Part shown: one piece after another, positions 1 to 64,000 of the stretch
Layout of the letters: every line of letters begins with the position of its first letter
How positions within the stretch are numbered: position 1 is the stretch's first letter
NCBI GenBank assembly: GCA_015231175.1
Contig: JADGBZ010000011.1
Coordinates: forward strand, 1 to 64,000
Reading direction: 5' to 3'
Source of the DNA: Magnetococcales bacterium
GTDB taxonomy: Bacteria > Pseudomonadota > Magnetococcia > Magnetococcales > DC0425bin3
Length of the DNA: 64,000 bases
Made by a program: the position numbers and the translations under genes
Notes under the pieces: model-generated
Databases searched by the model: none
Seen by the model: only the letters and a program-made list of their open reading frames with translations
What the model was told of the DNA's origin: nothing

Positions 1-55
1 CCCTGACAAAGGCTTTCATATCCAGGCTTTTTTTGAAAGGGTGCTGAATAGTTAC
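1..55 (-). repeat. Partial GTAAC palindromic repeat (MITE-like), left part outside window
   Basis: This is the right-hand part of the dispersed repeat in reverse orientation. It carries the conserved block with CTGACAAAGGCTTTCAT and ends in the terminal motif GCTGAATAGTTAC at 43-55. The IS1 remnant begins directly after the terminal GTTAC. The rest of the copy lies outside the window. Confidence 0.8.
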
Positions 56-338
56 AAAAAATTATTGGAACCATTTGGTATCACAAAATTTTTTACAGAC
101 GACTGGGGTGCTTACAGTCGCCATATCGATCCAGAGAAGCATGTCGTAGGCAAAGAGAATACGTGGAGGATTGAGCGAAAGCATTTGACGTTGAGAACTC
201 GTATCAAGAGATTGGCACGCAGGACCATTTGTTTTTCCAGGTCGATTCTCATGCATGACACTGTGATCGGCCTTTTCATCAACAGGTTTGAGTTTGGTAT
301 GGCAGTTTGATCGCAATCAACCAAACGAAGGCACTACC
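56..338 (+). mobile_element. IS1-family transposase remnant (InsB C-terminal part)
   Basis: The reading frame that runs to the stop at 310 encodes the C-terminal catalytic part of an IS1 InsAB transposase. Landmarks are TDDWGAY near the start, IERKHLTLRTRIKRLARRTI in the middle, and the MHDxVIGLFINRxEFG ending. An intact IS1 transposase is about 230 residues; only about 85 remain, so the element is dead. The sequence GGCACTACC at 330-338 reads GGTAGTGCC on the other strand and is a plausible right IS1 inverted repeat. The left part is missing, and the frame opens straight out of a GTAAC repeat copy (1-55). A second copy in the opposite orientation starts at 347, so the remnant lies between inverted copies. 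Confidence 0.85.
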
Positions 339-346
339 AAACAATC

Positions 347-468
347 GTAACTATTTAGCACCCTTACAAGAAAAGCTTGGATATAAAAGCCTTTGTCAGG
401 GCTTCGCCCCGAACCCCACCAGGAGGAAGGGCGCAGCCCTTCCTCCTGGATCTCCATCCCAGTTTTTC
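347..468 (+). repeat. GTAAC palindromic repeat, hairpin-core variant
   Basis: A forward copy starts with GTAACTATTTAGCACCC and continues through the AAAGCCTTTGTCAGGGCTTC block. Its core is a strong hairpin, GGAGGAAGGGC / GCCCTTCCTCC, at about 420-446. The right terminal repeat is not present. It lies just downstream of the stop codon of the minus-strand oxidoreductase operon (485) and could help end that transcript, but no U-tract follows the hairpin. Confidence 0.8.
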
Positions 469-484
469 AATGTACCGCCCCGGC

Positions 485-3457
485 TCATGCCCAGGCGAGG
501 CCCATCTTCTGCATATGCTCCTTGAAACGGGCCTGCCGCAGATCCGGCATGGCGGGTTCCAGGAGTGGGGCCAGCGTGGTCACGACCACACGGGCTGTAT
601 CGCCATGCAAGGAGGTGATGGGAGCCAGCTCCGGAATCTCCTTGATCAGCCGTTGCTGGATGACATCCATCTTGCCGACTTCACTGTCATGGAGCAACCT
701 GGCCAGCATTTTGGCCACACTCCGGTTGGCGGCATGCCCCAAGACAGTGCGCAAACGTCCCAACTGGCCGTCTCGATTCAGGAACGTCCCTTCGCACTCC
801 AGGGGATCGGCGCTCTGCACAAAAACAGCGACCGTGGCATCGCCCCGGTAGGGTCCAACGAGGATGCGGCGCGCCACGTCAACACCGGGGGAGTCCACCC
901 GGGTGCCGACCAACACCAGGGCACCGGGACTCAGGTTGGGCTGCCAGGGTGTGGCCCCCAACCGTTTGAGCAGGGCCACGTTGGCCTCACCACGGAACTT
1001 GCCCATGGGCTTGGCGGGTCCAACAATCTCCTTGTCGGTGGGATAGTAGAGTTTGCCGCCCTTGGCCCGAGCCAGCAAAGCCGCCACGTAGCTCTCCTCG
1101 ACAGTCAGGAAAGGCGAGACCACCACCGCAACATCCTTGGCCTGGGCGAGGATCTCCCCCGCCCGGGTCAGGGCGGTATCCGGGTCGGCCACGGCCTCCT
1201 TGCCGACCAGTTGGTAACTGAAACGCCCCTCGGCACAAATATTGGCGCCGTTGACCGGGTCGCCGTCGATGGAGGTGACCTTGACCACCCGACCATCCGT
1301 GGTATGCACCACCACCCCACAACCCCGGCTACAGGCCGCACAGGTGGTCTGTTTGGCCAGGCTGACCCATGGACCATTCTCCTGTTTGAAGTTCAGGGTC
1401 AGGGTTCCGGTGGGGCAGAGATCGACGCACATGCCGCACGCATCACAACCCGTTTGTTGCAGCGGATCATCGAAAGTGGGGCCAATGCGGGTGCCAAAAC
1501 CGCGATTGATGAAGCTGAGGGCGTGCACATCGCGAACTTCCGAACACATCCGGACACAGCTTGCACAGGTGATGCACTTGTCCGGCTCGATGGTGATCAA
1601 GGGGTGACGGCTGTCGACATCGTAGGCGCGCTTGTCTCCGGCCAGACGCTTTTCCGTGGCCCCATAGAGGGTCGAATAGTGCCGCAAGTCGCAGTCGAAA
1701 CGGGCTGCGCAACCACACAGGATACACCGTGACGCCTCGGCCATGGCCTGGGCCGCATCCAGACCGATGTTGATGGGCGCCCATCCCCCTTCATTGGACA
1801 GGCGTTTTTCCGGTGGATGCGTGGTTTCCAGGGCACGTCTCTGGTGGACGTAGCGGGGCTGGAAATCGGCGGCGTCCAGCTCGGCCAAACGACCCCGGGA
1901 GATGGCATAGGCGCTCTTCAAGGTGACTTCCGCGCCGTTCAGGTGGAGATCGATGGCCATGGCTGCCCGGCGTCCTTCGCCGATGGCCCGAATGAGGATA
2001 TCTGGACCGAAGGAGCAGTCACCGGCGGCAAAAACGCCAGGGATGCTGGTCACGTTGGTTTTTTCATCGTAGACGATGGTGTTCCAGCGCGTGGTCTTGG
2101 GTTTGTCAGCCTCCTTGTCGAGGCAGGTAAGATCTGGATCCTGCCCGATGGCGGCGATGATGAGATCGAAAGGCAGATCCTTCTCGCTGCCCGGCACCGG
2201 CACCGGCGAACGGCGTCCGGAAGCGTCAGGTTCCCCGAGTTGCATGGTGATGACCCGCAGGGCCTTGGCAGACCCTTTTTCGTTCAGAACCACCTCGACC
2301 GGAGCGACCAGGTATTGAATATCGATGCCCTCTTCATGGGTCTCTTCCTGCTCCACGGGGCTGGCCGGCATCTCCTTCTTGGTGCGCCGGTAGAGCAGGG
2401 CCACATCCGAGCCTTGCCGCCGAGCCACCCGGGCGCAGTCCATGGCGGTATCGCCACCGCCCACGACGGCCACCCGGCTGCCGGGTCCAATGTGCAGGGG
2501 CTCATCCATGACGGCCTTGCGCAGAAAATCGACGCCGCCGATCACGCCGGGGACTTCTTCGTTCGGCACCCGCATCGGCTTGGCCTTGTGCGCCCCGATG
2601 GCCAACAAAATGGCCCCAAAACCACGCGCCTTGAGGTCGGCGATGGAGAAATCCTTCCCCAACCGCTGGTTGTGGTGGACCGTCACCCCCATGCCGATGA
2701 TGGATTGAATCTCTTTGTCCATCAACTCCCAGGGAAGACGAAAACGGGGGATGCCGTAACGGGCCATGCCACCCAGTGCGGGCAGGGCCTCGAAAATGTC
2801 TACGGCATGCCCCGCCTTGCGCAGATAGAAAGCCGCCGACAACCCTGCCGGTCCTCCCCCGATGATGGCCACCTTGTGTCCTGTATTCGGGGCCGGAGTC
2901 GGCACGAAGGGTCCGTGGCTCAGCTCGTATTCGGCGGAAAAGCGCTTCAGGGGGTTAATGGCGACCGGTTCATCCACCAGGGCGCGCCGACACTGGGACT
3001 CACAGGGGTGGGGGCAGATGCGCCCGCACACCACAGGCAGAGGATTGCGCTGCTTGATCAAATGGACCGCCGAAGCAAAATCGCCATTGGCGATATGCGC
3101 CACATAGCCCTGGATATCGATGTTGGCCGGACAGGTGGCCTCGCAGGGGGAGATGCAATCCCCGGCATGGTCGGAGAGCAGAAGGTCCAGAGCGGTCTTG
3201 CGGCTGTGGGTCACCTTGGGGCTGTCGGTATCGATGACCATGCCCGGGGTGACCCGCGTCGAACAGGCGGGCAGGAGGGTCCGGGCATTGGCCACCTCCA
3301 CCACGCACAGGAAACAGGAAGCAAAAGGTTTCAGCCGATCATCGTGGCAAAAGGTGGGAATGTGAACGCCATTGGCCTCCGCCACATCGCGGATGGTGGC
3401 GCCTGGAGCCGCTGTGGTCGAATGACCATTCAAGGTGACAGTGATGTTGTTACTCAT
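485..3457 (-). CDS. GltD-type flavoprotein fused to NuoG-like iron-sulfur module (990 aa)
   Basis: The protein is a predicted cytoplasmic electron-transfer subunit. Residues 1-80 form a [2Fe-2S] domain with C37, C48, C51 and C65 in the NuoG/HydA spacing. Residues about 95-470 resemble the glutamate synthase small subunit (GltD/NfnB type): cysteine clusters near 101-155, an FAD motif IIGGGPAGLSAA near 198, and a second dinucleotide motif VVGGGDTAMDCA near 327. Two [4Fe-4S] sets follow at about 625-690 (CITCASCVRMC, CDACGMCVDLCP). From about 705 it resembles the N-terminal part of the NuoG/formate dehydrogenase alpha molybdopterin fold (CAACSRGCG, ICAEGR), but that fold is too short to be a full catalytic subunit. 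Its ATG overlaps the TGA of the NuoF-like gene by ATGA, indicating translational coupling. The fused diaphorase layout resembles flavin-based bifurcating or confurcating complexes. No hydrogenase or formate dehydrogenase catalytic gene lies nearby, so the electron partner is unknown. Confidence 0.85.
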   Translation of the reverse strand: MSNNITVTLNGHSTTAAPGATIRDVAEANGVHIPTFCHDDRLKPFASCFLCVVEVANARTLLPACSTRVTPGMVIDTDSPKVTHSRKTALDLLLSDHAGDCISPCEATCPANIDIQGYVAHIANGDFASAVHLIKQRNPLPVVCGRICPHPCESQCRRALVDEPVAINPLKRFSAEYELSHGPFVPTPAPNTGHKVAIIGGGPAGLSAAFYLRKAGHAVDIFEALPALGGMARYGIPRFRLPWELMDKEIQSIIGMGVTVHHNQRLGKDFSIADLKARGFGAILLAIGAHKAKPMRVPNEEVPGVIGGVDFLRKAVMDEPLHIGPGSRVAVVGGGDTAMDCARVARRQGSDVALLYRRTKKEMPASPVEQEETHEEGIDIQYLVAPVEVVLNEKGSAKALRVITMQLGEPDASGRRSPVPVPGSEKDLPFDLIIAAIGQDPDLTCLDKEADKPKTTRWNTIVYDEKTNVTSIPGVFAAGDCSFGPDILIRAIGEGRRAAMAIDLHLNGAEVTLKSAYAISRGRLAELDAADFQPRYVHQRRALETTHPPEKRLSNEGGWAPINIGLDAAQAMAEASRCILCGCAARFDCDLRHYSTLYGATEKRLAGDKRAYDVDSRHPLITIEPDKCITCASCVRMCSEVRDVHALSFINRGFGTRIGPTFDDPLQQTGCDACGMCVDLCPTGTLTLNFKQENGPWVSLAKQTTCAACSRGCGVVVHTTDGRVVKVTSIDGDPVNGANICAEGRFSYQLVGKEAVADPDTALTRAGEILAQAKDVAVVVSPFLTVEESYVAALLARAKGGKLYYPTDKEIVGPAKPMGKFRGEANVALLKRLGATPWQPNLSPGALVLVGTRVDSPGVDVARRILVGPYRGDATVAVFVQSADPLECEGTFLNRDGQLGRLRTVLGHAANRSVAKMLARLLHDSEVGKMDVIQQRLIKEIPELAPITSLHGDTARVVVTTLAPLLEPAMPDLRQARFKEHMQKMGLAWA

Positions 3458-5286
3458 GCGGATGCCCTCATTGGCTGGGAGTGAGCCGCAGTCAAGCCTA
3501 ACGACTCCACGATGACGGCCTCGGGATTACACACTTCCTTGCACATGCCGCAGTTGATGCACAACGACTGATCGATGACCCAGGTTTCCGGTTTTTTCAG
3601 CTCCCCTGTGATGCAGTTCGCCGGGCAATACCGCTTGCAGATGGTGCAACCGGTGCAATCTTTCTGGTTGATGGTGTGGGTGATCAGAGCCTTGCACACC
3701 CCACCCGGACACCGTTTGTCCTGCACATGCGCGATGTATTCGTCACGGAAATATTTGAGAGTGGTCAGGACCGGATTGGGGGCTGTCTGACCCAGGCCGC
3801 AGAGGCTGGCATCCTTGATTTGCGGAGCCAGGTCTTCCAGGATCTGCAAATCTTCCATGGTTCCCTTGCCTTCGCAAATCTTGCTCAGGATCTCTTTCAT
3901 GCGCAGGGTGCCAACGCGGCAGAAGGTGCATTTGCCGCAGGATTCAACCTGGGTAAAGTCGAGGAAGTAACGGGCGATGTCCACCATGCAGGATTGGGAG
4001 TCCATCACCACCATGCCGCCCGATCCCATGATGGCGCCGGTGGCGTTGATGGCATCGTAGTCGATGGGGGTGTCGAACATGCTGGCGGGAATGCAGCCAC
4101 CGCTGGGTCCACCCAACTGCACGGCCTTGATGGCGCGCCCCGAGGCAGAACCGCCACCAATCTTGTTGATCACCTCACCGATGGACATGCCCATGGGCAC
4201 TTCCACCAACCCGCCCCGGGATACGGCGCCAGCCAAAGCGAACACCTTGGTGCCCTTGCTCTTTTCCGTACCGATGGCAGCGTAGGAGGCTCCACCGTTG
4301 TTGATGATCCACGCCAGATTGGCCAGGGTTTCGACGTTATTGATGATGGTGGGTTTGCCGAAGAGTCCCTGAATGGCCGGGAAGGGAGGGCGGATGCGAG
4401 GCATGCCGCGCTGGCCCTCAATGGAGGCCAACAGGGCGGTCTCCTCACCGCACACAAAGGCGCCGGCGCCCTCTTTGATTTTGATATCGAAGGAGAAATC
4501 GGTGCCGAGAATCTTGTCGCCGAGGTAACCCAGTTGGCGGGCATCCTGCAAAGCCTGGCCAAAAAATTTGACTGCCAGAGGATATTCCGCCCGGATGTAG
4601 GCGTACCCCTTGCTGGCACCGATGGCATAGGCTGCGATGAGCATCCCTTCCAGGACCGAATGGGGGTCGCCCTCAAGGAGGGAACGATCCATGAAGGCGC
4701 CCGGGTCGCCTTCGTCGCCGTTGCAGACCAGATATTTCGGGTAGCCTGGCGCACTGCGGGCGAAGCCCCATTTGATGGCCGTCGGAAACCCGGCGCCGCC
4801 CCGGCCCCGTAGATTGGAGGTTTTGACCTCTTCCAGCACCGCCTCCGGGCTCATGCCGCCCTTGAGAATCTTTTCGATCGCCTTGTAACCCCCTCTGGCC
4901 CGGAACGACTCCACCGAGGTGGGATCCAGGTGACCGACGTTGCGCAAGGCAATGCGGGTCTGGCTGGTGAGATAGGATCCTTTGTCCGTGTCGGGCTCAT
5001 CGCTGGAGCGGATAAAGTTGGCGGCGGGAATATCCCCCTTGCCCTGGTGAAAGTGGACAATCTTGGGAAGATTTTTTTTATTGACCTTGCCGTAGAGGTA
5101 GCTCTTTCCGTCCGGATTGGCGATTTCGATCATGGGTTCCTGGTGGCACATGCCCAGGCAACTGACGCTCTGCATGTGGGCTTCCGGAAACCTTTGTTTC
5201 AACAAGGCCGCCACGTCACGGGCCCCAGCGGCGATACCGCAGGTTCCTTCGCCGATCGTAATGGTCATTCCCTTACCGGTCGTCAT
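3454..5286 (-). CDS. NuoF-like NADH-binding flavoprotein subunit (HndC/HydB type, 610 aa)
   Basis: This is the predicted NAD(H)- and FMN-binding subunit of the soluble complex. Residues 1-100 are a thioredoxin-like [2Fe-2S] domain (C16, then SCLGMC at about 42-47). The NuoF core has the glycine-rich GRGGAGFPTAIKWGF motif and CNGDEGDPGAFMDR for NADH and FMN binding. The SCGKCTFCRVGT motif binds the N3-type [4Fe-4S] cluster. The C-terminus adds a two-cluster ferredoxin domain (CTGCTICKRYCP and CINCGMCKEVC). The extra N- and C-terminal domains match bifurcating hydrogenase or NAD-dependent formate dehydrogenase beta subunits rather than complex I NuoF. It overlaps both neighbours by ATGA. Confidence 0.9.
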   Translation of the reverse strand: MTTGKGMTITIGEGTCGIAAGARDVAALLKQRFPEAHMQSVSCLGMCHQEPMIEIANPDGKSYLYGKVNKKNLPKIVHFHQGKGDIPAANFIRSSDEPDTDKGSYLTSQTRIALRNVGHLDPTSVESFRARGGYKAIEKILKGGMSPEAVLEEVKTSNLRGRGGAGFPTAIKWGFARSAPGYPKYLVCNGDEGDPGAFMDRSLLEGDPHSVLEGMLIAAYAIGASKGYAYIRAEYPLAVKFFGQALQDARQLGYLGDKILGTDFSFDIKIKEGAGAFVCGEETALLASIEGQRGMPRIRPPFPAIQGLFGKPTIINNVETLANLAWIINNGGASYAAIGTEKSKGTKVFALAGAVSRGGLVEVPMGMSIGEVINKIGGGSASGRAIKAVQLGGPSGGCIPASMFDTPIDYDAINATGAIMGSGGMVVMDSQSCMVDIARYFLDFTQVESCGKCTFCRVGTLRMKEILSKICEGKGTMEDLQILEDLAPQIKDASLCGLGQTAPNPVLTTLKYFRDEYIAHVQDKRCPGGVCKALITHTINQKDCTGCTICKRYCPANCITGELKKPETWVIDQSLCINCGMCKEVCNPEAVIVESLGLTAAHSQPMRASA

Positions 5287-5879
5287 GGCCGCGCCTCCCC
5301 AGATTTTTTCGACTTTTTGGCTTCTGATGCGTCTTTGGTGTCACCATCCGCATCTTTCTGTCCGGCATCTCCGGGCAAAACCTCCTTGGCTGCCTTGGCA
5401 TGCTTTTGCAGGGAGCGCTGGGCATCAGCTCCCTTCAGGTTGGGGAAGGTCTCCTCACCGACCACCATGACGGGCGCCAGGCTGCAACAACCGATGCAGG
5501 CCACCTTTTCCAGCGTGTAACTGCCATTGGCAGCGGTGTCCTGATCGGGATCCTGGAGGCCGAGAATTTGGCGAATGGCGGTATCCAACCGGTCGGCGCC
5601 GCTCACATGACAGGCCGTGCCATGACAGACCCGGATCATGTGCCGACCAACCGGACGCAGGCGGAACTGGGCATAGAAGGTAGCCACACCAAAGAGTTGG
5701 CTGGCGGTGATGCTCGTATTCCCGACGACGAGATCCATGGCCTTGCGGGGCAGATAGCGGTACTCCGTCTGTATGGCTTGCAACAACGGCACGGCTGCCG
5801 TGGAGTCCGAACCGATATCTTTAACCCACTTTCGTACCAGTTCAGGATCCACAGTGGCTTCTAAGGACTGATTACTCAC
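5283..5879 (-). CDS. NuoE-like thioredoxin-fold [2Fe-2S] subunit (198 aa)
   Basis: This is the first gene of the three-gene oxidoreductase operon. It is a NuoE/HndA-type subunit with an N-terminal helical part (about 20-80) and a thioredoxin-like [2Fe-2S] domain. The four cysteines are visible in CHGTACH and, further on, CIGCCSLAP. The C-terminal 40 residues are a charged Lys/Glu/Asp-rich tail, which is unusual for the family. The start is GTG at 5877-5879, chosen because GGGAGG lies 6-7 bases upstream. The stop overlaps the next start (ATGA). Confidence 0.88.
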   Translation of the reverse strand: MSNQSLEATVDPELVRKWVKDIGSDSTAAVPLLQAIQTEYRYLPRKAMDLVVGNTSITASQLFGVATFYAQFRLRPVGRHMIRVCHGTACHVSGADRLDTAIRQILGLQDPDQDTAANGSYTLEKVACIGCCSLAPVMVVGEETFPNLKGADAQRSLQKHAKAAKEVLPGDAGQKDADGDTKDASEAKKSKKSGEARP

Positions 5880-6015
5880 GGCGAACCTCCCGATGCAAAT
5901 TGGCAGTTCAGGTTATTCGAACATGCTGATATTGACACCCTCGGATGGTGCATCAACAGCAGCAAAATCTCAACGTCCCATGGTTGAAAAAAATCCAAAT
6001 TAACATAAATTTATT

Positions 6016-6216
6016 GTAACTATTGGTCACCCGACAATGCATCGGGGGCCAGGGGGCTGACCCCTGGCCGGTCCAAGGAAGAGTCCTGCAACGCATCGGG
6101 GTCAGGAGGCTGGCTCCTTGGCAGGCCCGGGAGAACCTCCTGGTGGAATTCGGGGTGAAACCCTGACAAAGGCTTTCATGTCCAGACTTTATCTTGAAAG
6201 GGTGCTGAATGGTTAC
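6016..6216 (-). repeat. GTAAC palindromic repeat, composite 201-bp copy
   Basis: Both ends are present: GTAACTATTGGTCACCC at the left and GGGTGCTGAATGGTTAC at the right. The core contains two successive CCAGGG...CCTGG palindromic blocks, so it looks like a composite or internally duplicated copy. The reverse-oriented block CCTGACAAAGGCTTTCATG lies near 6163-6181. It occupies the gap between the oxidoreductase operon promoter region and the ubiX stop codon. Confidence 0.8.
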
Positions 6217-6235
6217 ATTTCGTTCATATGGATCA

Positions 6236-6865
6236 TCACTGGGTTGCAGACCGTGCCGGCGGCCAGTGGAGGGGTGTCGATGCAGAGATCCCCAACCGGG
6301 AGAGGATGCGCTCCACAATAAACCCGACCAGGGCATCGACAGTGGCCGGGCGATGGTAAAACCCGGGGGCCGCCGGCAGGATCGTGGCGCCCGTCCGGGA
6401 GAGGCGCAACATGTTTTCCAGGTGGATGGCGGTCAGGGGGGTCTCCCTGGGGACAAGGATCAAAGTGCCTCCCTCCTTGAGAACCACATCGGCGGCGCGG
6501 CGGATCAGATTGTCAGCCAACCCATGGGCCAAAGCGCCCAAGGTGCCCATGGAGCAGGGGCAGATCACCATGTGCCGTACCCCTCCCGATCCCGATGCCA
6601 CCGGGGCGTGCCAATCCTTGGGACCGTAATATTGCAAGTGGTTGGCATCGGTGGCAAAGTGTTCTGACAGGGTTCGTTGCAGGGTGTCGGCATCGCCGCT
6701 CCAGGCCAGTTGGCACTCATGGGCGATCACTTGCAGTGCCGCCTCGGAGAGAAGCAGATCCACCCGTGCGTTGACACTCAACAACGCCCGAATCAAACCA
6801 AGGCCGTAGGCGGCTCCGGATGCGCCGGTCATGGCAACGATGGTGGGACGTGTTGTTGCGTTCAT
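6236..6865 (-). CDS. ubiX: UbiX flavin prenyltransferase
   Basis: UbiX attaches a dimethylallyl group to FMN to make prenylated FMN, the cofactor of the UbiD decarboxylase in ubiquinone synthesis. The protein of 209 residues has the N-terminal flavin-binding segment TIVAMTGASGAAYG, the central CPCSMGTLGALAHGLADNL segment, and the LVPRETPL motif followed by the helix with HLENMLRL. The start at 6865 (MNATTRP) is preferred because GGGAGAAA lies about 8 bases upstream; a longer start at 6901 is possible but would run into the divergent gene. The divergent thrB-type gene starts 34 bp away. No ubiD is seen in the window. Confidence 0.95.
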   Translation of the reverse strand: MNATTRPTIVAMTGASGAAYGLGLIRALLSVNARVDLLLSEAALQVIAHECQLAWSGDADTLQRTLSEHFATDANHLQYYGPKDWHAPVASGSGGVRHMVICPCSMGTLGALAHGLADNLIRRAADVVLKEGGTLILVPRETPLTAIHLENMLRLSRTGATILPAAPGFYHRPATVDALVGFIVERILSRLGISASTPLHWPPARSATQ

Positions 6866-6899
6866 GCGTTGTGTTTCTCCCTTTTGCCCAGGTGTGGCC

Positions 6900-7868
6900 A
6901 TGTCCGTTTACACCCCTTTGTGCCTCGCCGACATCCAACCCCTTCTGCGGGAGTATGCCATCGGTCGTCCATTGCAGATGGAGGGTATCAGCGATGGTGT
7001 GGATAACAGCAACTTTTTTCTTGTGACCGAGCGGGGGCGTTATGTCCTGACCCTGGTTGAGGATTCGCAACAGGCCAAAACCGTTGAACACACACTTCGT
7101 CTGATGGCCCATCTGGTCAAGCGTGCCATTCCCGCACCTCATCCCGTGGCGGATCGGCAAGGCCGGGTGTTGCACGCCTTGCGCGAACGACCCAGCCTGA
7201 TCGCAACCTGTCTGCCGGGCGCCCACGTGTTGCACCCGACGCCGGATCAGTGCCGACAGGTTGGTGAGCTGTTGGGCAGAATCCATCTCGCCGGGCAGGA
7301 TTTTACCCAACCACGACCCAACCCCATGGGTCAACCGGCCTGGCGGATGCTCATCGAGCGACTTGCCCCGGTTTTGGCACAAAACGACCCGCCCGCTGCA
7401 ACTCTGATCGCGGCAACAATGACCCGCCTGGAACTGGGATTTCTGCAAAGCGACCTCCCCTGTGGGGTGTGCCATGGGGATCTTTTTCCCGACAATGTTT
7501 TGTTCGCGGAGGGTTCCCTGGTGGGCGTCATCGATTTTCACTATGCATGCCGGGAGCGCTGGCTTTACGACCTGGCCATTGCCCTGGTCGCCTGGGGGTT
7601 TACTGCGGATGGCGTCTTTCTGCCCGATCATCATCAGGCCATCATAACGGGCTATCAGCGTGCGAGAAATTTGACTGCCGCCGAACTGTCCTGGAAAAAT
7701 GCGGCACTCTGCGCCGCCGCGCTCCGTTTCCTGTTGACCCGCCTGCGGGACTGGTATTTTCTGCGTCAAGGTCGGCAGGTCACCCGCAAATCCCCGGATC
7801 CATTCCTGCGGCGGCTGCACTTTTTTTCTGCCTTGCCGGACCCCGATGCGTGGCCGGGTGGTGAATAG
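6900..7868 (+). CDS. thrB: Homoserine kinase, ThrB aminoglycoside-phosphotransferase type
   Basis: This enzyme is predicted to phosphorylate homoserine with ATP in threonine synthesis. The N-terminus SVYTPLCLADIQPLL and the segment GISDGVDNSNFFL match the proteobacterial choline-kinase-like homoserine kinase family. The catalytic loop is VCHGDLFPDNVLF (about 205) and the metal-binding Asp is in GVIDFHYAC. The start at 6900 has AGGTG upstream; an in-frame ATG at 6831 would overlap ubiX. The last residues (PDPDAWPGGE) and the stop codon come from the terminal part of a GTAAC repeat (7838-7872), so the native C-terminus has been replaced or extended. Confidence 0.88.
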   Translation: MSVYTPLCLADIQPLLREYAIGRPLQMEGISDGVDNSNFFLVTERGRYVLTLVEDSQQAKTVEHTLRLMAHLVKRAIPAPHPVADRQGRVLHALRERPSLIATCLPGAHVLHPTPDQCRQVGELLGRIHLAGQDFTQPRPNPMGQPAWRMLIERLAPVLAQNDPPAATLIAATMTRLELGFLQSDLPCGVCHGDLFPDNVLFAEGSLVGVIDFHYACRERWLYDLAIALVAWGFTADGVFLPDHHQAIITGYQRARNLTAAELSWKNAALCAAALRFLLTRLRDWYFLRQGRQVTRKSPDPFLRRLHFFSALPDPDAWPGGE

Positions 7869-7872
7869 TGAC
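7838..7872 (+). repeat. Terminal fragment of GTAAC repeat at thrB 3' end
   Basis: The 35 bases match the right end of full copies at 13998 and 63556: GGACCCCGAT, then the terminal repeat GGGTGGTGAATAGTGAC. It overlaps the last codons of thrB and supplies its TGA stop. The left part of the element is not recognisable. Confidence 0.75.
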
Positions 7873-7943
7873 TGCGATGGGGGCTTTCTTGAATTGGTTC
7901 CAAAATTGCCTTGTGATTCGCGCATGACCATAGAAATTGGGGA

Positions 7944-7953
7944 GGGGGGGGGG
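7944..7953 (+). repeat. Homopolymeric G10 tract in ribosome-binding region
   Basis: Ten consecutive G residues lie between GGA and AATGAC, with the ATG of the TPR gene at 7960. The run overlaps the Shine-Dalgarno region, so slippage in it would change the spacing to the start codon. Confidence 0.9.
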
Positions 7954-7959
7954 AATGAC

Positions 7960-8441
7960 ATGGTAAAATCCGAATCTAAACAAAGATCAGGGGAAAAAAT
8001 CAAGGCAGGCACGGGATTGACGAAAACAAAGTTTTGTCGAGCCAAAACCGTGTTGACCTTGGCAACCGTGGTGGCCATGTTTGGATGCGACGGATGGGGG
8101 ATCCGGCCTCTTCAGGCTGAAGGAAGCACAGAGCCACCCACAGTGGTAAAAATGGCCGGGGATGCCAAAGAGAAGCAAATCAGTGAATCAGGGAAACACC
8201 AGGATGCAATCAGTGTCGCACTCAAAAAACTTGAAGTGTCCATAAAGCTCTTACCCCAGACCATCCCGATATCGCCACCAGCCTGAACAACCTGGCGGGA
8301 CTGTATTATGCGCAAAGCCAGTATGCCCAGGCGGAGCCGTTGTTCAAGTGCTCCCTGGTCATCTGGGAAAAGGCCCTGGGCTCTGTCCATCCTCAAAACC
8401 TCATCCTCAAGCCTGTGAAGGAGAATGACGGGGCAAGATGA
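7960..8441 (+). pseudogene. TPR-repeat protein, frameshifted
   Basis: The first frame (from ATG 7960 to stop 8286) has a basic N-terminus, then a hydrophobic stretch LTLATVVAMFGCDGWG, like an uncleaved or lipoprotein-like signal. A second frame, shifted near 8240, encodes a kinesin-light-chain-type TPR segment: DIATSLNNLAGLYYAQSQYA, then QAEPLFKCSLVIWEKALG, ending at TGA 8439-8441. The normal repeat consensus is only restored by joining the two frames, and only one and a half repeats remain, so the gene looks both frameshifted and truncated. The function cannot be inferred. Confidence 0.7.
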
Positions 8442-8668
8442 GTTTTTTGTACACGCAGATGATGGCATGAAAAGGTGAGAGAAGGTGGCTGGGTTTTGAA
8501 TGGTTGCCGGGAAAAAGAGGCGAACCAGCCGGATAGATTTTGCCTGAACGGGCCGGATTGGATAGACTGCGCCTGGGGGTGGGGAAGAAAGTCAGAAGCC
8601 GGGCAACCCCTCCTCCCAGACCTCCATCCCGGTCTTTTATCAGCCACCCTTCCGGATAAAGCAGAGTC

Positions 8669-9673
8669 ATGAAAAAAGTGGAAATATTGGCCCCGGCTGG
8701 CAACCTTCCCTCCTTGAAGGCCGCCGTGGAGAGTGGCGCCGATGCGGTCTATTTCGGTTTCGGCAACGTCACCAATGCCAGAAATTTTGAAGGATTGAAC
8801 TTTACCGAGAAAGAGGCGGCTACAGGTATCGCCCATGCCCATGCCCATGGCGTCAAAGCCAATATCGTATTGAACACCTTCCCCCAGATCGATGGCCCCG
8901 ACATTTGGTACCGGACCGTGGATCTGGCGGCCAAACTGGGGGCCGACGCCATTATTCTGGCCAACCTGGCGCTGCTGAAATATTGCCGCGAGCGTTATCC
9001 CGAACTCCCGATTCATCTGTCGGTGCAGGCCTCGGCAAGCAACCATGCCTCGATCCAGTTTTATCAGCGCCATTTCGGCATCCAGCGGGTCATCCTGCCC
9101 CGGGTGTTGACTGTGGCCGAGATTCGCGCCCTCAAAGAGCAGGTCAACGTCGATCTGGAAGTGTTTGCCTTTGGCGGTCTGTGCGTCATGGCCGAGGGAA
9201 GGTGCTACCTCTCCTCCTACGTGACCGGCGTTTCGCCCAACATCGAAGGGGTCTGTTCACCAGCCCGGGCCGTGCGCTTTGACAACACCGCCGATAAACT
9301 CCAAACCCGACTGAACGGCGTCCTCATCGCTCAGTATGCCCCCGGCGAAGAAGCCGCCTATCCGACCATCTGCAAGGGACGGTTTGCCGCCAACGAGCAG
9401 GTCTATCACGTCATGGAGGAGCCCGGTTCCCTGAACATTCTGGGAATGCTGCCGGAAGTGATCGAAGCGGGTGTGGTCAGCCTCAAGATCGAGGGGCGGC
9501 AGCGCACCAAGTCCTATGTGGCCACGGTGACCCGGGTCATGCGTCATGCGGTGGATGCCTACTATGCCGCTCCAGATCAATTCCGAGCCAAAGGCAGCTG
9601 GCTCAAGACGCTGAACGCCATCTCCGAAGGCACGACCCACACCCTGGGAACCTACCAGGAAAATTGGCAATGA
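8669..9673 (+). CDS. ubiU: UbiU, U32-family oxygen-independent ubiquinone hydroxylase subunit
   Basis: UbiU and UbiV form a [4Fe-4S] heterodimer that hydroxylates ubiquinone precursors without oxygen. The 334-residue protein opens with KVEILAPAGNLPSLKAAVES and has the U32 signature region GGLCVMAEGRCYLSSYVTG with cysteines at about 172 and 179. Further cysteines in GVCSPARAV and TICKGRF complete the cluster ligands. The length fits the family (about 330). It is followed by ubiV, with a repeat copy between the two genes. Confidence 0.93.
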   Translation: MKKVEILAPAGNLPSLKAAVESGADAVYFGFGNVTNARNFEGLNFTEKEAATGIAHAHAHGVKANIVLNTFPQIDGPDIWYRTVDLAAKLGADAIILANLALLKYCRERYPELPIHLSVQASASNHASIQFYQRHFGIQRVILPRVLTVAEIRALKEQVNVDLEVFAFGGLCVMAEGRCYLSSYVTGVSPNIEGVCSPARAVRFDNTADKLQTRLNGVLIAQYAPGEEAAYPTICKGRFAANEQVYHVMEEPGSLNILGMLPEVIEAGVVSLKIEGRQRTKSYVATVTRVMRHAVDAYYAAPDQFRAKGSWLKTLNAISEGTTHTLGTYQENWQ

Positions 9674-9720
9674 TGCCACACAACCATTCTGTACCCTTCT
9701 CTGTACCCTTCCAAAACAAG

Positions 9721-9845
9721 GCAACCATTCAGCACCCTTGCAAGGAAAGCTTTGACATGAAAGCCTTGGTCAGGGCTTCGCCCCGAACCCCACCACCAGG
9801 AAGGGCGCAGCCCTTCCTGGTGGACCTCCATCCCAGTCTTTCATT
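9721..9845 (+). repeat. GTAAC palindromic repeat, hairpin-core variant
   Basis: The copy starts GCAACCATTCAGCACCC, followed by the CTTTGACATGAAAGCC block and the hairpin core AGGAAGGGC / GCCCTTCCT at about 9799-9819. The right terminal repeat is missing. It sits in the 205-bp gap between ubiU and ubiV and places a stable hairpin in the putative operon. Confidence 0.8.
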
Positions 9846-9878
9846 CGTGATGACAAACCTTCAGGAGGACGGCCAACC

Positions 9879-10787
9879 ATGAAAATTGCCATTGGTCCTG
9901 TCCTGTATGAGTGGGGAAAAAAGGGGTTGCGGGATTTTTATCGGCGTATGGCCGAGACCACCTCAGCCGACATCCTCTACATCGGGGAGGTGGTCTGTTC
10001 CAAACGCAACCACCTCTCCCCGGAGGAGATGGCCCAGTTGGCGGAGGCGCTGCGCCCAACAGGCAAGGAGATCGTGTTCTCCACTTTGGGCCTGGTCATG
10101 ACCGAAGAGGAACAACTCTATCTGCGGCAGGTCATTCAGGAGGCCACCCGGCTTGGGGTGATGTTTGAGGCCAATGACATGGCTGGCGTGGCCATCGGCG
10201 AAGGGTGCCTCATGGTGGCGGGACCGCACATCACCACCTACAACCCGGAAACGCTCGATTTTCTGGCTGGGGTTGGTGTGCGGCGGGTGGTGGCTCCGGT
10301 GGAGCTGTCACAGGCCATGATTGCCGGCATCATGCAGCAAATCCGCTCCCAGGTTGAGATGGAGGTGTTCGCTTATGGCCGTTTGCCCCTGACCTTTTCC
10401 GCCCGCTGCTATACGGCGCGGGCTTTTCGCCTCCCCAAAACCAACTGTCAATACAAGTGCGGCGAATTCCCCGACGGCATGATCATGAAGACTCAGGAGG
10501 ATGAGCCCCTCCTGAATATCAACGGCGTCCAGACCCTGTCGGCACGGGTTTTCAACCTGGTGGCCGAGGTGGAACAGTTGGCGGCAAGCGGGGTAAAAAT
10601 CGTGCGTCTTTCGCCCCAGAGTCAGGGGATGGAGGAGATCGTCCACATTTGGCACGAACGCCTGTCAGGCCGCATGGATGTCAGCGAAGCCCTGCAACGC
10701 CTACAGACCATCAATCACGATGAACCCTTTTGTAACGGTTACTACCATGGCCGGGCCGGGCTGGATTTTGTGGCGCCGCCGGGTTGA
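9879..10787 (+). CDS. ubiV: UbiV, U32-family oxygen-independent ubiquinone hydroxylase subunit
   Basis: UbiV is the partner of UbiU in oxygen-independent hydroxylation for ubiquinone synthesis. The 302-residue protein starts MKIAIGPVLYEWGKKGLRDFY, has VVCSKRNH near residue 38, and the U32 cluster region SARCYTARAFRLPKTNC and YKCGEF around 172-194. The four cysteines needed for a [4Fe-4S] cluster are therefore visible. Upstream AGGAGGACGGCCAACC gives a strong ribosome-binding site. The third usual partner, the SCP2-domain protein UbiT, is not in the window. Confidence 0.93.
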   Translation: MKIAIGPVLYEWGKKGLRDFYRRMAETTSADILYIGEVVCSKRNHLSPEEMAQLAEALRPTGKEIVFSTLGLVMTEEEQLYLRQVIQEATRLGVMFEANDMAGVAIGEGCLMVAGPHITTYNPETLDFLAGVGVRRVVAPVELSQAMIAGIMQQIRSQVEMEVFAYGRLPLTFSARCYTARAFRLPKTNCQYKCGEFPDGMIMKTQEDEPLLNINGVQTLSARVFNLVAEVEQLAASGVKIVRLSPQSQGMEEIVHIWHERLSGRMDVSEALQRLQTINHDEPFCNGYYHGRAGLDFVAPPG

Positions 10788-10822
10788 CCGGTGCCATGGC
10801 ACCCCCTCAGGGAGAATGCAGC

Positions 10823-11122
10823 ATGCAACTCGACAACAATCTGATCGACCAGATTACCCAGAATGTCCTGGGCATCTTTGAAAAGGTCGGGGCTACCCGC
10901 GATGAACTCCATCGGCGAGTCCACGATGCGGTCAAGGAGGCCATCGTCCACTTTGACATTGTCACGCGGGAGGAGTTTGATATCACATCCGAACTCCTCA
11001 GCAAAACCCGTATCAAGGTTGAAGCCATGGAAAAAAAGGTGGCTGAATTGGAAAAACTCCTTGCTGAAAAGGGGGTTGCGGATCCCTCCGAAGCGGCTGG
11101 TGACGCCCCGGGAAAAAAATGA
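10823..11122 (+). CDS. ubiK: UbiK/YqiC-type BMFP coiled-coil accessory factor
   Basis: UbiK is a small accessory factor that helps ubiquinone synthesis by binding the Ubi complex and membrane lipids. The 99-residue protein has an N-terminal amphipathic helix, the conserved IVTREEFDITSELLSKTR segment, and a heptad-like coiled coil (about 60-85). The start at 10823 has GGGAGAA 7 bases upstream. Its position behind ubiV supports the assignment. The C-terminus is a short disordered tail ending in lysines. Confidence 0.85.
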   Translation: MQLDNNLIDQITQNVLGIFEKVGATRDELHRRVHDAVKEAIVHFDIVTREEFDITSELLSKTRIKVEAMEKKVAELEKLLAEKGVADPSEAAGDAPGKK

Positions 11123-11123
11123 G

Positions 11124-11270
11124 GAACCCTGACCTCTGCCAGGGAGCTGGCTCCCTGGCAGGGCCTAAGACGGAGTCCTGGTGGGGTTCAGGGCGAAGCC
11201 CTGACAAAGGCTTTCATGTCCAGGCTTTTCTTGCAAGGGTGCTGAATAGTTACAGGCGCTGAACAGTTAC
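11124..11270 (-). repeat. GTAAC palindromic repeat with duplicated terminus
   Basis: The reverse-oriented copy contains CCAGGGAGCTGGCTCCCTGG (11138-11157), the TCAGGGCGAAGCCCTGACAA block, and ends with GGGTGCTGAATAGTTAC at 11237-11253. A second half-terminus, GGCGCTGAACAGTTAC, follows directly and ends at 11270. No clear left terminal repeat is seen. Confidence 0.8.
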
Positions 11271-11293
11271 CACTTCACCAGGGAGAATCCATC

Positions 11294-12721
11294 ATGCGCA
11301 AGGCTTATCTGGCTGGTACATGGGTCGAAAGCGGCAAAAGTCAAGATGTTCTCAACCCCTACAGTGGTGAGGTCGTTGACAGGGTGGCCCAGTGCACCCC
11401 GGTTGAGATCAACCAGGCTTTGGATGCAGCCGTGGCCTCCCTGGAGGAGACCAGGCGTCTGGAACCCTACCAGCGCGCCGACGCCCTGTGGTTTGTCGTC
11501 AACCGGATCCAGGAACGCCACGAAGAGTTTTCCCGTCTGCTCTCCCGGGAGAATGGCAAAACCCTGGCCGAGTCGCGTCTGGAAATCTCCCGCGTCGTGG
11601 CCACCTTCGAGATTGCTGCCGGTGAGGCCACGCGGGTGTATGGCGAGGCCTACGATCTGGGCATCAACCCCATGGGCGCCAAACGCCGCGCCCTGGTCCG
11701 GCACTATCCGGTCGGTGTGGTGTCCGCCATCGCCCCGTTCAACTTTCCGCTCAATCTGGCGGTGCATAAAATCGCCCCGGCCATGGCCGTCGGTTGTCCC
11801 GTGATTTTGAAACCGGCCTCCAAGACCCCCCTGACATCCATTTTATTGGCTGAGATCATTCAGGAGTCTGGTTGGCCACTGCGGGCCTTTTCGGTACTCC
11901 CCTGCGACCGTGCCGCCGGGCAGATGCTCGTGGAAGATGAGCGCATCAACCTGTTGACCTTCACCGGCTCTCCCGAGGTGGGCTGGAAGATGAAACGGGA
12001 TGCGGGCAAAAAAAAGGTGGTCCTGGAGTTGGGCGGCAATGCCGGCCTCATCGTGGATCGCGATGTGCGGGATTGGGATTGGCTCATCGCGCGGGCGATC
12101 ACCGGGGCATTTTACCAATGCGGACAGGTGTGCATTTCGGTGCAGCGCATCTTTCTGCACCAGGAGATCATGGGGGAGTTCCGCGCCCGTTTCAAGGCCG
12201 CCGCCGAGGCCCTGAAGATCGGCGATCCCCTGGATGAAACCACCACCCTGGGCCCTATCATCGACCGGGCCAACCGGGATCGCATTCTGGCTTGGATCAA
12301 CGAAGCCCTGGAACAGGGAGCCAAACTGGTCACCGGCAACACTGTTGTCCCTGTGGGCGCCGGCAACAGCCTGAGCGCCACCATTTTGGAGGATGTGGAC
12401 CCGAGCGCCCGTGTTGCCGCCGATGAGGCCTTCGGACCGGTGGTCACCCTGACTCCGGTGGGCAGCATGGCAGAGGCCTTTGCCCGGGTCAACGCCTCCC
12501 GCTTCGGCCTGCAATGCGGTATTTTCACGAACGATTTCAGCACCGTCATCCAGGCCCTGGACACCTTGGAAGTGGGGGGTGTCATCCACAACGATGTTCC
12601 TTCCTTCCGCGTCGACAGCATGCCCTACGGTGGCCTCAAGGACTCCGGTCTGGGCCGTGAAGGGGTCCGCTACGCCATGCGCGACATGCTGGAGGAACGG
12701 GTGCTGGTCTATCGGGTGTGA
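11294..12721 (+). CDS. NAD(P)-dependent aldehyde dehydrogenase
   Basis: The 475-residue protein is an aldehyde dehydrogenase superfamily member that oxidises an aldehyde to an acid with NAD(P). The motifs are in order: APFNFPLNLAVHKIAPA (cofactor site), FTGSPEVGWKMK, the general-base Glu in VLELGGNAG, and the nucleophilic Cys in GQVCISVQR. The C-terminal oligomerisation part has MPYGGLKDSGLGREG. The substrate cannot be told from the sequence; the overall pattern is closest to lactaldehyde, semialdehyde or non-phosphorylating GAPDH-type subfamilies. GGGAGAATCCATC gives the ribosome-binding site. It stands alone, directly after a repeat copy. Confidence 0.9.
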   Translation: MRKAYLAGTWVESGKSQDVLNPYSGEVVDRVAQCTPVEINQALDAAVASLEETRRLEPYQRADALWFVVNRIQERHEEFSRLLSRENGKTLAESRLEISRVVATFEIAAGEATRVYGEAYDLGINPMGAKRRALVRHYPVGVVSAIAPFNFPLNLAVHKIAPAMAVGCPVILKPASKTPLTSILLAEIIQESGWPLRAFSVLPCDRAAGQMLVEDERINLLTFTGSPEVGWKMKRDAGKKKVVLELGGNAGLIVDRDVRDWDWLIARAITGAFYQCGQVCISVQRIFLHQEIMGEFRARFKAAAEALKIGDPLDETTTLGPIIDRANRDRILAWINEALEQGAKLVTGNTVVPVGAGNSLSATILEDVDPSARVAADEAFGPVVTLTPVGSMAEAFARVNASRFGLQCGIFTNDFSTVIQALDTLEVGGVIHNDVPSFRVDSMPYGGLKDSGLGREGVRYAMRDMLEERVLVYRV

Positions 12722-12755
12722 AGGGGCATGAAGCCGGCATATCGTGGCGGAACCC

Positions 12756-12783
12756 GGTCGGCGTCCTTCCCTGGACGCCGACC
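12756..12783 (+). terminator. Perfect 11-bp stem hairpin downstream of aldehyde dehydrogenase
   Basis: GGTCGGCGTCC and GGACGCCGACC form a perfect 11-bp stem with a 6-base loop, 35 bp after the stop codon. No T-run follows, so it may protect the 3' end of the mRNA rather than act as a classic intrinsic terminator. A related smaller hairpin with the same CTTCCCTGGA loop sequence occurs near 12950-12970. Confidence 0.5.
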
Positions 12784-13002
12784 CGATTGGTTCCCCTTCA
12801 ACCCCACTTCAGCGTTGCCCGCTCTGGAGTTCCGAACTCCCGGAGCGAACGTTTCGAAGAGGTTTTCCCTCACCCCTTCCGGACAGGCCGCCGGGCCAGG
12901 GAGCTTCAATCTCTCCACTGGTGATCCATCGGTCCCGACCCACCAACGGCGTCCCTTCCCTGGAACGCCCGGGAGCGCGATCCCTGCGCCCCGAAGAGAA
13001 GT
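12784..13002. other. Non-coding, hairpin-rich stretch
   Basis: No credible gene is seen here. The open frames across this part have no ribosome-binding sites, are rich in Pro, Arg and Ser, and change composition at the hairpins. Several short inverted repeats are present, including CTGGAGTTC / GAACTCCCGG near 12823-12845. A short segment at 12727-12756 resembles the 31-nt direct repeats found at 49748-49814. Confidence 0.5.
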
Positions 13003-13125
13003 TCAATGATGTGGACCGTGCTGCTGCATCATGGACACCAACATCGGTTGCACTGTCACCCAGTAAACCAATACGCCACAGGGAACGTGCAACACCCAGA
13101 GACGCAACCACTCTTGCCATTTCAT
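13003..13125 (-). CDS. Small single-pass membrane protein, 40 aa, unknown
   Basis: The predicted product starts MKWQEWLRLWVLHVPCGVLV, continues with a hydrophobic segment up to VTVQPMLVSM, and ends QQHGPHH. One transmembrane helix (about residues 8-32) with a Trp/Arg-rich N-terminus is expected. The start is supported by GAGGAG 8 bases upstream of ATG 13125. Small proteins with a similar helix are common near phage genes, but no family can be assigned. Confidence 0.4.
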   Translation of the reverse strand: MKWQEWLRLWVLHVPCGVLVYWVTVQPMLVSMMQQHGPHH

Positions 13126-13278
13126 CACCGTCACTCCTCTTTCAAGCAGTCGTCTCATCCTCCATCCTTGAGACCTTGACGGCTGTGCATCCTTGCACAC
13201 CGGCTATGGGAGAGAGTATGAAAATATTGTGCCAACATTTACAACTTCCCAAAAGCCCTCAACCGTGCGACAGACCGC

Positions 13279-13312
13279 GAAAAAAAGCCCCGTCCAATCA
13301 CCCGACGGGGCT
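13279..13312 (-). terminator. Intrinsic terminator (minus strand)
   Basis: AGCCCCGTC (13286-13294) pairs perfectly with GACGGGGCT (13304-13312) around a 9-base loop. On the minus strand the stem is followed by a run of seven to eight U residues. It lies 80 bp downstream of the stop codon of the 68-residue minus-strand gene and supports transcription in that direction. Confidence 0.85.
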
Positions 13313-13393
13313 GCCCAGAAACGCTCTCCCAGCCATGCTTGTTTGCCAGGGCGGGAATCATGACAATCATGCTACAGTTTGAAAATATTGGGT

Positions 13394-13600
13394 CTATTGC
13401 AGGCGATTTCTTTCGACCTGGAGCTTTTCCAGGGTTCCCCGGGTGCTGGCCGGGATTCCACTCCCTGAACCCTCCCACCAACCACGCACGTCGCTCTGCG
13501 TGGTTTGCAGATCTTTGGCCAAAGCCCGGATATAGACTGGCGAAATCAGGCCTTCTCCATACAAACGTCCCGCGATTTCTTGCAGTTCATGCACGGTCAC
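13394..13600 (-). CDS. Small protein with helix-turn-helix-like segment, 68 aa
   Basis: The product starts with GTG (13598-13600), with GGAGAG about 8 bases upstream. It contains a segment (about residues 22-46, VYIRALAKDLQTTQSDVRGW) that has the pattern of a short helix-turn-helix. A clear intrinsic terminator lies downstream at 13279-13312, which argues that the gene is real. No named family is recognised; a small DNA-binding regulator is an inference. Confidence 0.5.
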   Translation of the reverse strand: MTVHELQEIAGRLYGEGLISPVYIRALAKDLQTTQSDVRGWWEGSGSGIPASTRGTLEKLQVERNRLQ

Positions 13601-13997
13601 AGGTCACTCTCCATCCTTGGAAATCAGACCGACAAAACGAGCGTGTCGGCCATCAGCCTACCGAATCGCCCCACATCCTGTGAGGAGGTCCGGCTCCTGC
13701 TGGAGTTAAGCAATTTTCTTGCCAGAAAAAAAATTGCTCCAAATTTATAAAAAAATCGCAACAATTCAACACCCTTGCAAAAAAGGTCGCAACGATCCGG
13801 TCTTGCCCTCATATTTTGGGATGCATCAAGCCTTCATGGCGGGTGCCGGCCTGTTGGCAGCTTTTGCCAAAATTTTGTCGCATGACCGTTCCTCCCCCGC
13901 TCATCATCCCAAGGCTCAGGGAACTCTTTCTTTTTAGGCTCGGGTCATGTATCTAGAACCGTTGGCAGGTGTCGGAATGGGTTGACCAAGACGATTT
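13601..13997. other. Gene-poor stretch between small gene and repeat copy
   Basis: No convincing gene is seen. The stretch holds an A/T-rich inverted repeat (AGCAATTTT / AAAATTGCT, about 13708-13737) upstream of the 68-residue gene, a degenerate half repeat at 13757-13791, and otherwise unremarkable sequence up to the complete repeat copy at 13998. Confidence 0.5.
13757..13791 (+). repeat. Degenerate left end of GTAAC repeat
   Basis: GCAACAATTCAACACCCTTG followed by CAAAAAAGG matches the left end of complete copies with a few changes. The rest of the element is missing. Confidence 0.6.
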
Positions 13998-14145
13998 GTA
14001 ACCATTCACCACCCTTGCAAGAAAAGCTTGGACATGAAAGCCTTTGTCAGGGCTTCGCCCCGAACCCCACCAGGGCGCTGCCCTGGACAAAGCCAGGGAG
14101 CCAGCCCCCTGGACCCCGATTCGTTGGCGGGTGGTGAATAGTTAC
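13998..14145 (+). mobile_element. Complete 148-bp MITE-like element with 8-bp target duplication
   Basis: The left end GTAACCATTCACCACCC and right end GGGTGGTGAATAGTTAC form 17-bp terminal inverted repeats with one mismatch. The interior has the AAAGCCTTTGTCAGGGCTTC block, a CCAGGGCGCTGCCCTGG palindrome and a GCCAGGGAGCCAGCCCCCTGG segment. The 8 bases GACGATTT occur immediately before (13990-13997) and after (14146-14153) the element, a perfect direct repeat as left by transposition. IS66-family elements are known for GTAA-starting ends and 8-bp duplications, so an IS66 transposase is the likely mobiliser. No coding capacity. Confidence 0.9.
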
Positions 14146-14175
14146 GACGATTTTTTTTTCAAAGAAGGATGAAAA

Positions 14176-14796
14176 ATGGCTTTATTTCATAAAAACAAGG
14201 AAGTGCAGCAAAAGATTGACGAACCCACTCCCGCACTCGCTGTTGACAAGCCCATCGTCGAAAAGCCAAGCGCAACGACCATCGCAGCCGGCACCAGGAT
14301 AAAAGGAGAGATTGCAACCCGATGCAATCTCCAGATGGATGGGGAGTTTGAGGGCCAGATTACCTCGGAAAGTCTCGTGATGGTCGGCAAGTCCGGTCGC
14401 ATCGAAGGACATGTCCACGCCAAAAAATTTGTTGTCTGCGGTCACTTCCATGGCCAGGCAGAGTGCGACGAGATCGAGATCCTGGCCGGTGGCAACGCTA
14501 CTGGTCAACTGCTCTCCTCAATCATGGTCATCGAACGCGGCAGCTTTTTTGAGGGGGAGAGTCGGCTCAGAGAATCAACATCCCGTGCGACGCCAGCCCA
14601 GCCACTCCCACCCGTGGCCACACCTGTCGAATCCGCTGCGGAGAACAGCCCCCCCGAACCCCTTCCCAGGGTCGCACCATCCTCACCCCCGCCCCAAGAA
14701 CGCAAGGGGACTGTCTACTCCAACACCGACCTCCTGAACGACCCCGCCCCACCCCCCTCGGCCACAAGGAAGATGCAACCCCCTGATCACGCATGA
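14176..14796 (+). CDS. Bactofilin (polymer-forming cytoskeletal protein)
   Basis: Bactofilins polymerise into filaments through a beta-helical core and act as scaffolds in cell shape, division or motility. The 206-residue protein has a short N-terminal tail, the core at about 30-140 (TTIAAGTRIKGEIATRCNLQ, then IEGHVHAKKFVVCGHFHGQA), and a long Pro/Ser-rich disordered tail. AAGGATGAAAA precedes the ATG. A fresh repeat insertion lies 30 bp upstream, so its promoter may be inside or beyond the repeat. The neighbouring genes on the other strand are chemosensory, which may point to a polar scaffold role (inference). Confidence 0.9.
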   Translation: MALFHKNKEVQQKIDEPTPALAVDKPIVEKPSATTIAAGTRIKGEIATRCNLQMDGEFEGQITSESLVMVGKSGRIEGHVHAKKFVVCGHFHGQAECDEIEILAGGNATGQLLSSIMVIERGSFFEGESRLRESTSRATPAQPLPPVATPVESAAENSPPEPLPRVAPSSPPPQERKGTVYSNTDLLNDPAPPPSATRKMQPPDHA

Positions 14797-14851
14797 CAAC
14801 GCCGACGCATGGGGAGACGCATGGAGAGCGAGCCCCGGGCGACTGTCGGTA

Positions 14852-15475
14852 TCAACCCTTCAAGGCATGTTGCACCAACCGCTGGATCACCTCGGCCCGG
14901 GTGCCTCCCCCCCACTTTTTGCTCAGGGCATCCAGATTACGGGCCAACTCTTCGCTCAACATCACGTTGACCAAAGCGTCTTTGTCGACCTGAAAAAAGA
15001 CCTCGACAAAAAACGGCTCATCCTGAAACCGAAAAAATTTTCGGACACTCTCCAGGTGACTACGATAATCCACTTCATAGTCGGCGCCGACGATCACCGT
15101 CGGGGGAGTCAGATTGATCTGCCCACAATTGGCAAACCCCTCCATACGGGTCTGAATGCCGCCAGAAATCATGTTGCCAAGTTCAGCGAACCCATCTCTG
15201 GCTTCGTCCGTAAGAGTACGATACCCTTCACCAGAAAGGGCTCCAGCCAGTTGGCGCGCCACTTTGCTCGATGTCACCAGGCGAACCCCCCCATTGAATC
15301 CACCATTCATTCCCACCATGGCGGAGGCCTCGGCCCGTGCCGCCACATGGGGCACGTTTGAGGGTTTGGCCACCCCCTGGCCCGGAGTCACATCCACAAA
15401 CAGCATGGTGTTGACGATCTCCATGACCGACTCCTCCGCCGCATGGAGGATCAATTCTTTCAAGTTTGGGTCCAT
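14852..15475 (-). CDS. CheX/CheC-like phosphatase domain fused to ribbon-helix-helix-like tail
   Basis: Residues 1-155 resemble the CheX/CheC family that dephosphorylates CheY. The E-x-x-N catalytic signature is visible as E98-L-G-N101 in GFAELGNMISGG, and a second E19-I-V-N22 is in the first helix. The last 45 residues (about 162-207: a strand-like VNVMLSEELARNLDALSKKW, then RAEVIQRLVQHAL) have the pattern of a ribbon-helix-helix (CopG/MetJ-type) DNA-binding or dimerisation unit, not part of the usual family. The start at 15475 follows GGAGGGG. It lies 64 bp downstream of the mini-MCP gene on the same strand, so the two are probably co-transcribed. Confidence 0.75.
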   Translation of the reverse strand: MDPNLKELILHAAEESVMEIVNTMLFVDVTPGQGVAKPSNVPHVAARAEASAMVGMNGGFNGGVRLVTSSKVARQLAGALSGEGYRTLTDEARDGFAELGNMISGGIQTRMEGFANCGQINLTPPTVIVGADYEVDYRSHLESVRKFFRFQDEPFFVEVFFQVDKDALVNVMLSEELARNLDALSKKWGGGTRAEVIQRLVQHALKG

Positions 15476-15539
15476 AGCTCCCCTCCTGCAACGGCACTCC
15501 CCCACATTCTGCGGGTCATGCCGGACTTCCGTCCCCCCA

Positions 15540-16025
15540 TCACTCCACGCCCCCTCCCCCGCCCGCTCCCAGACCAATCCCGGCAGTCTGGAATATCTCA
15601 CTGTTGGCTGCGCTGATCCGCTGAATGCTCTGGATCATTTCGCGGGCCGTGCTGGTGGCCTCGGAGGCGTTGGATTGAATTTCATCCACCCGCTCGGCGA
15701 TCATGTTGGTGGCCTCGGCGGTCTGACGGGAGAGATCTTTGACCTCATTGGCCACCACGGCAAACCCTTTGCCCGCCTCTCCCGCTCCTGCCGCCTCGAT
15801 GGAGGCGTTCAAGGCCAACATGTTGGTCTGCCCGGCAATATTTTTGATCACCTTGACCGCCTTGCCGATTTCCTGGCTGGAGACGGCCAACTTTTCGATC
15901 ACGGCAAAGTTGCTGCGTGCATGTTGGATTGCCTGTTCAAGCTCCCGGTTGGTCTCTTCCGCCTTGCGATACAAGGCATCCACCAGGGCCTGTGCCTCTT
16001 CCAAGGTACCGACTTTTTTGGCCAT
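15540..16025 (-). CDS. Soluble mini methyl-accepting chemotaxis protein (signalling domain only)
   Basis: The 161-residue protein has only the cytoplasmic signalling hairpin of chemoreceptors. The CheA/CheW contact tip region is seen as [18 protein letters not shown], then [20 protein letters not shown]. There is no transmembrane segment and no sensory domain; the N-terminal 40 residues are helical. The start at 16025 (MAKKVG) follows AAGGAAAA. It ends in a glycine run. It could be a truncated receptor or an adaptor-like soluble receptor; linkage to the CheX-like gene favours a signalling role. Confidence 0.85.
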
Positions 16026-16075
16026 AGAATTTTTCCTTTTTATGTATCCGCTCAGCACTCACCAAAAAAAAGATT

Positions 16076-16200
16076 GTAACTATTCACCACCCTCTCAAGA
16101 AAAGCCTGGATATAAAAGCCTTTATCAGGGCTTTTCCCCGAACCCCACCAAGACTCTATCCTGGTCCCGCCAGGGAGCCAGCCCACTGGAGCCCGACTGG
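16076..16200 (+). repeat. GTAAC repeat overlapping dtd 3' end
   Basis: The forward copy begins GTAACTATTCACCACCC and continues to the GCCAGGGAGCCAGCC core, then merges into the dtd coding sequence near 16200. The right terminal repeat is missing. The dtd stop codon (16156-16158) lies inside the element. Confidence 0.8.
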
Positions 16201-16635
16201 AAACTCCATCCAAAATGTCACCGGGCCATCGTTGACCAACTCCACATCCATATGGGCGCCGAACACGCCGCGTTGCACAACCACGCCTTCATTTTCCAGG
16301 AGCTCGCAAAAACGCTCGAAAAGGGGCTTGGCCAATAACGGATCCTCGGCCCCGCCAAAAGAGGGCCGATAACCTTTTTTTAAATCCGCTGCCAGGGTAA
16401 ACTGGGAAACGCAGAGGAAACGGCCACCCACATCGCGGCAGGAGAGGTTCATGCGTCCCTGAGAATCCGCGAACATGCGCAGGCCCACCACCTTCCGCAC
16501 GGCCCGCACGGCCACATCCTCTCCATCTCCTCGTTCTACGGCCAGAAACAACAAGACTCCCTGATCGATCCGTGCGACCTCGGCGCCAGAGACCCGCACT
16601 GCCGCCCTTGCCACCCGCTGCACCAAAATCCGCAT
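16156..16635 (-). CDS. dtd: D-aminoacyl-tRNA deacylase
   Basis: DTD hydrolyses D-aminoacyl-tRNAs and protects translation from D-amino acids. The active-site motif SQFTLAADLKKGYRPSF is complete, and the second conserved motif is NDGPVTFWME near residue 140. The family is normally about 145 residues. Here the last 15 or so residues (FPVGLQWAGSLAGPG) are encoded by a GTAAC repeat copy, giving 159. The start is ATG 16635, 6 bp after the stop of the receiver gene, so the two are co-transcribed. Confidence 0.92.
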   Translation of the reverse strand: MRILVQRVARAAVRVSGAEVARIDQGVLLFLAVERGDGEDVAVRAVRKVVGLRMFADSQGRMNLSCRDVGGRFLCVSQFTLAADLKKGYRPSFGGAEDPLLAKPLFERFCELLENEGVVVQRGVFGAHMDVELVNDGPVTFWMEFPVGLQWAGSLAGPG

Positions 16636-16641
16636 GACGCA

Positions 16642-17016
16642 CTATCCGGGGCGCAGTGCCGCGACAACGGCATCCAACACATCCTGGGCTGTAAACGGTT
16701 TGGCGACCATGATACACGCGCCCAATCTTCTGGCAACATCCAGACTCGTTTCGGCTGTCAAAACCCGTCCTCCGCCCGACAGGGCCACAATGCGGACGTT
16801 GGGTTCAAGACTCTGCAACTCCCGGATCACGCCAACGCCGTCCAACTCGGGCATCAACAGATCCGTGATGACCACGTCCGGTCGTTCGGTCTTATAGAGA
16901 GCCATTCCGGCCCGGCCATCGGAGGCGGTACGCACCTCGTGCCCTGCCTCCTGAAGGATGGCCAGCAAAAGTTGACGAATCACAGGATCGTCATCCATGA
17001 CAAGAATGCGTGCCAC
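16642..17016 (-). CDS. Single-domain response regulator (CheY-like)
   Basis: The 124-residue receiver domain has the acidic pocket DDD at 8-10, the phospho-acceptor Asp52 in VVITDLLMPELDG, the SGGG segment at the switch position, and the conserved Lys in VAKPF near 105. There is no output domain. The start is GTG 17016, preceded by AGGAGG with 6-base spacing. It is a candidate target of the adjacent CheX-like phosphatase (inference). A close relative with the same SGGG motif is at 50187-50558. Confidence 0.9.
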   Translation of the reverse strand: MARILVMDDDPVIRQLLLAILQEAGHEVRTASDGRAGMALYKTERPDVVITDLLMPELDGVGVIRELQSLEPNVRIVALSGGGRVLTAETSLDVARRLGACIMVAKPFTAQDVLDAVVAALRPG

Positions 17017-17105
17017 ACTCCACCTCCTGGTCTCCAAAGGAAAGGGCCGCCCTCCGTACATCTCCCCGGTAACGACCAACACTTTTGCGCAACCCGTCTC
17101 CCGGC

Positions 17106-17182
17106 ATAACCGTACACCACTCGGCGACACATCAGGATCCAGGGGGCCTGCTCCCTGGCAGATCCAGGAAAGAGTCAGGGTG
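17106..17182 (-). repeat. Degenerate GTAAC repeat core
   Basis: The segment TAACCGTACACCACTCGG, then GGATCCAGGGGGCC and CTCCCTGGCAG, follows the reverse-oriented right half of complete copies (terminal repeat plus core) with many substitutions. It fills the gap between two response regulator genes. This is an old, decayed copy. Confidence 0.55.
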
Positions 17183-17198
17183 CGTCACGGTTTCGTTT

Positions 17199-17969
17199 CT
17201 ACAACCTCCTGCCACGTCCTTTTTCCACTCTGGAGCAAAAGACATAACCGGCACTACGCACCGTCTTGATCAGTTGCGGCGAGCGGGGATCATCCCCCAA
17301 CCGCCGTCGCAACCGGCTGACCTGCATGTCGATGGTCCGGTCGAAATGGTCGATCTCGCGTCCCCGCGTCAAATCCAAAAGCTGATCTCGCGACAACACC
17401 CGATTGGGATGGCCGAGGAAAATCGTCAAAAGATGGTGCTCACTGCCCGTCAGGGCCACAGAATCGCCCTGGGGGGAGGTCAGGTTGCGCGAGAGTGCAT
17501 CAAGTGTCCACCCAGAGAAGCTGTAGACCACGTCATCCGGATCACCGGTCGCTGGAGTCGGCGACAAACGGGTCCGGCGCAACACGCTCTTGACCCGAGC
17601 CAAAAGCTCGCGTGGATGAAAGGGTTTGGGCAGATAGTCATCAGCCCCCATCTCCAACCCGATGATCCGGTCCATCTCCTCCCCCCTGGAGCTCAGGATG
17701 ATCACGGGAATAGTCGACCGTGCCCGCAAATTCCGGCAGAGTACCAAGCCATCGTCCCCCGGCAGGACCAGATCCAGGATAACCAGATCCACCTGATCCA
17801 TGCTACGTTCCAAACCCTGTCCATCTGGCGAGGTGCTGACCCGATACCCTTCCCTCTCCAGAGAACTACCCACAAGCTCCCGAATATCCGGATCATCATC
17901 GACGACCAAAATATGGACAGCAGGGGTGGTTCCAATCCCATTCTCGGTTTGATGATTCATATGCGACAT
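17199..17969 (-). CDS. OmpR/PhoB-family response regulator
   Basis: The 256-residue two-component regulator has a receiver domain (about 18-130; acidic DDD, phospho-acceptor in VILDLVLPGDDG, Lys in LPKPF). A winged-helix OmpR domain follows (about 155-250; LTGSEHHLLTIFL, SRDQLLDLTRG, RTIDMQVSRLRRRLG, IKTVRSAGYVF). It should bind DNA and control genes on phosphorylation. No histidine kinase is adjacent; an Hpt gene lies immediately upstream on the same strand. The start could be 17969 or 17960. Confidence 0.92.
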   Translation of the reverse strand: MSHMNHQTENGIGTTPAVHILVVDDDPDIRELVGSSLEREGYRVSTSPDGQGLERSMDQVDLVILDLVLPGDDGLVLCRNLRARSTIPVIILSSRGEEMDRIIGLEMGADDYLPKPFHPRELLARVKSVLRRTRLSPTPATGDPDDVVYSFSGWTLDALSRNLTSPQGDSVALTGSEHHLLTIFLGHPNRVLSRDQLLDLTRGREIDHFDRTIDMQVSRLRRRLGDDPRSPQLIKTVRSAGYVFCSRVEKGRGRRL

Positions 17970-18128
17970 GCACCACTCAGAAAACACACCCGGGAGACAA
18001 TCAAAACGGTACCCGGGCGAACCTTCCTGGCCCTGATCCATCGGAAGGGGTTATTCCCAGGAACGGAAAGACCGGGTAAGAACCCCTCCATCCTTGCATC
18101 TATTGCAACAAGGGGCGGACGGAACGAT

Positions 18129-18440
18129 TCATTCATATTGGACATCGATCCGTTGCAAATATTCCACCAAAGCTTCGATTTCGTGGTTGATTTCACCAAT
18201 CTGTTCTTCCCTGGCACAACTCTCCACCCTGCGGCCAATTTCGGTGATGGCATCGAATCCATATCCCGCCCCGGAGCCTTTCATGCGATGGCCCATCACC
18301 CGCAAACTCTCCAGGTCGTGATTTTCCACAGCCAGACGCATGGCTTCCACGTCGCGCCAGCGATTTTGGATGTATCCCGGAACAATTTCCGCCAAATCCT
18401 TATCGATGTGGACCAATATTTTCTCAGCACCACTCCCCAT
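18129..18440 (-). CDS. Hpt-domain phosphotransfer protein
   Basis: The 103-residue protein is a stand-alone histidine phosphotransfer module. The phospho-accepting His is in GHRMKGSGAGYGF, the standard Hpt H-x-x-K-G motif. The start MGSGAEK at 18440 follows GGGGAAAT. It lies upstream of the OmpR-type regulator on the same strand, which suggests a phosphorelay from a hybrid kinase encoded elsewhere. Confidence 0.85.
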   Translation of the reverse strand: MGSGAEKILVHIDKDLAEIVPGYIQNRWRDVEAMRLAVENHDLESLRVMGHRMKGSGAGYGFDAITEIGRRVESCAREEQIGEINHEIEALVEYLQRIDVQYE

Positions 18441-18610
18441 GGAGATTTCCCCATTCAAGTTTGTGAACCACCTGACCGCCGAAAAAAAACAAGCCAAGTC
18501 TCCCCCCAGGTAAACCATCAATATAACGGAATTTTCTGCAAAGGAAAGACCTGCCGTAAAAGCCGGCCATCCCCTGGCCGGCGAAGCGCAGCGTGGAGTG
18601 GAGCAGAGGA

Positions 18611-19285
18611 TCAGGGTCTGGCCTGGTCGTCGAGGGATTGATGGGGTAATTCCTGCAAAATCATCTTCTCGGCTCCATGGATATCCCCCGCAAGGTAGCG
18701 CTCCACCACCCCATCATCCAGAACCCTCCGCCAAAAATTTCCACGTGCCGTCAACTCCGGAAAACGCACGGAAATCATGCCCCGCCATCCGCTGAGCCAT
18801 GTAGCCAAGGCGCCCATCTTTTCCGGGAGCGCTGCCGCAATCTTCCGCCGCAGGTAGCCGGCCAGGGCCGGGCTGGCGCCACCTGTGGAGAAGGCCACGG
18901 TCACAGGGGGGCGATGGATGACGGCTGGCCACAAGGCTGAACAATACCGCCGATGATCAACAACATTGACAAAGATGCGTCGACGTTCCGCTTCGACTTG
19001 CAAAATTGCATTGACATCAGAATCCTGCAAGGTGCTCAGGACAAACCAGACATCGTTCAGGTGATCTGGCCTGAAGCTCTCTTGCGAGCAAATCAACCTA
19101 CCCGAATCCATCTGCGCGACCAGAACCGGATCCACCCTTTCCGCAAGCAGCAGGACTCTGGCGCCGGCACGGAGCAAAGCCTCCACTTTACCCACAGCTT
19201 CCCCTTCTCCACCCAATACCAGACAGGATCGACCACGCAGATCCAAAAAAACCGGTAGGCCAGGTATGATTTCTGGTGCAGGCAT
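18611..19285 (-). CDS. Precorrin-2 dehydrogenase / sirohydrochlorin ferrochelatase (CysG N-terminal/Met8 type)
   Basis: The protein is predicted to oxidise precorrin-2 with NAD and insert iron to make siroheme, the cofactor of sulfite and nitrite reductases. It has the N-terminal nucleotide-binding segment RSCLVLGGEGEAVGKVEALL, the VNVVDHRRYCSALWPAVI segment, and the FSTGGASPALAGYLRRKI motif of the family. At 224 residues it matches the stand-alone form without the methyltransferase domain. The start is uncertain (19285, 19303 or a GTG at 19333). All choices lie very close to or overlap the 5' end of the divergent DUF2249 gene. Confidence 0.88.
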   Translation of the reverse strand: MPAPEIIPGLPVFLDLRGRSCLVLGGEGEAVGKVEALLRAGARVLLLAERVDPVLVAQMDSGRLICSQESFRPDHLNDVWFVLSTLQDSDVNAILQVEAERRRIFVNVVDHRRYCSALWPAVIHRPPVTVAFSTGGASPALAGYLRRKIAAALPEKMGALATWLSGWRGMISVRFPELTARGNFWRRVLDDGVVERYLAGDIHGAEKMILQELPHQSLDDQARP

Positions 19286-19622
19286 TGCCATGGACGACGC
19301 CATCCGCTTGGGGTTATCCTCTGAACATAACACGGTACGGACTGTGTCAGAAACACCTCAGCTTGCGAAAGGGACGCCCTTGGATACGGAACATTCGGCA
19401 TCACGGTTTCTGGACGTGCGTGATCTACCGGCCCCTGAGCCCCTCTTTCAGATTTTGCGGCTCGCCGCCACGCTGACACCGGGGGAGAGACTCATTGTTC
19501 ACCACAATCGCGTACCGTGCCTTCTCTATGCCAGACTGGCCGAACGCGGCCTTCAGGTCGTCACTGAACAACCGTCACCGGAATGGGTCGTTCTCACCAT
19601 ACAGTGCGCAACCCCAAAATGA
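19266..19622 (+). CDS. DUF2249 domain protein
   Basis: The 118-residue protein has the DUF2249 pattern (LDVRDLPAPEPLFQILRL, then TPGERLIVHHNRVPCLLYARL). These TusA-like small domains often occur beside denitrification or redox genes; the exact role is not established. The start at 19266 has GGTAGG upstream and overlaps the 5' end of the divergent siroheme gene; an ATG at 19290 would just avoid the overlap. Confidence 0.8.
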   Translation: MISGAGIAMDDAIRLGLSSEHNTVRTVSETPQLAKGTPLDTEHSASRFLDVRDLPAPEPLFQILRLAATLTPGERLIVHHNRVPCLLYARLAERGLQVVTEQPSPEWVVLTIQCATPK

Positions 19623-19665
19623 GCCACCTCCACGCACGGGATGGCTCCACCGCGAGGCAAACCAT

Positions 19666-20136
19666 ATGACCGAAGAGGAAGTCATTCGGGAAATCGGCCT
19701 TTTGGCAAAAAAATACTACTCCGATACGCACTACTCCTGTGCCGAGGCCATCGTCAAAGCCTTTGCCGAGGTCTTTGCCCCGCACCGCTTCAATCCAGAC
19801 ACCATCACCCGCATTGCCACGCCCTTGAACGGTGGTTTTTCAGAACTCAAGAAGACCTGTGGCGTCCTTACATCCGGGTTTTTGGCCATCGGTATCGTCG
19901 CTGGCCGCGAAAAACCGGGGGACGAAGATGCCAAGGAAGAGGCCTACACGCTGGCACAGATTTACCATAACCGGTTCATGGAGTCTGTTGGCACAGACTC
20001 CTGCCAGGAATTGCTGTTGCGATGGAACACCCAGGGAGAGGAGAAGACACTTTGCAAGGAACACACACAAAAAATGGCTGAAATGCTTGCAAAAACCATC
20101 CTCCAGGTCGGTTTCCACGACCTGGAACTCGATTGA
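19666..20136 (+). CDS. C_GCAxxG_C_C family redox protein
   Basis: The 156-residue protein has the spaced cysteines of the C_GCAxxG_C_C family: YSCAEAIVKAF near residue 26, the central KTCGVLTSGFLAIG (a variant of GCAxxG), DSCQELLLRW, and a late Cys in CKEH. Members are thought to be metal-binding or redox-active, with no proven reaction. The start at 19666 follows GAGG. It is downstream of the DUF2249 gene by 43 bp and probably in the same transcript. Confidence 0.85.
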   Translation: MTEEEVIREIGLLAKKYYSDTHYSCAEAIVKAFAEVFAPHRFNPDTITRIATPLNGGFSELKKTCGVLTSGFLAIGIVAGREKPGDEDAKEEAYTLAQIYHNRFMESVGTDSCQELLLRWNTQGEEKTLCKEHTQKMAEMLAKTILQVGFHDLELD

Positions 20137-20357
20137 GGGCAGGGGACCGAAACCGGCCCACAGAAAAGACACATCCCCTGCGGCTGGAGAAGCCTGATCT
20201 GCCGACAACAACCCCGGGCATCCACGCACCAGGGCTCGGTTGCACGATCACGTCCCGTCAACCAAAGAAACCCGCCCCCCCCGACAGGTCAACCAGCCCG
20301 CCACTGAATGGCGGTCATCAGCAGACCATGCGCCGACCTGCGCGGGTGTTGTCCAGA

Positions 20358-21071
20358 TCAAAACTCTTTGAACTTTGCTACGACCACACCACAAAACATG
20401 GTTTTTTCGTCAATAGCGATGATAGGATATCGTGGATTCAAGGGTTTCAGGTAACGCTGCCCCCCGTCGATGATCAACTGTTTGAAGGTACATTTGTCCT
20501 CGCCGGCCAACCCAACCACGACATACTGTTTATGAAGCGGTTTTTTGGTAGGATCCACCAGAAGGATATCCCCTTCGGTAAATTCGATCTCCATGGAGTC
20601 GCCGCTGACCTTCAGGGCAAAGACCAGGGGGTTGATTCTGTGAATGGCCGACACCCAATTGGACACCCTTGGGGAGATCAGGGATTTGCCCCAGTTGACC
20701 GCCTCTTCCCAGGAGATCAGGGGAACCCGACTCGGGGACTCCGTCTCTTCGACGCGGTAGGTCTCGGCCTGTTCGGCCAAGGCGCCCACGGGCTCGTTGT
20801 GGTAAGGGGACATGCTCATGGCAAGGCTCGCTCCCCCCCCGGTCACCATGTCACCCTGTCCCGTTTCCAACCAGACCGGATCCACACCACAAGTCATGGC
20901 AATAGCAACCGTGCGCCTGGATGATCTGGAACGTCCACACTCCAACTTGTGGACAGCCGTTTGGCTGATACCCACCCGGTCGGCCAGCTCCTTCTGGGTG
21001 AATCCGGCATGTTCCCGCGCCGTGCGGATGCGACTGCTGAGTTTGTTTGTTTGCTTCAGGTTCAGATTCAT
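20358..21071 (-). CDS. LexA/CI-type repressor: XRE helix-turn-helix plus S24 peptidase domain
   Basis: Residues 12-66 form an XRE-type helix-turn-helix (TAREHAGFTQKELADRVGIS, then QTAVHKLECGRS). Residues about 115-237 form an S24 (LexA/UmuD-like) domain with Ser159 in KVSGDSMEIEFTEGDILLVD and a Lys near 197 in CTFKQL, the expected serine-lysine dyad. Such proteins repress stress or prophage genes and can be inactivated by self-cleavage; no canonical Ala-Gly cleavage site is obvious. The start at 21071 has GAGAAG upstream. A palindromic operator-like site lies 97-126 bp upstream, suggesting autoregulation. Confidence 0.88.
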   Translation of the reverse strand: MNLNLKQTNKLSSRIRTAREHAGFTQKELADRVGISQTAVHKLECGRSRSSRRTVAIAMTCGVDPVWLETGQGDMVTGGGASLAMSMSPYHNEPVGALAEQAETYRVEETESPSRVPLISWEEAVNWGKSLISPRVSNWVSAIHRINPLVFALKVSGDSMEIEFTEGDILLVDPTKKPLHKQYVVVGLAGEDKCTFKQLIIDGGQRYLKPLNPRYPIIAIDEKTMFCGVVVAKFKEF

Positions 21072-21167
21072 GGTTGTCTGCTTCTCAGGTTGAGCGTGTT
21101 TGACAAAAAACAAATCCCTCTTGTGTTGTAGCACGAGTGGGCGCACGTGTAAGCCCATCCGTCGCTT

Positions 21168-21197
21168 TGCAATTTGCATCTGAAGTTGCAAATTGCA
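21168..21197. promoter_or_regulatory. Operator-like inverted repeat between repressor and HNH nuclease
   Basis: TGCAATTTGCA (21168-21178) and TGCAAATTGCA (21187-21197) are perfect 11-bp reverse complements with an 8-base spacer, and each arm is itself nearly palindromic. It lies in the 446-bp divergent region between the XRE-S24 repressor and the HNH gene, where a repressor would be expected to bind. Confidence 0.7.
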
Positions 21198-21517
21198 GCT
21201 CGATATCTAAGGAATCTTTTCATTACCTGGAGATGGCATACGCCTCATTGATTCCCTGCCTGGGAGTATACTACACTTTCAAGTTATTTAAACTCCTTAT
21301 TTTCGCCCACGGGATTTTTTCCGCATACGTCCCTGCCCGTGGGGTTTCGCCCCCACCCGCCCTGGTCGTAAAACAGAGAGGAATTACTTTAAACCGAGTC
21401 ACCGCAAAAAAATGTTGACATGAAAGATTTTGCTGGCATATCGGAAGCTCTCTGGTTGCTTCCCTTACGCATGACAGACAAATCTCGACCAAACTTTCCA
21501 CCAGGACAACATCCACC
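21198..21517. other. Regulatory region upstream of the HNH gene
   Basis: This 320-bp stretch contains a GTGGGG...CCCCCAC hairpin near 21340-21356 and a TTGACA at 21415-21420 with a weak -10 (TATCGG, 18-bp spacer). A 33-codon frame from ATG 21420 ends in a TGA that overlaps the HNH ATG. That frame has no ribosome-binding site of its own, so a coupled leader peptide is only a possibility. Confidence 0.4.
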
Positions 21518-21928
21518 ATGATCAAAACCAAATCTTTTGGCACGCTTCGGCCCAGGCAAGGCCAAAATCGCCCAGAAAAAGGGGATGCCATCGTATCTGA
21601 AGCACGTCAGTCACGTCAGGCTCGCGAAGCCGGTTACCGGGACCACTCCCTGAGAATCCATCCTTGGGTCTGTGCCCGCTGTGGCCGCCATTTCACCCGT
21701 GAAAACCTCCATGAATTGACGGTTCATCACAAAGATCACAATCATGACAACAACCCACCCAACGGCAGCAATTGGGAAAATTTATGTGTCTACTGCCACG
21801 ACAACGAGCATGCCCGCTATCACGATCACCTGGCCAGTGGAGGCCAGGCTGCCCCTGTCCATGAAACCGTCGCATCTGCCACACACACCCCTTTTGCACA
21901 TCTGATGGATCTGCTTGCAAAAAAATGA
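21518..21928 (+). CDS. YajD-type HNH nuclease
   Basis: The 136-residue protein has a zinc-bound HNH fold: C-x-x-C in VCARCGRHF, the HH of LTVHHKDHNHDN, NWENLCVYCHDNEH with the second Cys pair and the final His. It matches the YajD family of small HNH proteins. The N-terminal 45 residues are basic and probably contact DNA; the C-terminal 30 residues are variable. It lies opposite a LexA/CI-like repressor, which may control it (inference). Confidence 0.85.
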   Translation: MIKTKSFGTLRPRQGQNRPEKGDAIVSEARQSRQAREAGYRDHSLRIHPWVCARCGRHFTRENLHELTVHHKDHNHDNNPPNGSNWENLCVYCHDNEHARYHDHLASGGQAAPVHETVASATHTPFAHLMDLLAKK

Positions 21929-21937
21929 GCAACTTTT

Positions 21938-21973
21938 GTAACTGTTCAGCGCCTTTGCAAGAAAAGCTTGGAC
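21938..21973 (+). repeat. Left-end fragment of GTAAC repeat
   Basis: GTAACTGTTCAGCGCCTTTG, then CAAGAAAAGCTTGGACC, matches the left end of complete copies and stops abruptly at 21973. It lies between the HNH and PilZ genes. Confidence 0.7.
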
Positions 21974-22007
21974 CTGAGCCAGATCCACCATCAGAAAGTG
22001 AGTCGCC

Positions 22008-22955
22008 ATGTCAGCATCGGAGCCCCAAGGCAGCAAGGCCCACCCATACGACGAAGTCATCAAGGAGACCCAACGCATCGAGACGCTCCTCAGTCATTGT
22101 CTCTTACAACAGGAAAAAGTTGAACTGCAAGTCGGTGAGCAGGTACGCATCTACTTTACACGCATGGCGTCACCTCCCGCTACGACGGAAGTGGTTTCAA
22201 CCGGACATGAAACGTCTGATCATCTTCCCTCGCCAATCAGCCAGGCAGACCCCATCCTCCAGCCCGAAGATCTGAAAAAAAGCATTTTTCTGGAACCCGT
22301 GGAGCCGCCCATCGGCAACGTTCAGATCCGCAAACACCCTGATATCCCTGTGACGATGCGCTTCTTCAACCGGATGCAGACCATCGAGGGTAAGATCCGC
22401 TTTTTGGGAACATGTCAAAACAATACAGACTCTCTCTTGCGCTTTACCCGCCCGGAGGAGTTTGGCTCTTTTCGCCAAAGACGCCACTACCGGGTCCGCG
22501 TCATCCCGACCCACCCGGCTATCTTGGCCCTCCACATGCCCGACAAAAAGACCATCACTGCAAAATTATGGGATGTCAGCGTGGGTGGCATCGCATGTCT
22601 CCTGCCCGGTCCGGTCGAAACCCTGCCAGCAGGAACCAAATTGATGGTTTCTTTGGAAATCCCCCATGTGGCGACATTGAGCCTGGCTGGTTACATACGC
22701 AACCATGAACCGGCTCCACGCCAACCCAACATCCCCTCTTCAACCCAAACCATAAAGGTGGGGATACAGCTGGACCAACCGGACAGAGTCCAGGAAGATC
22801 GCCTGAACATCATGGTCAGCCATATCCAACAGGCTTTTCTCGCCAGCCTTCGTCAGGAGAAGGATCGCCAACCTGAAAACGTGGCAGGCAACCGGCAGCC
22901 ATCCGAGTTGACGAAATTGATGGCGTTGAAAAAGAAAAAAAGCCTGAGAGGGTGA
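22008..22955 (+). CDS. PilZ-domain c-di-GMP-binding protein (YcgR-like)
   Basis: The 315-residue protein is predicted to bind cyclic di-GMP through a C-terminal PilZ domain (about 155-280). The R-x-x-x-R site is RRHYRVRV near residue 160, and the second motif is DVSVGGIA near 190. The N-terminal half resembles a YcgR-like beta domain with an extended linker. It could link c-di-GMP to motility; flagellar stator genes are present in the window but not adjacent. The last codons and the stop lie in a GTAAC repeat end (22940-22966). Confidence 0.88.
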   Translation: MSASEPQGSKAHPYDEVIKETQRIETLLSHCLLQQEKVELQVGEQVRIYFTRMASPPATTEVVSTGHETSDHLPSPISQADPILQPEDLKKSIFLEPVEPPIGNVQIRKHPDIPVTMRFFNRMQTIEGKIRFLGTCQNNTDSLLRFTRPEEFGSFRQRRHYRVRVIPTHPAILALHMPDKKTITAKLWDVSVGGIACLLPGPVETLPAGTKLMVSLEIPHVATLSLAGYIRNHEPAPRQPNIPSSTQTIKVGIQLDQPDRVQEDRLNIMVSHIQQAFLASLRQEKDRQPENVAGNRQPSELTKLMALKKKKSLRG

Positions 22956-22966
22956 TGAATAGTTAC
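22940..22966 (-). repeat. Right-end fragment of GTAAC repeat at PilZ gene 3' end
   Basis: AAGCCTGAGAGGGTGATG and the terminal AATAGTTAC match the end of reverse-oriented copies. The PilZ stop TGA (22953-22955) lies inside it. It ends 7 bp before the stop codon of the convergent M16 gene. Confidence 0.7.
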
Positions 22967-22973
22967 AAAAAAT

Positions 22974-24329
22974 TCAATATTTCCCGGATTCCGTCTGCTT
23001 CGGGGGTACATCTCTTTTCCCCACCGTCACCGTGAAGAAACGCCCCACATCCAGGAGTCTCCCGGCTACCCTGGCCACATCCTCCTGGGTCACCGAACGG
23101 ATGCGTTCCGGCCACTTCTCCAGATAATCCGGTCCGCGTTGATAAAACCCGATGGCTGCCCATGTGGCGGCCAACTTGTCCAGTCCATCCAGTCGTAAAG
23201 GGAATGATCCGGTCAGGTAACGAACAGCATCCGACAATTCCTGTTGCTCGACCCCCTCATTGGCCAAACGCATGATCACTTGGCGAACCAGATCCAACGC
23301 CTCTTGTGCCGAGGCATTTTTAGTGTCGAGGGAGATGAACAACGGGCCCAGCGCCTCCAACGGTGAAAAAGCCGAATACACACCGTAAGCCAAACCTTTA
23401 TCATCACGTATCTGTTTGAAAAGACGACTGCTTGATCCCCCACCCAAAATCTGATCCAAAACCGTCAACGCATAGTAATCCGGATCATGACGATTGATCC
23501 CCACCCTTCCCAGGCGGATCGCGGTCTGAGGCACGTCCATGTCGAGGTGGCGCGCCGATCCTTGGGGGACCGCCACTGCTGTCTCAAGCGGTGGCCAGGG
23601 GGACGGTTGATCATGCACACTGGAAAAGTGTTGCTCCGTCAAGACGCGCAACCGCGTCTGATCCACATCACCCGCCACAGCCATGACCATCCCTGGCCCG
23701 CGAAATCCCTCCTCCCGAAACTTTTGGACGTCCGCCAGAGAGATATGTTGGAGACTCTCCAAGGAGCCGTGGATCGGGTGGGCATAAGGGTGTCCGGCAT
23801 AGATCAGTTCGTAGAGCAGGCGCCCGGCCTGAGTGGGCGCCCTCTCTTTCTCCCTGGCCAACTCCGCCATTTTGTCGGCGACCGCCCGGGCCAGGGCATC
23901 GGCATCGAAGCGAGGCTGCAACAAGGCCTGACCCAATGCAGCAAAAGCCTCCTCAAGATAGGAAGACAAAGTGGTCAAGCTGATTTCAAAACTATCCCGG
24001 GTCACCTCGGCGAACAACCGGATGCCATAATAATCAAGGTGTTCATGAAAGGCCTCCGCACTTTTCTCCCCGGCCCCCTCGTTGAACAGCCACGCCGTGA
24101 CATCGGCCAACCCCTCCTTGCCGGCTGGATCGTAGGCACTGCCAGCCCGGAACAAAACCCTGACCTCCACCATCGGGTTGGCATGGCTTTCCACCAGCAA
24201 CACACGTTCACCCCGGGAAGCCACGAACTCCTGGGCGCGCAAACCGGTTCCATCAGCCAGCAGAGGCTGGTTCCCAAGGGCAAGCGCCAGCAACAATCCG
24301 GTTAAAACCGTACCAAGGGTCCGTATCAT
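22974..24329 (-). CDS. M16 peptidase-like subunit without catalytic motif
   Basis: The 451-residue exported protein has a signal peptide (TVLTGLLLALALGNQPLLA) and the M16 fold, but no HxxEH zinc site: the corresponding segment is FNEGAGEKSAEAF. It keeps the substrate-binding region GGGSSSRLFKQIRDDKGLAYGVYS. This is the pattern of the non-catalytic partner in bacterial M16 heterodimers. Its start overlaps the stop of the catalytic subunit gene (ATGA, 24326-24329). Confidence 0.9.
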   Translation of the reverse strand: MIRTLGTVLTGLLLALALGNQPLLADGTGLRAQEFVASRGERVLLVESHANPMVEVRVLFRAGSAYDPAGKEGLADVTAWLFNEGAGEKSAEAFHEHLDYYGIRLFAEVTRDSFEISLTTLSSYLEEAFAALGQALLQPRFDADALARAVADKMAELAREKERAPTQAGRLLYELIYAGHPYAHPIHGSLESLQHISLADVQKFREEGFRGPGMVMAVAGDVDQTRLRVLTEQHFSSVHDQPSPWPPLETAVAVPQGSARHLDMDVPQTAIRLGRVGINRHDPDYYALTVLDQILGGGSSSRLFKQIRDDKGLAYGVYSAFSPLEALGPLFISLDTKNASAQEALDLVRQVIMRLANEGVEQQELSDAVRYLTGSFPLRLDGLDKLAATWAAIGFYQRGPDYLEKWPERIRSVTQEDVARVAGRLLDVGRFFTVTVGKRDVPPKQTESGKY

Positions 24330-25738
24330 TCAGAGACCTTCCGGGGTTTTGGTGTGGGAAAGGGCATCAAGACGCCAACGACCCATCGCTCGGAAGAGAG
24401 GTAACGTGCGGCGACTCGCTGCACATCCGCCGCCGTCACTGCGCGCATCCGTTCAGGAAAATGGATCACAAACTGGCGCCAATCCACGCCGCTGGTGATG
24501 GCTCGCCCCACATCCCAGGTCAATGACTGCACGGAGTCGCGTTCATAAACATGTTCGGCGATCAAAAAATTTTGCATCTTGGCAAGCTCACGTTCCGGGA
24601 CCGGTTCCCGTCCCAAACGAGTAACCTCCTCCCGGACAGCCTCCTCGACCCGGGCCGGAAAAGCTCCTTTGGCAAGCAGAATGTGGAAGGTGAGAAAAAC
24701 CGGATCCCGGCTGAGACTGGCGTAGTCAACAGTGACGGAGACGGCCAGTTTATCCTCCGTCACCAGACGCCGATACAGGCGACTGGAGAGTCCACGACCA
24801 AGGATGGCTCCAGCCAACTCCAGGGCAAAAGGGTCGTTCCCGGCGGCCCCATCAGTCATGGTTGGCGACAGAAAGCCCGCCATCCACAAGGGAACCTTGG
24901 CCTCTGCATCCAAAAAATCCAGACGGCGCGAAGTGGCAGGATACGGTTCCGGAGCCACCCGCTGCCGTTTGAGATGCGGGTCGCTGGGCAAAGGGGAAAA
25001 ATAGTGACGGACTTTTTGTTCCGCTTCGGAAAATTCCAAATCTCCGCCGATCACCAGGGTGGCATTGTTCGGTGCATAATACCTCCGATAGAATGCATCC
25101 AGATCCGCGACCGAAAGCCGACTGATATCCTCCATCCACCCAATCACCGGGCGTCCATACGGATGCGCCTGGTAGGCTGTCGCGAGAAACCGTTCTCCCA
25201 TGCGCGCCGCAGGCGTCGCCTCGCTGCGCATGCGCCTCTCCTCGCGGACGACCTTGTTTTCGGATTTAAACTTTGCCTCCCGCAACACCAGATTACGCAT
25301 GCGGTCCGCTTCCATCCGCAACGCCAGATCCAATTGGTCAGCGCCCAATTTGATATAATAGTTGGTGTAATCTTGGGACGTAGAGGCGTTGTCGGTGCCG
25401 CCGTTGCGGGCGACGATGCGGGAAAACTCCTCCGGCGCCAAACTTTTGGTGCCCTGAAACATCATATGTTCCAGCATGTGGGCCAGGCCTGTTTGGCCAG
25501 CCACCTCATCCATCGACCCGACGCGATACCAAACCTGGACCACCACCACCGGGGCGCGTTTTTCGCGCAGCAGGACGACCTGCAAGCCATTCTCAAGGGT
25601 AAAGTCCCGATAGTCGAGCTCAGCAGCCTGGAGAGTCACCGTTCCGAGGAACGCCAACAATCCCAGAACGACGCGCAGCCCGATGCGGGCGGACCACCGC
25701 TCCTTTCCACCTGAACGGGCTATGGACCAGGAACTCAT
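24326..25738 (-). CDS. M16 zinc metallopeptidase, catalytic subunit (PqqL/insulinase type)
   Basis: The 470-residue periplasmic protease has an N-terminal signal anchor (VVLGLLAFLGTVTLQAAE) and the inverted zinc motif HMLEH in GLAHMLEHMMFQGT, with the distal Glu in EADRMRNLVL or a following helix. It should degrade peptides in the envelope together with the non-catalytic partner. It lies 18 bp downstream of the DUF3035-like lipoprotein gene in the ribF-lspA operon. Confidence 0.93.
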   Translation of the reverse strand: MSSWSIARSGGKERWSARIGLRVVLGLLAFLGTVTLQAAELDYRDFTLENGLQVVLLREKRAPVVVVQVWYRVGSMDEVAGQTGLAHMLEHMMFQGTKSLAPEEFSRIVARNGGTDNASTSQDYTNYYIKLGADQLDLALRMEADRMRNLVLREAKFKSENKVVREERRMRSEATPAARMGERFLATAYQAHPYGRPVIGWMEDISRLSVADLDAFYRRYYAPNNATLVIGGDLEFSEAEQKVRHYFSPLPSDPHLKRQRVAPEPYPATSRRLDFLDAEAKVPLWMAGFLSPTMTDGAAGNDPFALELAGAILGRGLSSRLYRRLVTEDKLAVSVTVDYASLSRDPVFLTFHILLAKGAFPARVEEAVREEVTRLGREPVPERELAKMQNFLIAEHVYERDSVQSLTWDVGRAITSGVDWRQFVIHFPERMRAVTAADVQRVAARYLSSERWVVGVLMPFPTPKPRKVSE

Positions 25739-25756
25739 TGCAGCATACTCCTCGTG

Positions 25757-26134
25757 TCACTTGATCCAGCCCGGCAATTTTTCCTTCTGATCCCGCGACA
25801 CCGGCTCCGATTTTCTGGCAGAGCCAGTTCCGAACAAAATACTCCCAGCCGTCTGGGTCGCATCTGGAGCACCGGAAACAGCCGCCGTACCGACGGCGCC
25901 GGCAACAGGGCGGGATCCCTCCCCATGATCGCTCCGAGTGGTTGTGGATCCCGTTCCACCCGAGCCCGGCAAGGGCGGCAGGAGATCCAGATCTGGCGGA
26001 ATTTCAAGGGGTTCTCTTGTCGCAATGCGGCTGACATCCGGGGTATCGCTCTCCCACGGCAAACGAAATTTTCCGGAGCAGCCCGTCAACATCAAGGTCA
26101 TAACCAGGCATGCAAAACAGACCATTGGCCTCAT
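25757..26134 (-). CDS. DUF3035-like lipoprotein
   Basis: The 125-residue protein has a lipoprotein signal with lipobox LTGC (Cys19) and then the segment ATREPLEIPPDLDLLPPLPG, typical of the alphaproteobacterial DUF3035 lipoproteins. The rest is Gly/Ser/Thr-rich and probably disordered. It overlaps the lspA stop by ATGA; LspA is the enzyme that would cleave its signal peptide. Function unknown; perhaps linked to outer-membrane processing given the M16 genes next door. Confidence 0.8.
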   Translation of the reverse strand: MRPMVCFACLVMTLMLTGCSGKFRLPWESDTPDVSRIATREPLEIPPDLDLLPPLPGSGGTGSTTTRSDHGEGSRPVAGAVGTAAVSGAPDATQTAGSILFGTGSARKSEPVSRDQKEKLPGWIK

Positions 26135-26601
26135 GATTCCCCGTCTCCCGCATGGAAAAAATGTTCCCAGAGCAACATACCGATCCCCAGGGTGATGGCG
26201 CTATCCGCCACATTGAACACCGGCCAGGAGAGATCATGCCAATGAAGGTGAATAAAGTCCACCACCCATCCCCAACGCAGACGGTCCACCAGGTTACCCA
26301 CGGCGCCTCCCAGAACCAGCGCCAAAGCGCCGGCAGACCAATATCGCGTCGACAACCTGATCAAATGCAGCATCAAACCGATCGCCAACACAGCCACTCC
26401 GGCCAGGATGCCCAGTCGCCAGGGCGCCGACCACCCGGCAAACAGCCCAAACGCCGCCCCGATGTTGTGGACGATCACCAGGTCGATGAAGCCGGGGAGA
26501 ATGACCACACCTCCATCGACCAGGGTGAGGGATGCCATCCATTTGGTCAACTGGTCTGCGGCCAAAACCAGAAGCGCTACAAAAATGCCGAATTGGGTCA
26601 T
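26131..26601 (-). CDS. lspA: Lipoprotein signal peptidase (signal peptidase II)
   Basis: LspA cleaves the signal peptide of diacylglyceryl-modified prolipoproteins in the inner membrane. The 156-residue protein has four predicted transmembrane helices. The catalytic Asp pair is in GGAVGNLVDRL and FNVADSAITLG. The N-terminal helix contains ADQLTKW. It overlaps ribF and the lipoprotein gene by 4 bp each, so translation is coupled. Confidence 0.95.
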   Translation of the reverse strand: MTQFGIFVALLVLAADQLTKWMASLTLVDGGVVILPGFIDLVIVHNIGAAFGLFAGWSAPWRLGILAGVAVLAIGLMLHLIRLSTRYWSAGALALVLGGAVGNLVDRLRWGWVVDFIHLHWHDLSWPVFNVADSAITLGIGMLLWEHFFHAGDGES

Positions 26602-27599
26602 TGTTTCTGGATACCCCGACCGGTTGATGTCAAATCTTCCTCCTCATGCCCCCGGTCTTTCGGCATGGGATGCGGATCTGCGGCAAACCAGGCACGGGCT
26701 TCGGCGACATCCCGAACGATTCGGGCCTGCAGGGCCCCGGCATCGGGAAAATGAATTTCATCCCGCAAACGTTTGCGAAAACAGATTCTCAAAACACGCC
26801 GGTAGATGTCGCCGCACGTAACGAGCAGGTGAACCTCCAGGCGGAGTCCTTCGCCGCCAAAGGTGGGATTGTCACCCAGATTGGCGACCGCAGGCAGCCA
26901 CACCTCATCCACAAGCACCTCCACCACATAAACCCCCGGCGGAGGATGCAACAATCCTTCCAGACGAAAATTGGCGGTGGGAAAACCAAGTCCACGTCCC
27001 CGGCTGCGCCCGTGGACAACACGCCCTTCCACCTCAAACGGGCGCCCCAGCAAACGCTCCGCCATGGCAAAATCACCAGCCTGGACACACTCCCTGACCC
27101 GGGTGGAGGAGATGGTCTTCCCCTCCAGCTGGCAGGCCTCCTGCCGATGCACGCCAAACCCGTGGCGGGCGCCCAACTCCTGAAGCAGGGGATACGTCCC
27201 CTTCCCCCCGGCGCCAAATCGGAAATTAAACCCCACGAGAACCTCCCGCACCTGCAAGGCCCCCACCAAAAACCGATCGACGAAACGATCAGGCCCGAGG
27301 GCGGCAACATCCCGCGTGAAGCGAATCAAAAACAAGCCATCCACACCATGCCGGCCCATCCAGCGCACTTTGCCACGCAGCCCGGTGATGCGTGCGGGAG
27401 CGGAGATCGGCAACAGCAGGCGCTTGGGATGAGGCTCGAACGAGATGGCCACTGCCTTGGCGCCGTGCTGTCCCGCCAACGCCCGCAATGTCTGGAACAC
27501 CGCCTGATGCCCCAAATGAACGCCATCGAAGTTGCCAATGGTGACAACTGCGCCGCGAAACGTCTCTGGAAAATTTTGCACACCACGTATGATTTGCAT
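26598..27599 (-). CDS. ribF: Bifunctional riboflavin kinase / FAD synthetase
   Basis: RibF converts riboflavin to FMN and then FAD. The N-terminal adenylyltransferase domain has VTIGNFDGVHLGHQAVF and ISFEPHPKRLLLP; the kinase domain has GRSRGRGLGFPTANF and GVYVVEV. The start at 27599 (MQIIRGVQNF) fits family length (333 residues); an upstream in-frame GTG or ATG extension to 27797 would overlap the divergent ppiD. The ribF-lspA pair is common in Proteobacteria, where ileS usually lies between them; here ileS is missing. Confidence 0.93.
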   Translation of the reverse strand: MQIIRGVQNFPETFRGAVVTIGNFDGVHLGHQAVFQTLRALAGQHGAKAVAISFEPHPKRLLLPISAPARITGLRGKVRWMGRHGVDGLFLIRFTRDVAALGPDRFVDRFLVGALQVREVLVGFNFRFGAGGKGTYPLLQELGARHGFGVHRQEACQLEGKTISSTRVRECVQAGDFAMAERLLGRPFEVEGRVVHGRSRGRGLGFPTANFRLEGLLHPPPGVYVVEVLVDEVWLPAVANLGDNPTFGGEGLRLEVHLLVTCGDIYRRVLRICFRKRLRDEIHFPDAGALQARIVRDVAEARAWFAADPHPMPKDRGHEEEDLTSTGRGIQKQ

Positions 27600-27723
27600 A
27601 CAGGATTCGTGCCGACCCCTCTGCGTCCCATTCCATCCGCCGGCGCCGGTTGCCACCAGCCAAAACCCATCAACCGTGAGCAAGCTACCCAAAGCCGGTT
27701 TGTCAGTCAACGCAAGACGCGGG

Positions 27724-27752
27724 TTGAAATGCTCACGGGACCGGATTAGATT
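27724..27752 (+). promoter_or_regulatory. Candidate sigma-70 promoter for ppiD
   Basis: TTGAAA (27724-27729) and TAGATT (27747-27752) are separated by 17 bp. The start codon of ppiD is 45 bp downstream. Consensus match is good at -35 and fair at -10. Confidence 0.45.
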
Positions 27753-27797
27753 GCGGGGTGCCGCATCGTCATATTGCCCTTGAGGGAGCCGGAACAC

Positions 27798-29705
27798 ATG
27801 TTGAACGTCTTGCGTCGTAGCGCCAACAGCATCATCATCAAAGTTCTTCTGGTCTTCCTTGCCATCTCCTTCGGCATCTGGGGCATTGGCGACTATGCGC
27901 AGCGTGACTCGGAAACTCCGGTCGCCAAGGTGGCGGGGTATTCAATCTCCCAAAGGGAGTTCCAGCAGGCCTACGAGTCGTTTCTCAACAATCTGCGGCA
28001 AAGCTCCAACGGCAAGCTGGACAAAAAGACAGCTGAACTCCTGGGCATGAAACAGCAGGTTCTGGTGCGCATGATCCATCGTACCCTGGTCCAGGATATG
28101 GCCCGGCAACTCCGTCTCTCCGTCTCATCCGACCGGCTGCGGGGCCTCATCGCCGCCAACCCGGCGTTTCTCTCCGATGGTCAATTCGACGAAGAGCGGT
28201 ATCGTGCCATTCTGCACCGGGAGCATCTCAGCCCATCCCAGTATGAGGCCAACCTGGCCGTGGATTTGACCCTTTCCCAACTCGAAAAAACCCTGAGTCA
28301 GATCCCTCACCTGCCCAAATTGCTGCAAAAAGATTTGTTCCAGATGGAGCATGAGGAACGGACCATTCACACGCTGACCCTTGATCCGCGCAACCTTGAG
28401 GCAGAAATCAAGGTCACACCGGAACTTTTGCAAGCCTACCACGCCATGCATCAGACCCGTTTCATGACCCCTCTGCAAGTCAAGGTCGCCTATGTGACCC
28501 TGGATGCCGGGAGTGTCCGGGCGGATATCCAGGTCAGCGACCCGGAGATCGAAACCTACTATCAGGAACACCTGGCCGACTATCAGACGGAAGAGTCCCG
28601 TCAGGTCCGCCATATTCTGGCCAAGGCCTCCGCCGATGCCAGGGAGAGCGCCCAGGCTCTGGAAAAGATCCGCCAGGCCAAGGCCCGTATCCAGGGCGGC
28701 GACTCCTTTGCCGATGTAGCCCGCCAACTCTCCGATGATCCTTCAGCATCCCAGGGTGGAGATCTGGGCCTCCTGAAACATGGCATGACCGATCCTGTCT
28801 TTGAAAAGGCAGCCTTTTCGCTGGCTGAAAAAGGGCTCTCGGATCCCGTCAAGACCGATTTCGGTTATCATCTGATCCAGGTTGATCACATCCAACCTGC
28901 CGTCGTTCGTTCCTTGCAGAGCGTCACTGCCGAGATCCGCAGCCAGATCATCGAAGAAAAAATTCAGGATGCCATCTATGCCCGCTCCGTCACCTTGGAA
29001 GACCAACTGACACCTGAAGTCGATCTGCAAACCCTGGCGAAGGATCTCCGCCTCGGTTACCACGAGACCGATCTTTTCCAACACGATGATCCTCGTTTGC
29101 AGGGAGTCGAAAAACAGCCCAAATTCCAGGAGTCCGCCTTTGCCCTTGCCAAGGGGGGGCAGTCACCTCCCATCGAGGTGAGCGACAACACCTTTTTGGT
29201 TCTCAAGATATTGGACCGGCGGGAACCTCAGGCCATGAAACTGGACGAGGCCAAGGTACAGGTTGAAAAGGCGCTGCGTGCCGAGCAGGCCGGTCAGGAG
29301 GCCCGCAAAACCATGGAAAACCTTCTCCAGGCCATCCGCAAAGGGGAAAAATCCTGGGATGGGGCCGAAAATTTCCGCCCTGGCATCCATGCGGGCAGCT
29401 CTGCCCCGTTCACCTATGGTGGGCCCAGTCAAACCGCACCGGCCAGCAGCATTCGCAGAGCCGCTTTTCAGCTCTCCATGCAAGATCCTCTCTTCCCCAC
29501 CATCGTGCATGACGGCAAAAACTTGACCTTGATCCGCCTGACCGGCATACGCCACCCCACCGCCAACGCCGACGACCCGCCCTATAAAAAATCGTCGGAC
29601 GCCATGCGCAGCGAGCTGGGCAGTGAAATTTGGGATGGTTTCCTGGCCGAGCTGCGCCGACAAAATGACATTCAGATCGACCAGAAAGTTTTGGATACGT
29701 TTTGA
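27798..29705 (+). CDS. ppiD: PpiD-type periplasmic folding chaperone (SurA-N/parvulin)
   Basis: PpiD is an inner-membrane-anchored periplasmic chaperone near the Sec translocon. The 635-residue protein has an N-terminal anchor (IIIKVLLVFLAISFGIWGIG), a SurA-N-like helical domain, and one parvulin domain at about 270-365 (RQVRHILAK, SQGGDLGLLKHGM, TDFGYHLIQVDHI). The C-terminal region is another helical chaperone part. The start at 27798 (MLNVLRRSA) has GAGGGAG upstream. Confidence 0.93.
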   Translation: MLNVLRRSANSIIIKVLLVFLAISFGIWGIGDYAQRDSETPVAKVAGYSISQREFQQAYESFLNNLRQSSNGKLDKKTAELLGMKQQVLVRMIHRTLVQDMARQLRLSVSSDRLRGLIAANPAFLSDGQFDEERYRAILHREHLSPSQYEANLAVDLTLSQLEKTLSQIPHLPKLLQKDLFQMEHEERTIHTLTLDPRNLEAEIKVTPELLQAYHAMHQTRFMTPLQVKVAYVTLDAGSVRADIQVSDPEIETYYQEHLADYQTEESRQVRHILAKASADARESAQALEKIRQAKARIQGGDSFADVARQLSDDPSASQGGDLGLLKHGMTDPVFEKAAFSLAEKGLSDPVKTDFGYHLIQVDHIQPAVVRSLQSVTAEIRSQIIEEKIQDAIYARSVTLEDQLTPEVDLQTLAKDLRLGYHETDLFQHDDPRLQGVEKQPKFQESAFALAKGGQSPPIEVSDNTFLVLKILDRREPQAMKLDEAKVQVEKALRAEQAGQEARKTMENLLQAIRKGEKSWDGAENFRPGIHAGSSAPFTYGGPSQTAPASSIRRAAFQLSMQDPLFPTIVHDGKNLTLIRLTGIRHPTANADDPPYKKSSDAMRSELGSEIWDGFLAELRRQNDIQIDQKVLDTF

Positions 29706-29706
29706 C

Positions 29707-30135
29707 ATGCCAGCCAAGAACACACTCAAGGCCATTCCGATCATCGATGCCCATTCCGCTCAGCGGGTCGGGGGCTTTTGCGCCTCCCTTGATGCCGTCA
29801 CAACCGCCGAGTTGAGCGCCCTGCACCACCTGCGGGCATTGCACTCTGAAGCCGATGTCATCAAATCGCGCCTGGCCGCCACCCCGGATCCGGCAGCCCG
29901 GGAGGCGATGCAACAGCGGCTGATCACCCTGCGTCAGGATGCCGCGCATTGGCGCCAGATCCGTGAACAGGCCACTCAGGAAAAACATGTCGCTCTGGGC
30001 CATGCAACCCTGCCTGCCCTGCCGATCCTGGAACCTCATCCAAAACGTAACTATTCACCACCCTTGCAAGAAAAGCTTGGACATGAAAGCCTTTGTCAGG
30101 GCTTCGCCCCGAACCCCACCAGGACACCGTCTTAG
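29707..30135 (+). CDS. Unknown protein with repeat-derived C-terminus
   Basis: The 142-residue product begins 1 bp after the ppiD stop, which suggests coupling. Residues 1-110 are largely helical and rich in Ala, Arg and Gln (AELSALHHLRALHSEADVIK), with no recognised domain. About the last 30 residues (from RNYSPPLQEK) are translated from a GTAAC repeat inserted at 30047, so the native C-terminus is lost or extended. It may be a broken gene. Confidence 0.55.
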   Translation: MPAKNTLKAIPIIDAHSAQRVGGFCASLDAVTTAELSALHHLRALHSEADVIKSRLAATPDPAAREAMQQRLITLRQDAAHWRQIREQATQEKHVALGHATLPALPILEPHPKRNYSPPLQEKLGHESLCQGFAPNPTRTPS

Positions 30136-30194
30136 GCCCTGCCAGGGAGCCAGCCTCCTGGACCCCGATTCGTTGCCGGGTACTGAATGGTTAC
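30047..30194 (+). repeat. Complete 148-bp GTAAC repeat, plus extra half-terminus
   Basis: It has the left end GTAACTATTCACCACCC and right end GGGTACTGAATGGTTAC, with the standard interior. No flanking 8-bp duplication is seen (TCCAAAAC against GCTTTGCC). A further half-terminus, GGTCTCTGAACAGTTAC, lies 30 bp downstream at 30225-30241, directly before the methyltransferase gene. Confidence 0.85.
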
Positions 30195-30257
30195 GCTTTG
30201 CCCATTCCGATAGTGGCTTGAGATGGGGTCTCTGAACAGTTACAAAAAGGGAATGTC

Positions 30258-30950
30258 ATGTCGGAAATATCGGGAACAGACGCGGCGGTCGGGGAGTATT
30301 TTCTCGGGGATCGTCCAGAGGTCATTCAGCGCGTCCCCGAGTGGGCGAAAAGCGTCCTGGATGTCGGCTGTGGCGCCGGTCTGCTGGGGAAAAAACTCAA
30401 GGAGCGCGGCGTCAGCCGCGTCACGGGGATTGAACTGAACCCGGAAGCGGCACAGCTGGCAACCAGGCATCTGGATGCCGTATACACCGGTGATGCGGCC
30501 TCCATCCCGCTGGATTTTGCGCCAGGGGAGTTTGACACCATCATTTTCGCCGATGTCCTGGAACATCTGGTCAACCCCGGTGGACTCCTCGTGCGGTTGC
30601 GGCCCTATCTGGCCCCACATGGGGTCATTGTCACCAGCATTCCCAACGTGCGTTACTTCGGCATGCTCCACCATCTCGTCGAGGGCCACTGGACCTACGC
30701 CGACAGCGGCATCCTGGATCGCACCCATCTGCGTTTTTTTACCATTCGCGAAATGGTCAACATGTTGACGGCTGCCGGTTTTCGTCTGACTGACGTTTAT
30801 GAAAATCTGAATCAACAATATTACGAACGGCAACCCACCTCCTATCCGGCAGAGTTTACCAACGCCCGCTTGCGCATCACCGGATTGAGCGACTTTGAGT
30901 TTCGGGATCTTTTCGTCTTTCAATACATTTTGGTTGCGGCCCTGCCATGA
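30258..30950 (+). CDS. Class I SAM-dependent methyltransferase
   Basis: The 230-residue protein has the SAM-binding motif I VLDVGCGAGLLGKKL, an acidic residue after the second strand in GIELNPEAAQ, and motif IV-like FDTIIFADVLEHL. The pattern resembles UbiG/biotin-type or glycosyltransferase-linked methyltransferases, but the substrate is unknown. No operon partner is obvious; a TSUP permease follows 11 bp later. Confidence 0.85.
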   Translation: MSEISGTDAAVGEYFLGDRPEVIQRVPEWAKSVLDVGCGAGLLGKKLKERGVSRVTGIELNPEAAQLATRHLDAVYTGDAASIPLDFAPGEFDTIIFADVLEHLVNPGGLLVRLRPYLAPHGVIVTSIPNVRYFGMLHHLVEGHWTYADSGILDRTHLRFFTIREMVNMLTAAGFRLTDVYENLNQQYYERQPTSYPAEFTNARLRITGLSDFEFRDLFVFQYILVAALP

Positions 30951-30961
30951 CACACCCCTGA

Positions 30962-31696
30962 ATGGAAACCTTATGGGGGCCGGCCCTGGTCTTGATGGCC
31001 GTCGTCATTCTGGTTGGCGCCATCGTGCAGGGGTCCGTCGGATTCGGTCATGCCCTGGTGTCGGCGCCCGTGGCCATGCTGGTGTTGCCGGAGTTGGTTC
31101 CCGGCCCCATCATCGTGGTCAGCCTCGGCGTCACGCTGGCCACCCTTGCCCGCGATCACAAGACGATGGGACGCCCCCAGGGGCTCCTCTGGATCCTGGT
31201 CGGGCTTTTTCCTGGCCTTGGTTTGGGGTCTCAGGCCCTGGTTCTGCTCTCCCTGCGGGAGACAGACCTTTTTTTTGGCGGCGCCGTCCTGGTGACCGCC
31301 GGGATCTCCTTTGCCGGATGGCGGGTGCGCATCCACCCCCTGACCCTTGTTCCGGCTGGCCTCCTGGCTGGTTTCATGTCCATCACCACAACGATGGGTG
31401 GACCTCCCCTGGCCATCGCCCTTCAGGAGCTTCCCGGACCTCAACTGCGTGGAACCCTGGCGTTCTCCTTCATCGTCAGCACACTGACCTCACTCTCCGT
31501 CCTGCACGCCATCCACAGATTCGGCAGCAAAGAACTCAGCGTGGGTCTGTCGCTGTTGCCCTTTGCTCTGTTGGGTGTCTTCCTGTCGGCCCCTTTGGCC
31601 CACTGGCTTGACCGGGGCCGAACCCGCACCGCAGTCCTGTTGCTTGCGGCAGCCGCCGGTCTGCTCGTCATCATCCGGCAACTCACCCCCACATGA
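30962..31696 (+). CDS. TSUP/TauE-SafE family membrane permease
   Basis: The 244-residue integral membrane protein has about eight predicted helices. It contains the repeated family pattern (IVQGSVGFGHALVSAP in the first half; TTTMGGPPLAIALQELP in the second). TSUP proteins export sulfite, sulfoacetate or other small organosulfur anions; the substrate here is not determinable. Confidence 0.88.
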   Translation: METLWGPALVLMAVVILVGAIVQGSVGFGHALVSAPVAMLVLPELVPGPIIVVSLGVTLATLARDHKTMGRPQGLLWILVGLFPGLGLGSQALVLLSLRETDLFFGGAVLVTAGISFAGWRVRIHPLTLVPAGLLAGFMSITTTMGGPPLAIALQELPGPQLRGTLAFSFIVSTLTSLSVLHAIHRFGSKELSVGLSLLPFALLGVFLSAPLAHWLDRGRTRTAVLLLAAAAGLLVIIRQLTPT

Positions 31697-31739
31697 GCCG
31701 CACGGCCCCTGTCGACAGGCTCGTCAGGGTCAACGGGAA

Positions 31740-33653
31740 TCAGCGGCGCTGGTTGACCCACATTTTGGGTTTCGGCGCCGCCTGACGGAATTGGAACATG
31801 TCCCGAACCTGCCGGGCAACGCCCTCTCCGTCCAGGAGAAGTTCGGCCCGCAACTCCTTGCGGGTGCCCTGCGGAATGAAGGTATCGGGTATGCCCAGGG
31901 TACGCACCTGTAGCCCCGCGTCGAGAAAACCATCGGAGGCAAGAAACTCCAGCACGGCGGCGCCAAAGCCGCCACATATGGAGTTCTCCTCCAAAACCAT
32001 CATGGCGCCGTGGCCGGCGGCCTCACGCAGCAGAGCCATGTCCAAAGGTTTGACGAAACGGGCATCGTAGACGGCAGGCTGGATACCCTCCCGTTTGAGG
32101 ATATCGGCGGCCATCAGGGCAGCATGCACCATGGAACCGACGGCAACCAACGCAATACCCTTGCCCTCGCGCAGACGCCGCCCCACACCAACGGGAAGGG
32201 GCGTGGGCAGAGCGGGATCCAGACCCATGGCGGCGCCCCGGGGATACCTCAGGGCAACCGGCTTGCCGAGGGTCAGGGCCGTGGCGAGCATATGACGCAG
32301 TTCATTTTCGTCAGCCGGGGCCATCAACACCATGTCCGGGATGGCACGCAGAAAAGTCAGATCAAAAGCCCCGGCATGCGTCGCCCCATCTTCACCCACA
32401 ATGCCGCCTCGATCGACCGCAAAAACCATGGGCAGTTTTTGCAACACCACATCGTGGATGATCTGGTCATAGGCACGCTGCAAGAAGGTCGAGTAGATGG
32501 CCACGACCGGCAAGAGACCTTCACAGGCCAAACCGGCGGCAAAAGTGACGGCATGCTGCTCGGCAATACCGACATCGAAAAAGCGCTCCGGAAAACGCTC
32601 CTGGAACAGGTTCAGGCCTGTCCCCTCCGGCATGGCCGCCGTTATGGCGACGATGCGCCGATCCTTTTCGGCCAGGGAGACCAGAGTTTCGGCAAAGACC
32701 TGGGTAAAGGAGGGAATGACCCCATTGGACGGCAACCTCCCTGTCGTGCGGTCAAACGGCTGGACGCCATGATAGGTGCAGGGGCTGGCCTCCGCCGGTG
32801 GGAATCCCTTCCCCTTGCGGGTGACGACATGCAACAAAATGGGGCCGGAGAGGCGTTGTATATTGCGCAACGTGGGCAACAACTGGGTAAAGTCGTGTCC
32901 ATCGATGGGGCCGAAGTAGGTAAACCCCAACTCCTCGAACAACGTCCCTGGCGTGATCATGCCTTTCATGTGTTCTTCGGCGCGCCGGGCAGCGCCCAGG
33001 AGCGGTTCGGAAATTTTTTTCAGGACACGCCCGGTGCCATCCTTGATGGTGGTATAGATCCGTCCGCTCAGGATGCGGCTCAAATAAGCCGACATGGCGC
33101 CGACATTGGGGGAGATGGACATCTCGTTGTCATTGAGAACCACCACAAGACCCAAACCCCGGTGCTGCCCTGCATCGTTCAGGGCCTCGAAGCTCATGCC
33201 AGCCGTCATGGCCCCATCGCCGATGACGGCGATACATTTGCGTTTCTCCCCTTTCTGCCGCGAGGCAATCGCCATGCCCAAAGCCGCCGAGATCGACGTG
33301 GAGGAGTGTCCGGCGCCAAACGGGTCATAGGGGCTTTCCACACGTTTGGTAAATCCGGACAAACCATGCCGTTGGCGGAGGGTGCCCATGCGGTCACGGC
33401 GACCGGTCAGGATTTTGTGCGGATAGGATTGGTGACCCACATCCCATATCAAACGGTCTTCCGGGGTGTTGAAAATGTAGTGCAGAGCGATGGTCAACTC
33501 CACCACGCCCAGGCTGGCCCCCAGGTGACCCCCGGTCCGGGACACTGTGTCGATGGTCAACTCCCGCACCTCACTGGCCAACAGAGGCAGCTCGGCCTCG
33601 GCGAGTTTGCGAAGCTGGGATGGTTCGTCGATCTTTTCCAGGAGAGATGTCAT
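31740..33653 (-). CDS. dxs: 1-deoxy-D-xylulose-5-phosphate synthase
   Basis: DXS condenses pyruvate and glyceraldehyde-3-phosphate in the first step of the MEP isoprenoid pathway. The thiamine diphosphate site GDGAMTAGMSFEALNDAG is intact, as are the transketolase pyrimidine domain (VAIYSTFLQRAYDQIIHDV) and the DRGGIVGEDGATHAG loop. The start at 33653 (MTSLLEKI) gives 637 residues, the usual length. It follows ispA by 13 bp, and the two share an operon with xseB. Confidence 0.97.
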   Translation of the reverse strand: MTSLLEKIDEPSQLRKLAEAELPLLASEVRELTIDTVSRTGGHLGASLGVVELTIALHYIFNTPEDRLIWDVGHQSYPHKILTGRRDRMGTLRQRHGLSGFTKRVESPYDPFGAGHSSTSISAALGMAIASRQKGEKRKCIAVIGDGAMTAGMSFEALNDAGQHRGLGLVVVLNDNEMSISPNVGAMSAYLSRILSGRIYTTIKDGTGRVLKKISEPLLGAARRAEEHMKGMITPGTLFEELGFTYFGPIDGHDFTQLLPTLRNIQRLSGPILLHVVTRKGKGFPPAEASPCTYHGVQPFDRTTGRLPSNGVIPSFTQVFAETLVSLAEKDRRIVAITAAMPEGTGLNLFQERFPERFFDVGIAEQHAVTFAAGLACEGLLPVVAIYSTFLQRAYDQIIHDVVLQKLPMVFAVDRGGIVGEDGATHAGAFDLTFLRAIPDMVLMAPADENELRHMLATALTLGKPVALRYPRGAAMGLDPALPTPLPVGVGRRLREGKGIALVAVGSMVHAALMAADILKREGIQPAVYDARFVKPLDMALLREAAGHGAMMVLEENSICGGFGAAVLEFLASDGFLDAGLQVRTLGIPDTFIPQGTRKELRAELLLDGEGVARQVRDMFQFRQAAPKPKMWVNQRR

Positions 33654-33666
33654 ATCCAAAGCGGAA

Positions 33667-34554
33667 TCAATTGGTTCTGGAGATAGTAAAACGAGCCAGA
33701 TCCCGCAGGGGATGGGCGGCATCCTGGAAGGACTCCAGGCTTTTCAGGGCCTCGTCCACCAAGAGTTGCGCTTCCATGCGAGCCTGACCCAGACCGATGA
33801 GAAACGGATAGGTCGCCTTGGATTTATTGCGATCCGATCCGGTGTTTTTGCCCATAAGCTTGCTGTCGCCGATTTCATCCAGGATGTCGTCGGTAATCTG
33901 GAATGCCAATCCGACGGCCTCCCCATACCGTTTCAAATGTTTGATCTGCTCGGTATCGCCCCCGGCAAGGCGGGCTCCCCCCACACAGGCCATTCGAATC
34001 AGGGCGCCCGTTTTATGGATGTGAATGTTTTGCAGTTCAACGTGGTCGATAAGGCGGTTTTCCGCTTCCATGTCGAGCATCTGGCCGCCGACCATACCGG
34101 CCATGCCAGCCGCCTTGGCCAACTGGGCCATGACATCCAACTGCACTTCGGCTGACTGACCGGGAACGGGGTGCTGCGCCAACAATTCAAAGGCAAAGGT
34201 GAGAAGGGCATCGCCGGCCAGGATGGCGGTGGCCTCGTCAAATTTTTTATGGCATGTCGGCCAACCCCGGCGCATGTCATCGTTATCCATGGCGGGGAGA
34301 TCGTCATGGATGAGGGAGTAGGTATGAATGCACTCCATGGCGCAGGCGAAGGGCATGACCGAATCCATCTCGCCTCCCACCGCCTCCGCCGCAGCCAGAG
34401 CCAGAACGGGACGCAACCGCTTTCCCCCAGCCATGAGGCTGTAGCGCATGGCCGCATGCAGACGCTGCGGCAGGCGGTTCTCCGAAGGCAGATAGCTCTC
34501 CAGGGCCGCATCCACCTTGGCCTTCATTCGACCGAGATAGGATTGCAGATCCAC
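33667..34554 (-). CDS. ispA: Farnesyl/geranyl diphosphate synthase
   Basis: IspA extends isoprenyl diphosphates to farnesyl diphosphate. The first aspartate-rich motif is LIHDDLPAMDNDDMRRG, the second is QITDDILDEIGD, and the lysine/arginine segment MAGGKRLRP near residue 42 binds substrate. At 295 residues it is typical. Its product feeds ubiquinone and undecaprenol synthesis, in line with the Ubi genes in this window. Confidence 0.95.
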   Translation of the reverse strand: MDLQSYLGRMKAKVDAALESYLPSENRLPQRLHAAMRYSLMAGGKRLRPVLALAAAEAVGGEMDSVMPFACAMECIHTYSLIHDDLPAMDNDDMRRGWPTCHKKFDEATAILAGDALLTFAFELLAQHPVPGQSAEVQLDVMAQLAKAAGMAGMVGGQMLDMEAENRLIDHVELQNIHIHKTGALIRMACVGGARLAGGDTEQIKHLKRYGEAVGLAFQITDDILDEIGDSKLMGKNTGSDRNKSKATYPFLIGLGQARMEAQLLVDEALKSLESFQDAAHPLRDLARFTISRTN

Positions 34555-34558
34555 GGGC

Positions 34559-34771
34559 TCAGCCGTCCCTCTGGAAAGTGGTTTGCAGGGGAACAGTCAA
34601 GGTTTCAATCCTTTTTTCCGCTGCATCCAGACGTTCCTGACAGGCCTGGGCAAGCTTGACCCCTTCTTCAAAGGCAGCCACCCCCTCATCGAGGGAGAGA
34701 TCGCCCAGCTCCAGACGCTGCACCAAAGCTTCGAGACGACCCAGAGCGTGTTCAAAGTTCATGGTCTGCAT
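34559..34771 (-). CDS. xseB: Exodeoxyribonuclease VII small subunit
   Basis: The 70-residue subunit has the family pattern FEHALGRLEALVQRLELGDL and FEEGVKLAQACQERLDAAE, a two-helix coiled coil that binds XseA. The start at 34771 is set by GGGGAG 5-6 bases upstream. It begins the xseB-ispA-dxs operon, a common proteobacterial arrangement. xseA is not in the window. Confidence 0.93.
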   Translation of the reverse strand: MQTMNFEHALGRLEALVQRLELGDLSLDEGVAAFEEGVKLAQACQERLDAAEKRIETLTVPLQTTFQRDG

Positions 34772-34934
34772 GATCACTCCCCAGATGCGCGCCCCGACGA
34801 CCACCCATGTCGGGGGAGATCACGACCCCTCCCCCACAGACACTCAACCCCCACCGCTGGGCATGAACATAACAGACACGTCGCCGAGGATCAACGTTCC
34901 AGTCCATCAATCCATGGTTGCGCGGCTCATGGGG

Positions 34935-36890
34935 TCAACTTGTTTCCAGATAGGTGTAGTCGTTCAAGGCCGCCGCGTAGGCGCGAACGAAGGCACGGGC
35001 CTGGTCCGGATTGGCGCGCCCCTCACTGACGGCCTTGCGGGTCAGGCGGCTGACGCGGCGGACAAGCTCCTCCGGATCATAGGAGACATAGCGCAAGACA
35101 TCACGGACCAGTTCGCCGGCAAGAATCTGCCGAAACTCCCACCCCTTGGCCGTTTCTGCAACGGAGACATGGACCACGTTGGTATCACCGAAAAGATTGT
35201 GCAGATCTCCCAGAATCTCCTGGTAGGCGCCGGTCAGAAATGCCCCCAGCAGGTAAGGCTCCCCTTGGCGCAGGGGGTGTAACTCCAGGGAGTTTTTGGC
35301 CCCACCTTCGCGATGGATGAAACGATCCATGCTGCCGTCGGAATCGCAAGTGATATCCTGGAGCGTGCCCAGGCGGGTGGGCCGCTCGTTCAGGCGATGG
35401 ATGGGAAGAACCGGAAAAAGCTGGTCGATGGCCCAATGATCCGGCAACGACTGAAAAATGGAAAAGTTGCAATAGTATTTGTCGATCAGGTACTCCATGG
35501 TGGAGAGGAGTTCCGGTGGGGGGTTGTCCATTCTCTGGGCCATCTCCTCGATGCGAAAAGCGATCTGACGGATCAGACGCTCCCCCTTCGACCTTTGCAC
35601 CAGATCGAGGGCGCCGAGGGCAAACATTTTCTGAAAATCATCCTTGAGCTGCAAAGTGTCGTGCCAGACTTCCAGGGCATTCTTTTCATTCAGGTCGTGC
35701 AACATCTCAACAAGTTCCTGAATTTCCGGGGCATCCTGCGGGTTCTGGGTGACTGGCCGGTCGAAGGGAACCGAACGGGCCACCTCCAGAACATTGACGA
35801 CCAGCATGGCGTGATGGGCGGTCAAGGCGCGACCACTTTCCGAAATGATGTTCGGATGGGGCAGATCCTCGTTGTCACACACCTCCAGGAGGTAGGCGAC
35901 AACATCGTTGGCATACTCTTGAATGGAGTAGTTGACCGAAGAGTCCTCCGTGGTCTGTGATCCGTCGTAATCGACCCCCAAACCACCACCGATATCGACA
36001 TACTGAACGTCACAGCCAAGGTGGCGCAATTCAGCGTAGAAACGCGCCGCCTCCCGAAGGCCATTCTTGAATTTACGAATATTGGTGATCTGGGATCCGA
36101 TGTGAAAGTGCAGCAGACGAACACAATCCAGCATGCCCCGGGATTGAATGGCTTCGACGGCGTCCAGAATTTCCATGGCGGTCAGGCCAAATTTGGAGAA
36201 CAACCCCCCGGAAGACTCCCACTTGCCGGAGCCACTGGCCTCCAGTTTGACGCGCAGGCCAATGTTGGGGCGAATGCCTAATTCGTCAGCGATCTGAAGA
36301 AGCTTGGTCAGTTCCTGCGGTTTTTCCACCACGACATGGATATGGCGACCCATCTGCTGGCCCATGAGAGCCAAGCGGATGAACTCCTCATCCTTGTAGC
36401 CGTTGCAGATGATCAGGGCGTCAGGATTGTCGAGCATGGCCAGGACGATTTGCAATTCCGGGCGCGAGCCAGCCTCCAGGCCCATGTCGACACTGTGGCC
36501 AAACTGGACAAGCTCTTCCACGACCTGCCGCTGCTGGTTGACCTTGATCGGGTATACGCCCAGATATTGCCCGGCGTATTCATACTCTTCCCGAGCCATG
36601 CGGAAACAGGTGTGGAGGGTCTCGATGCGCACGCGCAAAATATCTGAAAAACGGATCAGGACGGGCAGGGAGATACCTCGGCCCTGAATGTTTTCAACCA
36701 GCTCCATCAAATCAAGGGTCGGCCCCCGTGTCAGCAGGGGGGCCACGGTCAGATGACCCTGTTCGTTCGCGCCAAAAAAGCCGATTCCCCAACCTTGCAC
36801 ATTGTAAAGGTTGAGAGAGTCTGCACTGGTCCAGAGATCGTCCGGATCGGCGGAAGAGGCAAGAGGCGCGGACTCGGTTGAATTTTCCAT
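34935..36890 (-). CDS. speA: Biosynthetic arginine decarboxylase
   Basis: SpeA decarboxylates arginine to agmatine for polyamine synthesis using PLP. The 651-residue protein has the alanine-racemase-like barrel with the PLP lysine in VYPIKVNQQRQ, HFHIGSQIT, and VDIGGGLGVDYDGS, then the long C-terminal part with the GAYQEILGDLHNLFGDT segment. The length matches the family (about 630-660). Confidence 0.95.
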   Translation of the reverse strand: MENSTESAPLASSADPDDLWTSADSLNLYNVQGWGIGFFGANEQGHLTVAPLLTRGPTLDLMELVENIQGRGISLPVLIRFSDILRVRIETLHTCFRMAREEYEYAGQYLGVYPIKVNQQRQVVEELVQFGHSVDMGLEAGSRPELQIVLAMLDNPDALIICNGYKDEEFIRLALMGQQMGRHIHVVVEKPQELTKLLQIADELGIRPNIGLRVKLEASGSGKWESSGGLFSKFGLTAMEILDAVEAIQSRGMLDCVRLLHFHIGSQITNIRKFKNGLREAARFYAELRHLGCDVQYVDIGGGLGVDYDGSQTTEDSSVNYSIQEYANDVVAYLLEVCDNEDLPHPNIISESGRALTAHHAMLVVNVLEVARSVPFDRPVTQNPQDAPEIQELVEMLHDLNEKNALEVWHDTLQLKDDFQKMFALGALDLVQRSKGERLIRQIAFRIEEMAQRMDNPPPELLSTMEYLIDKYYCNFSIFQSLPDHWAIDQLFPVLPIHRLNERPTRLGTLQDITCDSDGSMDRFIHREGGAKNSLELHPLRQGEPYLLGAFLTGAYQEILGDLHNLFGDTNVVHVSVAETAKGWEFRQILAGELVRDVLRYVSYDPEELVRRVSRLTRKAVSEGRANPDQARAFVRAYAAALNDYTYLETS

Positions 36891-37069
36891 GTCAAGGATT
36901 CTCGGCAGCGGGCAACCTCGCCCTTTTCATGACACCAGCGTGTCACAACACCTTGTGACGCCATCAGGCCACAGTGCCGGAGAGAGATGACCCTTTTTAC
37001 CGGTTTTGTCAACCGATACGGAAAGATCAACCATGCATGACCTCGCACAAGACAAACCCCATGGCACCC

Positions 37070-40000
37070 TCATGAGCGCGCAGATTTTTTTGCTCGCTTG
37101 GAAGAGGGTTTGCCTGCAACCCCGGACGAAGGGGGAACAGAATGCCGTTCCGGCGCCTTCTGGGGGGGAACCGGGGTGGTGGCGGAAAGCTGCTGGCCGT
37201 GGCTGTTTGGCAGAAGACTTTCGAGTGTCTGGCGAAGTTCGGTCAAACGACGCGATGTATCCTCCCAATCCCGATTTCTCAGACTTAAAGCACGATCTTT
37301 CTGGTTGAACCGCATGTTGCCGCCCCCCCCTTGCAGCATGAACAGGATGGCGGAGGGTTCGATATTCGGCTCTTCGTGGAAATGGATCACTCCCCCCTTG
37401 GGGCCGGCCTCCAGTTTGGTGATCTTCATGATCCGGCAAAGACCCTTGATGCGCAATACCTTGAGCAGATTATCCACCGACTCGGGAAGCGGACCGAAAC
37501 GGTCCAGCAATTCGTTCCGCATGTCGAGAATCTCATCGACCGTGGTCAACTGGGCGATCCGCTTGTACATGGGGAGGCGGTGGTGTACGTCGGGAACGTA
37601 CTCCTCCGGAATGAAGGTCGAGAGATTAAGATTGATGATGGTGGATATTTCCGGGGGGGCATCGCCGGCTTGTTCACCGGCGGAGTTGGTTTTGAGGGCG
37701 GCGATGGCCTCGCGGAGCATTTGATGGTAGAGGTCGAAGCCCACTTCGCGAATTTCCCCGGACTGCTCATCGCCCAAAATATTCCCCGCACCACGAATCT
37801 CCAGATCGTGGGTGGCCAACATGAACCCTGCACCCAAATCTCCTAAATTTTCAATAGCATCAAGGCGTTTTTGGGCGTCTGCGGTGAGTGTTTGCGGCGG
37901 CGGAATCAGGAGGTAGGCATACGCCCGATGGCGCGAACGACCCACCCGTCCCCGCAATTGATGCAATTGACCGAGGCCAAACTTGTCCGCCCGGTGAATG
38001 ATGATGGTATTGGCCGAAGGGATGTCCACGCCGTTTTCGATGATGGTGGTGCAGACCAGGACGTTGAACTCCTGACGGTAGAAGGACATCATGACCCGCT
38101 CCAACCGGCTTTCGCGCATTTGGCCATGGGCCACGCCCACCTTGGCCTCCGGAACCAGTTCGGAGACCATGGTGGCGGCCTTGTCGATCTCCTGGACCCG
38201 GTTGAACAGGTAAAAAACCTGCCCCCCGCGATAGATCTCCCGCAGGATGGCCTCGCGAATCTTCTGCCGGTCAAATTGCGTCACGATGGTACGGATGGCC
38301 AGCCGGTTGGTGGGTGGCGAGGCAATGATGGAGATATCGCGCACACCGGACATGGCCAGATTCAATGTTCGTGGGATGGGTGTGGCCGTCAGGGTGAGAA
38401 TGTCCAGGGTCGCCCGCAATTTTTTGATTTGCTCCTTGTGGGAGACACCGAAACGTTGCTCCTCATCGACGATCAACAGGCCCAGATCCTTGAATTGGAT
38501 ATCCTCCTGCAACAAACGATGGGTGCCGATCACCACATCCACCCCTCCCGAGGCCAGCGCCTGTATGGAAACTTTCAATTGGGCGGGTGTCCGAAACCGG
38601 GAGAGAAGCGCCACCTGGATCGGATAGGGCGCCAGGCGACGGGAGAAGGTTTCAAAGTGTTGCTGGGCCAGGATGGTGGTGGGCACCAAAACGGCAACCT
38701 GTTTACCGTCCATGACAGCGCGAAAGGTCGCCCGCAACGCCACCTCGGTTTTACCGAAACCCACATCACCACACACCAGGCGGTCCATGGGTTTTTTGGC
38801 AGCCATATCCTCCAACACGGTTTGGATGGCTTGGGCCTGATCGGGTGTCTCTTCAAAGGGAAAGGAGGCCGCAAACTCCTGGTAAAGCGGATCCGGGGGA
38901 GAAAAGGCAAACCCCTGCCGGGACTCGCGCTGCGCCTGAAGCTGGACAAGTTCCGCAGCCATTTCCATGATTCTGATGCGGGCGCGTTGGGTAACCTTTT
39001 CCCATTTGCCGCTGCCCAACTTGTCCAGAACGACGCCATCGCCGCCGGAATATTTGCCGACCCGATCAAGATTTTCCACTGGAACGTAAAGTTTGTCATC
39101 GTCGGCATAGAGGATGACCAAAAAGTCGTTTTTGATCGTCCCTACCGCCAGGGTCACCAAGCCGCCAAAGCGGCCTATGCCATGGTCCGTATGCACGACC
39201 AGATCACCGTGGCTCAGCTCGGCAAAGCCGGCTATCAATTGATCCAGATAACGTTGATCCAATTGCCGACGTCGCACGCGCAGGCCGAAGATGGCCTCTT
39301 CCGTGATGATGGCCAGACGCAAGCGCCGGTGCAGGAAACAGTCGACCAGGTCGCCAACCGAAAGGTAGACGGTTCCTTTAGGCGAGGCGGTGAGCATGGC
39401 CTCCCAGTCAGGCACATCCCGGACATGAATCTTTTTGTCTTCCAGCAACTCCCGCAGGCGTTCCTTCTGGCCGACGGTGCGCACGACCATACCGACCCGA
39501 ACATCCTCCTCCCAGAGTTGGTGAAGATATTCGGCAACCTTTTCCATGACCGATTTGGTTTCCGTCTCATAGCCACGGAAAAATTCCGGCACGGATTCAA
39601 ACCCGAAACTCAGATGATTTTCAGCAGGACGATCTCCGTGCCGAAGGGCCAGGGTGGGAAAGGGCGCCAGAAGTTGCGGAAGCGTTTCCGGCAACAGGTA
39701 GAACATCTCTATGGGGAGGCAGGGACGTTTCTCCTCCTGTGCCAGGGAAAATCGCTCCAGAATCTCGCCATGCCGTTCCGCGACCAGGGCATCGAACTCC
39801 GGATCCAGCAAAAAAATGGTTCCCTCCGGCAAATAATCGAACAACGTGGCAGTATTTTTGTAGAAAAGCGGCAAATACTGTTCCATCCCCGGATGGAGCG
39901 CTCCCTGGGAAATCTTTCGATACAGTTCATGTTCTGCCGCGCCGGCGCCAAAGTGGCTGCGGTATTCGGTCCGAAAGAGGCTGATGGACTCCTCGTTCAG

Positions 40001-40756
40001 GATCACCTCGCGGACAGGCAGGGCACGAACGTAGGGAATATCATCGGTTGAGCGTTGCGTCATCGGGTCAAAGAGACGCATGGTCTCCACGCTATCGCCG
40101 AACAACTCGATACGGACGGCCTCTTCATGACCGGGAGGATAAAAATCCAGAATGCCACCGCGCACGGCAAACTCACCCGCCTCGGCGACCTGTGATGTGG
40201 CACGGTAACCAGCCTCGGTCAAAAAGGCGCGAAAGCTCGGCAGATCGATACGATCACCCACAGCTATGAAAAATCCATGTCTGGCCAGGATGGCTGCCGG
40301 GATCAGGCGCTGCATGATGGCATTGACCGTGGTGATGACAATACCAGTCGTGACATGGTCATCATCTCCACTCTGCACCGGCCCCAAACCACACATCTGG
40401 GTCAGACGGTAAAGCGTGGCAACCCGTTCGCCAACCAGGGGACCGAAGGGAGAAAGGGGTTCGAACGGCAACACCTCCCACGCCGGAAAAAGAAGCAACT
40501 CCGGCATGGGATTGGCCTTTTGCGTAAAGAACAACATCTCCCTGTAGACAGTCTCGGCCCGGCTGGCGGAGTTGACCACCAATACCAGAGGTTTTTGTCG
40601 TTGGCGCGCCAAAAGGGAGACCACCCACGATAACGAGCTCCCGGAGAGTCCGGAGAGCCCGGGAAACGGGGGGGGCTTTTTATCCAGAAGCGGCTGAATG
40701 ATGTCCCAGAAAATCTTCGATAAATCAGCTGGTTTCATGCCTGGTCGGCCATTCAT
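37070..40756 (-). CDS. mfd: Transcription-repair coupling factor Mfd
   Basis: Mfd removes RNA polymerase stalled at DNA damage and recruits UvrA. The 1228-residue protein has a UvrB-like N-terminal region, an RNA-polymerase-interacting domain (about 520-590; DLVVHTDHGIGRFGG), and the translocase with Walker A GDVGFGKTEVAL and the DEEQ motif in LLIVDEEQRFG. The helicase motif LHQLRGRVGRSRHRAYAYL and the C-terminal TRCF domain follow. The final 50 residues form a Lys/Ser/Pro-rich tail. The start may be ATG 40756 or 40738. Confidence 0.96.
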   Translation of the reverse strand: MNGRPGMKPADLSKIFWDIIQPLLDKKPPPFPGLSGLSGSSLSWVVSLLARQRQKPLVLVVNSASRAETVYREMLFFTQKANPMPELLLFPAWEVLPFEPLSPFGPLVGERVATLYRLTQMCGLGPVQSGDDDHVTTGIVITTVNAIMQRLIPAAILARHGFFIAVGDRIDLPSFRAFLTEAGYRATSQVAEAGEFAVRGGILDFYPPGHEEAVRIELFGDSVETMRLFDPMTQRSTDDIPYVRALPVREVILNEESISLFRTEYRSHFGAGAAEHELYRKISQGALHPGMEQYLPLFYKNTATLFDYLPEGTIFLLDPEFDALVAERHGEILERFSLAQEEKRPCLPIEMFYLLPETLPQLLAPFPTLALRHGDRPAENHLSFGFESVPEFFRGYETETKSVMEKVAEYLHQLWEEDVRVGMVVRTVGQKERLRELLEDKKIHVRDVPDWEAMLTASPKGTVYLSVGDLVDCFLHRRLRLAIITEEAIFGLRVRRRQLDQRYLDQLIAGFAELSHGDLVVHTDHGIGRFGGLVTLAVGTIKNDFLVILYADDDKLYVPVENLDRVGKYSGGDGVVLDKLGSGKWEKVTQRARIRIMEMAAELVQLQAQRESRQGFAFSPPDPLYQEFAASFPFEETPDQAQAIQTVLEDMAAKKPMDRLVCGDVGFGKTEVALRATFRAVMDGKQVAVLVPTTILAQQHFETFSRRLAPYPIQVALLSRFRTPAQLKVSIQALASGGVDVVIGTHRLLQEDIQFKDLGLLIVDEEQRFGVSHKEQIKKLRATLDILTLTATPIPRTLNLAMSGVRDISIIASPPTNRLAIRTIVTQFDRQKIREAILREIYRGGQVFYLFNRVQEIDKAATMVSELVPEAKVGVAHGQMRESRLERVMMSFYRQEFNVLVCTTIIENGVDIPSANTIIIHRADKFGLGQLHQLRGRVGRSRHRAYAYLLIPPPQTLTADAQKRLDAIENLGDLGAGFMLATHDLEIRGAGNILGDEQSGEIREVGFDLYHQMLREAIAALKTNSAGEQAGDAPPEISTIINLNLSTFIPEEYVPDVHHRLPMYKRIAQLTTVDEILDMRNELLDRFGPLPESVDNLLKVLRIKGLCRIMKITKLEAGPKGGVIHFHEEPNIEPSAILFMLQGGGGNMRFNQKDRALSLRNRDWEDTSRRLTELRQTLESLLPNSHGQQLSATTPVPPQKAPERHSVPPSSGVAGKPSSKRAKKSARS

Positions 40757-40809
40757 GGTGGGGCGCCGGGGTCAACTCCCTCGGATGGGGAACGGCGGAC
40801 AGAGCGGAG

Positions 40810-40902
40810 TCAGGAAGTTGTTTTTTCGCAAAAAAATAACGCCATCAGCGTGACGATGCCCATAATCATATTGTTAAAGTCATATTCATACAAACGGCCC
40901 AT
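40810..40902 (-). CDS. Possible 30-aa membrane peptide
   Basis: The frame encodes MGRLYEYDFNNM, then the hydrophobic run IMGIVTLMALFF and a short charged tail. No convincing ribosome-binding site precedes it. It lies between the cytochrome c and mfd genes on their strand, in an otherwise empty 189-bp gap. It may be a small respiratory or assembly peptide or a chance frame. Confidence 0.25.
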   Translation of the reverse strand: MGRLYEYDFNNMIMGIVTLMALFFCEKTTS

Positions 40903-40945
40903 GCCAACGCCACGGACAGGTTTCCGGCAAACGATGACAGGCCAT

Positions 40946-41380
40946 TCAGCGCAACCTCTTCAAATAAGCGATTAAATCCCGGCGGTTGGCCTGATCTTCG
41001 ATACCATCGAAGGCGATCTGGTGTTCGACCCGATGTTCGGACATGCGGACATTCGGGATAAACTCCTGGGGATTGGTCAGAAAACGGTCCAAATTGTCCT
41101 CGGTCCAAAGAAAGGGGTGTTCCCGGGTATACGTCGTATAAGCCTGGCTGTACTTGTAACCAAGGGCAGCGCCGACAGGCCGGTCCACGATACCCCACAA
41201 ATAAGGCCCCCGCTCATTTTTCTTGTCAGGGGTGATATCATGACAGACTCCACAATGATTTTCCACCAACCGTCGACCAACCGTGACATCTCCATGCAGC
41301 CTCCAGAGAACGATGGCCACGATGGTCCCGGAAGCAATCAACAGCATGGCAGTGGTAGTCGGTTTGATGATCTTGTCCAT
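40946..41380 (-). CDS. Membrane-anchored class I cytochrome c
   Basis: The 144-residue protein has an uncleaved N-terminal anchor (TAMLLIASGTIVAIVLW) and one heme c site CGVCH near residue 43. The axial Met is probably in NVRMSEH or nearby. The layout resembles the mitochondrial-type cytochrome c2/CycM membrane cytochromes that shuttle electrons to terminal oxidases. No oxidase genes are adjacent. Confidence 0.85.
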   Translation of the reverse strand: MDKIIKPTTTAMLLIASGTIVAIVLWRLHGDVTVGRRLVENHCGVCHDITPDKKNERGPYLWGIVDRPVGAALGYKYSQAYTTYTREHPFLWTEDNLDRFLTNPQEFIPNVRMSEHRVEHQIAFDGIEDQANRRDLIAYLKRLR

Positions 41381-41684
41381 GGCCAGGGAACGCCTCCATA
41401 CAGAAATTATTCCACTGAAAATCTCCTTGACGCCAATCTAGTCCATTTTTTTGCCAATGCAATACCTTTTTTGGGATTTTTGCCTCCCTGATCCGGGGGA
41501 TCGGTGTAGCCGGAACCATGGCGATCGAGGCAGTCACGGGCCACTCCACGGCAAACCGATGCCATCGCCTCTGTGGACAACATCAGGTTTTACATAAATC
41601 CGGGTTGCGACTCGCCATCCTGGAAAAGCGCCTGCCACGAGGGAACGGTGGCTCGGAACGGAGCGTCCCTCTCCTGAAAAAGCA
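41381..41684. other. Intergenic region upstream of cytochrome c and nhaD
   Basis: This divergent gap has no credible gene. Small frames on both strands lack ribosome-binding sites. The nhaD promoter candidate begins at its right edge. Confidence 0.5.
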
Positions 41685-41712
41685 TTGACTGGGAGCCAAT
41701 ATGTATTAAGAT
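41685..41712 (+). promoter_or_regulatory. Candidate sigma-70 promoter for nhaD
   Basis: TTGACT (41685-41690) and TAAGAT (41707-41712) are separated by 16 bp, 48 bp upstream of the nhaD start codon. GGAGA lies 8-10 bases before the ATG. Confidence 0.5.
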
Positions 41713-41760
41713 TTCGCAAAGATATGGTGAGGTCGAGATGACGAACCTGGAGATTCAACC

Positions 41761-43230
41761 ATGATTGGCAAATTATTCAGACGTGCTGCGGTTGCCATTC
41801 CAGCGTGGGGGTGGGCAAGCCTGGCCTGGTCATCCGAAGGAGCGCCGACCATGGCGGTCAAACCCGCGCAGTTGGCCGGGCACGGGTTAGGCGCGTTTGC
41901 CCTGTGGACCTTTATCGTTGCCTATCTGTTTGTCATGACCGAAGAATTCACCCACCTGCGCAAATCCAAGCCGGTTCTGCTGGCGGCGGGCGCCATGTGG
42001 GCCTTGATTGCCTGGGTCGGCGCCGAATACGGCATGTCCGCCGCCGTCGAAGAGGCCTTTCGGCATAACATGTTGGATTATGCGGAACTGTTCCTCTTCC
42101 TCCTGGTCGCGATGACCTATATCAACACCCTGGATGAACGGCAGGTGTTCCAGGCGTTGCGCTCCTGGCTGGTGCGCACCGGTTTCGGTTACAGAAAACT
42201 GTTCTGGTTGACGGGTGTGCTCGCGTTTTTCATCTCCCCGGTTGCGGACAACATGACCACCGCCCTGCTCATGTGCGCCGTGGTCATGGCGGTCGGCAAG
42301 GACAACAACCGCTTTGTCTCGCTCTCCTGCATCAACATTGTGGTGGCAGCCAACGCCGGCGGCGCCTTCAGTCCCTTTGGCGACATCACCACCCTGATGG
42401 TCTGGCAAAAGGGGGTCATCCCCTTCAGCGGTTTCTTCCCGCTGTTTTTTCCTTCTCTCGTCAACTGGCTGGTGCCCTGTGCCATCATGCACTTCGCCGT
42501 ACCGAACGAACGGCCCAAACCAAGCGATGAGGTCGTCCAGATGCGGCGCGGCGCCAAGCGGGCCATCTTTCTCTTCCTGCTCACCATCATCACCTCGGTT
42601 TTGTTCCACCAGTACCTGCACCTCCCCCCGGTGGCCGGCATGATGCTGGGACTCGCTTACGTCCAGTTTCTGGGCTTCTACCTGAAGACCACTTCCCCTC
42701 GATACCGCAAAAAACACCCCGAACATCCGCACACCCTGAAATCGAACGAGTACATCGGGGACATCCGGTTCGATATCTTCCGCGAGTTGGGCCGGGCCGA
42801 ATGGGACACCCTGATGTTCTTCTACGGGGTCATTCTCTGCGTCGGCGGACTGGGCTTCCTCGGCTACCTGGCTCACGTCTCCCAGGTCATGTATGTCGAT
42901 TGGAGCCCAACCTGGGCCAACATTTCCGTGGGCCTCGTCTCTGCCGTCGTGGACAATATCCCGGTCATGTTCGCCATTCTGACCATGATGCCGGCCATGG
43001 ACGCGGGGCAGTGGCTGCTCGTGACCATGACCGCCGGGGTGGGTGGCAGCCTGCTCTCCATCGGTTCCGCCGCCGGGGTGGCCCTCATGGGTCAGGCCAG
43101 GGGCAAATACACCTTCTTCTCCCACCTGAAATGGACCCCGGCGGTCGCCTTGGGTTACGCTGCAAGCATCGGTCTGCACATGCTGATCAACAGCCATTTG
43201 TTCAATAACGTCCCCATCGTGGCACGGTAA
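41761..43230 (+). CDS. nhaD: NhaD-type sodium:proton antiporter
   Basis: NhaD exchanges cytoplasmic Na+ for protons. The 489-residue protein has about 12-13 helices, an N-terminal signal-like segment, and family motifs around FISPVADNMTTALLMCAVV, VVAANAGGAFSPFGDITTLM, and the symmetric second half AVVDNIPVMFAILTMMPAMD. The paired Asp-Asn residues in both halves are typical of the ion transporter fold. The presence of a sodium antiporter next to a Pom-like stator suggests use of a sodium gradient (inference). Confidence 0.93.
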   Translation: MIGKLFRRAAVAIPAWGWASLAWSSEGAPTMAVKPAQLAGHGLGAFALWTFIVAYLFVMTEEFTHLRKSKPVLLAAGAMWALIAWVGAEYGMSAAVEEAFRHNMLDYAELFLFLLVAMTYINTLDERQVFQALRSWLVRTGFGYRKLFWLTGVLAFFISPVADNMTTALLMCAVVMAVGKDNNRFVSLSCINIVVAANAGGAFSPFGDITTLMVWQKGVIPFSGFFPLFFPSLVNWLVPCAIMHFAVPNERPKPSDEVVQMRRGAKRAIFLFLLTIITSVLFHQYLHLPPVAGMMLGLAYVQFLGFYLKTTSPRYRKKHPEHPHTLKSNEYIGDIRFDIFRELGRAEWDTLMFFYGVILCVGGLGFLGYLAHVSQVMYVDWSPTWANISVGLVSAVVDNIPVMFAILTMMPAMDAGQWLLVTMTAGVGGSLLSIGSAAGVALMGQARGKYTFFSHLKWTPAVALGYAASIGLHMLINSHLFNNVPIVAR

Positions 43231-43240
43231 GGAGATCTGT

Positions 43241-43285
43241 ACCGGGAGATGCCGCGCCTGTCGCATGGCAGGCGTGGCACCCGGT
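43241..43285 (+). terminator. Bipartite hairpin after nhaD
   Basis: ACCGGG pairs with CCCGGT and, inside it, GCCGCGCCTG pairs with CAGGCGTGGC (one G-T wobble) around an 8-base loop. It starts 10 bp after the nhaD stop. No T-run follows, so it may be a Rho-independent-like or mRNA-stabilising hairpin. Confidence 0.5.
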
Positions 43286-43460
43286 CAAGCTCTCTCCCTT
43301 CGCTGGGTTGCGCTGGGAGTGGAGTTGCAGGGTTGAGCATCAAACCGCATGGATAACCAGAAAGAACAGGAAGAACAGGAAGTCCATGGAATTGGTCTCT
43401 TGTCCGAACACGGGAGGTTCTGGACGGAAAGAGTCAGGCGTTTTCGATCAGGAGATCCCT

Positions 43461-43706
43461 ATGCAAACGAGCCGTGTGGAATCAGCGTCCATCTCCTTCC
43501 AGAACAAGGTCCACGATCAGTCGGACATGGCGTGGGGGCTTGTTGCCATCATGCTGCTGTTGGCAGCCCTTTTGACTGGCTATTTAATCAAAAAATACAG
43601 AGAAGAAAATCGACCAGAGGGGAGAAAAGGCGTATCAACAAAAAGCAAGAAGCACTCAACCTTGCAAACAAGAACCTCCCAGGAAACAAGAAAAAAAAGA
43701 CCATGA
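43461..43706 (+). CDS. Small single-pass membrane protein upstream of motA
   Basis: The 81-residue protein starts MQTSRVESASISFQNKVHDQ, has one transmembrane helix (about 24-44, WGLVAIMLLLAALLTGYLI) and a long, very basic Lys/Arg/Ser/Thr-rich tail. The start is well supported by AGGAGA with 6-base spacing. It lies 88 bp before motA in the same direction. The layout resembles short flagellar membrane proteins such as FliO, but the similarity is too weak to name it. Confidence 0.6.
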   Translation: MQTSRVESASISFQNKVHDQSDMAWGLVAIMLLLAALLTGYLIKKYREENRPEGRKGVSTKSKKHSTLQTRTSQETRKKRP

Positions 43707-43794
43707 TTTTAAAATTTTTCTTTCATGCAAATTCCAGACGCATCACATTATTTATGACAAAGCATGCTTCTTGAGCTGACGAGGGACTTGAAAT

Positions 43795-44544
43795 ATGGAT
43801 ATAGCTACTGTTGTCGGTCTGGTGGCCGGCCTTGCTCTGATCTCCTGGGCTATTCTTATCGGTGGCAGCTTTGCCATGTTCATCGATATACCGAGCGTGC
43901 TGATCACAGTTGGCGGAACCATCTGCGCCATGTTTATCCGGCATAAATTGAGTGAGGTGGCCAATGTGGCCGCCGTCATTGCAAAAGTATTCGTCGTCAA
44001 GGAACAGAATATTGAAAAGGTTATCTCCCAGCTCGTCGATTTGGCCAACATTGCCCGCAAGGATGGCATTCTGGCCCTGGAAAAGGTCAAGGCCAACGAT
44101 CCCTTTCTCCAATCGGCCATCACCTATTGCGTCGATGGCGCCGATCCGGAGTTTCTCGCAGATGTCCTGAACAAGGAGGTCGATGCCCTGGCACAGCGTC
44201 ATGCCAAAGGGATCGCTTTCATGGAGGGAGTTGCGGAGTATGGCCCGGCTTTTGGCATGGTGGGAACGCTGATCGGTTTGGTGCAAATGTTGGCCAACAT
44301 GCAGGACTCCTCCAAGATTGGTCCGGCCATGGCCGTGGCTCTCATTACAACGTTTTATGGCGCCCTCCTGGCCAACCTCATCGCTTCACCCATTGCCACC
44401 AAGCTCTCCATCTACAGCGCCGATGAACAGAAAGTCCGCAGGGTCATTATCGACGGCATGCTTGGCATTCAGAAAGGGTTGAATCCACGTCTTCTCCAGG
44501 AGGCGCTCATGACGGCCCTGCCGCCCAAACAGCGTGAACTGTGA
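43795..44544 (+). CDS. motA: Flagellar stator protein MotA/PomA
   Basis: MotA forms the five-subunit part of the stator ring and transmits torque to FliG. The 249-residue protein has four helices, with the conserved GGTICAMFI near residue 40 and EYGPAFGMVGTLIGLVQML plus the final helix TTFYGALLANLIASPIATKL. The sequence is of the PomA type (short cytoplasmic loop), which usually couples to sodium. GAGGGA precedes the ATG. It is followed by motB after 55 bp. Confidence 0.93.
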   Translation: MDIATVVGLVAGLALISWAILIGGSFAMFIDIPSVLITVGGTICAMFIRHKLSEVANVAAVIAKVFVVKEQNIEKVISQLVDLANIARKDGILALEKVKANDPFLQSAITYCVDGADPEFLADVLNKEVDALAQRHAKGIAFMEGVAEYGPAFGMVGTLIGLVQMLANMQDSSKIGPAMAVALITTFYGALLANLIASPIATKLSIYSADEQKVRRVIIDGMLGIQKGLNPRLLQEALMTALPPKQREL

Positions 44545-44599
44545 TCGAAAAACCTTAGCGTGTCGTTCGTTTCGAGCGTGACCAACGGGAATCAGGACC

Positions 44600-45490
44600 A
44601 TGGCCGATTGTCCAAAGTGTAAAAAAGGGGCGCCAGCCTACATGATGACCTTCGGCGACATGATGTCGCTGCTGCTGACGTTTTTTGTGTTGTTGCTCTC
44701 CATGGCTCAACTGGACATCGTCAAATTCAAGACTGCGGCAGGCTCTCTGCGTAGCGCTTTCGGGGTGCAAACCATGGAGCAAATCAACGCTGACCCGTCC
44801 GGGGAGTCCTTGATCGCTGTTGAATTTTCCCAGCAGATCATCCTGGTCAAATTGCGGGAAAAGTTGGAGGTTCTCTCTCGCGCCATGGTGGACAACGGCG
44901 ATGCCGAACTGATCGAAACCGAGAATGGTTTTTCCTTGCAAGTCAATGATAATGGCCTGTTCGTCGATCGCAACTTCCAGATCCAGCCCGAAATCGAAAC
45001 CGTTCTGCTGCAAATAGCGGCCTCCGTTGCCGACATTCCCAATCTGATTCGTGTTGTCGGCCACACCGATCCCTTGCAACCGGATCCATCAGGCCCGTTC
45101 AGGAGCAACTGGGGGTTGTCCGGCGCCAAAGCCGCTGCCATCGTCGATCTGTTTATCGAAAAGGGCGGCATCGATCCCCATCGACTGCAACTTCGTGGCG
45201 CAGCCGGAACAGAGCCGGCCAGTCAGGCGCGGAAGAACTCCCCCATATCTGCAAATGCGCGTCCCAGTCCGTTGCAGAATGCCCGGGTTGAAATCCTGAT
45301 CTCCAGAGAGACGCGCCCGGTCTTCATCAAGCCGGATCTGGCAACCGAGCCAGCCGGCCCTGGCGCGGCCAAGGGCGAGAATGTCAGCCCGTCTCTTGAT
45401 TCCGTCGTCGCGAAACCGCCGGTGATTGTCGAACAAAATGCGCCACCTGCCCGATCAGGAACCTCCGGCAAGGTGCCTGTGGGTTATTAG
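44600..45490 (+). CDS. motB: Flagellar stator protein MotB/PomB
   Basis: MotB anchors the stator to peptidoglycan. The ion-binding Asp is in the N-terminal helix segment MMTFGDMMSLLLTFFVLLLS (Asp20), a pattern closer to sodium-driven PomB than to E. coli MotB. A plug/linker follows, and an OmpA-like peptidoglycan-binding domain spans about 110-235 (IRVVGHTDP, GLSGAKAAAIVDLFIE, NARVEILI). A Pro/Ala-rich tail of 60 residues ends the protein. Its 3' end overlaps the convergent SDR gene by 4 bp. Confidence 0.93.
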   Translation: MADCPKCKKGAPAYMMTFGDMMSLLLTFFVLLLSMAQLDIVKFKTAAGSLRSAFGVQTMEQINADPSGESLIAVEFSQQIILVKLREKLEVLSRAMVDNGDAELIETENGFSLQVNDNGLFVDRNFQIQPEIETVLLQIAASVADIPNLIRVVGHTDPLQPDPSGPFRSNWGLSGAKAAAIVDLFIEKGGIDPHRLQLRGAAGTEPASQARKNSPISANARPSPLQNARVEILISRETRPVFIKPDLATEPAGPGAAKGENVSPSLDSVVAKPPVIVEQNAPPARSGTSGKVPVGY

Positions 45491-46635
45491 ACCAGGCGGC
45501 GTCCCCCGTCCACGTGCAAAATCTCCCCAGTCACGAATGGGGCGTCCAGCAGATACCGAACTGCCCGCAGGATCGCCTCCGGGTGGGCGTGGGATGCCAG
45601 GGGGGTGTGTTGCAACATGACCTGAAACGGCGCGGCATCGTCCGGGGAGTCAGGGGGTAAGACGCCCCCTGGGGCAATGGCGTTGACACGGATCTTGTCT
45701 GGAGCCAGATCACGCGCCAGAACTTGTGTCATCATGATCACCCCCGCCTTGGCCGCACAGTAGGCCGCATGCCCGGCCAGAGGACGTTCCCCCCACACGT
45801 CAGCCAGGTTGATGATCGAACCACCGCCATGCCGGCGCATTCTTTCTGCGGCTTTCAGCGAAAGCCAAAGGGGGCCTTGCAGATTGCCCTTGAAAACGGC
45901 ATCCATGGCCTCCCAGGTTCCCGCCTCGCTCTGCGTGGGAGCAAATACGCCCGCATTGTTGACCAGAAGGCGCAGAGGCCCCAAACTCCGTTCCACCTCG
46001 TGGACCAGAGTGGCGATCCGGGCGGGGTTGGTCAAATCCATGGAAAGGGCTTCGGCCCTGCCTCCCTGGTCACGAAGGCTTTTGGCCAAGCGCCTGGCGG
46101 CTGGTTCGGATTGGTGATAAACCACCGCCACGGCAAAACCGATACGAGACAACTCCCGACACAGAACAGCCCCCAAACGCCGCCCCCCGCCCGTGACCAG
46201 GGCCACACCCCCACAATCCGCATGCCCCCCACCATGCATCCGGGGAGCGCACCTGACTGCCTCGCCTGAATCATTCAGGGGCTCGGGAGCGCATTGCAAA
46301 TCCCTGTCGTCCATGTGCGGGGGTTCGGGGGCGCTTTGCAGATTCCTCTCCTCCCCGCACAAGGGCTCGGGAGCGCTTTTCAGCTCCTTGCCGTCCATGT
46401 ACAGGATGGAAATCGAGTCGCGGGCCTGCAACAGCTTTTTCAAGTATACCCAGGGGGCGTCTGGCGCTGGCCGACCGGCGCGCAGCTCGGACCATCGGTG
46501 GAGATACCAGGTGGGCACCAAAATGATCAGAAGCGGAAAACCGAAAAACGCGCCGAGAGCGACCTGCAACCCGGTCAGAAATTTTTTTCCCGTACCACCC
46601 ATGGGTGATGCCTGAAAGCTCACGCTGGTTGTCAT
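45487..46635 (-). CDS. Membrane-anchored SDR oxidoreductase (pteridine-reductase-like) with 14-residue tandem repeats
   Basis: Residues 142-382 form a short-chain dehydrogenase: TGGGRRLG for NADP binding, NNAG, the catalytic Ser replaced by Ala in the INLADVWG segment, and Tyr-x-x-x-Lys in YCAAK. The segment order and arginine after the glycine motif resemble FolM/pteridine reductases. In front lies an unusual extension: one transmembrane helix (about 22-44), a basic linker, then three full 14-residue repeats (84-125; core SAPEP) and a partial fourth. The start could be 46635 or 46602. The fusion is unlike the usual 240-residue family and may be lineage-specific. Confidence 0.75.
   Translation of the reverse strand: MTTSVSFQASPMGGTGKKFLTGLQVALGAFFGFPLLIILVPTWYLHRWSELRAGRPAPDAPWVYLKKLLQARDSISILYMDGKELKSAPEPLCGEERNLQSAPEPPHMDDRDLQCAPEPLNDSGEAVRCAPRMHGGGHADCGGVALVTGGGRRLGAVLCRELSRIGFAVAVVYHQSEPAARRLAKSLRDQGGRAEALSMDLTNPARIATLVHEVERSLGPLRLLVNNAGVFAPTQSEAGTWEAMDAVFKGNLQGPLWLSLKAAERMRRHGGGSIINLADVWGERPLAGHAAYCAAKAGVIMMTQVLARDLAPDKIRVNAIAPGGVLPPDSPDDAAPFQVMLQHTPLASHAHPEAILRAVRYLLDAPFVTGEILHVDGGRRLV
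46243..46386 (-). repeat. 42-bp in-frame tandem repeat (minisatellite) in SDR gene
   Basis: Three full units of 42 bp and a partial fourth encode 14-residue repeats (ELKSAPEPLCGEER, NLQSAPEPPHMDDR, DLQCAPEPLNDSGE, then AVRCAP). The DNA units keep the GGCTCGGGAGCGC/GTTCGGGGGCGC core. The unit length keeps the reading frame, so copy number can vary without breaking the protein. Confidence 0.85.
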
Positions 46636-46688
46636 GGAAGTTCGCGACCCCCAATCAATTGGGGAACGGCGCGGACCATGGGCAAGAA

Positions 46689-46747
46689 GTGACTATTCGG
46701 TACCAGCCCCCTGGACCCCGATGCGTTGCCGGATGGTGAATAGTTTC
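46689..46747 (+). mobile_element. 59-bp internally deleted GTAAC element with 8-bp target duplication
   Basis: The left end GTGACTATTCGGTACC is joined directly to the right-hand segment AGCCCCCTGGACCCCGATGC and the terminal repeat GGATGGTGAATAGTTTC. The 8 bases GGCAAGAA flank it on both sides (46681-46688 and 46748-46755) as a perfect direct repeat. This shows that a copy lacking the whole left interior was still inserted, or was deleted after insertion. Confidence 0.88.
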
Positions 46748-46856
46748 GGCAAGAATAGCGCAGAGAGACCCATTGCGGTACCTGGAATCGACCTGGCCAG
46801 GCGATCTTTTCAGAAGATGCCTGCTGTAACGCACGGGAAGACGTTATAATGGCGTC

Positions 46857-47888
46857 ATGCGCATTTGGAACCCATCACCACTGGCCCGACGCCGCTGGCG
46901 GCTTTTCAGACAACATCGCCGGGGATTCACCTCCCTCTGGATTTTTGGCGTGTTGTTGGGAGTCTCTCTGTTTGCCGAGATTCTGGCCAATGATCGCCCC
47001 ATCCTGTTGTATTATCAGGGAAGCCTGCATGTCCCCTTGTTTGTCACCTACCCGGAGACCCGTTTTGGCGGTTTTCTGGAGACGGAGGCGGACTACCGGG
47101 ATCCTTTCATCCTGAAACAATTGAACTCCGGTGGCAACTGGGTGGTTTTTCCGCCAAACCCGCACAGCTATCAATCCATCAACACCCAGTTGACCCATCC
47201 TTCGCCCTCCCCTCCCTCCCGGGAAAATTACCTTGGCACGGATGACCGTGGCCGTGATGTCCTCGCCCGGCTGATCTACGGATTCCGGTTGTCGGTGCTC
47301 TTTGCTTTGGGGTTGACGACCATTGGGGTGGTATTGGGCACCGTGGCGGGCGCCCTTCAGGGCTATTTCGGCGGGCGGGTGGATCTCGTTGCGCAAAGAT
47401 TCATCGAAATCTGGGGGAGCATGCCCGAGTTGTATCTGCTGATCATCTTTGCCAGCATTTTTACGCCAAGCCTCTCTCTGTTGCTGGTCTTGCTCTCCAT
47501 TTTTGGCTGGATTGGACTATCGGATTATGTGCGGGCAGAGTTTCTGCGCTCGCGCAACATGGTTTACGTCAAGGCGGCACGGGCCATGGGTGTATCGGAC
47601 CCGGCGATCATGTGGCGCCATCTGCTGCCCAACGCCCTGACCCCGGTGATCACCTTCCTGCCCTTTCGCATCTCCGAGGCCTTCATGGCTTTGACCAGCC
47701 TGGATTTTTTGGGTCTTGGGGTGCCTCCTTCCACCCCGAGCCTGGGGGAGCTGTTGCGTCAGGGCAAGGAAAATATCGAAGCCTGGTGGCTCTCGCTCTC
47801 CACCTTCATGGTTCTGGTAATTGTGTTGTTGTTGCTCAATTTTATTGGCGAGGCCCTGCGGGACGCCATGGATCCGCGTCAGGAGTGA
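46857..47888 (+). CDS. yejE: Peptide ABC transporter permease, YejE/DppC type
   Basis: The 343-residue inner-membrane permease has an N-terminal helix, a periplasmic insertion of about 90 residues characteristic of YejE, and five further helices. The conserved coupling loop is YVKAARAMGVSDPAIMWRHL, and TDDRGRDVLARLIYGFRLS opens the core domain. It should import peptides together with YejB and the ATPase encoded downstream. yejA and yejB are not upstream, where a divergent gene is found instead. Confidence 0.9.
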   Translation: MRIWNPSPLARRRWRLFRQHRRGFTSLWIFGVLLGVSLFAEILANDRPILLYYQGSLHVPLFVTYPETRFGGFLETEADYRDPFILKQLNSGGNWVVFPPNPHSYQSINTQLTHPSPSPPSRENYLGTDDRGRDVLARLIYGFRLSVLFALGLTTIGVVLGTVAGALQGYFGGRVDLVAQRFIEIWGSMPELYLLIIFASIFTPSLSLLLVLLSIFGWIGLSDYVRAEFLRSRNMVYVKAARAMGVSDPAIMWRHLLPNALTPVITFLPFRISEAFMALTSLDFLGLGVPPSTPSLGELLRQGKENIEAWWLSLSTFMVLVIVLLLLNFIGEALRDAMDPRQE

Positions 47889-47918
47889 AGCAAGATCGTT
47901 CACCAAACAAACGATTAA

Positions 47919-48091
47919 AAGACTGGGATGGAGGTCCAGGAGGAAGGGCTGCGCCCTTCCTCCTGGTGGGGTTCGGGGTGAAGCCCTGACAAAGGCTTTC
48001 ATATCAAGGCTTTTCCTGCAAAGAGTGCTGAGTGGCGAAGCCCTGACAAAGGCTCTCATGTCAAGGATTTTCCTGCAAAGAGTGCTGAACA
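47919..48091 (-). repeat. GTAAC repeat copy with internal 57-bp tandem duplication
   Basis: The reverse-oriented hairpin-core copy (GGAGGAAGGGC / GCCCTTCCTCC near 47938-47963) is followed by two tandem 57-bp units, 47980-48036 and 48037-48091. Each runs from GAAGCCCTGACAAAGGCT to AAGAGTGCTGA. The terminal GTTAC is missing in both. It separates yejE from yejF. Confidence 0.8.
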
Positions 48092-48131
48092 GGGTCCATT
48101 TTCTTTGCGTTTTGGCGATAACGAGGTTGAC

Positions 48132-49751
48132 ATGCACCGCCCCTTGTTGGCAGTCCAGGATCTGGCCGTCCGGTTTGTGACCAGCAGCGAGACCGTGACA
48201 GCTTTAGGCGGCATCTCCTTTCATATCGATCCGGGTGAAACCCTGGCCATGGTGGGGGAGTCAGGAAGTGGCAAGACCATGGCAGCCCTGGCCATTCTGG
48301 GGTTGCTGCCGCCGCGTGCCCAGCGGACGGCCAAGAGCATGCAATTTGCCGGCAACTCCCTTTTGGATCTTGACGATATCGCCCTGCAAAAGTTGCGTGG
48401 CAATGCCGTGGCCATGATTTTTCAGGAGCCGATGACCGCCCTCAACCCTGTCTATCCGATCGGACGCCAATTGGCGGAGCCCTTGATGCAACATCAGGGC
48501 ATGCGTGGCGGGGAGGTGCGCCAGCGGGCCGTGGCGTTGCTGGAACGAACAGGCATCCCCGACCCTCACCGATTGCTGGATGCCTATCCCCACCAGCTTT
48601 CGGGGGGCCAACGCCAGCGGGTGATGATCGCCATGGCGTTGGCGTGCCGACCGGCGTTGCTCATCGCCGACGAACCGACCACAGCCCTGGATGTGACCAT
48701 CCAGGCACAAATCCTGGATCTGTTGCGCGATCTGCAACATGACATGGGCATGGCCTTGTTGTTGATCACCCACGACCTCCCCATGGTTCACCACATGGCA
48801 GACCGGGTGTGCGTCATGCGGGCTGGGGAAGTCATGGAGAGCGCCGCAACCCAAACCCTGTTCCAACACCCGACCCATACCTATACACAAACTCTCCTGG
48901 CAAGCCTCCCAGCCAAGTTTCCGCCACCGCGTCCCGCACACCCGGAACCCCTCTACGAAGCCCGGGGCGTGTATTGTCATTTTCCCGTTCGCAAGGGGGT
49001 GTTGCAGCGCACGGTTGACCATGTCAAAGCGGTGGATCAGGTTGATCTGCTCCTGCGACGTGGCGAGACCCTGGGAATTGTGGGGGAGTCGGGCAGCGGC
49101 AAAACAACACTCGGAGAGACCCTTCTGCGCCTCAACGAAGGTGGCGGCGAAATGCGCTTTGCCGGTCAGGATCTGGGCCGCCTGGGGCGTGCCGCATTGC
49201 GACCACTGCGCCGGCGCATTCAGGTGGTTTTCCAGGATCCGGTCTCTTCACTCTCGCCCCGTTTGACCATTGGGCAAAGTCTGGAGGAGGGGTTGAAGAT
49301 CCATCGGCTGATCGCCGATCCGGCGCAACGTCACCGGCATGTCGTGGCCATGCTGGAAGAGGTTGGCATGTCGGCAGCCATCCTGGATCGTTATCCCCAC
49401 CAGTTTTCCGGTGGGCAACGCCAGCGTCTCGCCATTGCCCGAGCCATGGTCCTCAAACCGGAACTGCTGGTTCTGGACGAACCCACCAGCGCCCTGGACC
49501 TCTCCGTGCAGGCGCAAATCCTGAAGCTCCTCCTGCGGCTCCAGGTTGACTACAACCTGGCCTATCTGTTCATATCGCACGATCTGCGGGTCATGCGCGC
49601 CATGGCGCACGATGTCGCCGTCATGCGGCGGGGCCGTATCGTCGAATATGCTCCCACGCAAAAAATATTCGACCATCCCGAGCACCCTTATACGCAAGAG
49701 TTGCTGAGTGCCGCCCTGCGCATGGGGGATGTTGGCTCAAGAAGTTCATGA
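48132..49751 (+). CDS. yejF: Peptide ABC transporter ATPase with two fused domains, YejF type
   Basis: The 539-residue protein has two complete ATP-binding domains. Each has a Walker A ([12 protein letters not shown] and [12 protein letters not shown]), a signature motif ([15 protein letters not shown] and [15 protein letters not shown]) and a Walker B ([12 protein letters not shown] and [12 protein letters not shown]). This duplicated form is typical of YejF and GsiA. The start at 48132 has GAGG upstream. The repeat copy at 47919 splits it from yejE. Confidence 0.92.
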
Positions 49752-49814
49752 AGCCAGCTTGTCGTGGGGTGATTCCGAACGTCATAAAACCATCTTGTCG
49801 GGGCGTGATTCCGC
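49748..49814 (+). repeat. Two 31-nt imperfect direct repeats
   Basis: CATGAAGCCAGCTTGTCGTG... (49748-49778) and CATAAAACCATCTTGTCGGG... (49784-49814) share 31-nt units, both ending GTGATTCCG, with a period of 36. A related unit (GAAGCCGGCATATCGTGG) occurs at about 12729-12746, so this is a second dispersed short repeat. The first unit overlaps the yejF stop. Confidence 0.6.
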
Positions 49815-50036
49815 ATGAAATTCGGTTCTGATCCTAATATGAATGAAGAGACCAGACATTGGATCGAGAGTACCAAGCCGTTGGTGGAAGCGTCTCGCAG
49901 AGCACAGGAAGCCAACCCCAATGCTGGGCATTTTAAAGGTGAAAAAAACCTGGGAGGAAAATTTTATCCTCCCGGTGTAACACCTCCCGAGACGGTCTAT
50001 GATCGCATGTTGCGAGAGGGTAAGATTAAATTCTGA
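49815..50036 (+). CDS. Small protein of unknown function, 73 aa
   Basis: The product (MKFGSDPNMNEETRHWIEST...) is polar, with a Gly/Pro-rich central part (FKGEKNLGGKFYPPG) and a short basic end. The stop overlaps the start of the next small frame (TGATG). No family is recognised. It lies directly after a short direct-repeat array. Confidence 0.4.
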   Translation: MKFGSDPNMNEETRHWIESTKPLVEASRRAQEANPNAGHFKGEKNLGGKFYPPGVTPPETVYDRMLREGKIKF

Positions 50037-50149
50037 TGTCCGGCATTACCCTCAAGATCGATATCGACGACAGTGTCCTGCGCTTCGAGTTTGACAGCTT
50101 TTTGAATGCCATACGGTACGACAGACCTCGGCAGATCCTGGGAATGTGA
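50036..50149 (+). CDS. Short 37-aa frame, possible phage-derived fragment
   Basis: It starts with MSGITLKIDIDDSVLRFEFD and stops after 37 residues. The opening pattern resembles the N-terminus of phage virion-morphogenesis proteins, but the frame is far too short, so it is probably a truncated remnant. The ATG overlaps the previous stop. Confidence 0.3.
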   Translation: MSGITLKIDIDDSVLRFEFDSFLNAIRYDRPRQILGM

Positions 50150-50186
50150 TGGCAGTCAGGAAGGTGGCGCAGCCAGGTCGTCGCAC

Positions 50187-50558
50187 TCAGAGCGGCAGCA
50201 GATCCTGAATGACCTGCAAAACCTGTTGGCGGGAGAACGGCTTGGCCAGTGTGCGGATGGCGCCGAAATCCTTGGCGATGCCAAGATTATAGTCGGCCTC
50301 CAAACCACGACCACCGCCGGACATGGCGACCACCTTGATGGTGGCATCCTGTTCCATCAGCTCGACGATCACCTCCACGCCATCCTTCTCAGGCATGACC
50401 ATATCGGTAATGACCAGGTCGGCGGGGCTTTCCCGGTAACGTTTGATGCCAAGGCGGCCATTGGGAGCCTCGACGACCACATGCCCGGCATCCTCCAGGA
50501 TGACACGCATCAGCGCACGAACGCCGATATCGTCGTCGATAACCAAAATGCGCGCCAC
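50187..50558 (-). CDS. Single-domain response regulator (CheY-like)
   Basis: The 123-residue receiver has DDD at 8-10, phospho-acceptor Asp52 in LVITDMVMPEKDG, the SGGG switch segment, and Lys in TLAKPFS. The start is GTG 50558 after AAGGATCC. It is closely similar in pattern to the receiver at 16642-17016. It is the last gene of a minus-strand run behind secF and the unknown helical gene. Confidence 0.9.
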   Translation of the reverse strand: MARILVIDDDIGVRALMRVILEDAGHVVVEAPNGRLGIKRYRESPADLVITDMVMPEKDGVEVIVELMEQDATIKVVAMSGGGRGLEADYNLGIAKDFGAIRTLAKPFSRQQVLQVIQDLLPL

Positions 50559-50577
50559 CTTTTGGATCCTTATCTTT

Positions 50578-50979
50578 TCAGTGCCGTTCCGAACCGGTCG
50601 GCTTATGGTCGGGTTCTGACATTCCCTTTGTCAAGTGATAAACCTTGATCGAGGCCTCCTTGACTTCATCGATCATCTCCTTTTTGGCCTTGATGAGACG
50701 GTCCACATCCACTCGCAAAGATTTTGCCAATCCTTTCAGGCTCTCCTTGCCGTTGAAATGGCGATCGGCAATGGCCATCTTGAGGAAGTCATCCAGGGCG
50801 ATGCGTGCAATCTCGGGATCATCCAGGCGAAGGTTTTTTTCCACCCAAGCGAAGGTTCGTCCCTGCGCCAATTCGCGCTGAATTGCTTCCAGAGCGGCGG
50901 TGTGGAGCTTGTCATCTTCCTGGGAAAATCCGCTCTGGACAACCTGGTGCCGCATGTGGATGTCGTCATCGTCAGACAT
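50578..50979 (-). CDS. Unknown helical protein (133 aa), coupled to secF
   Basis: The protein is acidic at the N-terminus and helical throughout (AALEAIQRELAQGRTFAWVE, IALDDFLKMAIADRHF, LAKSLRVDVDRLIKAKKEMI), with no transmembrane segment. Its start overlaps the secF stop by 8 bp, so translation is coupled. No family is recognised. A partner in signalling with the downstream receiver is possible (inference). Confidence 0.6.
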   Translation of the reverse strand: MSDDDDIHMRHQVVQSGFSQEDDKLHTAALEAIQRELAQGRTFAWVEKNLRLDDPEIARIALDDFLKMAIADRHFNGKESLKGLAKSLRVDVDRLIKAKKEMIDEVKEASIKVYHLTKGMSEPDHKPTGSERH

Positions 50980-51910
50980 GTTTTTTCTCGACAAGGGGGG
51001 GGGAAGAGGGTGCGCCCCGCTTTTCCAGCAGGATGACGATGGGGCTGGCGACGAAGATGGAGGAGTAGGTACCGATCACCACGCCGATAAACAGAGCGAG
51101 GGAAAAATCCCGGATCACCTCGCCCCCGACCAACAACAGGGAGAGCAATACCAGGACAACCGTCAAGGAGGTAATGATGGTGCGTGAGAGGGTTTCATTG
51201 ACCGCAGCGTTGATGATAATGGGAAGCGGCTGTTTTTTCAAACGTTTCATTGTCTCGCGGATACGGTCAAAGACGACGATGGTATCGTTGATGGAATAAC
51301 CGATGATGGTCAGAACGGCTGCAACGACCACCAGGGTAAACTCCCTGTGCGTGAAAGAAAAGAAGCCAACGGTAATCACGACATCGTGAAAAAGGGCGAT
51401 GACGGCCCCCAGGGCAAATCTGAATTCGAAGCGCCACCCCACATAAGCCAGGATGGCGAACAGGGAGTAGAAGACCGCCATGAGCCCCTTCCAGGTCAAC
51501 TCCTTGCCAACCTGGGGACCGACGTACTCCACGCGGCGGACCTCGATCTTGCCATTCGCAGCCAGGGGTTGCAGCGCCTGGGTCAACTTGGCGACCAGCT
51601 CCGACTGGACCATATCACCCTCGATACGTCGTTCGACGACACGAACGATGACCTCTTCGCTGCTGCCAAACTCCTGGATGACCAACTCGCCATAGCCCAA
51701 CGGCGCGGCCATGGAACGAATATCCTGAATTTTGACCGGGGCGGGAAAGCGCAACTGAATGAGAATGCCACCGGCAAAATCGATACCGAGATTCAGCCCC
51801 ACAAAAATGAAAGAGAGGATGCTGAGGATGATCAGGGAACCCGAGAAGGCGAAGGTATACTTCCGCATCCCGATGAAATCGATGTTGGTCTTTTTATGAA
51901 TCAGTTCCAT
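50972..51910 (-). CDS. secF: Protein translocase subunit SecF
   Basis: SecF works with SecD to drive late steps of Sec export using the ion gradient. The 312-residue protein has six helices, the N-terminal MRKYTFAFSGSLIILSILSF helix, the GIDFAGGILIQLRF segment, and the conserved core GYSINDTIVVFDRIRE. It ends in a basic cytoplasmic tail; the coding strand has a run of nine C residues (50995-51003) close to its 3' end. SecD lies 37 bp upstream. Confidence 0.96.
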   Translation of the reverse strand: MELIHKKTNIDFIGMRKYTFAFSGSLIILSILSFIFVGLNLGIDFAGGILIQLRFPAPVKIQDIRSMAAPLGYGELVIQEFGSSEEVIVRVVERRIEGDMVQSELVAKLTQALQPLAANGKIEVRRVEYVGPQVGKELTWKGLMAVFYSLFAILAYVGWRFEFRFALGAVIALFHDVVITVGFFSFTHREFTLVVVAAVLTIIGYSINDTIVVFDRIRETMKRLKKQPLPIIINAAVNETLSRTIITSLTVVLVLLSLLLVGGEVIRDFSLALFIGVVIGTYSSIFVASPIVILLEKRGAPSSPPLVEKKHV

Positions 51911-51947
51911 GGACCCGCTCTTGCGCTCCGTAGCGTGTATGTTCGAC

Positions 51948-53543
51948 TCAAATGCTCAATGTTTTTGGCCGCCTGTTTTTCAGGATCAAGGCCACGCTGA
52001 CCCGTGTCATGAAGACGGCGGTGAACATGGACGCCACCAGACCGATGATGAGGGTGACGGCGAAACCCCGCACGGCTCCCGTGCCAAACTGGTAGAGAAC
52101 CAGGGCAGTCACCAAGGTGGTGATGTGCGAGTCGATGATGGTGATAAAGGCCCGGTCATAGCCATAGTCGATGGCTGCCATGGGATTTTTGCCAAGGCGC
52201 AACTCCTCCCGGATACGTTCGAAGATCAGGACGTTGGCATCGACCGAAATACCCAGGAGCAGAACGGCGCCGGCAATGCCGGGCATGGTCAGCGTCGCCT
52301 GAATCATGGCCAGGGCGGCCATGAGAATGAACAGGTTGACGATAACGGCAATGTTGGCCAGCATGCCGAACCCCTTGTAATAAAACCCCATGAAGAGGAG
52401 GACCAAGGCGCAACCAAGCCACGTCGCAGCCAGCCCCTGGCGTATGGAGTCGTTGCCCAGGGTGGGGCCGACGCTACGCTCCTCAAGGATGGTGATGGGA
52501 GCTGGCAGGGCCCCGGCGCGGAGAACGATGGCCAGGTCGTGCGCCTCTTCCGGCGTGAAACTGCCGCTGATATGGGCGCGTCCTCCGTCGATTTTTTCCC
52601 GGATGACGGGGGCCGAATAGACCTTGTTATCGAGGACGATGGCCATTCTTTGCCCGACGCTCTCACCCGTCAACTGGCCAAACTTGCGGGCCCCCTGGCG
52701 GTCAAAGGTGATCATGACGTAGGGCTCGTTGTACTGGTTCTGGTCGATGCTGGCGCGGGCATCGGTCAGACGGTCCCCGGCCAGAACCGTCCGTCGTTTC
52801 AAGAGGTAAGGCTGCTTGGTTTTGAGCCCTTTGCGGTCCACATGCTCCCCATAGAGGAGGATATCCCCTGGGGGAACACGACCGGCCAGGGCGGCATCCA
52901 GGTCGCCCTTTTCATCGACCATCTTGAACTCCAGTCGGGCCGTGCGGCCAATCAGACCTTTGGCCCGGCCCGGATCATCCAGACCCGGGAGTTGGATCAT
53001 GATGCGGTCTTCACCCTGCTTTTGGATGGTAGGCTCGGTGACGCCGAATTGATCGACACGGGAACGGATGGTCTCGATGGCCTGGTCCAGGGACAAACGG
53101 CCAACTTCCTTTTTGTATTCCGGGGTCAGGGTCAGGTGAAACGCCGTTTTCTCCGCCATCCAGGTCAAGGAGAAGTTGGGAAGTTGCTTGGCCAGCACCT
53201 GCCGGGTTTTATCCTGGTCGGCTGGCGTGCCAAGGCCCAGTTCCACAGTGTCCATGGCGATGCGTTGCAGGCTTCGATGGCCGAGGTGTTCGGTGCGCAA
53301 CACCACCCGGATTTCGTCGATGAGATTTTCCGTGGTTTGTTCCACCGCCTTTTCAATCTCGACCCGGTACAGCAGGGCGATACCGCCCTGCAGATCCAAC
53401 CCACGATGAACGATCTGGGAAGGGAACCAGCCAGGCCACCAGGAGGGCATTTTGCCACCCAGCATGGAAGGGATGCAGTACAGGAGAGAGATCAGTGTAA
53501 CCGCCAGAACCAGAAGCGGTTTCCAGAGAGGAAGTTGGCGCAT
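51948..53543 (-). CDS. secD: Protein translocase subunit SecD
   Basis: The 531-residue protein has an N-terminal helix, a large periplasmic region with HRGLDLQGGIALLYRVEIEK, and five helices at the C-terminus with LLLGISVDANVLIFERIREE and RGFAVTLIIGLVASMFTAVF. It is the partner of SecF and is in the standard yajC-secD-secF order. Confidence 0.97.
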   Translation of the reverse strand: MRQLPLWKPLLVLAVTLISLLYCIPSMLGGKMPSWWPGWFPSQIVHRGLDLQGGIALLYRVEIEKAVEQTTENLIDEIRVVLRTEHLGHRSLQRIAMDTVELGLGTPADQDKTRQVLAKQLPNFSLTWMAEKTAFHLTLTPEYKKEVGRLSLDQAIETIRSRVDQFGVTEPTIQKQGEDRIMIQLPGLDDPGRAKGLIGRTARLEFKMVDEKGDLDAALAGRVPPGDILLYGEHVDRKGLKTKQPYLLKRRTVLAGDRLTDARASIDQNQYNEPYVMITFDRQGARKFGQLTGESVGQRMAIVLDNKVYSAPVIREKIDGGRAHISGSFTPEEAHDLAIVLRAGALPAPITILEERSVGPTLGNDSIRQGLAATWLGCALVLLFMGFYYKGFGMLANIAVIVNLFILMAALAMIQATLTMPGIAGAVLLLGISVDANVLIFERIREELRLGKNPMAAIDYGYDRAFITIIDSHITTLVTALVLYQFGTGAVRGFAVTLIIGLVASMFTAVFMTRVSVALILKNRRPKTLSI

Positions 53544-53567
53544 GCGACTTACGGTTCCCGTTGCGTT

Positions 53568-54002
53568 TTAGTCCGATGATTTCTCGATCTTGACACCCTG
53601 CGAGGTGCTCTTCTCTTTGTCTTTGCTGTCAGAAGGTTCCGTCGTGATGGCGCTGCCTTTGGCGATCACGCTGGCGATGGTATCCTTCCTGACCCGAAGC
53701 CGCACGGGCTTGGGATTTTTGCTGCCCGAGTCGATCTCTCCGACCTCCAGTTGCACCACGTCGTCATCGACCCGATGGATGCGACCGATGATGCCCCCAC
53801 CCGTGACGACGGAGTCCCCCCGTTGCAGGTTGGCGATCATGCTGCGGTGCTGTTTTTGTTGCTTCTGTTGAGGTCTGATCAGCAAAAAATAGAAGACCGC
53901 AAACATCAACACCATAAAAATGATATTGAGCATGGTGGCCCCGGAACCTCCCGGTCCTGGAGCGCCATTTTGGGCCCATGCGGCACCGACAAGATCAAAC
54001 AT
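53568..54002 (-). CDS. yajC: Preprotein translocase subunit YajC
   Basis: The 144-residue protein has one transmembrane helix (about 24-44) in MLNIIFMVLMFAVFYFLLIR, followed by the family motif RPQQKQQKQHRSMIANLQRG and DSVVTGGGIIGRI. It has a longer charged C-terminal tail than usual (about 110 is typical). The start at 54002 is set by AGGAGA 6 bases upstream. Confidence 0.95.
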   Translation of the reverse strand: MFDLVGAAWAQNGAPGPGGSGATMLNIIFMVLMFAVFYFLLIRPQQKQQKQHRSMIANLQRGDSVVTGGGIIGRIHRVDDDVVQLEVGEIDSGSKNPKPVRLRVRKDTIASVIAKGSAITTEPSDSKDKEKSTSQGVKIEKSSD

Positions 54003-54278
54003 CGCGTCTCCTCTTTTGCGCGTGATGGCAACGAACAGTTGAACCCGAACCGGACACAGATCGGGCATCCTGGTTCAGGACAACCCGCAAATAGAGACTT
54101 TATGCACAAAACCAAGTGCCGCGTCAAACAAACTTCGGCGCTTGCCTGCAAAATCGGCGGCTGCCGGTGAGGTTGGAAAAAATCAACTGGTTGAAAAACC
54201 AGGATGGATATTCCAGTGCCGGGCGTGTACCCTCCCACGAGAATTTTCTTCAGCCTGTTCCTGTGCAGGAGAAACCAC

Positions 54279-56138
54279 TTGACAGACCGGTCTTCCACAT
54301 CCCCCTGGGGTGTTTTTCTCTCTTCCCTCATCCTGGGCGCGGTCTTTCTGGGCGAATGTTGGATGACGTGGAGAAAATGGCCCGATCTCGTCGTGGATTT
54401 TGGGCGCAACCTGTACATTCCCTGGCGGATGAATCAGGGAGAGGTTCTCTACCGGGATCTCGATGCCATTTTTGGCCCTCTCTCCCACCACATTGACGCC
54501 CTGTTGTTTCGCCTCTTCGACACATCCTTTCTCACTTTGGTCGTTGCCAATTTGTTCGGGATCGTTGTCCTGAGCGGTGCGATTTATTATTTTTTCCACA
54601 AATATCTTGGCATCTGGGCTGCCAACCTGACGACACTCTCTTTTTTGACCAGTTTTGCTTTCGGCCAATACCTTTGGACCGGAAATTACAATTACGTCAC
54701 CCCATACAGTCAAGAATCCGTCCATGGCATCATCTTGTTGGTCCTGCTTGTTTGCGTTGCGAGCAACGCCTTGCAGGGTGGCCGTTGGTGGTCTGCCTTG
54801 TTCATGGGGGGGCTTTACGGTCTGGCCTGCATGACCCGTCTGGAGATGTTTGTGACAGGCACGCTTGTTGTTGCCTGCCACCTCCTTCTGGCTGCAACAG
54901 AATCCTCCTGCCGGAGTCTTCCCTGGGCAACCCGGCTCTTCTCCATTTTGGGCGGATTTACCCTGTCAGTGCTGGGTTTCCACTCTCTGACAGGACAGTT
55001 TCCCCTTTCTTACCTTTGGTTTGACTTCAATCGCCTGTTATGGGCTGGCCGGATTGATCAGAACCCGTTCTATGCCAACATGATCGGTACTGACCATCTG
55101 GCGGATCATGTGTGGTTGATGGGGCAAAACCTGTTTTGGATCGTTGCCATGATATCGACAACGCTCCTGTTTTCTCGATATGGTTTGGCAAGCGCAGGCC
55201 AGCGGAGACATTTCTCAATAATTTTCGTCTGGTCACCATTGGTTCCAGCCGGTATGTGGATCTGGAACGCGCCGATAATGGATTACCTGACCCAATCCCT
55301 GCGGGCCCTGCCCGTATTGGTGTTGGTGATGGGATTGGCTTTTTGGTACGTCAGGCGTCGTTCGGGTACTTCAGGACATATTTTGCAGAGTCACAGCGCT
55401 CCTCTGCTGTTGTGGGCGATGTTCTCCTTTGGCATGTTGTTGAAGATCCTGTTCAACACGAAAATCAGCCATTACGGATTCGTTCATGCCATGCCCGCTT
55501 CCTTGCTGCTGGTTGGATTCCTGACGGCGTGGCTGCCAAAGCAAGTCGGCAATCATGGCATCGATCCGACCCGGTTCCGGATGATCATGACGCTCCTGAT
55601 TGCCCTGGCGTTGGCGCGGAACGCCTATCTGAGTCAAACTCTCTACGGGATGAAAAATTTTTCGGTCGGAGAAGGCAAGGATCGGATCGTCTATTACGCC
55701 CCTCAACTCGACAGCAGAGGGGCAGTTATCCGTTATTTTCTCTCTTGGATGGAGAAACACGCATCTCCGGATGCCACATTCGTCGTCATACCTGAAGGAG
55801 TGATGCTGAATTATCTCTCCCGCCATGCCACTACGACACCCTCGATGTCGTTTCTTCCTCTTGAGTTGCGGCGTATTCCGGAAGAGAAACAAATCGATCA
55901 TTTCGAGCGTCGTCCTCCGGATTATGTTGTCGTTGTGTTCAGGCCATTGGTTGAATACGGCTACAAAACCCTGTTCGGTGAGGATGCCAGCCAGCCTGGC
56001 GCCAAAATGGTGCGGTGGATTCATGGTCGGTATCATCCCGTGTCGACCATGCAGCCCAAGGTCCGTGGCGCCGACTCACCCGGACCCCTGGCCACCGACC
56101 CGTTCTGGATCCAGATATTGGCAAAAAACCAGCCGTAG
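54279..56138 (+). CDS. GT-C-like integral membrane glycosyltransferase, TTG start
   Basis: The 619-residue protein has about ten to twelve helices and the pattern of GT-C glycosyltransferases. The acidic first loop is in VVDFGRNLYIPWRMNQGEVL, then YRDLDAIFGPLSHHIDALLF. A soluble C-terminal part of about 120 residues follows. It is predicted to transfer a sugar from a lipid carrier on the periplasmic side. The start is TTG 54279 because AGGAGA lies 6 bases upstream; an ATG at 54204 has no site. It converges with an SGNH hydrolase gene 10 bp away. Confidence 0.75.
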   Translation: MTDRSSTSPWGVFLSSLILGAVFLGECWMTWRKWPDLVVDFGRNLYIPWRMNQGEVLYRDLDAIFGPLSHHIDALLFRLFDTSFLTLVVANLFGIVVLSGAIYYFFHKYLGIWAANLTTLSFLTSFAFGQYLWTGNYNYVTPYSQESVHGIILLVLLVCVASNALQGGRWWSALFMGGLYGLACMTRLEMFVTGTLVVACHLLLAATESSCRSLPWATRLFSILGGFTLSVLGFHSLTGQFPLSYLWFDFNRLLWAGRIDQNPFYANMIGTDHLADHVWLMGQNLFWIVAMISTTLLFSRYGLASAGQRRHFSIIFVWSPLVPAGMWIWNAPIMDYLTQSLRALPVLVLVMGLAFWYVRRRSGTSGHILQSHSAPLLLWAMFSFGMLLKILFNTKISHYGFVHAMPASLLLVGFLTAWLPKQVGNHGIDPTRFRMIMTLLIALALARNAYLSQTLYGMKNFSVGEGKDRIVYYAPQLDSRGAVIRYFLSWMEKHASPDATFVVIPEGVMLNYLSRHATTTPSMSFLPLELRRIPEEKQIDHFERRPPDYVVVVFRPLVEYGYKTLFGEDASQPGAKMVRWIHGRYHPVSTMQPKVRGADSPGPLATDPFWIQILAKNQP

Positions 56139-56148
56139 ACGGTTCGGC

Positions 56149-57330
56149 TTATCTTGTCCCCAGTTTTCCTGTTACATGTTCCCCCAGGCGTTTTTCCAGA
56201 CGGCTCTGTATGAAGTCGGCGGTCAGCTTGTGTCCGGCGCGGTTCCAGTGCACATCCCCTTTGAGGAAATGTTGATCGACGAAGGCCAAGGTTTCGGCTT
56301 CGGACCGCTCCTGGATGAACACCGGGAAAAGATCCAGCAGTTCCACATTGCGCTGCTGACACCAGTTTTTCCAGTAGCGGACATAGAACGAGTCCCTTTC
56401 GCCCCGGAAGATCTGGTCTGGCCAGGGGTAGATGCCGACCGTCAGGCGTATGTTGTTCTGGTTGAGGAGGGCAAGCAGGCGGTCCATGAATGCGCCCATT
56501 TTTTCCAGACCCGGTGGTCCAAACGGAGCGCCGTCGAAAGTCCACGAGCTGCCCGATTGATTGCGACGACCATCATGGACAGAGGGCTTTTCCTCAAAGG
56601 AGAAATGCAGGCCAACCTGGCGCGCCTCAAGTACGTAGCGAAAATATTCCAGGAAGAACAGATTGTCCCAAATCCACCTGACTCTCCAGGTTTTTCCCGT
56701 CTGGATACGGTCACGCCGTCCCCGATGATCATCCAGATTGTACAGGACACGATTGTTGACCTCATCCAAACGATATTTCAGTTCTTCGTCCAAAGCGTCG
56801 GAGAGGTCCAACATCACCACCACCTCCTGGAAGCGGAGGCCAACGGTATTCAGGAGATGACGAATCTTCTGGAAATAGAGGGTCGGAGAGAAGGAGCCAA
56901 CACCCGCATTGAGAACATCGAATCCCTGGGGTCGCAGCCAGTGATCCAGGCGACCGACATAGGAGTCCGGGTAACTGATGCCGACACCCTCCGTGAACGA
57001 GTCGCCGATGAACACGATCCGATGGCCATGAAACGTCAGAGGCACGGTTCGCGGCGTGGTGTCCTTCATACCCAGGGAGTTGGTGACAATGCGAAAACGA
57101 CTGTTGCCAAACTGGCTGATTCCGTCCACAAGTGGGGCCAAGCCGTGGTGACAGACCGGGTCGGCCACCCGCCACTCCTGTTCACCAAAAAATTTTTGCG
57201 TCAAATGATCGTGCCATGTCTGCCCCCTGATCAGCCGGTATCCCAGGCCCACAGCCAGATCGAGCGCCACCACCAGGCACACCACAACCACCCCCAGAAA
57301 CAGCCAGGGGTGACGCTCAAAACGGGGCAT
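56149..57330 (-). CDS. SGNH/GDSL-family hydrolase, membrane-anchored
   Basis: The 393-residue protein has an N-terminal anchor (PWLFLGVVVVCLVVALDLAV) and an SGNH fold: block I FIGDSFTEGVG with the nucleophilic Ser near residue 112, and block V GDVHWNRAGH with Asp-x-x-His near the C-terminus. Such proteins de-acetylate or acetylate cell-surface glycans (AlgX/AlgJ-like). The neighbour GT-C gene makes a role in glycan modification likely (inference). Confidence 0.8.
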   Translation of the reverse strand: MPRFERHPWLFLGVVVVCLVVALDLAVGLGYRLIRGQTWHDHLTQKFFGEQEWRVADPVCHHGLAPLVDGISQFGNSRFRIVTNSLGMKDTTPRTVPLTFHGHRIVFIGDSFTEGVGISYPDSYVGRLDHWLRPQGFDVLNAGVGSFSPTLYFQKIRHLLNTVGLRFQEVVVMLDLSDALDEELKYRLDEVNNRVLYNLDDHRGRRDRIQTGKTWRVRWIWDNLFFLEYFRYVLEARQVGLHFSFEEKPSVHDGRRNQSGSSWTFDGAPFGPPGLEKMGAFMDRLLALLNQNNIRLTVGIYPWPDQIFRGERDSFYVRYWKNWCQQRNVELLDLFPVFIQERSEAETLAFVDQHFLKGDVHWNRAGHKLTADFIQSRLEKRLGEHVTGKLGTR

Positions 57331-57579
57331 GGACGGCTCCTGTCGCCTGTCAAAGGGTTTAAACCTCGCTGGGTATGCTAGCCTGTCGGTGATTCATCGG
57401 CAAGCGCCCGATGCCGTGTCTTGACGGATCCTCGATGGACAGGGATGGACATGGCGGGGAGGTTTGGTATAGAAATCGCGTTCCTTCGGTTGAAAGTTGA
57501 CGTGCTGCTCCTCAGGTTTTCTCCGCAGATGTGCGGACACTGGATTTGACCCCCTACCCTGGAACAAGAAAATAACGCC

Positions 57580-58470
57580 ATGAAACCACTGATGATGAAC
57601 CGGATCCGCTTGTGTGTTCCACTCCTTCTTCTGGGGCTGACCGCCCCGGTTGCCGTCTGTTTTGGCGAAAACGCCAGCTTTGACGTGACAACCCTCGCCA
57701 TGCCTGACACCAGCGACAAAGCCAGCTTTGTGAGTTACATGAGCCAGAAGACCAATCAGGACAAAAAGATGCTGGCGTGGCGTTTTGACCGTCTCCAGGC
57801 CCTCAAGAAAAACAAGGACGTTGCGACTGACAAGGCGATAAAGGCTTTCATGCTGACCGCCCGGGAGGAGTTCACCTTGGCGCGCAACAAACCCCGCGCC
57901 TATGACCACGCCTTCCTGGACATTGGCTACGGGGTGACCATCTCCGGCCCTCACCTGGTGATGCGCATGACCTCCGCCCTGGATGTGCAGCCCGAAGACA
58001 AAGTCATGGAGGTGGGAACCGGTTCGGGCTATCAATCCGCAGTTTTGGCACACCTCTCCAACCATGTCTATACCGTGGAGATCATCGAACCTCTCCACAA
58101 GCGCACCAAGGAGGTGTACAGCAAACTCGTCGAGGCCGGCAATCCCGAATACCAGAATGTGCATCTCAAATCGGGCGACGGGTACCATGGCTGGGAAGAG
58201 AACGCCCCGTTCAACAAGATCATCGTCACTTGCGCCATCGACCATATTCCTCCCCCCCTGCTCAAACAACTGGCCCCCAATGGCGTCATGGTGATTCCCG
58301 TGGGGCCTCCGGGTAAACAGACCCTGCTCCATGTCCAGAAAGAGGTGGATGCTGAAGGCAAGGTGACGATCACCCGCAAGGATGTCTACAACGGCAAAAA
58401 ATCCGTTTCGTTTGTGCCCTTCACCAAGGAGGGGGGTGGCACCTGGAGTGGCAGGAGGGACACTCATTGA
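57580..58470 (+). CDS. Exported protein-L-isoaspartate methyltransferase-like protein
   Basis: The 296-residue protein belongs to the PCMT family: VMEVGTGSGYQSAVLAHLS (SAM motif I, near 146), the preceding GYGVTISGPHLVMRM, and the C-terminal VMVIPVGPPGKQTLLHVQK. Normal PCMT is cytoplasmic and about 210 residues. This one has an N-terminal signal peptide (LCVPLLLLGLTAPVAVCFG) and a 60-residue helical linker, so it is predicted to be exported. SAM is not known in the periplasm, which makes this odd. It ends overlapping the membrane spermidine-synthase-like gene by 4 bp. Confidence 0.8.
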   Translation: MKPLMMNRIRLCVPLLLLGLTAPVAVCFGENASFDVTTLAMPDTSDKASFVSYMSQKTNQDKKMLAWRFDRLQALKKNKDVATDKAIKAFMLTAREEFTLARNKPRAYDHAFLDIGYGVTISGPHLVMRMTSALDVQPEDKVMEVGTGSGYQSAVLAHLSNHVYTVEIIEPLHKRTKEVYSKLVEAGNPEYQNVHLKSGDGYHGWEENAPFNKIIVTCAIDHIPPPLLKQLAPNGVMVIPVGPPGKQTLLHVQKEVDAEGKVTITRKDVYNGKKSVSFVPFTKEGGGTWSGRRDTH

Positions 58471-61055
58471 GCCAGCAATCCGTCGGCACCCCGTTGGAGA
58501 CCATCGCCCATCGGCGGTCTTTTTTGCTGGCGGTGTTTCTCATTGCAGGAACCATCATCGCGTTGCAGATCACCATCATGCGACTTTACGCCATCTCGGG
58601 GTGGGCGCATTTTGGTTCTCTGGTCGTAAGTGTTGCCATGTTTGGTTTCGGCTTGGCCAGCACCATCATGTGCCTGGGGCGGGAGGCCTTCGAACACCGG
58701 ATTGAGTTGATCGCCCGGCTTGCCCTGCTCCTGTTTGGCCCCGTGATGGTGCTGGGCAACGTGGTAGCCCAGAGCGCCCAGTTCAATCCCATTTTCCTGT
58801 TGGCCGATGTCCAGCAGGCCTTCAACCTGGCCATCAATCTCTTTGCCTATGCCGCGCCCTTTCTGCTCGGGGCGATCCTGCTCGGCATCTGCTTTCTGGT
58901 CGGACGCAACCGTTTCCAGCTGACCTATGCGGCGGATATGACCGGCTCAGGTATAACCGGATTGCTCTGCCTGGCTGCCATGCACCTGCTTCTGCCGGAA
59001 CACCTCCTGCTGTTGCCCCTGTTGTTGTGGTGGGGAGGCGCCCTGGCCTGGTTTCATGCCTGGGGAGACCGACGCGCCCCCTGGTTGGTGAGCCTTTCTG
59101 GAGTGGTTGCGCTGCTGTTGCTCTTCCTGCTGCCGCAGATTCAGGTCTCTCCCTACAAAGGGGTCAGTTACGCCACCAAGTTTCCGGATGCCAAACGCCT
59201 GTACCAGGCTGCCGGCGCCCATGGCTTGCTGGAAATCTACGGGAGTTCCTACTTTCATTTTGCCCCCGGCCTGAGTGACATGGCCTCCCTGAGCATGGGA
59301 AAACTGCCAGAAAACGCCTATGTCGGCATGTATGTGGACAGCGATGGTCCCATCGGCATCATGAAGGCTCTTCCCAGAGAACAAGCCGATTATGATCGCT
59401 TTTTACCCATGTTCATCCCCTATCTGCTCAAGCCGCAGCCGGAGAGGGTGTTCGTCGTGCAGTTTGGTGGCGGCATCTCTACACGGGTGGCCCTGGCCGA
59501 GGGGGCGAAACACGTGGTCGTGGCTGAAGGCAACCCGATGATCCCAAAGGCCTTCGCCAGCGAGGCTATCCGGAGTTTCACCGACAATTTTCTGGCTGAT
59601 CCCCGCTTGACGCTGGCCCCCGTGGATGGCCACCTCTTCATGCGTACCAACAAGCAGCGCTTCCAGGTGATTGATCTGAGCCTGGCCGACTCCACCGGGC
59701 TATCCAGTCCTGGTGGTTTTGCGGTGACGGAAAAATTTTTGTACACCCGGGAGGCCATGACCGCCTACATGGACGCCCTCGAACCAGGCGGCGTACTGGC
59801 CGTGACGGTATGGAACAAGGAGGATCCCCCCAAATCCACCCTGCGGCTCTTTTCGACCATGGCGGAGGCAGGACGGGCAACCGCACATGAGTTGGCGGCT
59901 GACTCGTTCTATGTTTTGCAGGTATTCCTCTCCACCACCACCGTACTGTACAAAAGGGGTGGATTTTCGCCCGAGGAGCTGGCCAAGCTGGATGACCATG
60001 CCCGGGAAATGGCCTTTGATGTGGTCTATCGGCCTGGCGAACGCTTCCAGGGCGATGCCAGGGCTTTGCTTGCAGGATATCGGGAGGTGGTTTTAGGGAG
60101 AGGCGGCAAAACCACAAATGCCTCCGACACAGAAGAACCAACGTCTGACGAGGAAGGGGTGGATCTATCCGTACCCTCCCTGTATCGCCTCATGCTGAGC
60201 CGTATGATGCATAACGAAAATCTGGAGGAGATACGGAGCTACCCCTTTGATGTAAGCCCCTTGACCAATGATCGTCCCTATTTTGCCGGGTCCGTGCGGC
60301 TTATGGATCTTCCCGCCTTTGCCGGACGTCTTGAGGTCATTTCCGACGAATGGGGGTATCTGCTCCTGTGGTTGACCCTGGGGCAGTCGATTCTGGCGGG
60401 AGCGCTGTTGCTTTCACTGCCCATCCTGTTTGGCTGGCGCACTCTGTTTTCGCCACATCCAGGCAAGCTTGGGACGCTTGGCTACTTTGCTGCCGTCGGG
60501 CTGGGGTATATTCTGGTGGAGGTGGCGCTGATCGGCAAATTTATCAGCGCCCTGGGCAATCAGGTGATCTCCACCAGCGTGCTGATTACCGGCATGCTGA
60601 TCAGCACCGGTCTGGGATCCATGGTCTCCGGGCGGTATGAGGCGCAGGCCGCGACTGTCATGCCGCGCATTTTTCTGGCCATTGCGGCCATCCTGGGTCT
60701 ATACGGCTTTGCCCTGGAATCATGGCTGGCGATGATCGGCACCCTCTCCTGGCGTACTGTCGCCTGTATCCTGCTTTTGTTTCCGCCGGCCTTTCTCATG
60801 GGGTTTCCCTTCGCGACGGCCATGACCTGTCTGACCCGGTTGGGAAAGGAGCCTTTTTTCTTGTGGGCATGGGGCATCAATGGCATGTTTTCCGTTATTG
60901 GTGCAGTGCTCGTTCCGCTCATTGCCGTGAGTGTGGGTCTTTCGGCCAACCTTTATCTGGCCGGCGCCCTCTACCTGCTGGCTTGGCCATGCTTTGTGGA
61001 TTTGTCACGTCCTTCCGTCGCGTCCGCGACCTCGTGTGGATCGGGTCGCTCCTGA
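58467..61055 (+). CDS. Polytopic membrane protein with spermidine-synthase-like domain, TTG start
   Basis: The 862-residue protein has about six helices (15-220), a soluble spermidine-synthase-like Rossmann domain (about 310-500; VFVVQFGGGISTRVALAEGA, then VVVAEGNPMI and LADSTGLSS), and six or seven further helices (about 630-850). This arrangement is seen in fused membrane spermidine-synthase-like proteins of unknown function. Several residues differ from true SpeE (GGGDG is GGGIS), so it may not make polyamines. The start is TTG 58467, with GGAGGG 7 bases upstream, overlapping the PCMT-like stop. It overlaps the next gene by 67 bp. Confidence 0.78.
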   Translation: MSQQSVGTPLETIAHRRSFLLAVFLIAGTIIALQITIMRLYAISGWAHFGSLVVSVAMFGFGLASTIMCLGREAFEHRIELIARLALLLFGPVMVLGNVVAQSAQFNPIFLLADVQQAFNLAINLFAYAAPFLLGAILLGICFLVGRNRFQLTYAADMTGSGITGLLCLAAMHLLLPEHLLLLPLLLWWGGALAWFHAWGDRRAPWLVSLSGVVALLLLFLLPQIQVSPYKGVSYATKFPDAKRLYQAAGAHGLLEIYGSSYFHFAPGLSDMASLSMGKLPENAYVGMYVDSDGPIGIMKALPREQADYDRFLPMFIPYLLKPQPERVFVVQFGGGISTRVALAEGAKHVVVAEGNPMIPKAFASEAIRSFTDNFLADPRLTLAPVDGHLFMRTNKQRFQVIDLSLADSTGLSSPGGFAVTEKFLYTREAMTAYMDALEPGGVLAVTVWNKEDPPKSTLRLFSTMAEAGRATAHELAADSFYVLQVFLSTTTVLYKRGGFSPEELAKLDDHAREMAFDVVYRPGERFQGDARALLAGYREVVLGRGGKTTNASDTEEPTSDEEGVDLSVPSLYRLMLSRMMHNENLEEIRSYPFDVSPLTNDRPYFAGSVRLMDLPAFAGRLEVISDEWGYLLLWLTLGQSILAGALLLSLPILFGWRTLFSPHPGKLGTLGYFAAVGLGYILVEVALIGKFISALGNQVISTSVLITGMLISTGLGSMVSGRYEAQAATVMPRIFLAIAAILGLYGFALESWLAMIGTLSWRTVACILLLFPPAFLMGFPFATAMTCLTRLGKEPFFLWAWGINGMFSVIGAVLVPLIAVSVGLSANLYLAGALYLLAWPCFVDLSRPSVASATSCGSGRS

Positions 61056-62035
61056 CAGTGCTGGTACAGGGGGGAACCGTAGCCTGGGCAGGAGAGTCGC
61101 ACGACAACCATGAGGTTCTTTGCCGGATGGAGCCCACCTGTCATGTAACCCTGCTGGCCCGGTTGCCGCACGCCCCGTTCCCCTATGATGGACCCTCCGG
61201 GGATACGGAGCAGCCTTTTTTCGATCACACGGATCCTGTCACCGGTCAACGGGTGCATACCGTGGACTCGGGCATGGCCTATCCCGAATCCCTCCATTAC
61301 CAGGACAACCGGGTTCTGATACACCTCCCTCCAGCCTTCAGGCCCGATGCCCCCTTTGAAATTTTGGTGTTTTTCCACGGGCATCACACGGAGATCGTCC
61401 GCACCCTTGTGGAAGAGATGGCCCTGTTGCAGCAGTTGGACGCTGCCAACCGCAACGCGGTACTGGTAGCGCCCCAGATGGCCCTGAATGCGGCAGACTC
61501 CAGCCCCGGCAAACTCTACCTCCCCCGTGGCTTCAGCAACATGCTCAAAGACGTGGCGCGCGTTTTGGGCAGGGAGGTGGACAAGCGGTTCGCCGCCCGG
61601 TTCAAGCGGGCCCCGGTGATTCTGGCCGCCTTCAGCGGCGGTTACCGGGCGGTGGCGTACACCCTGGACCGGGGTTTCTCCGGGCCAGGGGAGCGTGACA
61701 AGCGACTGCGTGGGGTGATTCTGCTGGATGCCTTATATGGTGAACCCGACAAGTTTGCCGACTGGCTGTGGCATGGCAGGCGGCGCGGATTTTTTGTCAA
61801 CCTGTACGGTCCCTCCAGCGAGTCGCTTGCCCGCAGGTTGGAGCAGGATCTCACCGAACAGAAACAGACATGGCACGATACCTTGAAAAGGCGAATCAAA
61901 TCAAAAGGGATCTACTCCCTGGCAGTAGAGACGCCCCACGAAACGATCTTTCTCGACGGCCCCCCCCATTGGCCTTTGGCGGAGATCCTCGGGAAAGTCG
62001 GTGGTCATGCGGCGCTCCGAACCGGGGCCAGGTAG
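60989..62035 (+). CDS. Exported alpha/beta-hydrolase-like protein
   Basis: The 348-residue protein has a signal peptide (LVWIGSLLTVLVQGGTVAWA). The mature part resembles an alpha/beta hydrolase: a possible oxyanion-side HGHHTE and the nucleophile elbow AAFSGGYRAV (G-x-S-G-G-like) near residue 213. The final catalytic His may be in LAVETPHETIFLDGPPHWPL. It overlaps the 3' end of the membrane spermidine-synthase-like gene by 67 bp, so the two and the PCMT-like gene form one tightly packed unit. Substrate unknown. Confidence 0.65.
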   Translation: MLCGFVTSFRRVRDLVWIGSLLTVLVQGGTVAWAGESHDNHEVLCRMEPTCHVTLLARLPHAPFPYDGPSGDTEQPFFDHTDPVTGQRVHTVDSGMAYPESLHYQDNRVLIHLPPAFRPDAPFEILVFFHGHHTEIVRTLVEEMALLQQLDAANRNAVLVAPQMALNAADSSPGKLYLPRGFSNMLKDVARVLGREVDKRFAARFKRAPVILAAFSGGYRAVAYTLDRGFSGPGERDKRLRGVILLDALYGEPDKFADWLWHGRRRGFFVNLYGPSSESLARRLEQDLTEQKQTWHDTLKRRIKSKGIYSLAVETPHETIFLDGPPHWPLAEILGKVGGHAALRTGAR

Positions 62036-62045
62036 GGTCTGCCGA

Positions 62046-63290
62046 CTACCCCCGCCACCACACGCCAAACAGCGCTCCGGTCATACAGGTGGCCAATGTA
62101 CCGGAGAGGATCGTCCTGAAGCCGAATGCGACCACCTCGTTTCGCCGTTCCGGGACCATGGTTCCCAGTCCGCCGATCAGGATACCGAGACTGCCCAGGT
62201 TGGCAAAACCGCACATGGCGTAAGTCATGATAAGGCGGCTGCGCATGCTCAACGCTTCGGCTGGAAGATGGGCCAGATCGACATAGGCGATGAACTCGTT
62301 GAGGACGGTCTTGGTGCCCAACAGTGAGCCGGCGGTGACCGCCTCGGACCAGGGAATGCCCAGCAACCACGCAACCGGCGCCATCAGCCAACCCAATATC
62401 CTTTGCAGGGTGAGAGGATCCCCCTGCACGGTCGGCAACAATGAAAAAAATCCATTGACCAGGGCCACCAAAGCCACCAACACCACCAAAAAAGCGATGA
62501 TTTGCAGAAAGAGATGCAAGCCATCCTGGGTACCCTGGCTGATGGCGTCCATGGGGCCACTGGCGGTTTGGCTCGGGACGAATTGCCCTGCGGTCGGTTT
62601 GTCCAACTCCGGAACCATGAGGAAAGCCACCGTCAGGGCTGCTGGCGCATGGATCAGGGAGGCGATGAGGATATGGCCCATGGCGTCCGGAATGACAGAA
62701 CCCAGGATACCCGCATAGAGAAACATCACCGTGCCGGCAATGGAGGCCATGCCGCAGGTCATCAAGGCAAAAAGCTCACTGCGGGTCATCTCTTTCAAAT
62801 AGGGGCGAATGAGCAGAGGCGCCTCGATCATGCCGATGAAGATGGTGGCCGCCGTACCAAACCCCAGAGCCCCTCCCACGCCCATCCCCTTTTGCAGGGC
62901 CCAACCGACACCCTTCACCATCCAGGGGAGAATCCGCCAATAATAGAGAAGTGCCGACAAGGCGCTGATGACCAGCACCATGGGCAAGGCCTGAAAAGCT
63001 AAAATGAATGTGCTTCCTTGACCACCGGCGGCGAATGGAGCGGAACCACCTCCCAAATAACCAAATACAAAGGAGGTACCCGCCTGGGTGGCCTTTTCCA
63101 GGGCCAGAACCGCATTGTTGAGCAGCAAAAAAAAGGCTTTCACCCCAGGAAAGTTGAGCAAGGCGAAGGAGAGAACAAACTGGATCAGCACACCCGCGCC
63201 TACGACCCGCCAGCGAATTTTGTCGCGTGCTTCACTCAACAACCAGGCCAATGCCCCCAGAACGACATAGCCCAACAAACTTTGTTCCAT
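62046..63290 (-). CDS. Concentrative nucleoside transporter (NupC/CNT family)
   Basis: The 414-residue permease imports nucleosides with protons or sodium. Family landmarks are GGSAPFAAGGQGSTFILAFQ, LPMVLVISALSALLYYW, TAATIFIGMIEAPLLIRPYL, and TYAMCGFANLGSLGILIGGL with the paired Gly/Asn residues. The start at 63290 has GGAGGGGG upstream. It ends 10 bp from the convergent hydrolase gene. Confidence 0.93.
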   Translation of the reverse strand: MEQSLLGYVVLGALAWLLSEARDKIRWRVVGAGVLIQFVLSFALLNFPGVKAFFLLLNNAVLALEKATQAGTSFVFGYLGGGSAPFAAGGQGSTFILAFQALPMVLVISALSALLYYWRILPWMVKGVGWALQKGMGVGGALGFGTAATIFIGMIEAPLLIRPYLKEMTRSELFALMTCGMASIAGTVMFLYAGILGSVIPDAMGHILIASLIHAPAALTVAFLMVPELDKPTAGQFVPSQTASGPMDAISQGTQDGLHLFLQIIAFLVVLVALVALVNGFFSLLPTVQGDPLTLQRILGWLMAPVAWLLGIPWSEAVTAGSLLGTKTVLNEFIAYVDLAHLPAEALSMRSRLIMTYAMCGFANLGSLGILIGGLGTMVPERRNEVVAFGFRTILSGTLATCMTGALFGVWWRG

Positions 63291-63391
63291 ATGCCCCCTC
63301 CATTGACCACATCTGCCCCGCAAAAGGCCACAATGTGCATTGCCCAAACAGGCACGGTCAAGGTGGACATACCCGCTCCTGCCAGAATTAG

Positions 63392-63559
63392 GGCTTTTTT
63401 TTGTGGCAATATCCCCGCCGGGTACGGTTCACCTTGGCCAATCGTGTCGATACCCTGGCCCTGGATGTGGTGGAAGATTTGGTGAAAGCCCGCTACACTC
63501 GGGACAGACTGGATCTCCCCAGACGAACCGATCTGCGCTATTTTATTAAATTTCGGTAA
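63392..63559 (+). pseudogene. Avd-like (DGR accessory, four-helix-bundle) gene fragment
   Basis: The frame encodes PRRVRFTLANRVDTLALDVV, then EDLVKARYTRDRL, a pattern matching the second helix and loop of the bAvd family, the accessory variability proteins of diversity-generating retroelements and related 23S-intervening-sequence proteins. The first helix is missing, the frame is cut upstream by a TAG at 63389, and the stop TAA comes from the GTAAC repeat that starts at 63556. No reverse transcriptase or template repeat is seen in the window. Confidence 0.6.
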
Positions 63560-63702
63560 CTATTCACCACCCTTTCAAGGAAAGCTTGGACATGAAAGCC
63601 TTTGTCAGGGCTTCGCCCCGAACCCCACCAGGGCTCTGCCCTGGCCCCGCCAGGGAGCCAGCCCCCTGGATCCCGATTCGTTGGCGGGTGGTGAATAGTT
63701 AC
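63556..63702 (+). mobile_element. Complete 147-bp GTAAC palindromic element
   Basis: GTAACTATTCACCACCC and GGGTGGTGAATAGTTAC are perfect 17-bp inverted ends. The interior has CCAGGGCTCTGCCCTGG and GCCAGGGAGCCAGCCCCCTGG. No matching 8-bp flank is present (AAATTTCG against CGGGCATC), so it is older or has recombined. It truncates the Avd-like fragment. Confidence 0.9.
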
Positions 63703-63736
63703 CGGGCATCCACGCTCTTGAACGGGAGGAACGCGC

Positions 63737-63976
63737 ATGTCTGTATTCGATTTCGTCACGCCAGACGATGTTGCCAACGCCTTGGGTAGCGCCACGGATC
63801 GACCATGGGCCCGGGGAACCTCTTTTGCGGCATTCTGTCGATGGGTTTGGGAGAATCACCAAAAATATACGGCTTTTGATGATCGGCAACGCTATGAGTA
63901 CCGCACAGGATTACGTGAGCCCGAAGACGACCAGATCCAGGCCATGTTGCAGGACTATCTGCGCACGGCAACATGA
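63737..63976 (+). CDS. Unknown protein, 79 aa
   Basis: The product (MSVFDFVTPDDVANALGSAT...) has an acidic start, a Trp/Phe-rich centre (FAAFCRWVWENHQKY) and a charged helical end. GGGAGGAACGCGC is a strong ribosome-binding site. Its stop overlaps the next start by ATGA. It is not recognised; its location next to an Avd-like remnant is noted without implying a link. Confidence 0.6.
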   Translation: MSVFDFVTPDDVANALGSATDRPWARGTSFAAFCRWVWENHQKYTAFDDRQRYEYRTGLREPEDDQIQAMLQDYLRTAT

Positions 63977-64000
63977 CGTTCATTCGCAGCAATACCGAAC
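63973..64000 (+). CDS. Start of a coupled gene, cut by window end
   Basis: The ATG at 63973 overlaps the previous stop (ATGA), and the nine visible codons read MTFIRSNTE. The coupling and reading frame suggest a true gene, but nothing can be said about its function. Confidence 0.4.

What the first reader, a model, noticed from the sequence alone, without database searches (positions are those of the whole stretch)
13990..14153. Complete MITE-like element with perfect 8-bp target duplication
The sequence shows a 148-bp palindrome-ended element, flanked on both sides by GACGATTT. This is direct evidence of insertion. IS66-family elements are established to have GTAA-starting ends and 8-bp duplications, so the element may be an IS66-derived MITE. 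The family, with the CTGACAAAGGC/TTTCATG block and CCAGGG-core, is conserved over sixteen or so sites in 64 kb.
Basis: partly seen in the sequence, partly recalled or inferred. Interest (0 to 1): 0.8.

Follow-up and report, generated by a model that had tools for sequence, protein, structure and literature searches.

The report
IS66-type MITE with captured hairpin core
This is a 148-base jumping fragment with no genes of its own, with the ends of a known kind of bacterial transposon (IS66, ISBst12 group), spread over a hundred times in this genome around a hairpin repeat that relatives also carry without those ends; it is a solid, moderately unusual example of a known kind of mobile element.

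Summary
Window 13998-14145 is a 148-bp element with 17-bp terminal inverted repeats (TIRs, one mismatch), flanked by a perfect 8-bp duplication, GACGATTT. It is one of a large family: 228 ends with at most 1 mismatch in the genome (0 for the control pattern). Of 51 copies checked, 22 carry a perfect 8-bp duplication and 6 more a 7/8 match, against 2/2550 in mismatched pairings. One copy sits inside another with its own duplication, giving an exact empty site.

The IS66 guess is right and can be sharpened. Relatives in the same order carry intact 1.7-kb, single-ORF IS66 elements of ISBst12 type ending in GTAACTATTCA[C/G]CACCC with 8-bp duplications, and the host keeps a broken copy. ISBst12-type elements in other phyla share related GTAAC- ends.

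The core (three GC hairpins) is a separate repeat found across the order without these ends, and in one congener inside a different TIR shell, so the element is modular. Rumen Clostridia carry unrelated ~164-bp elements with the same 17-bp ends, 8-bp duplications and a covarying three-stem fold. Best filed as a new IS66/ISBst12 MITE family. Hairpin function is untested.

The parts
13998..14145 (+). Complete 148-bp MITE
   Evidence: sequence; 42 copies at 88-97% identity over most of the element in the own genome; family length 147/148 bp
13990..13997 (.). Left copy of the 8-bp target duplication GACGATTT
   Evidence: perfect 8-bp duplications at 22 of 51 copies, 2/2550 in cross-pairing control
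14146..14153 (.). Right copy of the 8-bp target duplication GACGATTT
13998..14014 (+). Left terminal inverted repeat GTAACCATTCACCACCC (1 mismatch to the right one)
   Evidence: same ends as intact ISBst12-type IS66 elements in relatives
14129..14145 (-). Right terminal inverted repeat GTAACTATTCACCACCC (read on - strand)
14015..14037 (+). Left subterminal stretch (TTGCAAGAAAAGCTTGGACATGA), weakly similar to the transposase-gene-side end of the IS66 elements (AAGAAAAATCCTTGACA)
   Evidence: Local alignment of the family consensus, p 0.005-0.02 against shuffles for five IS left ends; no similarity for right ends
14050..14060 (+). Core hairpin A, GGGC-TTC-GCCC
   Evidence: 99% of cells paired across 37 copies; core shared without TIRs in other genomes of the order
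14070..14086 (+). Core hairpin B, CCAGGG-CGCTG-CCCTGG; one pair is G-C in 18 copies and A-U in 17
14093..14112 (+). Core hairpin C, CCAGGG-AGCCAGCC-CCCTGG
63556..63702 (+). Second full-length copy (147 bp), perfect TIRs, no target duplication left
30047..30194 (+). Third full-length copy (148 bp), no duplication
6016..6216 (-). Diverged 201-bp copy with both ends (5 mismatches in all) and an extra hairpin unit
16076..16195 (+). Partial copy, left end and core, right end lost
11139..11253 (-). Partial copy, left end and core
   Evidence: absent at the orthologous place in G002
347..470 (+). Partial copy of a variant with a longer hairpin B and no matching right end
9721..9844 (+). Partial copy of the same variant; absent at the orthologous place in G002
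7838..7872 (-). Right-end fragment
46713..46747 (-). Right-end fragment
14176..14796 (+). Bactofilin gene whose start codon lies 30 bp downstream of the element
   Evidence: Pfam PF04519, E 1.9e-21

Best explanation
The element is a miniature inverted-repeat transposable element of the IS66 family, ISBst12 (single-ORF) group. It codes for nothing. Its 17-bp ends are those of ISBst12-type elements, whose transposase (TnpC, PF03050) most likely binds them, inserts the DNA at a staggered cut and leaves an 8-bp duplication. Shown here: matching ends on intact transposase elements in the same order, the 8-bp duplications, nested insertion, and identical copies at different sites (recent spread). 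Inferred: that this transposase is the one that acted and that a helper was present; the assembled host genome holds only a broken copy of this TnpC next to a scaffold gap. The inside of the element does not look like a deleted IS: it is an intergenic triple-hairpin repeat of this order of bacteria that became enclosed between two IS66 ends and was then copied as a unit (inferred from its separate occurrence). At this site it lies just upstream of a bactofilin gene, between a block conserved in a congener and the start codon, so its hairpins probably end up in that gene's 5' leader (inferred).
For: TIRs and duplication. 228 ends in the genome against 0 control. 22/51 perfect and 6/51 near-perfect 8-bp duplications against 2/2550. 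Identical copies at unrelated sites. Nested insertion L067:1371-1517 with its own duplication GCTTTTGT, whose removal restores the family sequence. Intact 1.7-kb single-ORF IS66 elements with the same ends: G016 and G008 with perfect 8-bp duplications, G037 with 7/8. The G016 and G008 ORFs hit DDE_Tnp_IS66 and NCBIfam transpos_IS66 above cut-off. Host remnant at G000:C17:36886 with exact TIR and 70% identical TnpC start. Annotated ISGst1 of Geobacillus and elements of Deinococcus, Planococcus, Anoxybacillus and Bradyrhizobium share related GTAAC- ends with perfect 8-bp duplications. A published active ISBst12-group element has a GTAACTGCTCAGCA end and an 8-bp repeat (PMC12898284). The core occurs without these TIRs in many genomes of the order and in other contexts in congeners.
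Against: No intact TnpC of this type is in the assembled host genome, so the helper is missing or unassembled. 23 of 51 copies match at fewer than 7 of 8 positions, including two of the three full-length copies in the window; decay and recombination between copies can explain this but were not tested. Only the left subterminal region resembles the IS, weakly. An intact but different IS66 (L121:3297-4995, ends GTA..CGTTCAGAGACCCC) sits in the host and could have acted instead.
Confidence: 0.9

Rival explanations
1. The element is a REP/BIME-type palindromic repeat spread by a RAYT (Y1) transposase or by recombination, and the 8-bp repeat is incidental.
For: The core is a GC-rich hairpin repeat like a REP and is found without TIRs across the order.
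Against: 8-bp duplications at 22/51 copies against 2/2550 in the control; Y1/REP systems do not duplicate the target (established knowledge). The single Y1_Tnp match in the host is weak and partial (E 1.4e-9, 40-119 of 121) and the congeners G001 and G002 have none.
Confidence: 0.04
2. The MITE is mobilised in the host by the other, intact IS66 element (L121:3297-4995) rather than by an ISBst12 element with identical ends.
For: That element has an intact ORF in the host, a 7/8 target duplication, and its ends share GTA.. and TTCA with the MITE.
Against: Its ends differ after about position 11 (GAGACCCC against CCACCC), while matching-end elements exist in several relatives and as a remnant in the host.
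Confidence: 0.1
3. The element is a simple internal-deletion derivative of one ISBst12-type element.
For: Both ends match, and the left subterminal stretch is weakly similar to the IS left end.
Against: About 75 of 148 bp is the order-wide hairpin core, which is not seen at the ends of the IS elements listed and occurs without these TIRs elsewhere.
Confidence: 0.12

Closest known systems
ISBst12 group of the IS66 family (ISBst12, ISGst1, ISDge4)
   Same: Ends related to GTAACT..[TC]CAG, 8-bp target duplication, single-ORF TnpC in the partner elements.
   Different: The element here has no transposase gene and is 147-148 bp instead of about 1.5-1.7 kb.
Bacterial MITEs in general (Correia, QMITE, Chunjie, MITEPsy1)
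   Same: Short, non-coding, TIR-bounded, target-duplicating, high copy number, strong fold (review PMC10969869).
   Different: GC-rich core; the core is a separate order-wide repeat. IS66 is not mentioned in that review.
REP/BIME intergenic hairpin repeats
   Same: The core is a run of three GC-rich hairpins and also occurs alone between genes.
   Different: The full element has TIRs and an 8-bp duplication, which REPs lack.
The ~164-bp elements of rumen Lachnospiraceae found here
   Same: Identical 17-bp ends (imposed by the search), perfect 8-bp duplication in 24 of 31, three internal stems in most.
   Different: Unrelated internal sequence and much longer stems; their transposase partner was not found.

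Membership tests
MITE (non-autonomous DDE-type miniature element) | Short, no coding capacity for a transposase | tested here: met
   148 bp
MITE (non-autonomous DDE-type miniature element) | Terminal inverted repeats at both ends | tested here: met
   17 bp, 1 mismatch; 91.5% of TIR cells paired over 37 copies
MITE (non-autonomous DDE-type miniature element) | Fixed-length target duplication | tested here: met
   8 bp; 22/51 perfect against 2/2550
MITE (non-autonomous DDE-type miniature element) | Many copies, and an autonomous element with matching ends exists | tested here: met
MITE (non-autonomous DDE-type miniature element) | Actual mobilisation by the partner transposase | not testable with these tools
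   Needs an assay; indirect support from identical copies at different sites
IS66 family, ISBst12 group (as parent) | Ends starting GTAA | tested here: met
IS66 family, ISBst12 group (as parent) | 8-bp target duplication | tested here: met
   partner elements
IS66 family, ISBst12 group (as parent) | Partner elements encode only TnpC (PF03050), without tnpA/tnpB | tested here: met
   G016 and G008 elements of 1.72-1.74 kb are nearly filled by one ORF of 530-535 aa
IS66 family, ISBst12 group (as parent) | An intact partner in the same genome (expected, not strictly defining) | tested here: inconclusive
   Only a broken TnpC start next to an N gap in the assembled genome; the assembly has 175 contigs, so the absence is not final
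REP/BIME with RAYT | No target duplication | tested here: not met
   8-bp duplication present
REP/BIME with RAYT | RAYT (Y1) gene in the genome | tested here: inconclusive
   One weak, partial Y1 match in the host, none in the congeners

The most novel reading that the evidence does not exclude
Miniature elements with ISBst12-type ends form a class found in distant phyla (Magnetococcales and rumen Clostridia) whose internal stem-loops are kept by selection and take part in the element's life cycle, for example as a structured DNA or RNA that helps transposition. In the Clostridial family the three stems covary (28 pairs changed on both sides, at most 13 in slid controls). In the Magnetococcales a ready-made hairpin repeat was captured to fill the same role.
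Probability: 0.12. Interest if true: 0.7.

Novelty: new member of a known kind. Interest (0 to 1): 0.42.

Why it matters
IS66-derived MITEs seem little described (IS66 is absent from a 2024 review of prokaryotic MITEs, and the literature searches here found no case, though the main IS66 survey could not be read). This family gives a clear set of filled sites, end sequences and partner transposases for testing how ISBst12-type transposases act on minimal ends. It also suggests how an ordinary intergenic hairpin repeat can become mobile by being enclosed between transposon ends. The Clostridial elements with identical ends and covarying stems raise the testable question of whether the hairpins matter for transposition.

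Tried and rejected
Rfam: no match in the window or in representative related loci. The element is not in phage or plasmid records or viral contigs. The coding-disruption test for empty sites found insertions between genes or at gene ends, so no clean interrupted gene was available. Congeners G001-G003 are too diverged between genes for base-precise empty sites at the window copy. Fold energy: the strong z-scores of the whole window element (-6.0 and -6.8) come mostly from the TIRs; the region inside the TIRs alone gives only -1.5 to -1.9, so a structured-RNA claim for this copy rests on the conserved hairpins and one covarying pair, not on energy. The IS66 genes in the Oribacterium genome do not lie between GTAACTATTCAGCACCC ends. 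The main survey of IS66 (Route 66, 2010) is not held, so prior mention of IS66 MITEs there could not be checked.

Full report
Observation. Window 13990-14153 reads GACGATTT, a 148-bp element, then GACGATTT. The element starts GTAACCATTCACCACCC and ends GGGTGGTGAATAGTTAC, so the two 17-bp ends are inverted repeats with one mismatch. In the window the end sequence occurs 17 times with up to 3 mismatches, 0.08 expected. In the whole 3.81-Mb genome it occurs 228 times with at most 1 mismatch, against none for the reversed control pattern. A DNA search with the element lists 52 matching stretches, with 40 scored of 689 first-look candidates, so the true number is probably higher.

Insertion signature. 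51 distinct TIR-bounded stretches from the own genome were examined. Lengths cluster at 147 and 148 bp. 22 have a perfect 8-bp match between left and right flank, 6 have 7 of 8. Pairing each left flank with the right flanks of other copies gives 2 perfect matches in 2550. The match length is 8 bp: only one copy matches at 6 or 7, none at 9 or 10. Two pairs of copies are identical although they lie at different sites, which points to recent movement.

Empty sites. In L067 a complete copy (1371-1517) sits inside another copy and is flanked by GCTTTTGT; dropping it and one repeat restores the uninterrupted family sequence ...ATGAAGGCTTTTGTCAGGGCTTCGC.... For L022:1501 a homologous stretch in congener G002 (L238) runs uninterrupted through the insertion point...GAACTGCGAAAGTTGAG...; only about six bases to the right of the junction are alignable. 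The G002 positions orthologous to the window copies at 13998, 11139 and 9721 lack the element, but the sequence between genes is too diverged for base precision. The position of the partial copy at 16076 also lacks a recognisable element in G002.

Transposase. IS66 DDE genes (PF03050) were sought in the genome and 20 relatives. The elements in G016 (L126:2743-4482, 1740 bp) and G008 (L125:3468-5189, 1722 bp) end in GTAACTATTCACCACC[C/T] and GTAACTATTCAGCACCC and have perfect 8-bp duplications. G037 has a 1737-bp element with the same ends and a 7/8 duplication. Partial copies in G003, G004, G023, G034 and G039 lie next to the same kind of end. The G016 and G008 elements have a single ORF of about 530 aa matching DDE_Tnp_IS66 and NCBIfam transpos_IS66, which is the layout of the ISBst12 group. 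The host has the first part of such an element, with an exact TIR at G000:C17:36886 and a 70% identical TnpC start, running into a scaffold gap. No intact copy is assembled. Single-ORF IS66 elements on plasmids of Geobacillus (annotated ISGst1), Deinococcus, Planococcus, Anoxybacillus and Bradyrhizobium have related GTAAC- ends and perfect 8-bp duplications, and an active ISBst12-group element, ISDge4, has ends GTGACTACTCAGCA/GTAACTGCTCAGCA and an 8-bp repeat (PMC12898284).

Core. The inside holds three GC hairpins: GGGCTTCGCCC, CCAGGGCGCTGCCCTGG and CCAGGGAGCCAGCCCCCTGG. Over 37 copies these are 98-99% paired; most pairs hardly vary, and one pair is G-C in 18 copies and A-U in 17. Related hairpin runs occur in many genomes of the order without these ends. 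In congener G001 the core lies in another surrounding sequence. In congener G002 it also lies inside a second shell, about 157-168 bp, with ends GGCCTTGATCATCGTTTCGGCCAT and an 8-bp duplication (perfect in L201, 7/8 in L202). So the element looks modular: IS66-type ends plus a resident intergenic hairpin repeat. The left subterminal stretch is weakly similar to the transposase-gene-side end of the IS elements (p 0.005-0.02), the right one is not.

Same ends in another phylum. A scan of 85,462 species genomes for the two exact 17-bp ends 100-130 bases apart found 30 stretches, all in Clostridia, mainly one Oribacterium MAG and other Lachnospiraceae (the window's own genome and near relatives may be left out of that collection). 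Of 31 elements, most are 164 bp and 24 have a perfect 8-bp duplication. The identity of the ends is imposed by the search, but their duplications and shared length are not. Their inner sequence is unrelated to the core here and in most folds into three stems. On 14 sequences 28 pairs show changes on both sides (79 cells), against at most 13 pairs and 21 cells in slid controls. Two sequences (L255, L257) have other interiors. The only IS66 genes found in those genomes do not have these ends, so the partner there is unknown. Three stems in both lineages may be coincidence: stem lengths differ greatly.

Setting. The element lies 30 bp upstream of the start codon of a bactofilin gene (PF04519). 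The upstream block CTCTTTCTTTTT...GTCATGTATC is conserved in G002, so the element probably lies in the 5' leader of that gene; whether it changes expression is unknown.

Host. The order is probably Magnetococcales: one relative of the same order is a single 4,719,581-base contig, which from memory is the size of Magnetococcus marinus MC-1.

Verdict. A real IS66/ISBst12-type MITE family with high copy number, recent activity and a captured hairpin core. It meets the tested features of a MITE; what is missing is an intact helper in the assembled genome and a transposition assay. Novelty is that of a new family with an unusual modular make-up; the cross-phylum structured elements are the most interesting loose end.

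Noticed in passing
L249-L278 (Clostridia, e.g. L249:411-574): ~164-bp elements with the same 17-bp ends and 8-bp duplications but an unrelated, strongly covarying three-stem interior, many identical copies in one Oribacterium MAG; no transposase partner found.
   Followed up: partly
L201:162-329, L202:158-314 (G002): The same hairpin core inside a different TIR shell (GGCCTTGATCATCGTTTCGGCCAT) with an 8-bp duplication, perfect in L201 and 7/8 in L202.
   Followed up: partly
L214, L217, L219, L223, L228 (own genome): A variant of the element with a different right flank ending ...CACATCAAATCAACACGGTTGAGCCACTAG, perhaps another composite shell around the core.
   Followed up: no
window 30225-30243: GGGGTCTCTGAACAGTTAC next to the copy at 30047-30194: it resembles the end of the other IS66 group (GTAACCGTTCAGAGACCCC) seen as an intact element at L121:3297-4995.
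   Followed up: partly
L032:1501-1646 (G039): A 97% identical copy of the element in a genome of another family of the order, which also has a partial TnpC; suggests horizontal transfer or contamination.
   Followed up: no
L171:1330-1400 (G000:C17): The host's copy of the ISBst12-type transposase gene breaks off into sel1-repeat-like sequence beside a run of ten N; looks like a truncated copy or a scaffolding error.
   Followed up: partly
window 46276-46405: Three copies of a repeat spaced 42 bp apart, at 70-80% identity.
   Followed up: no
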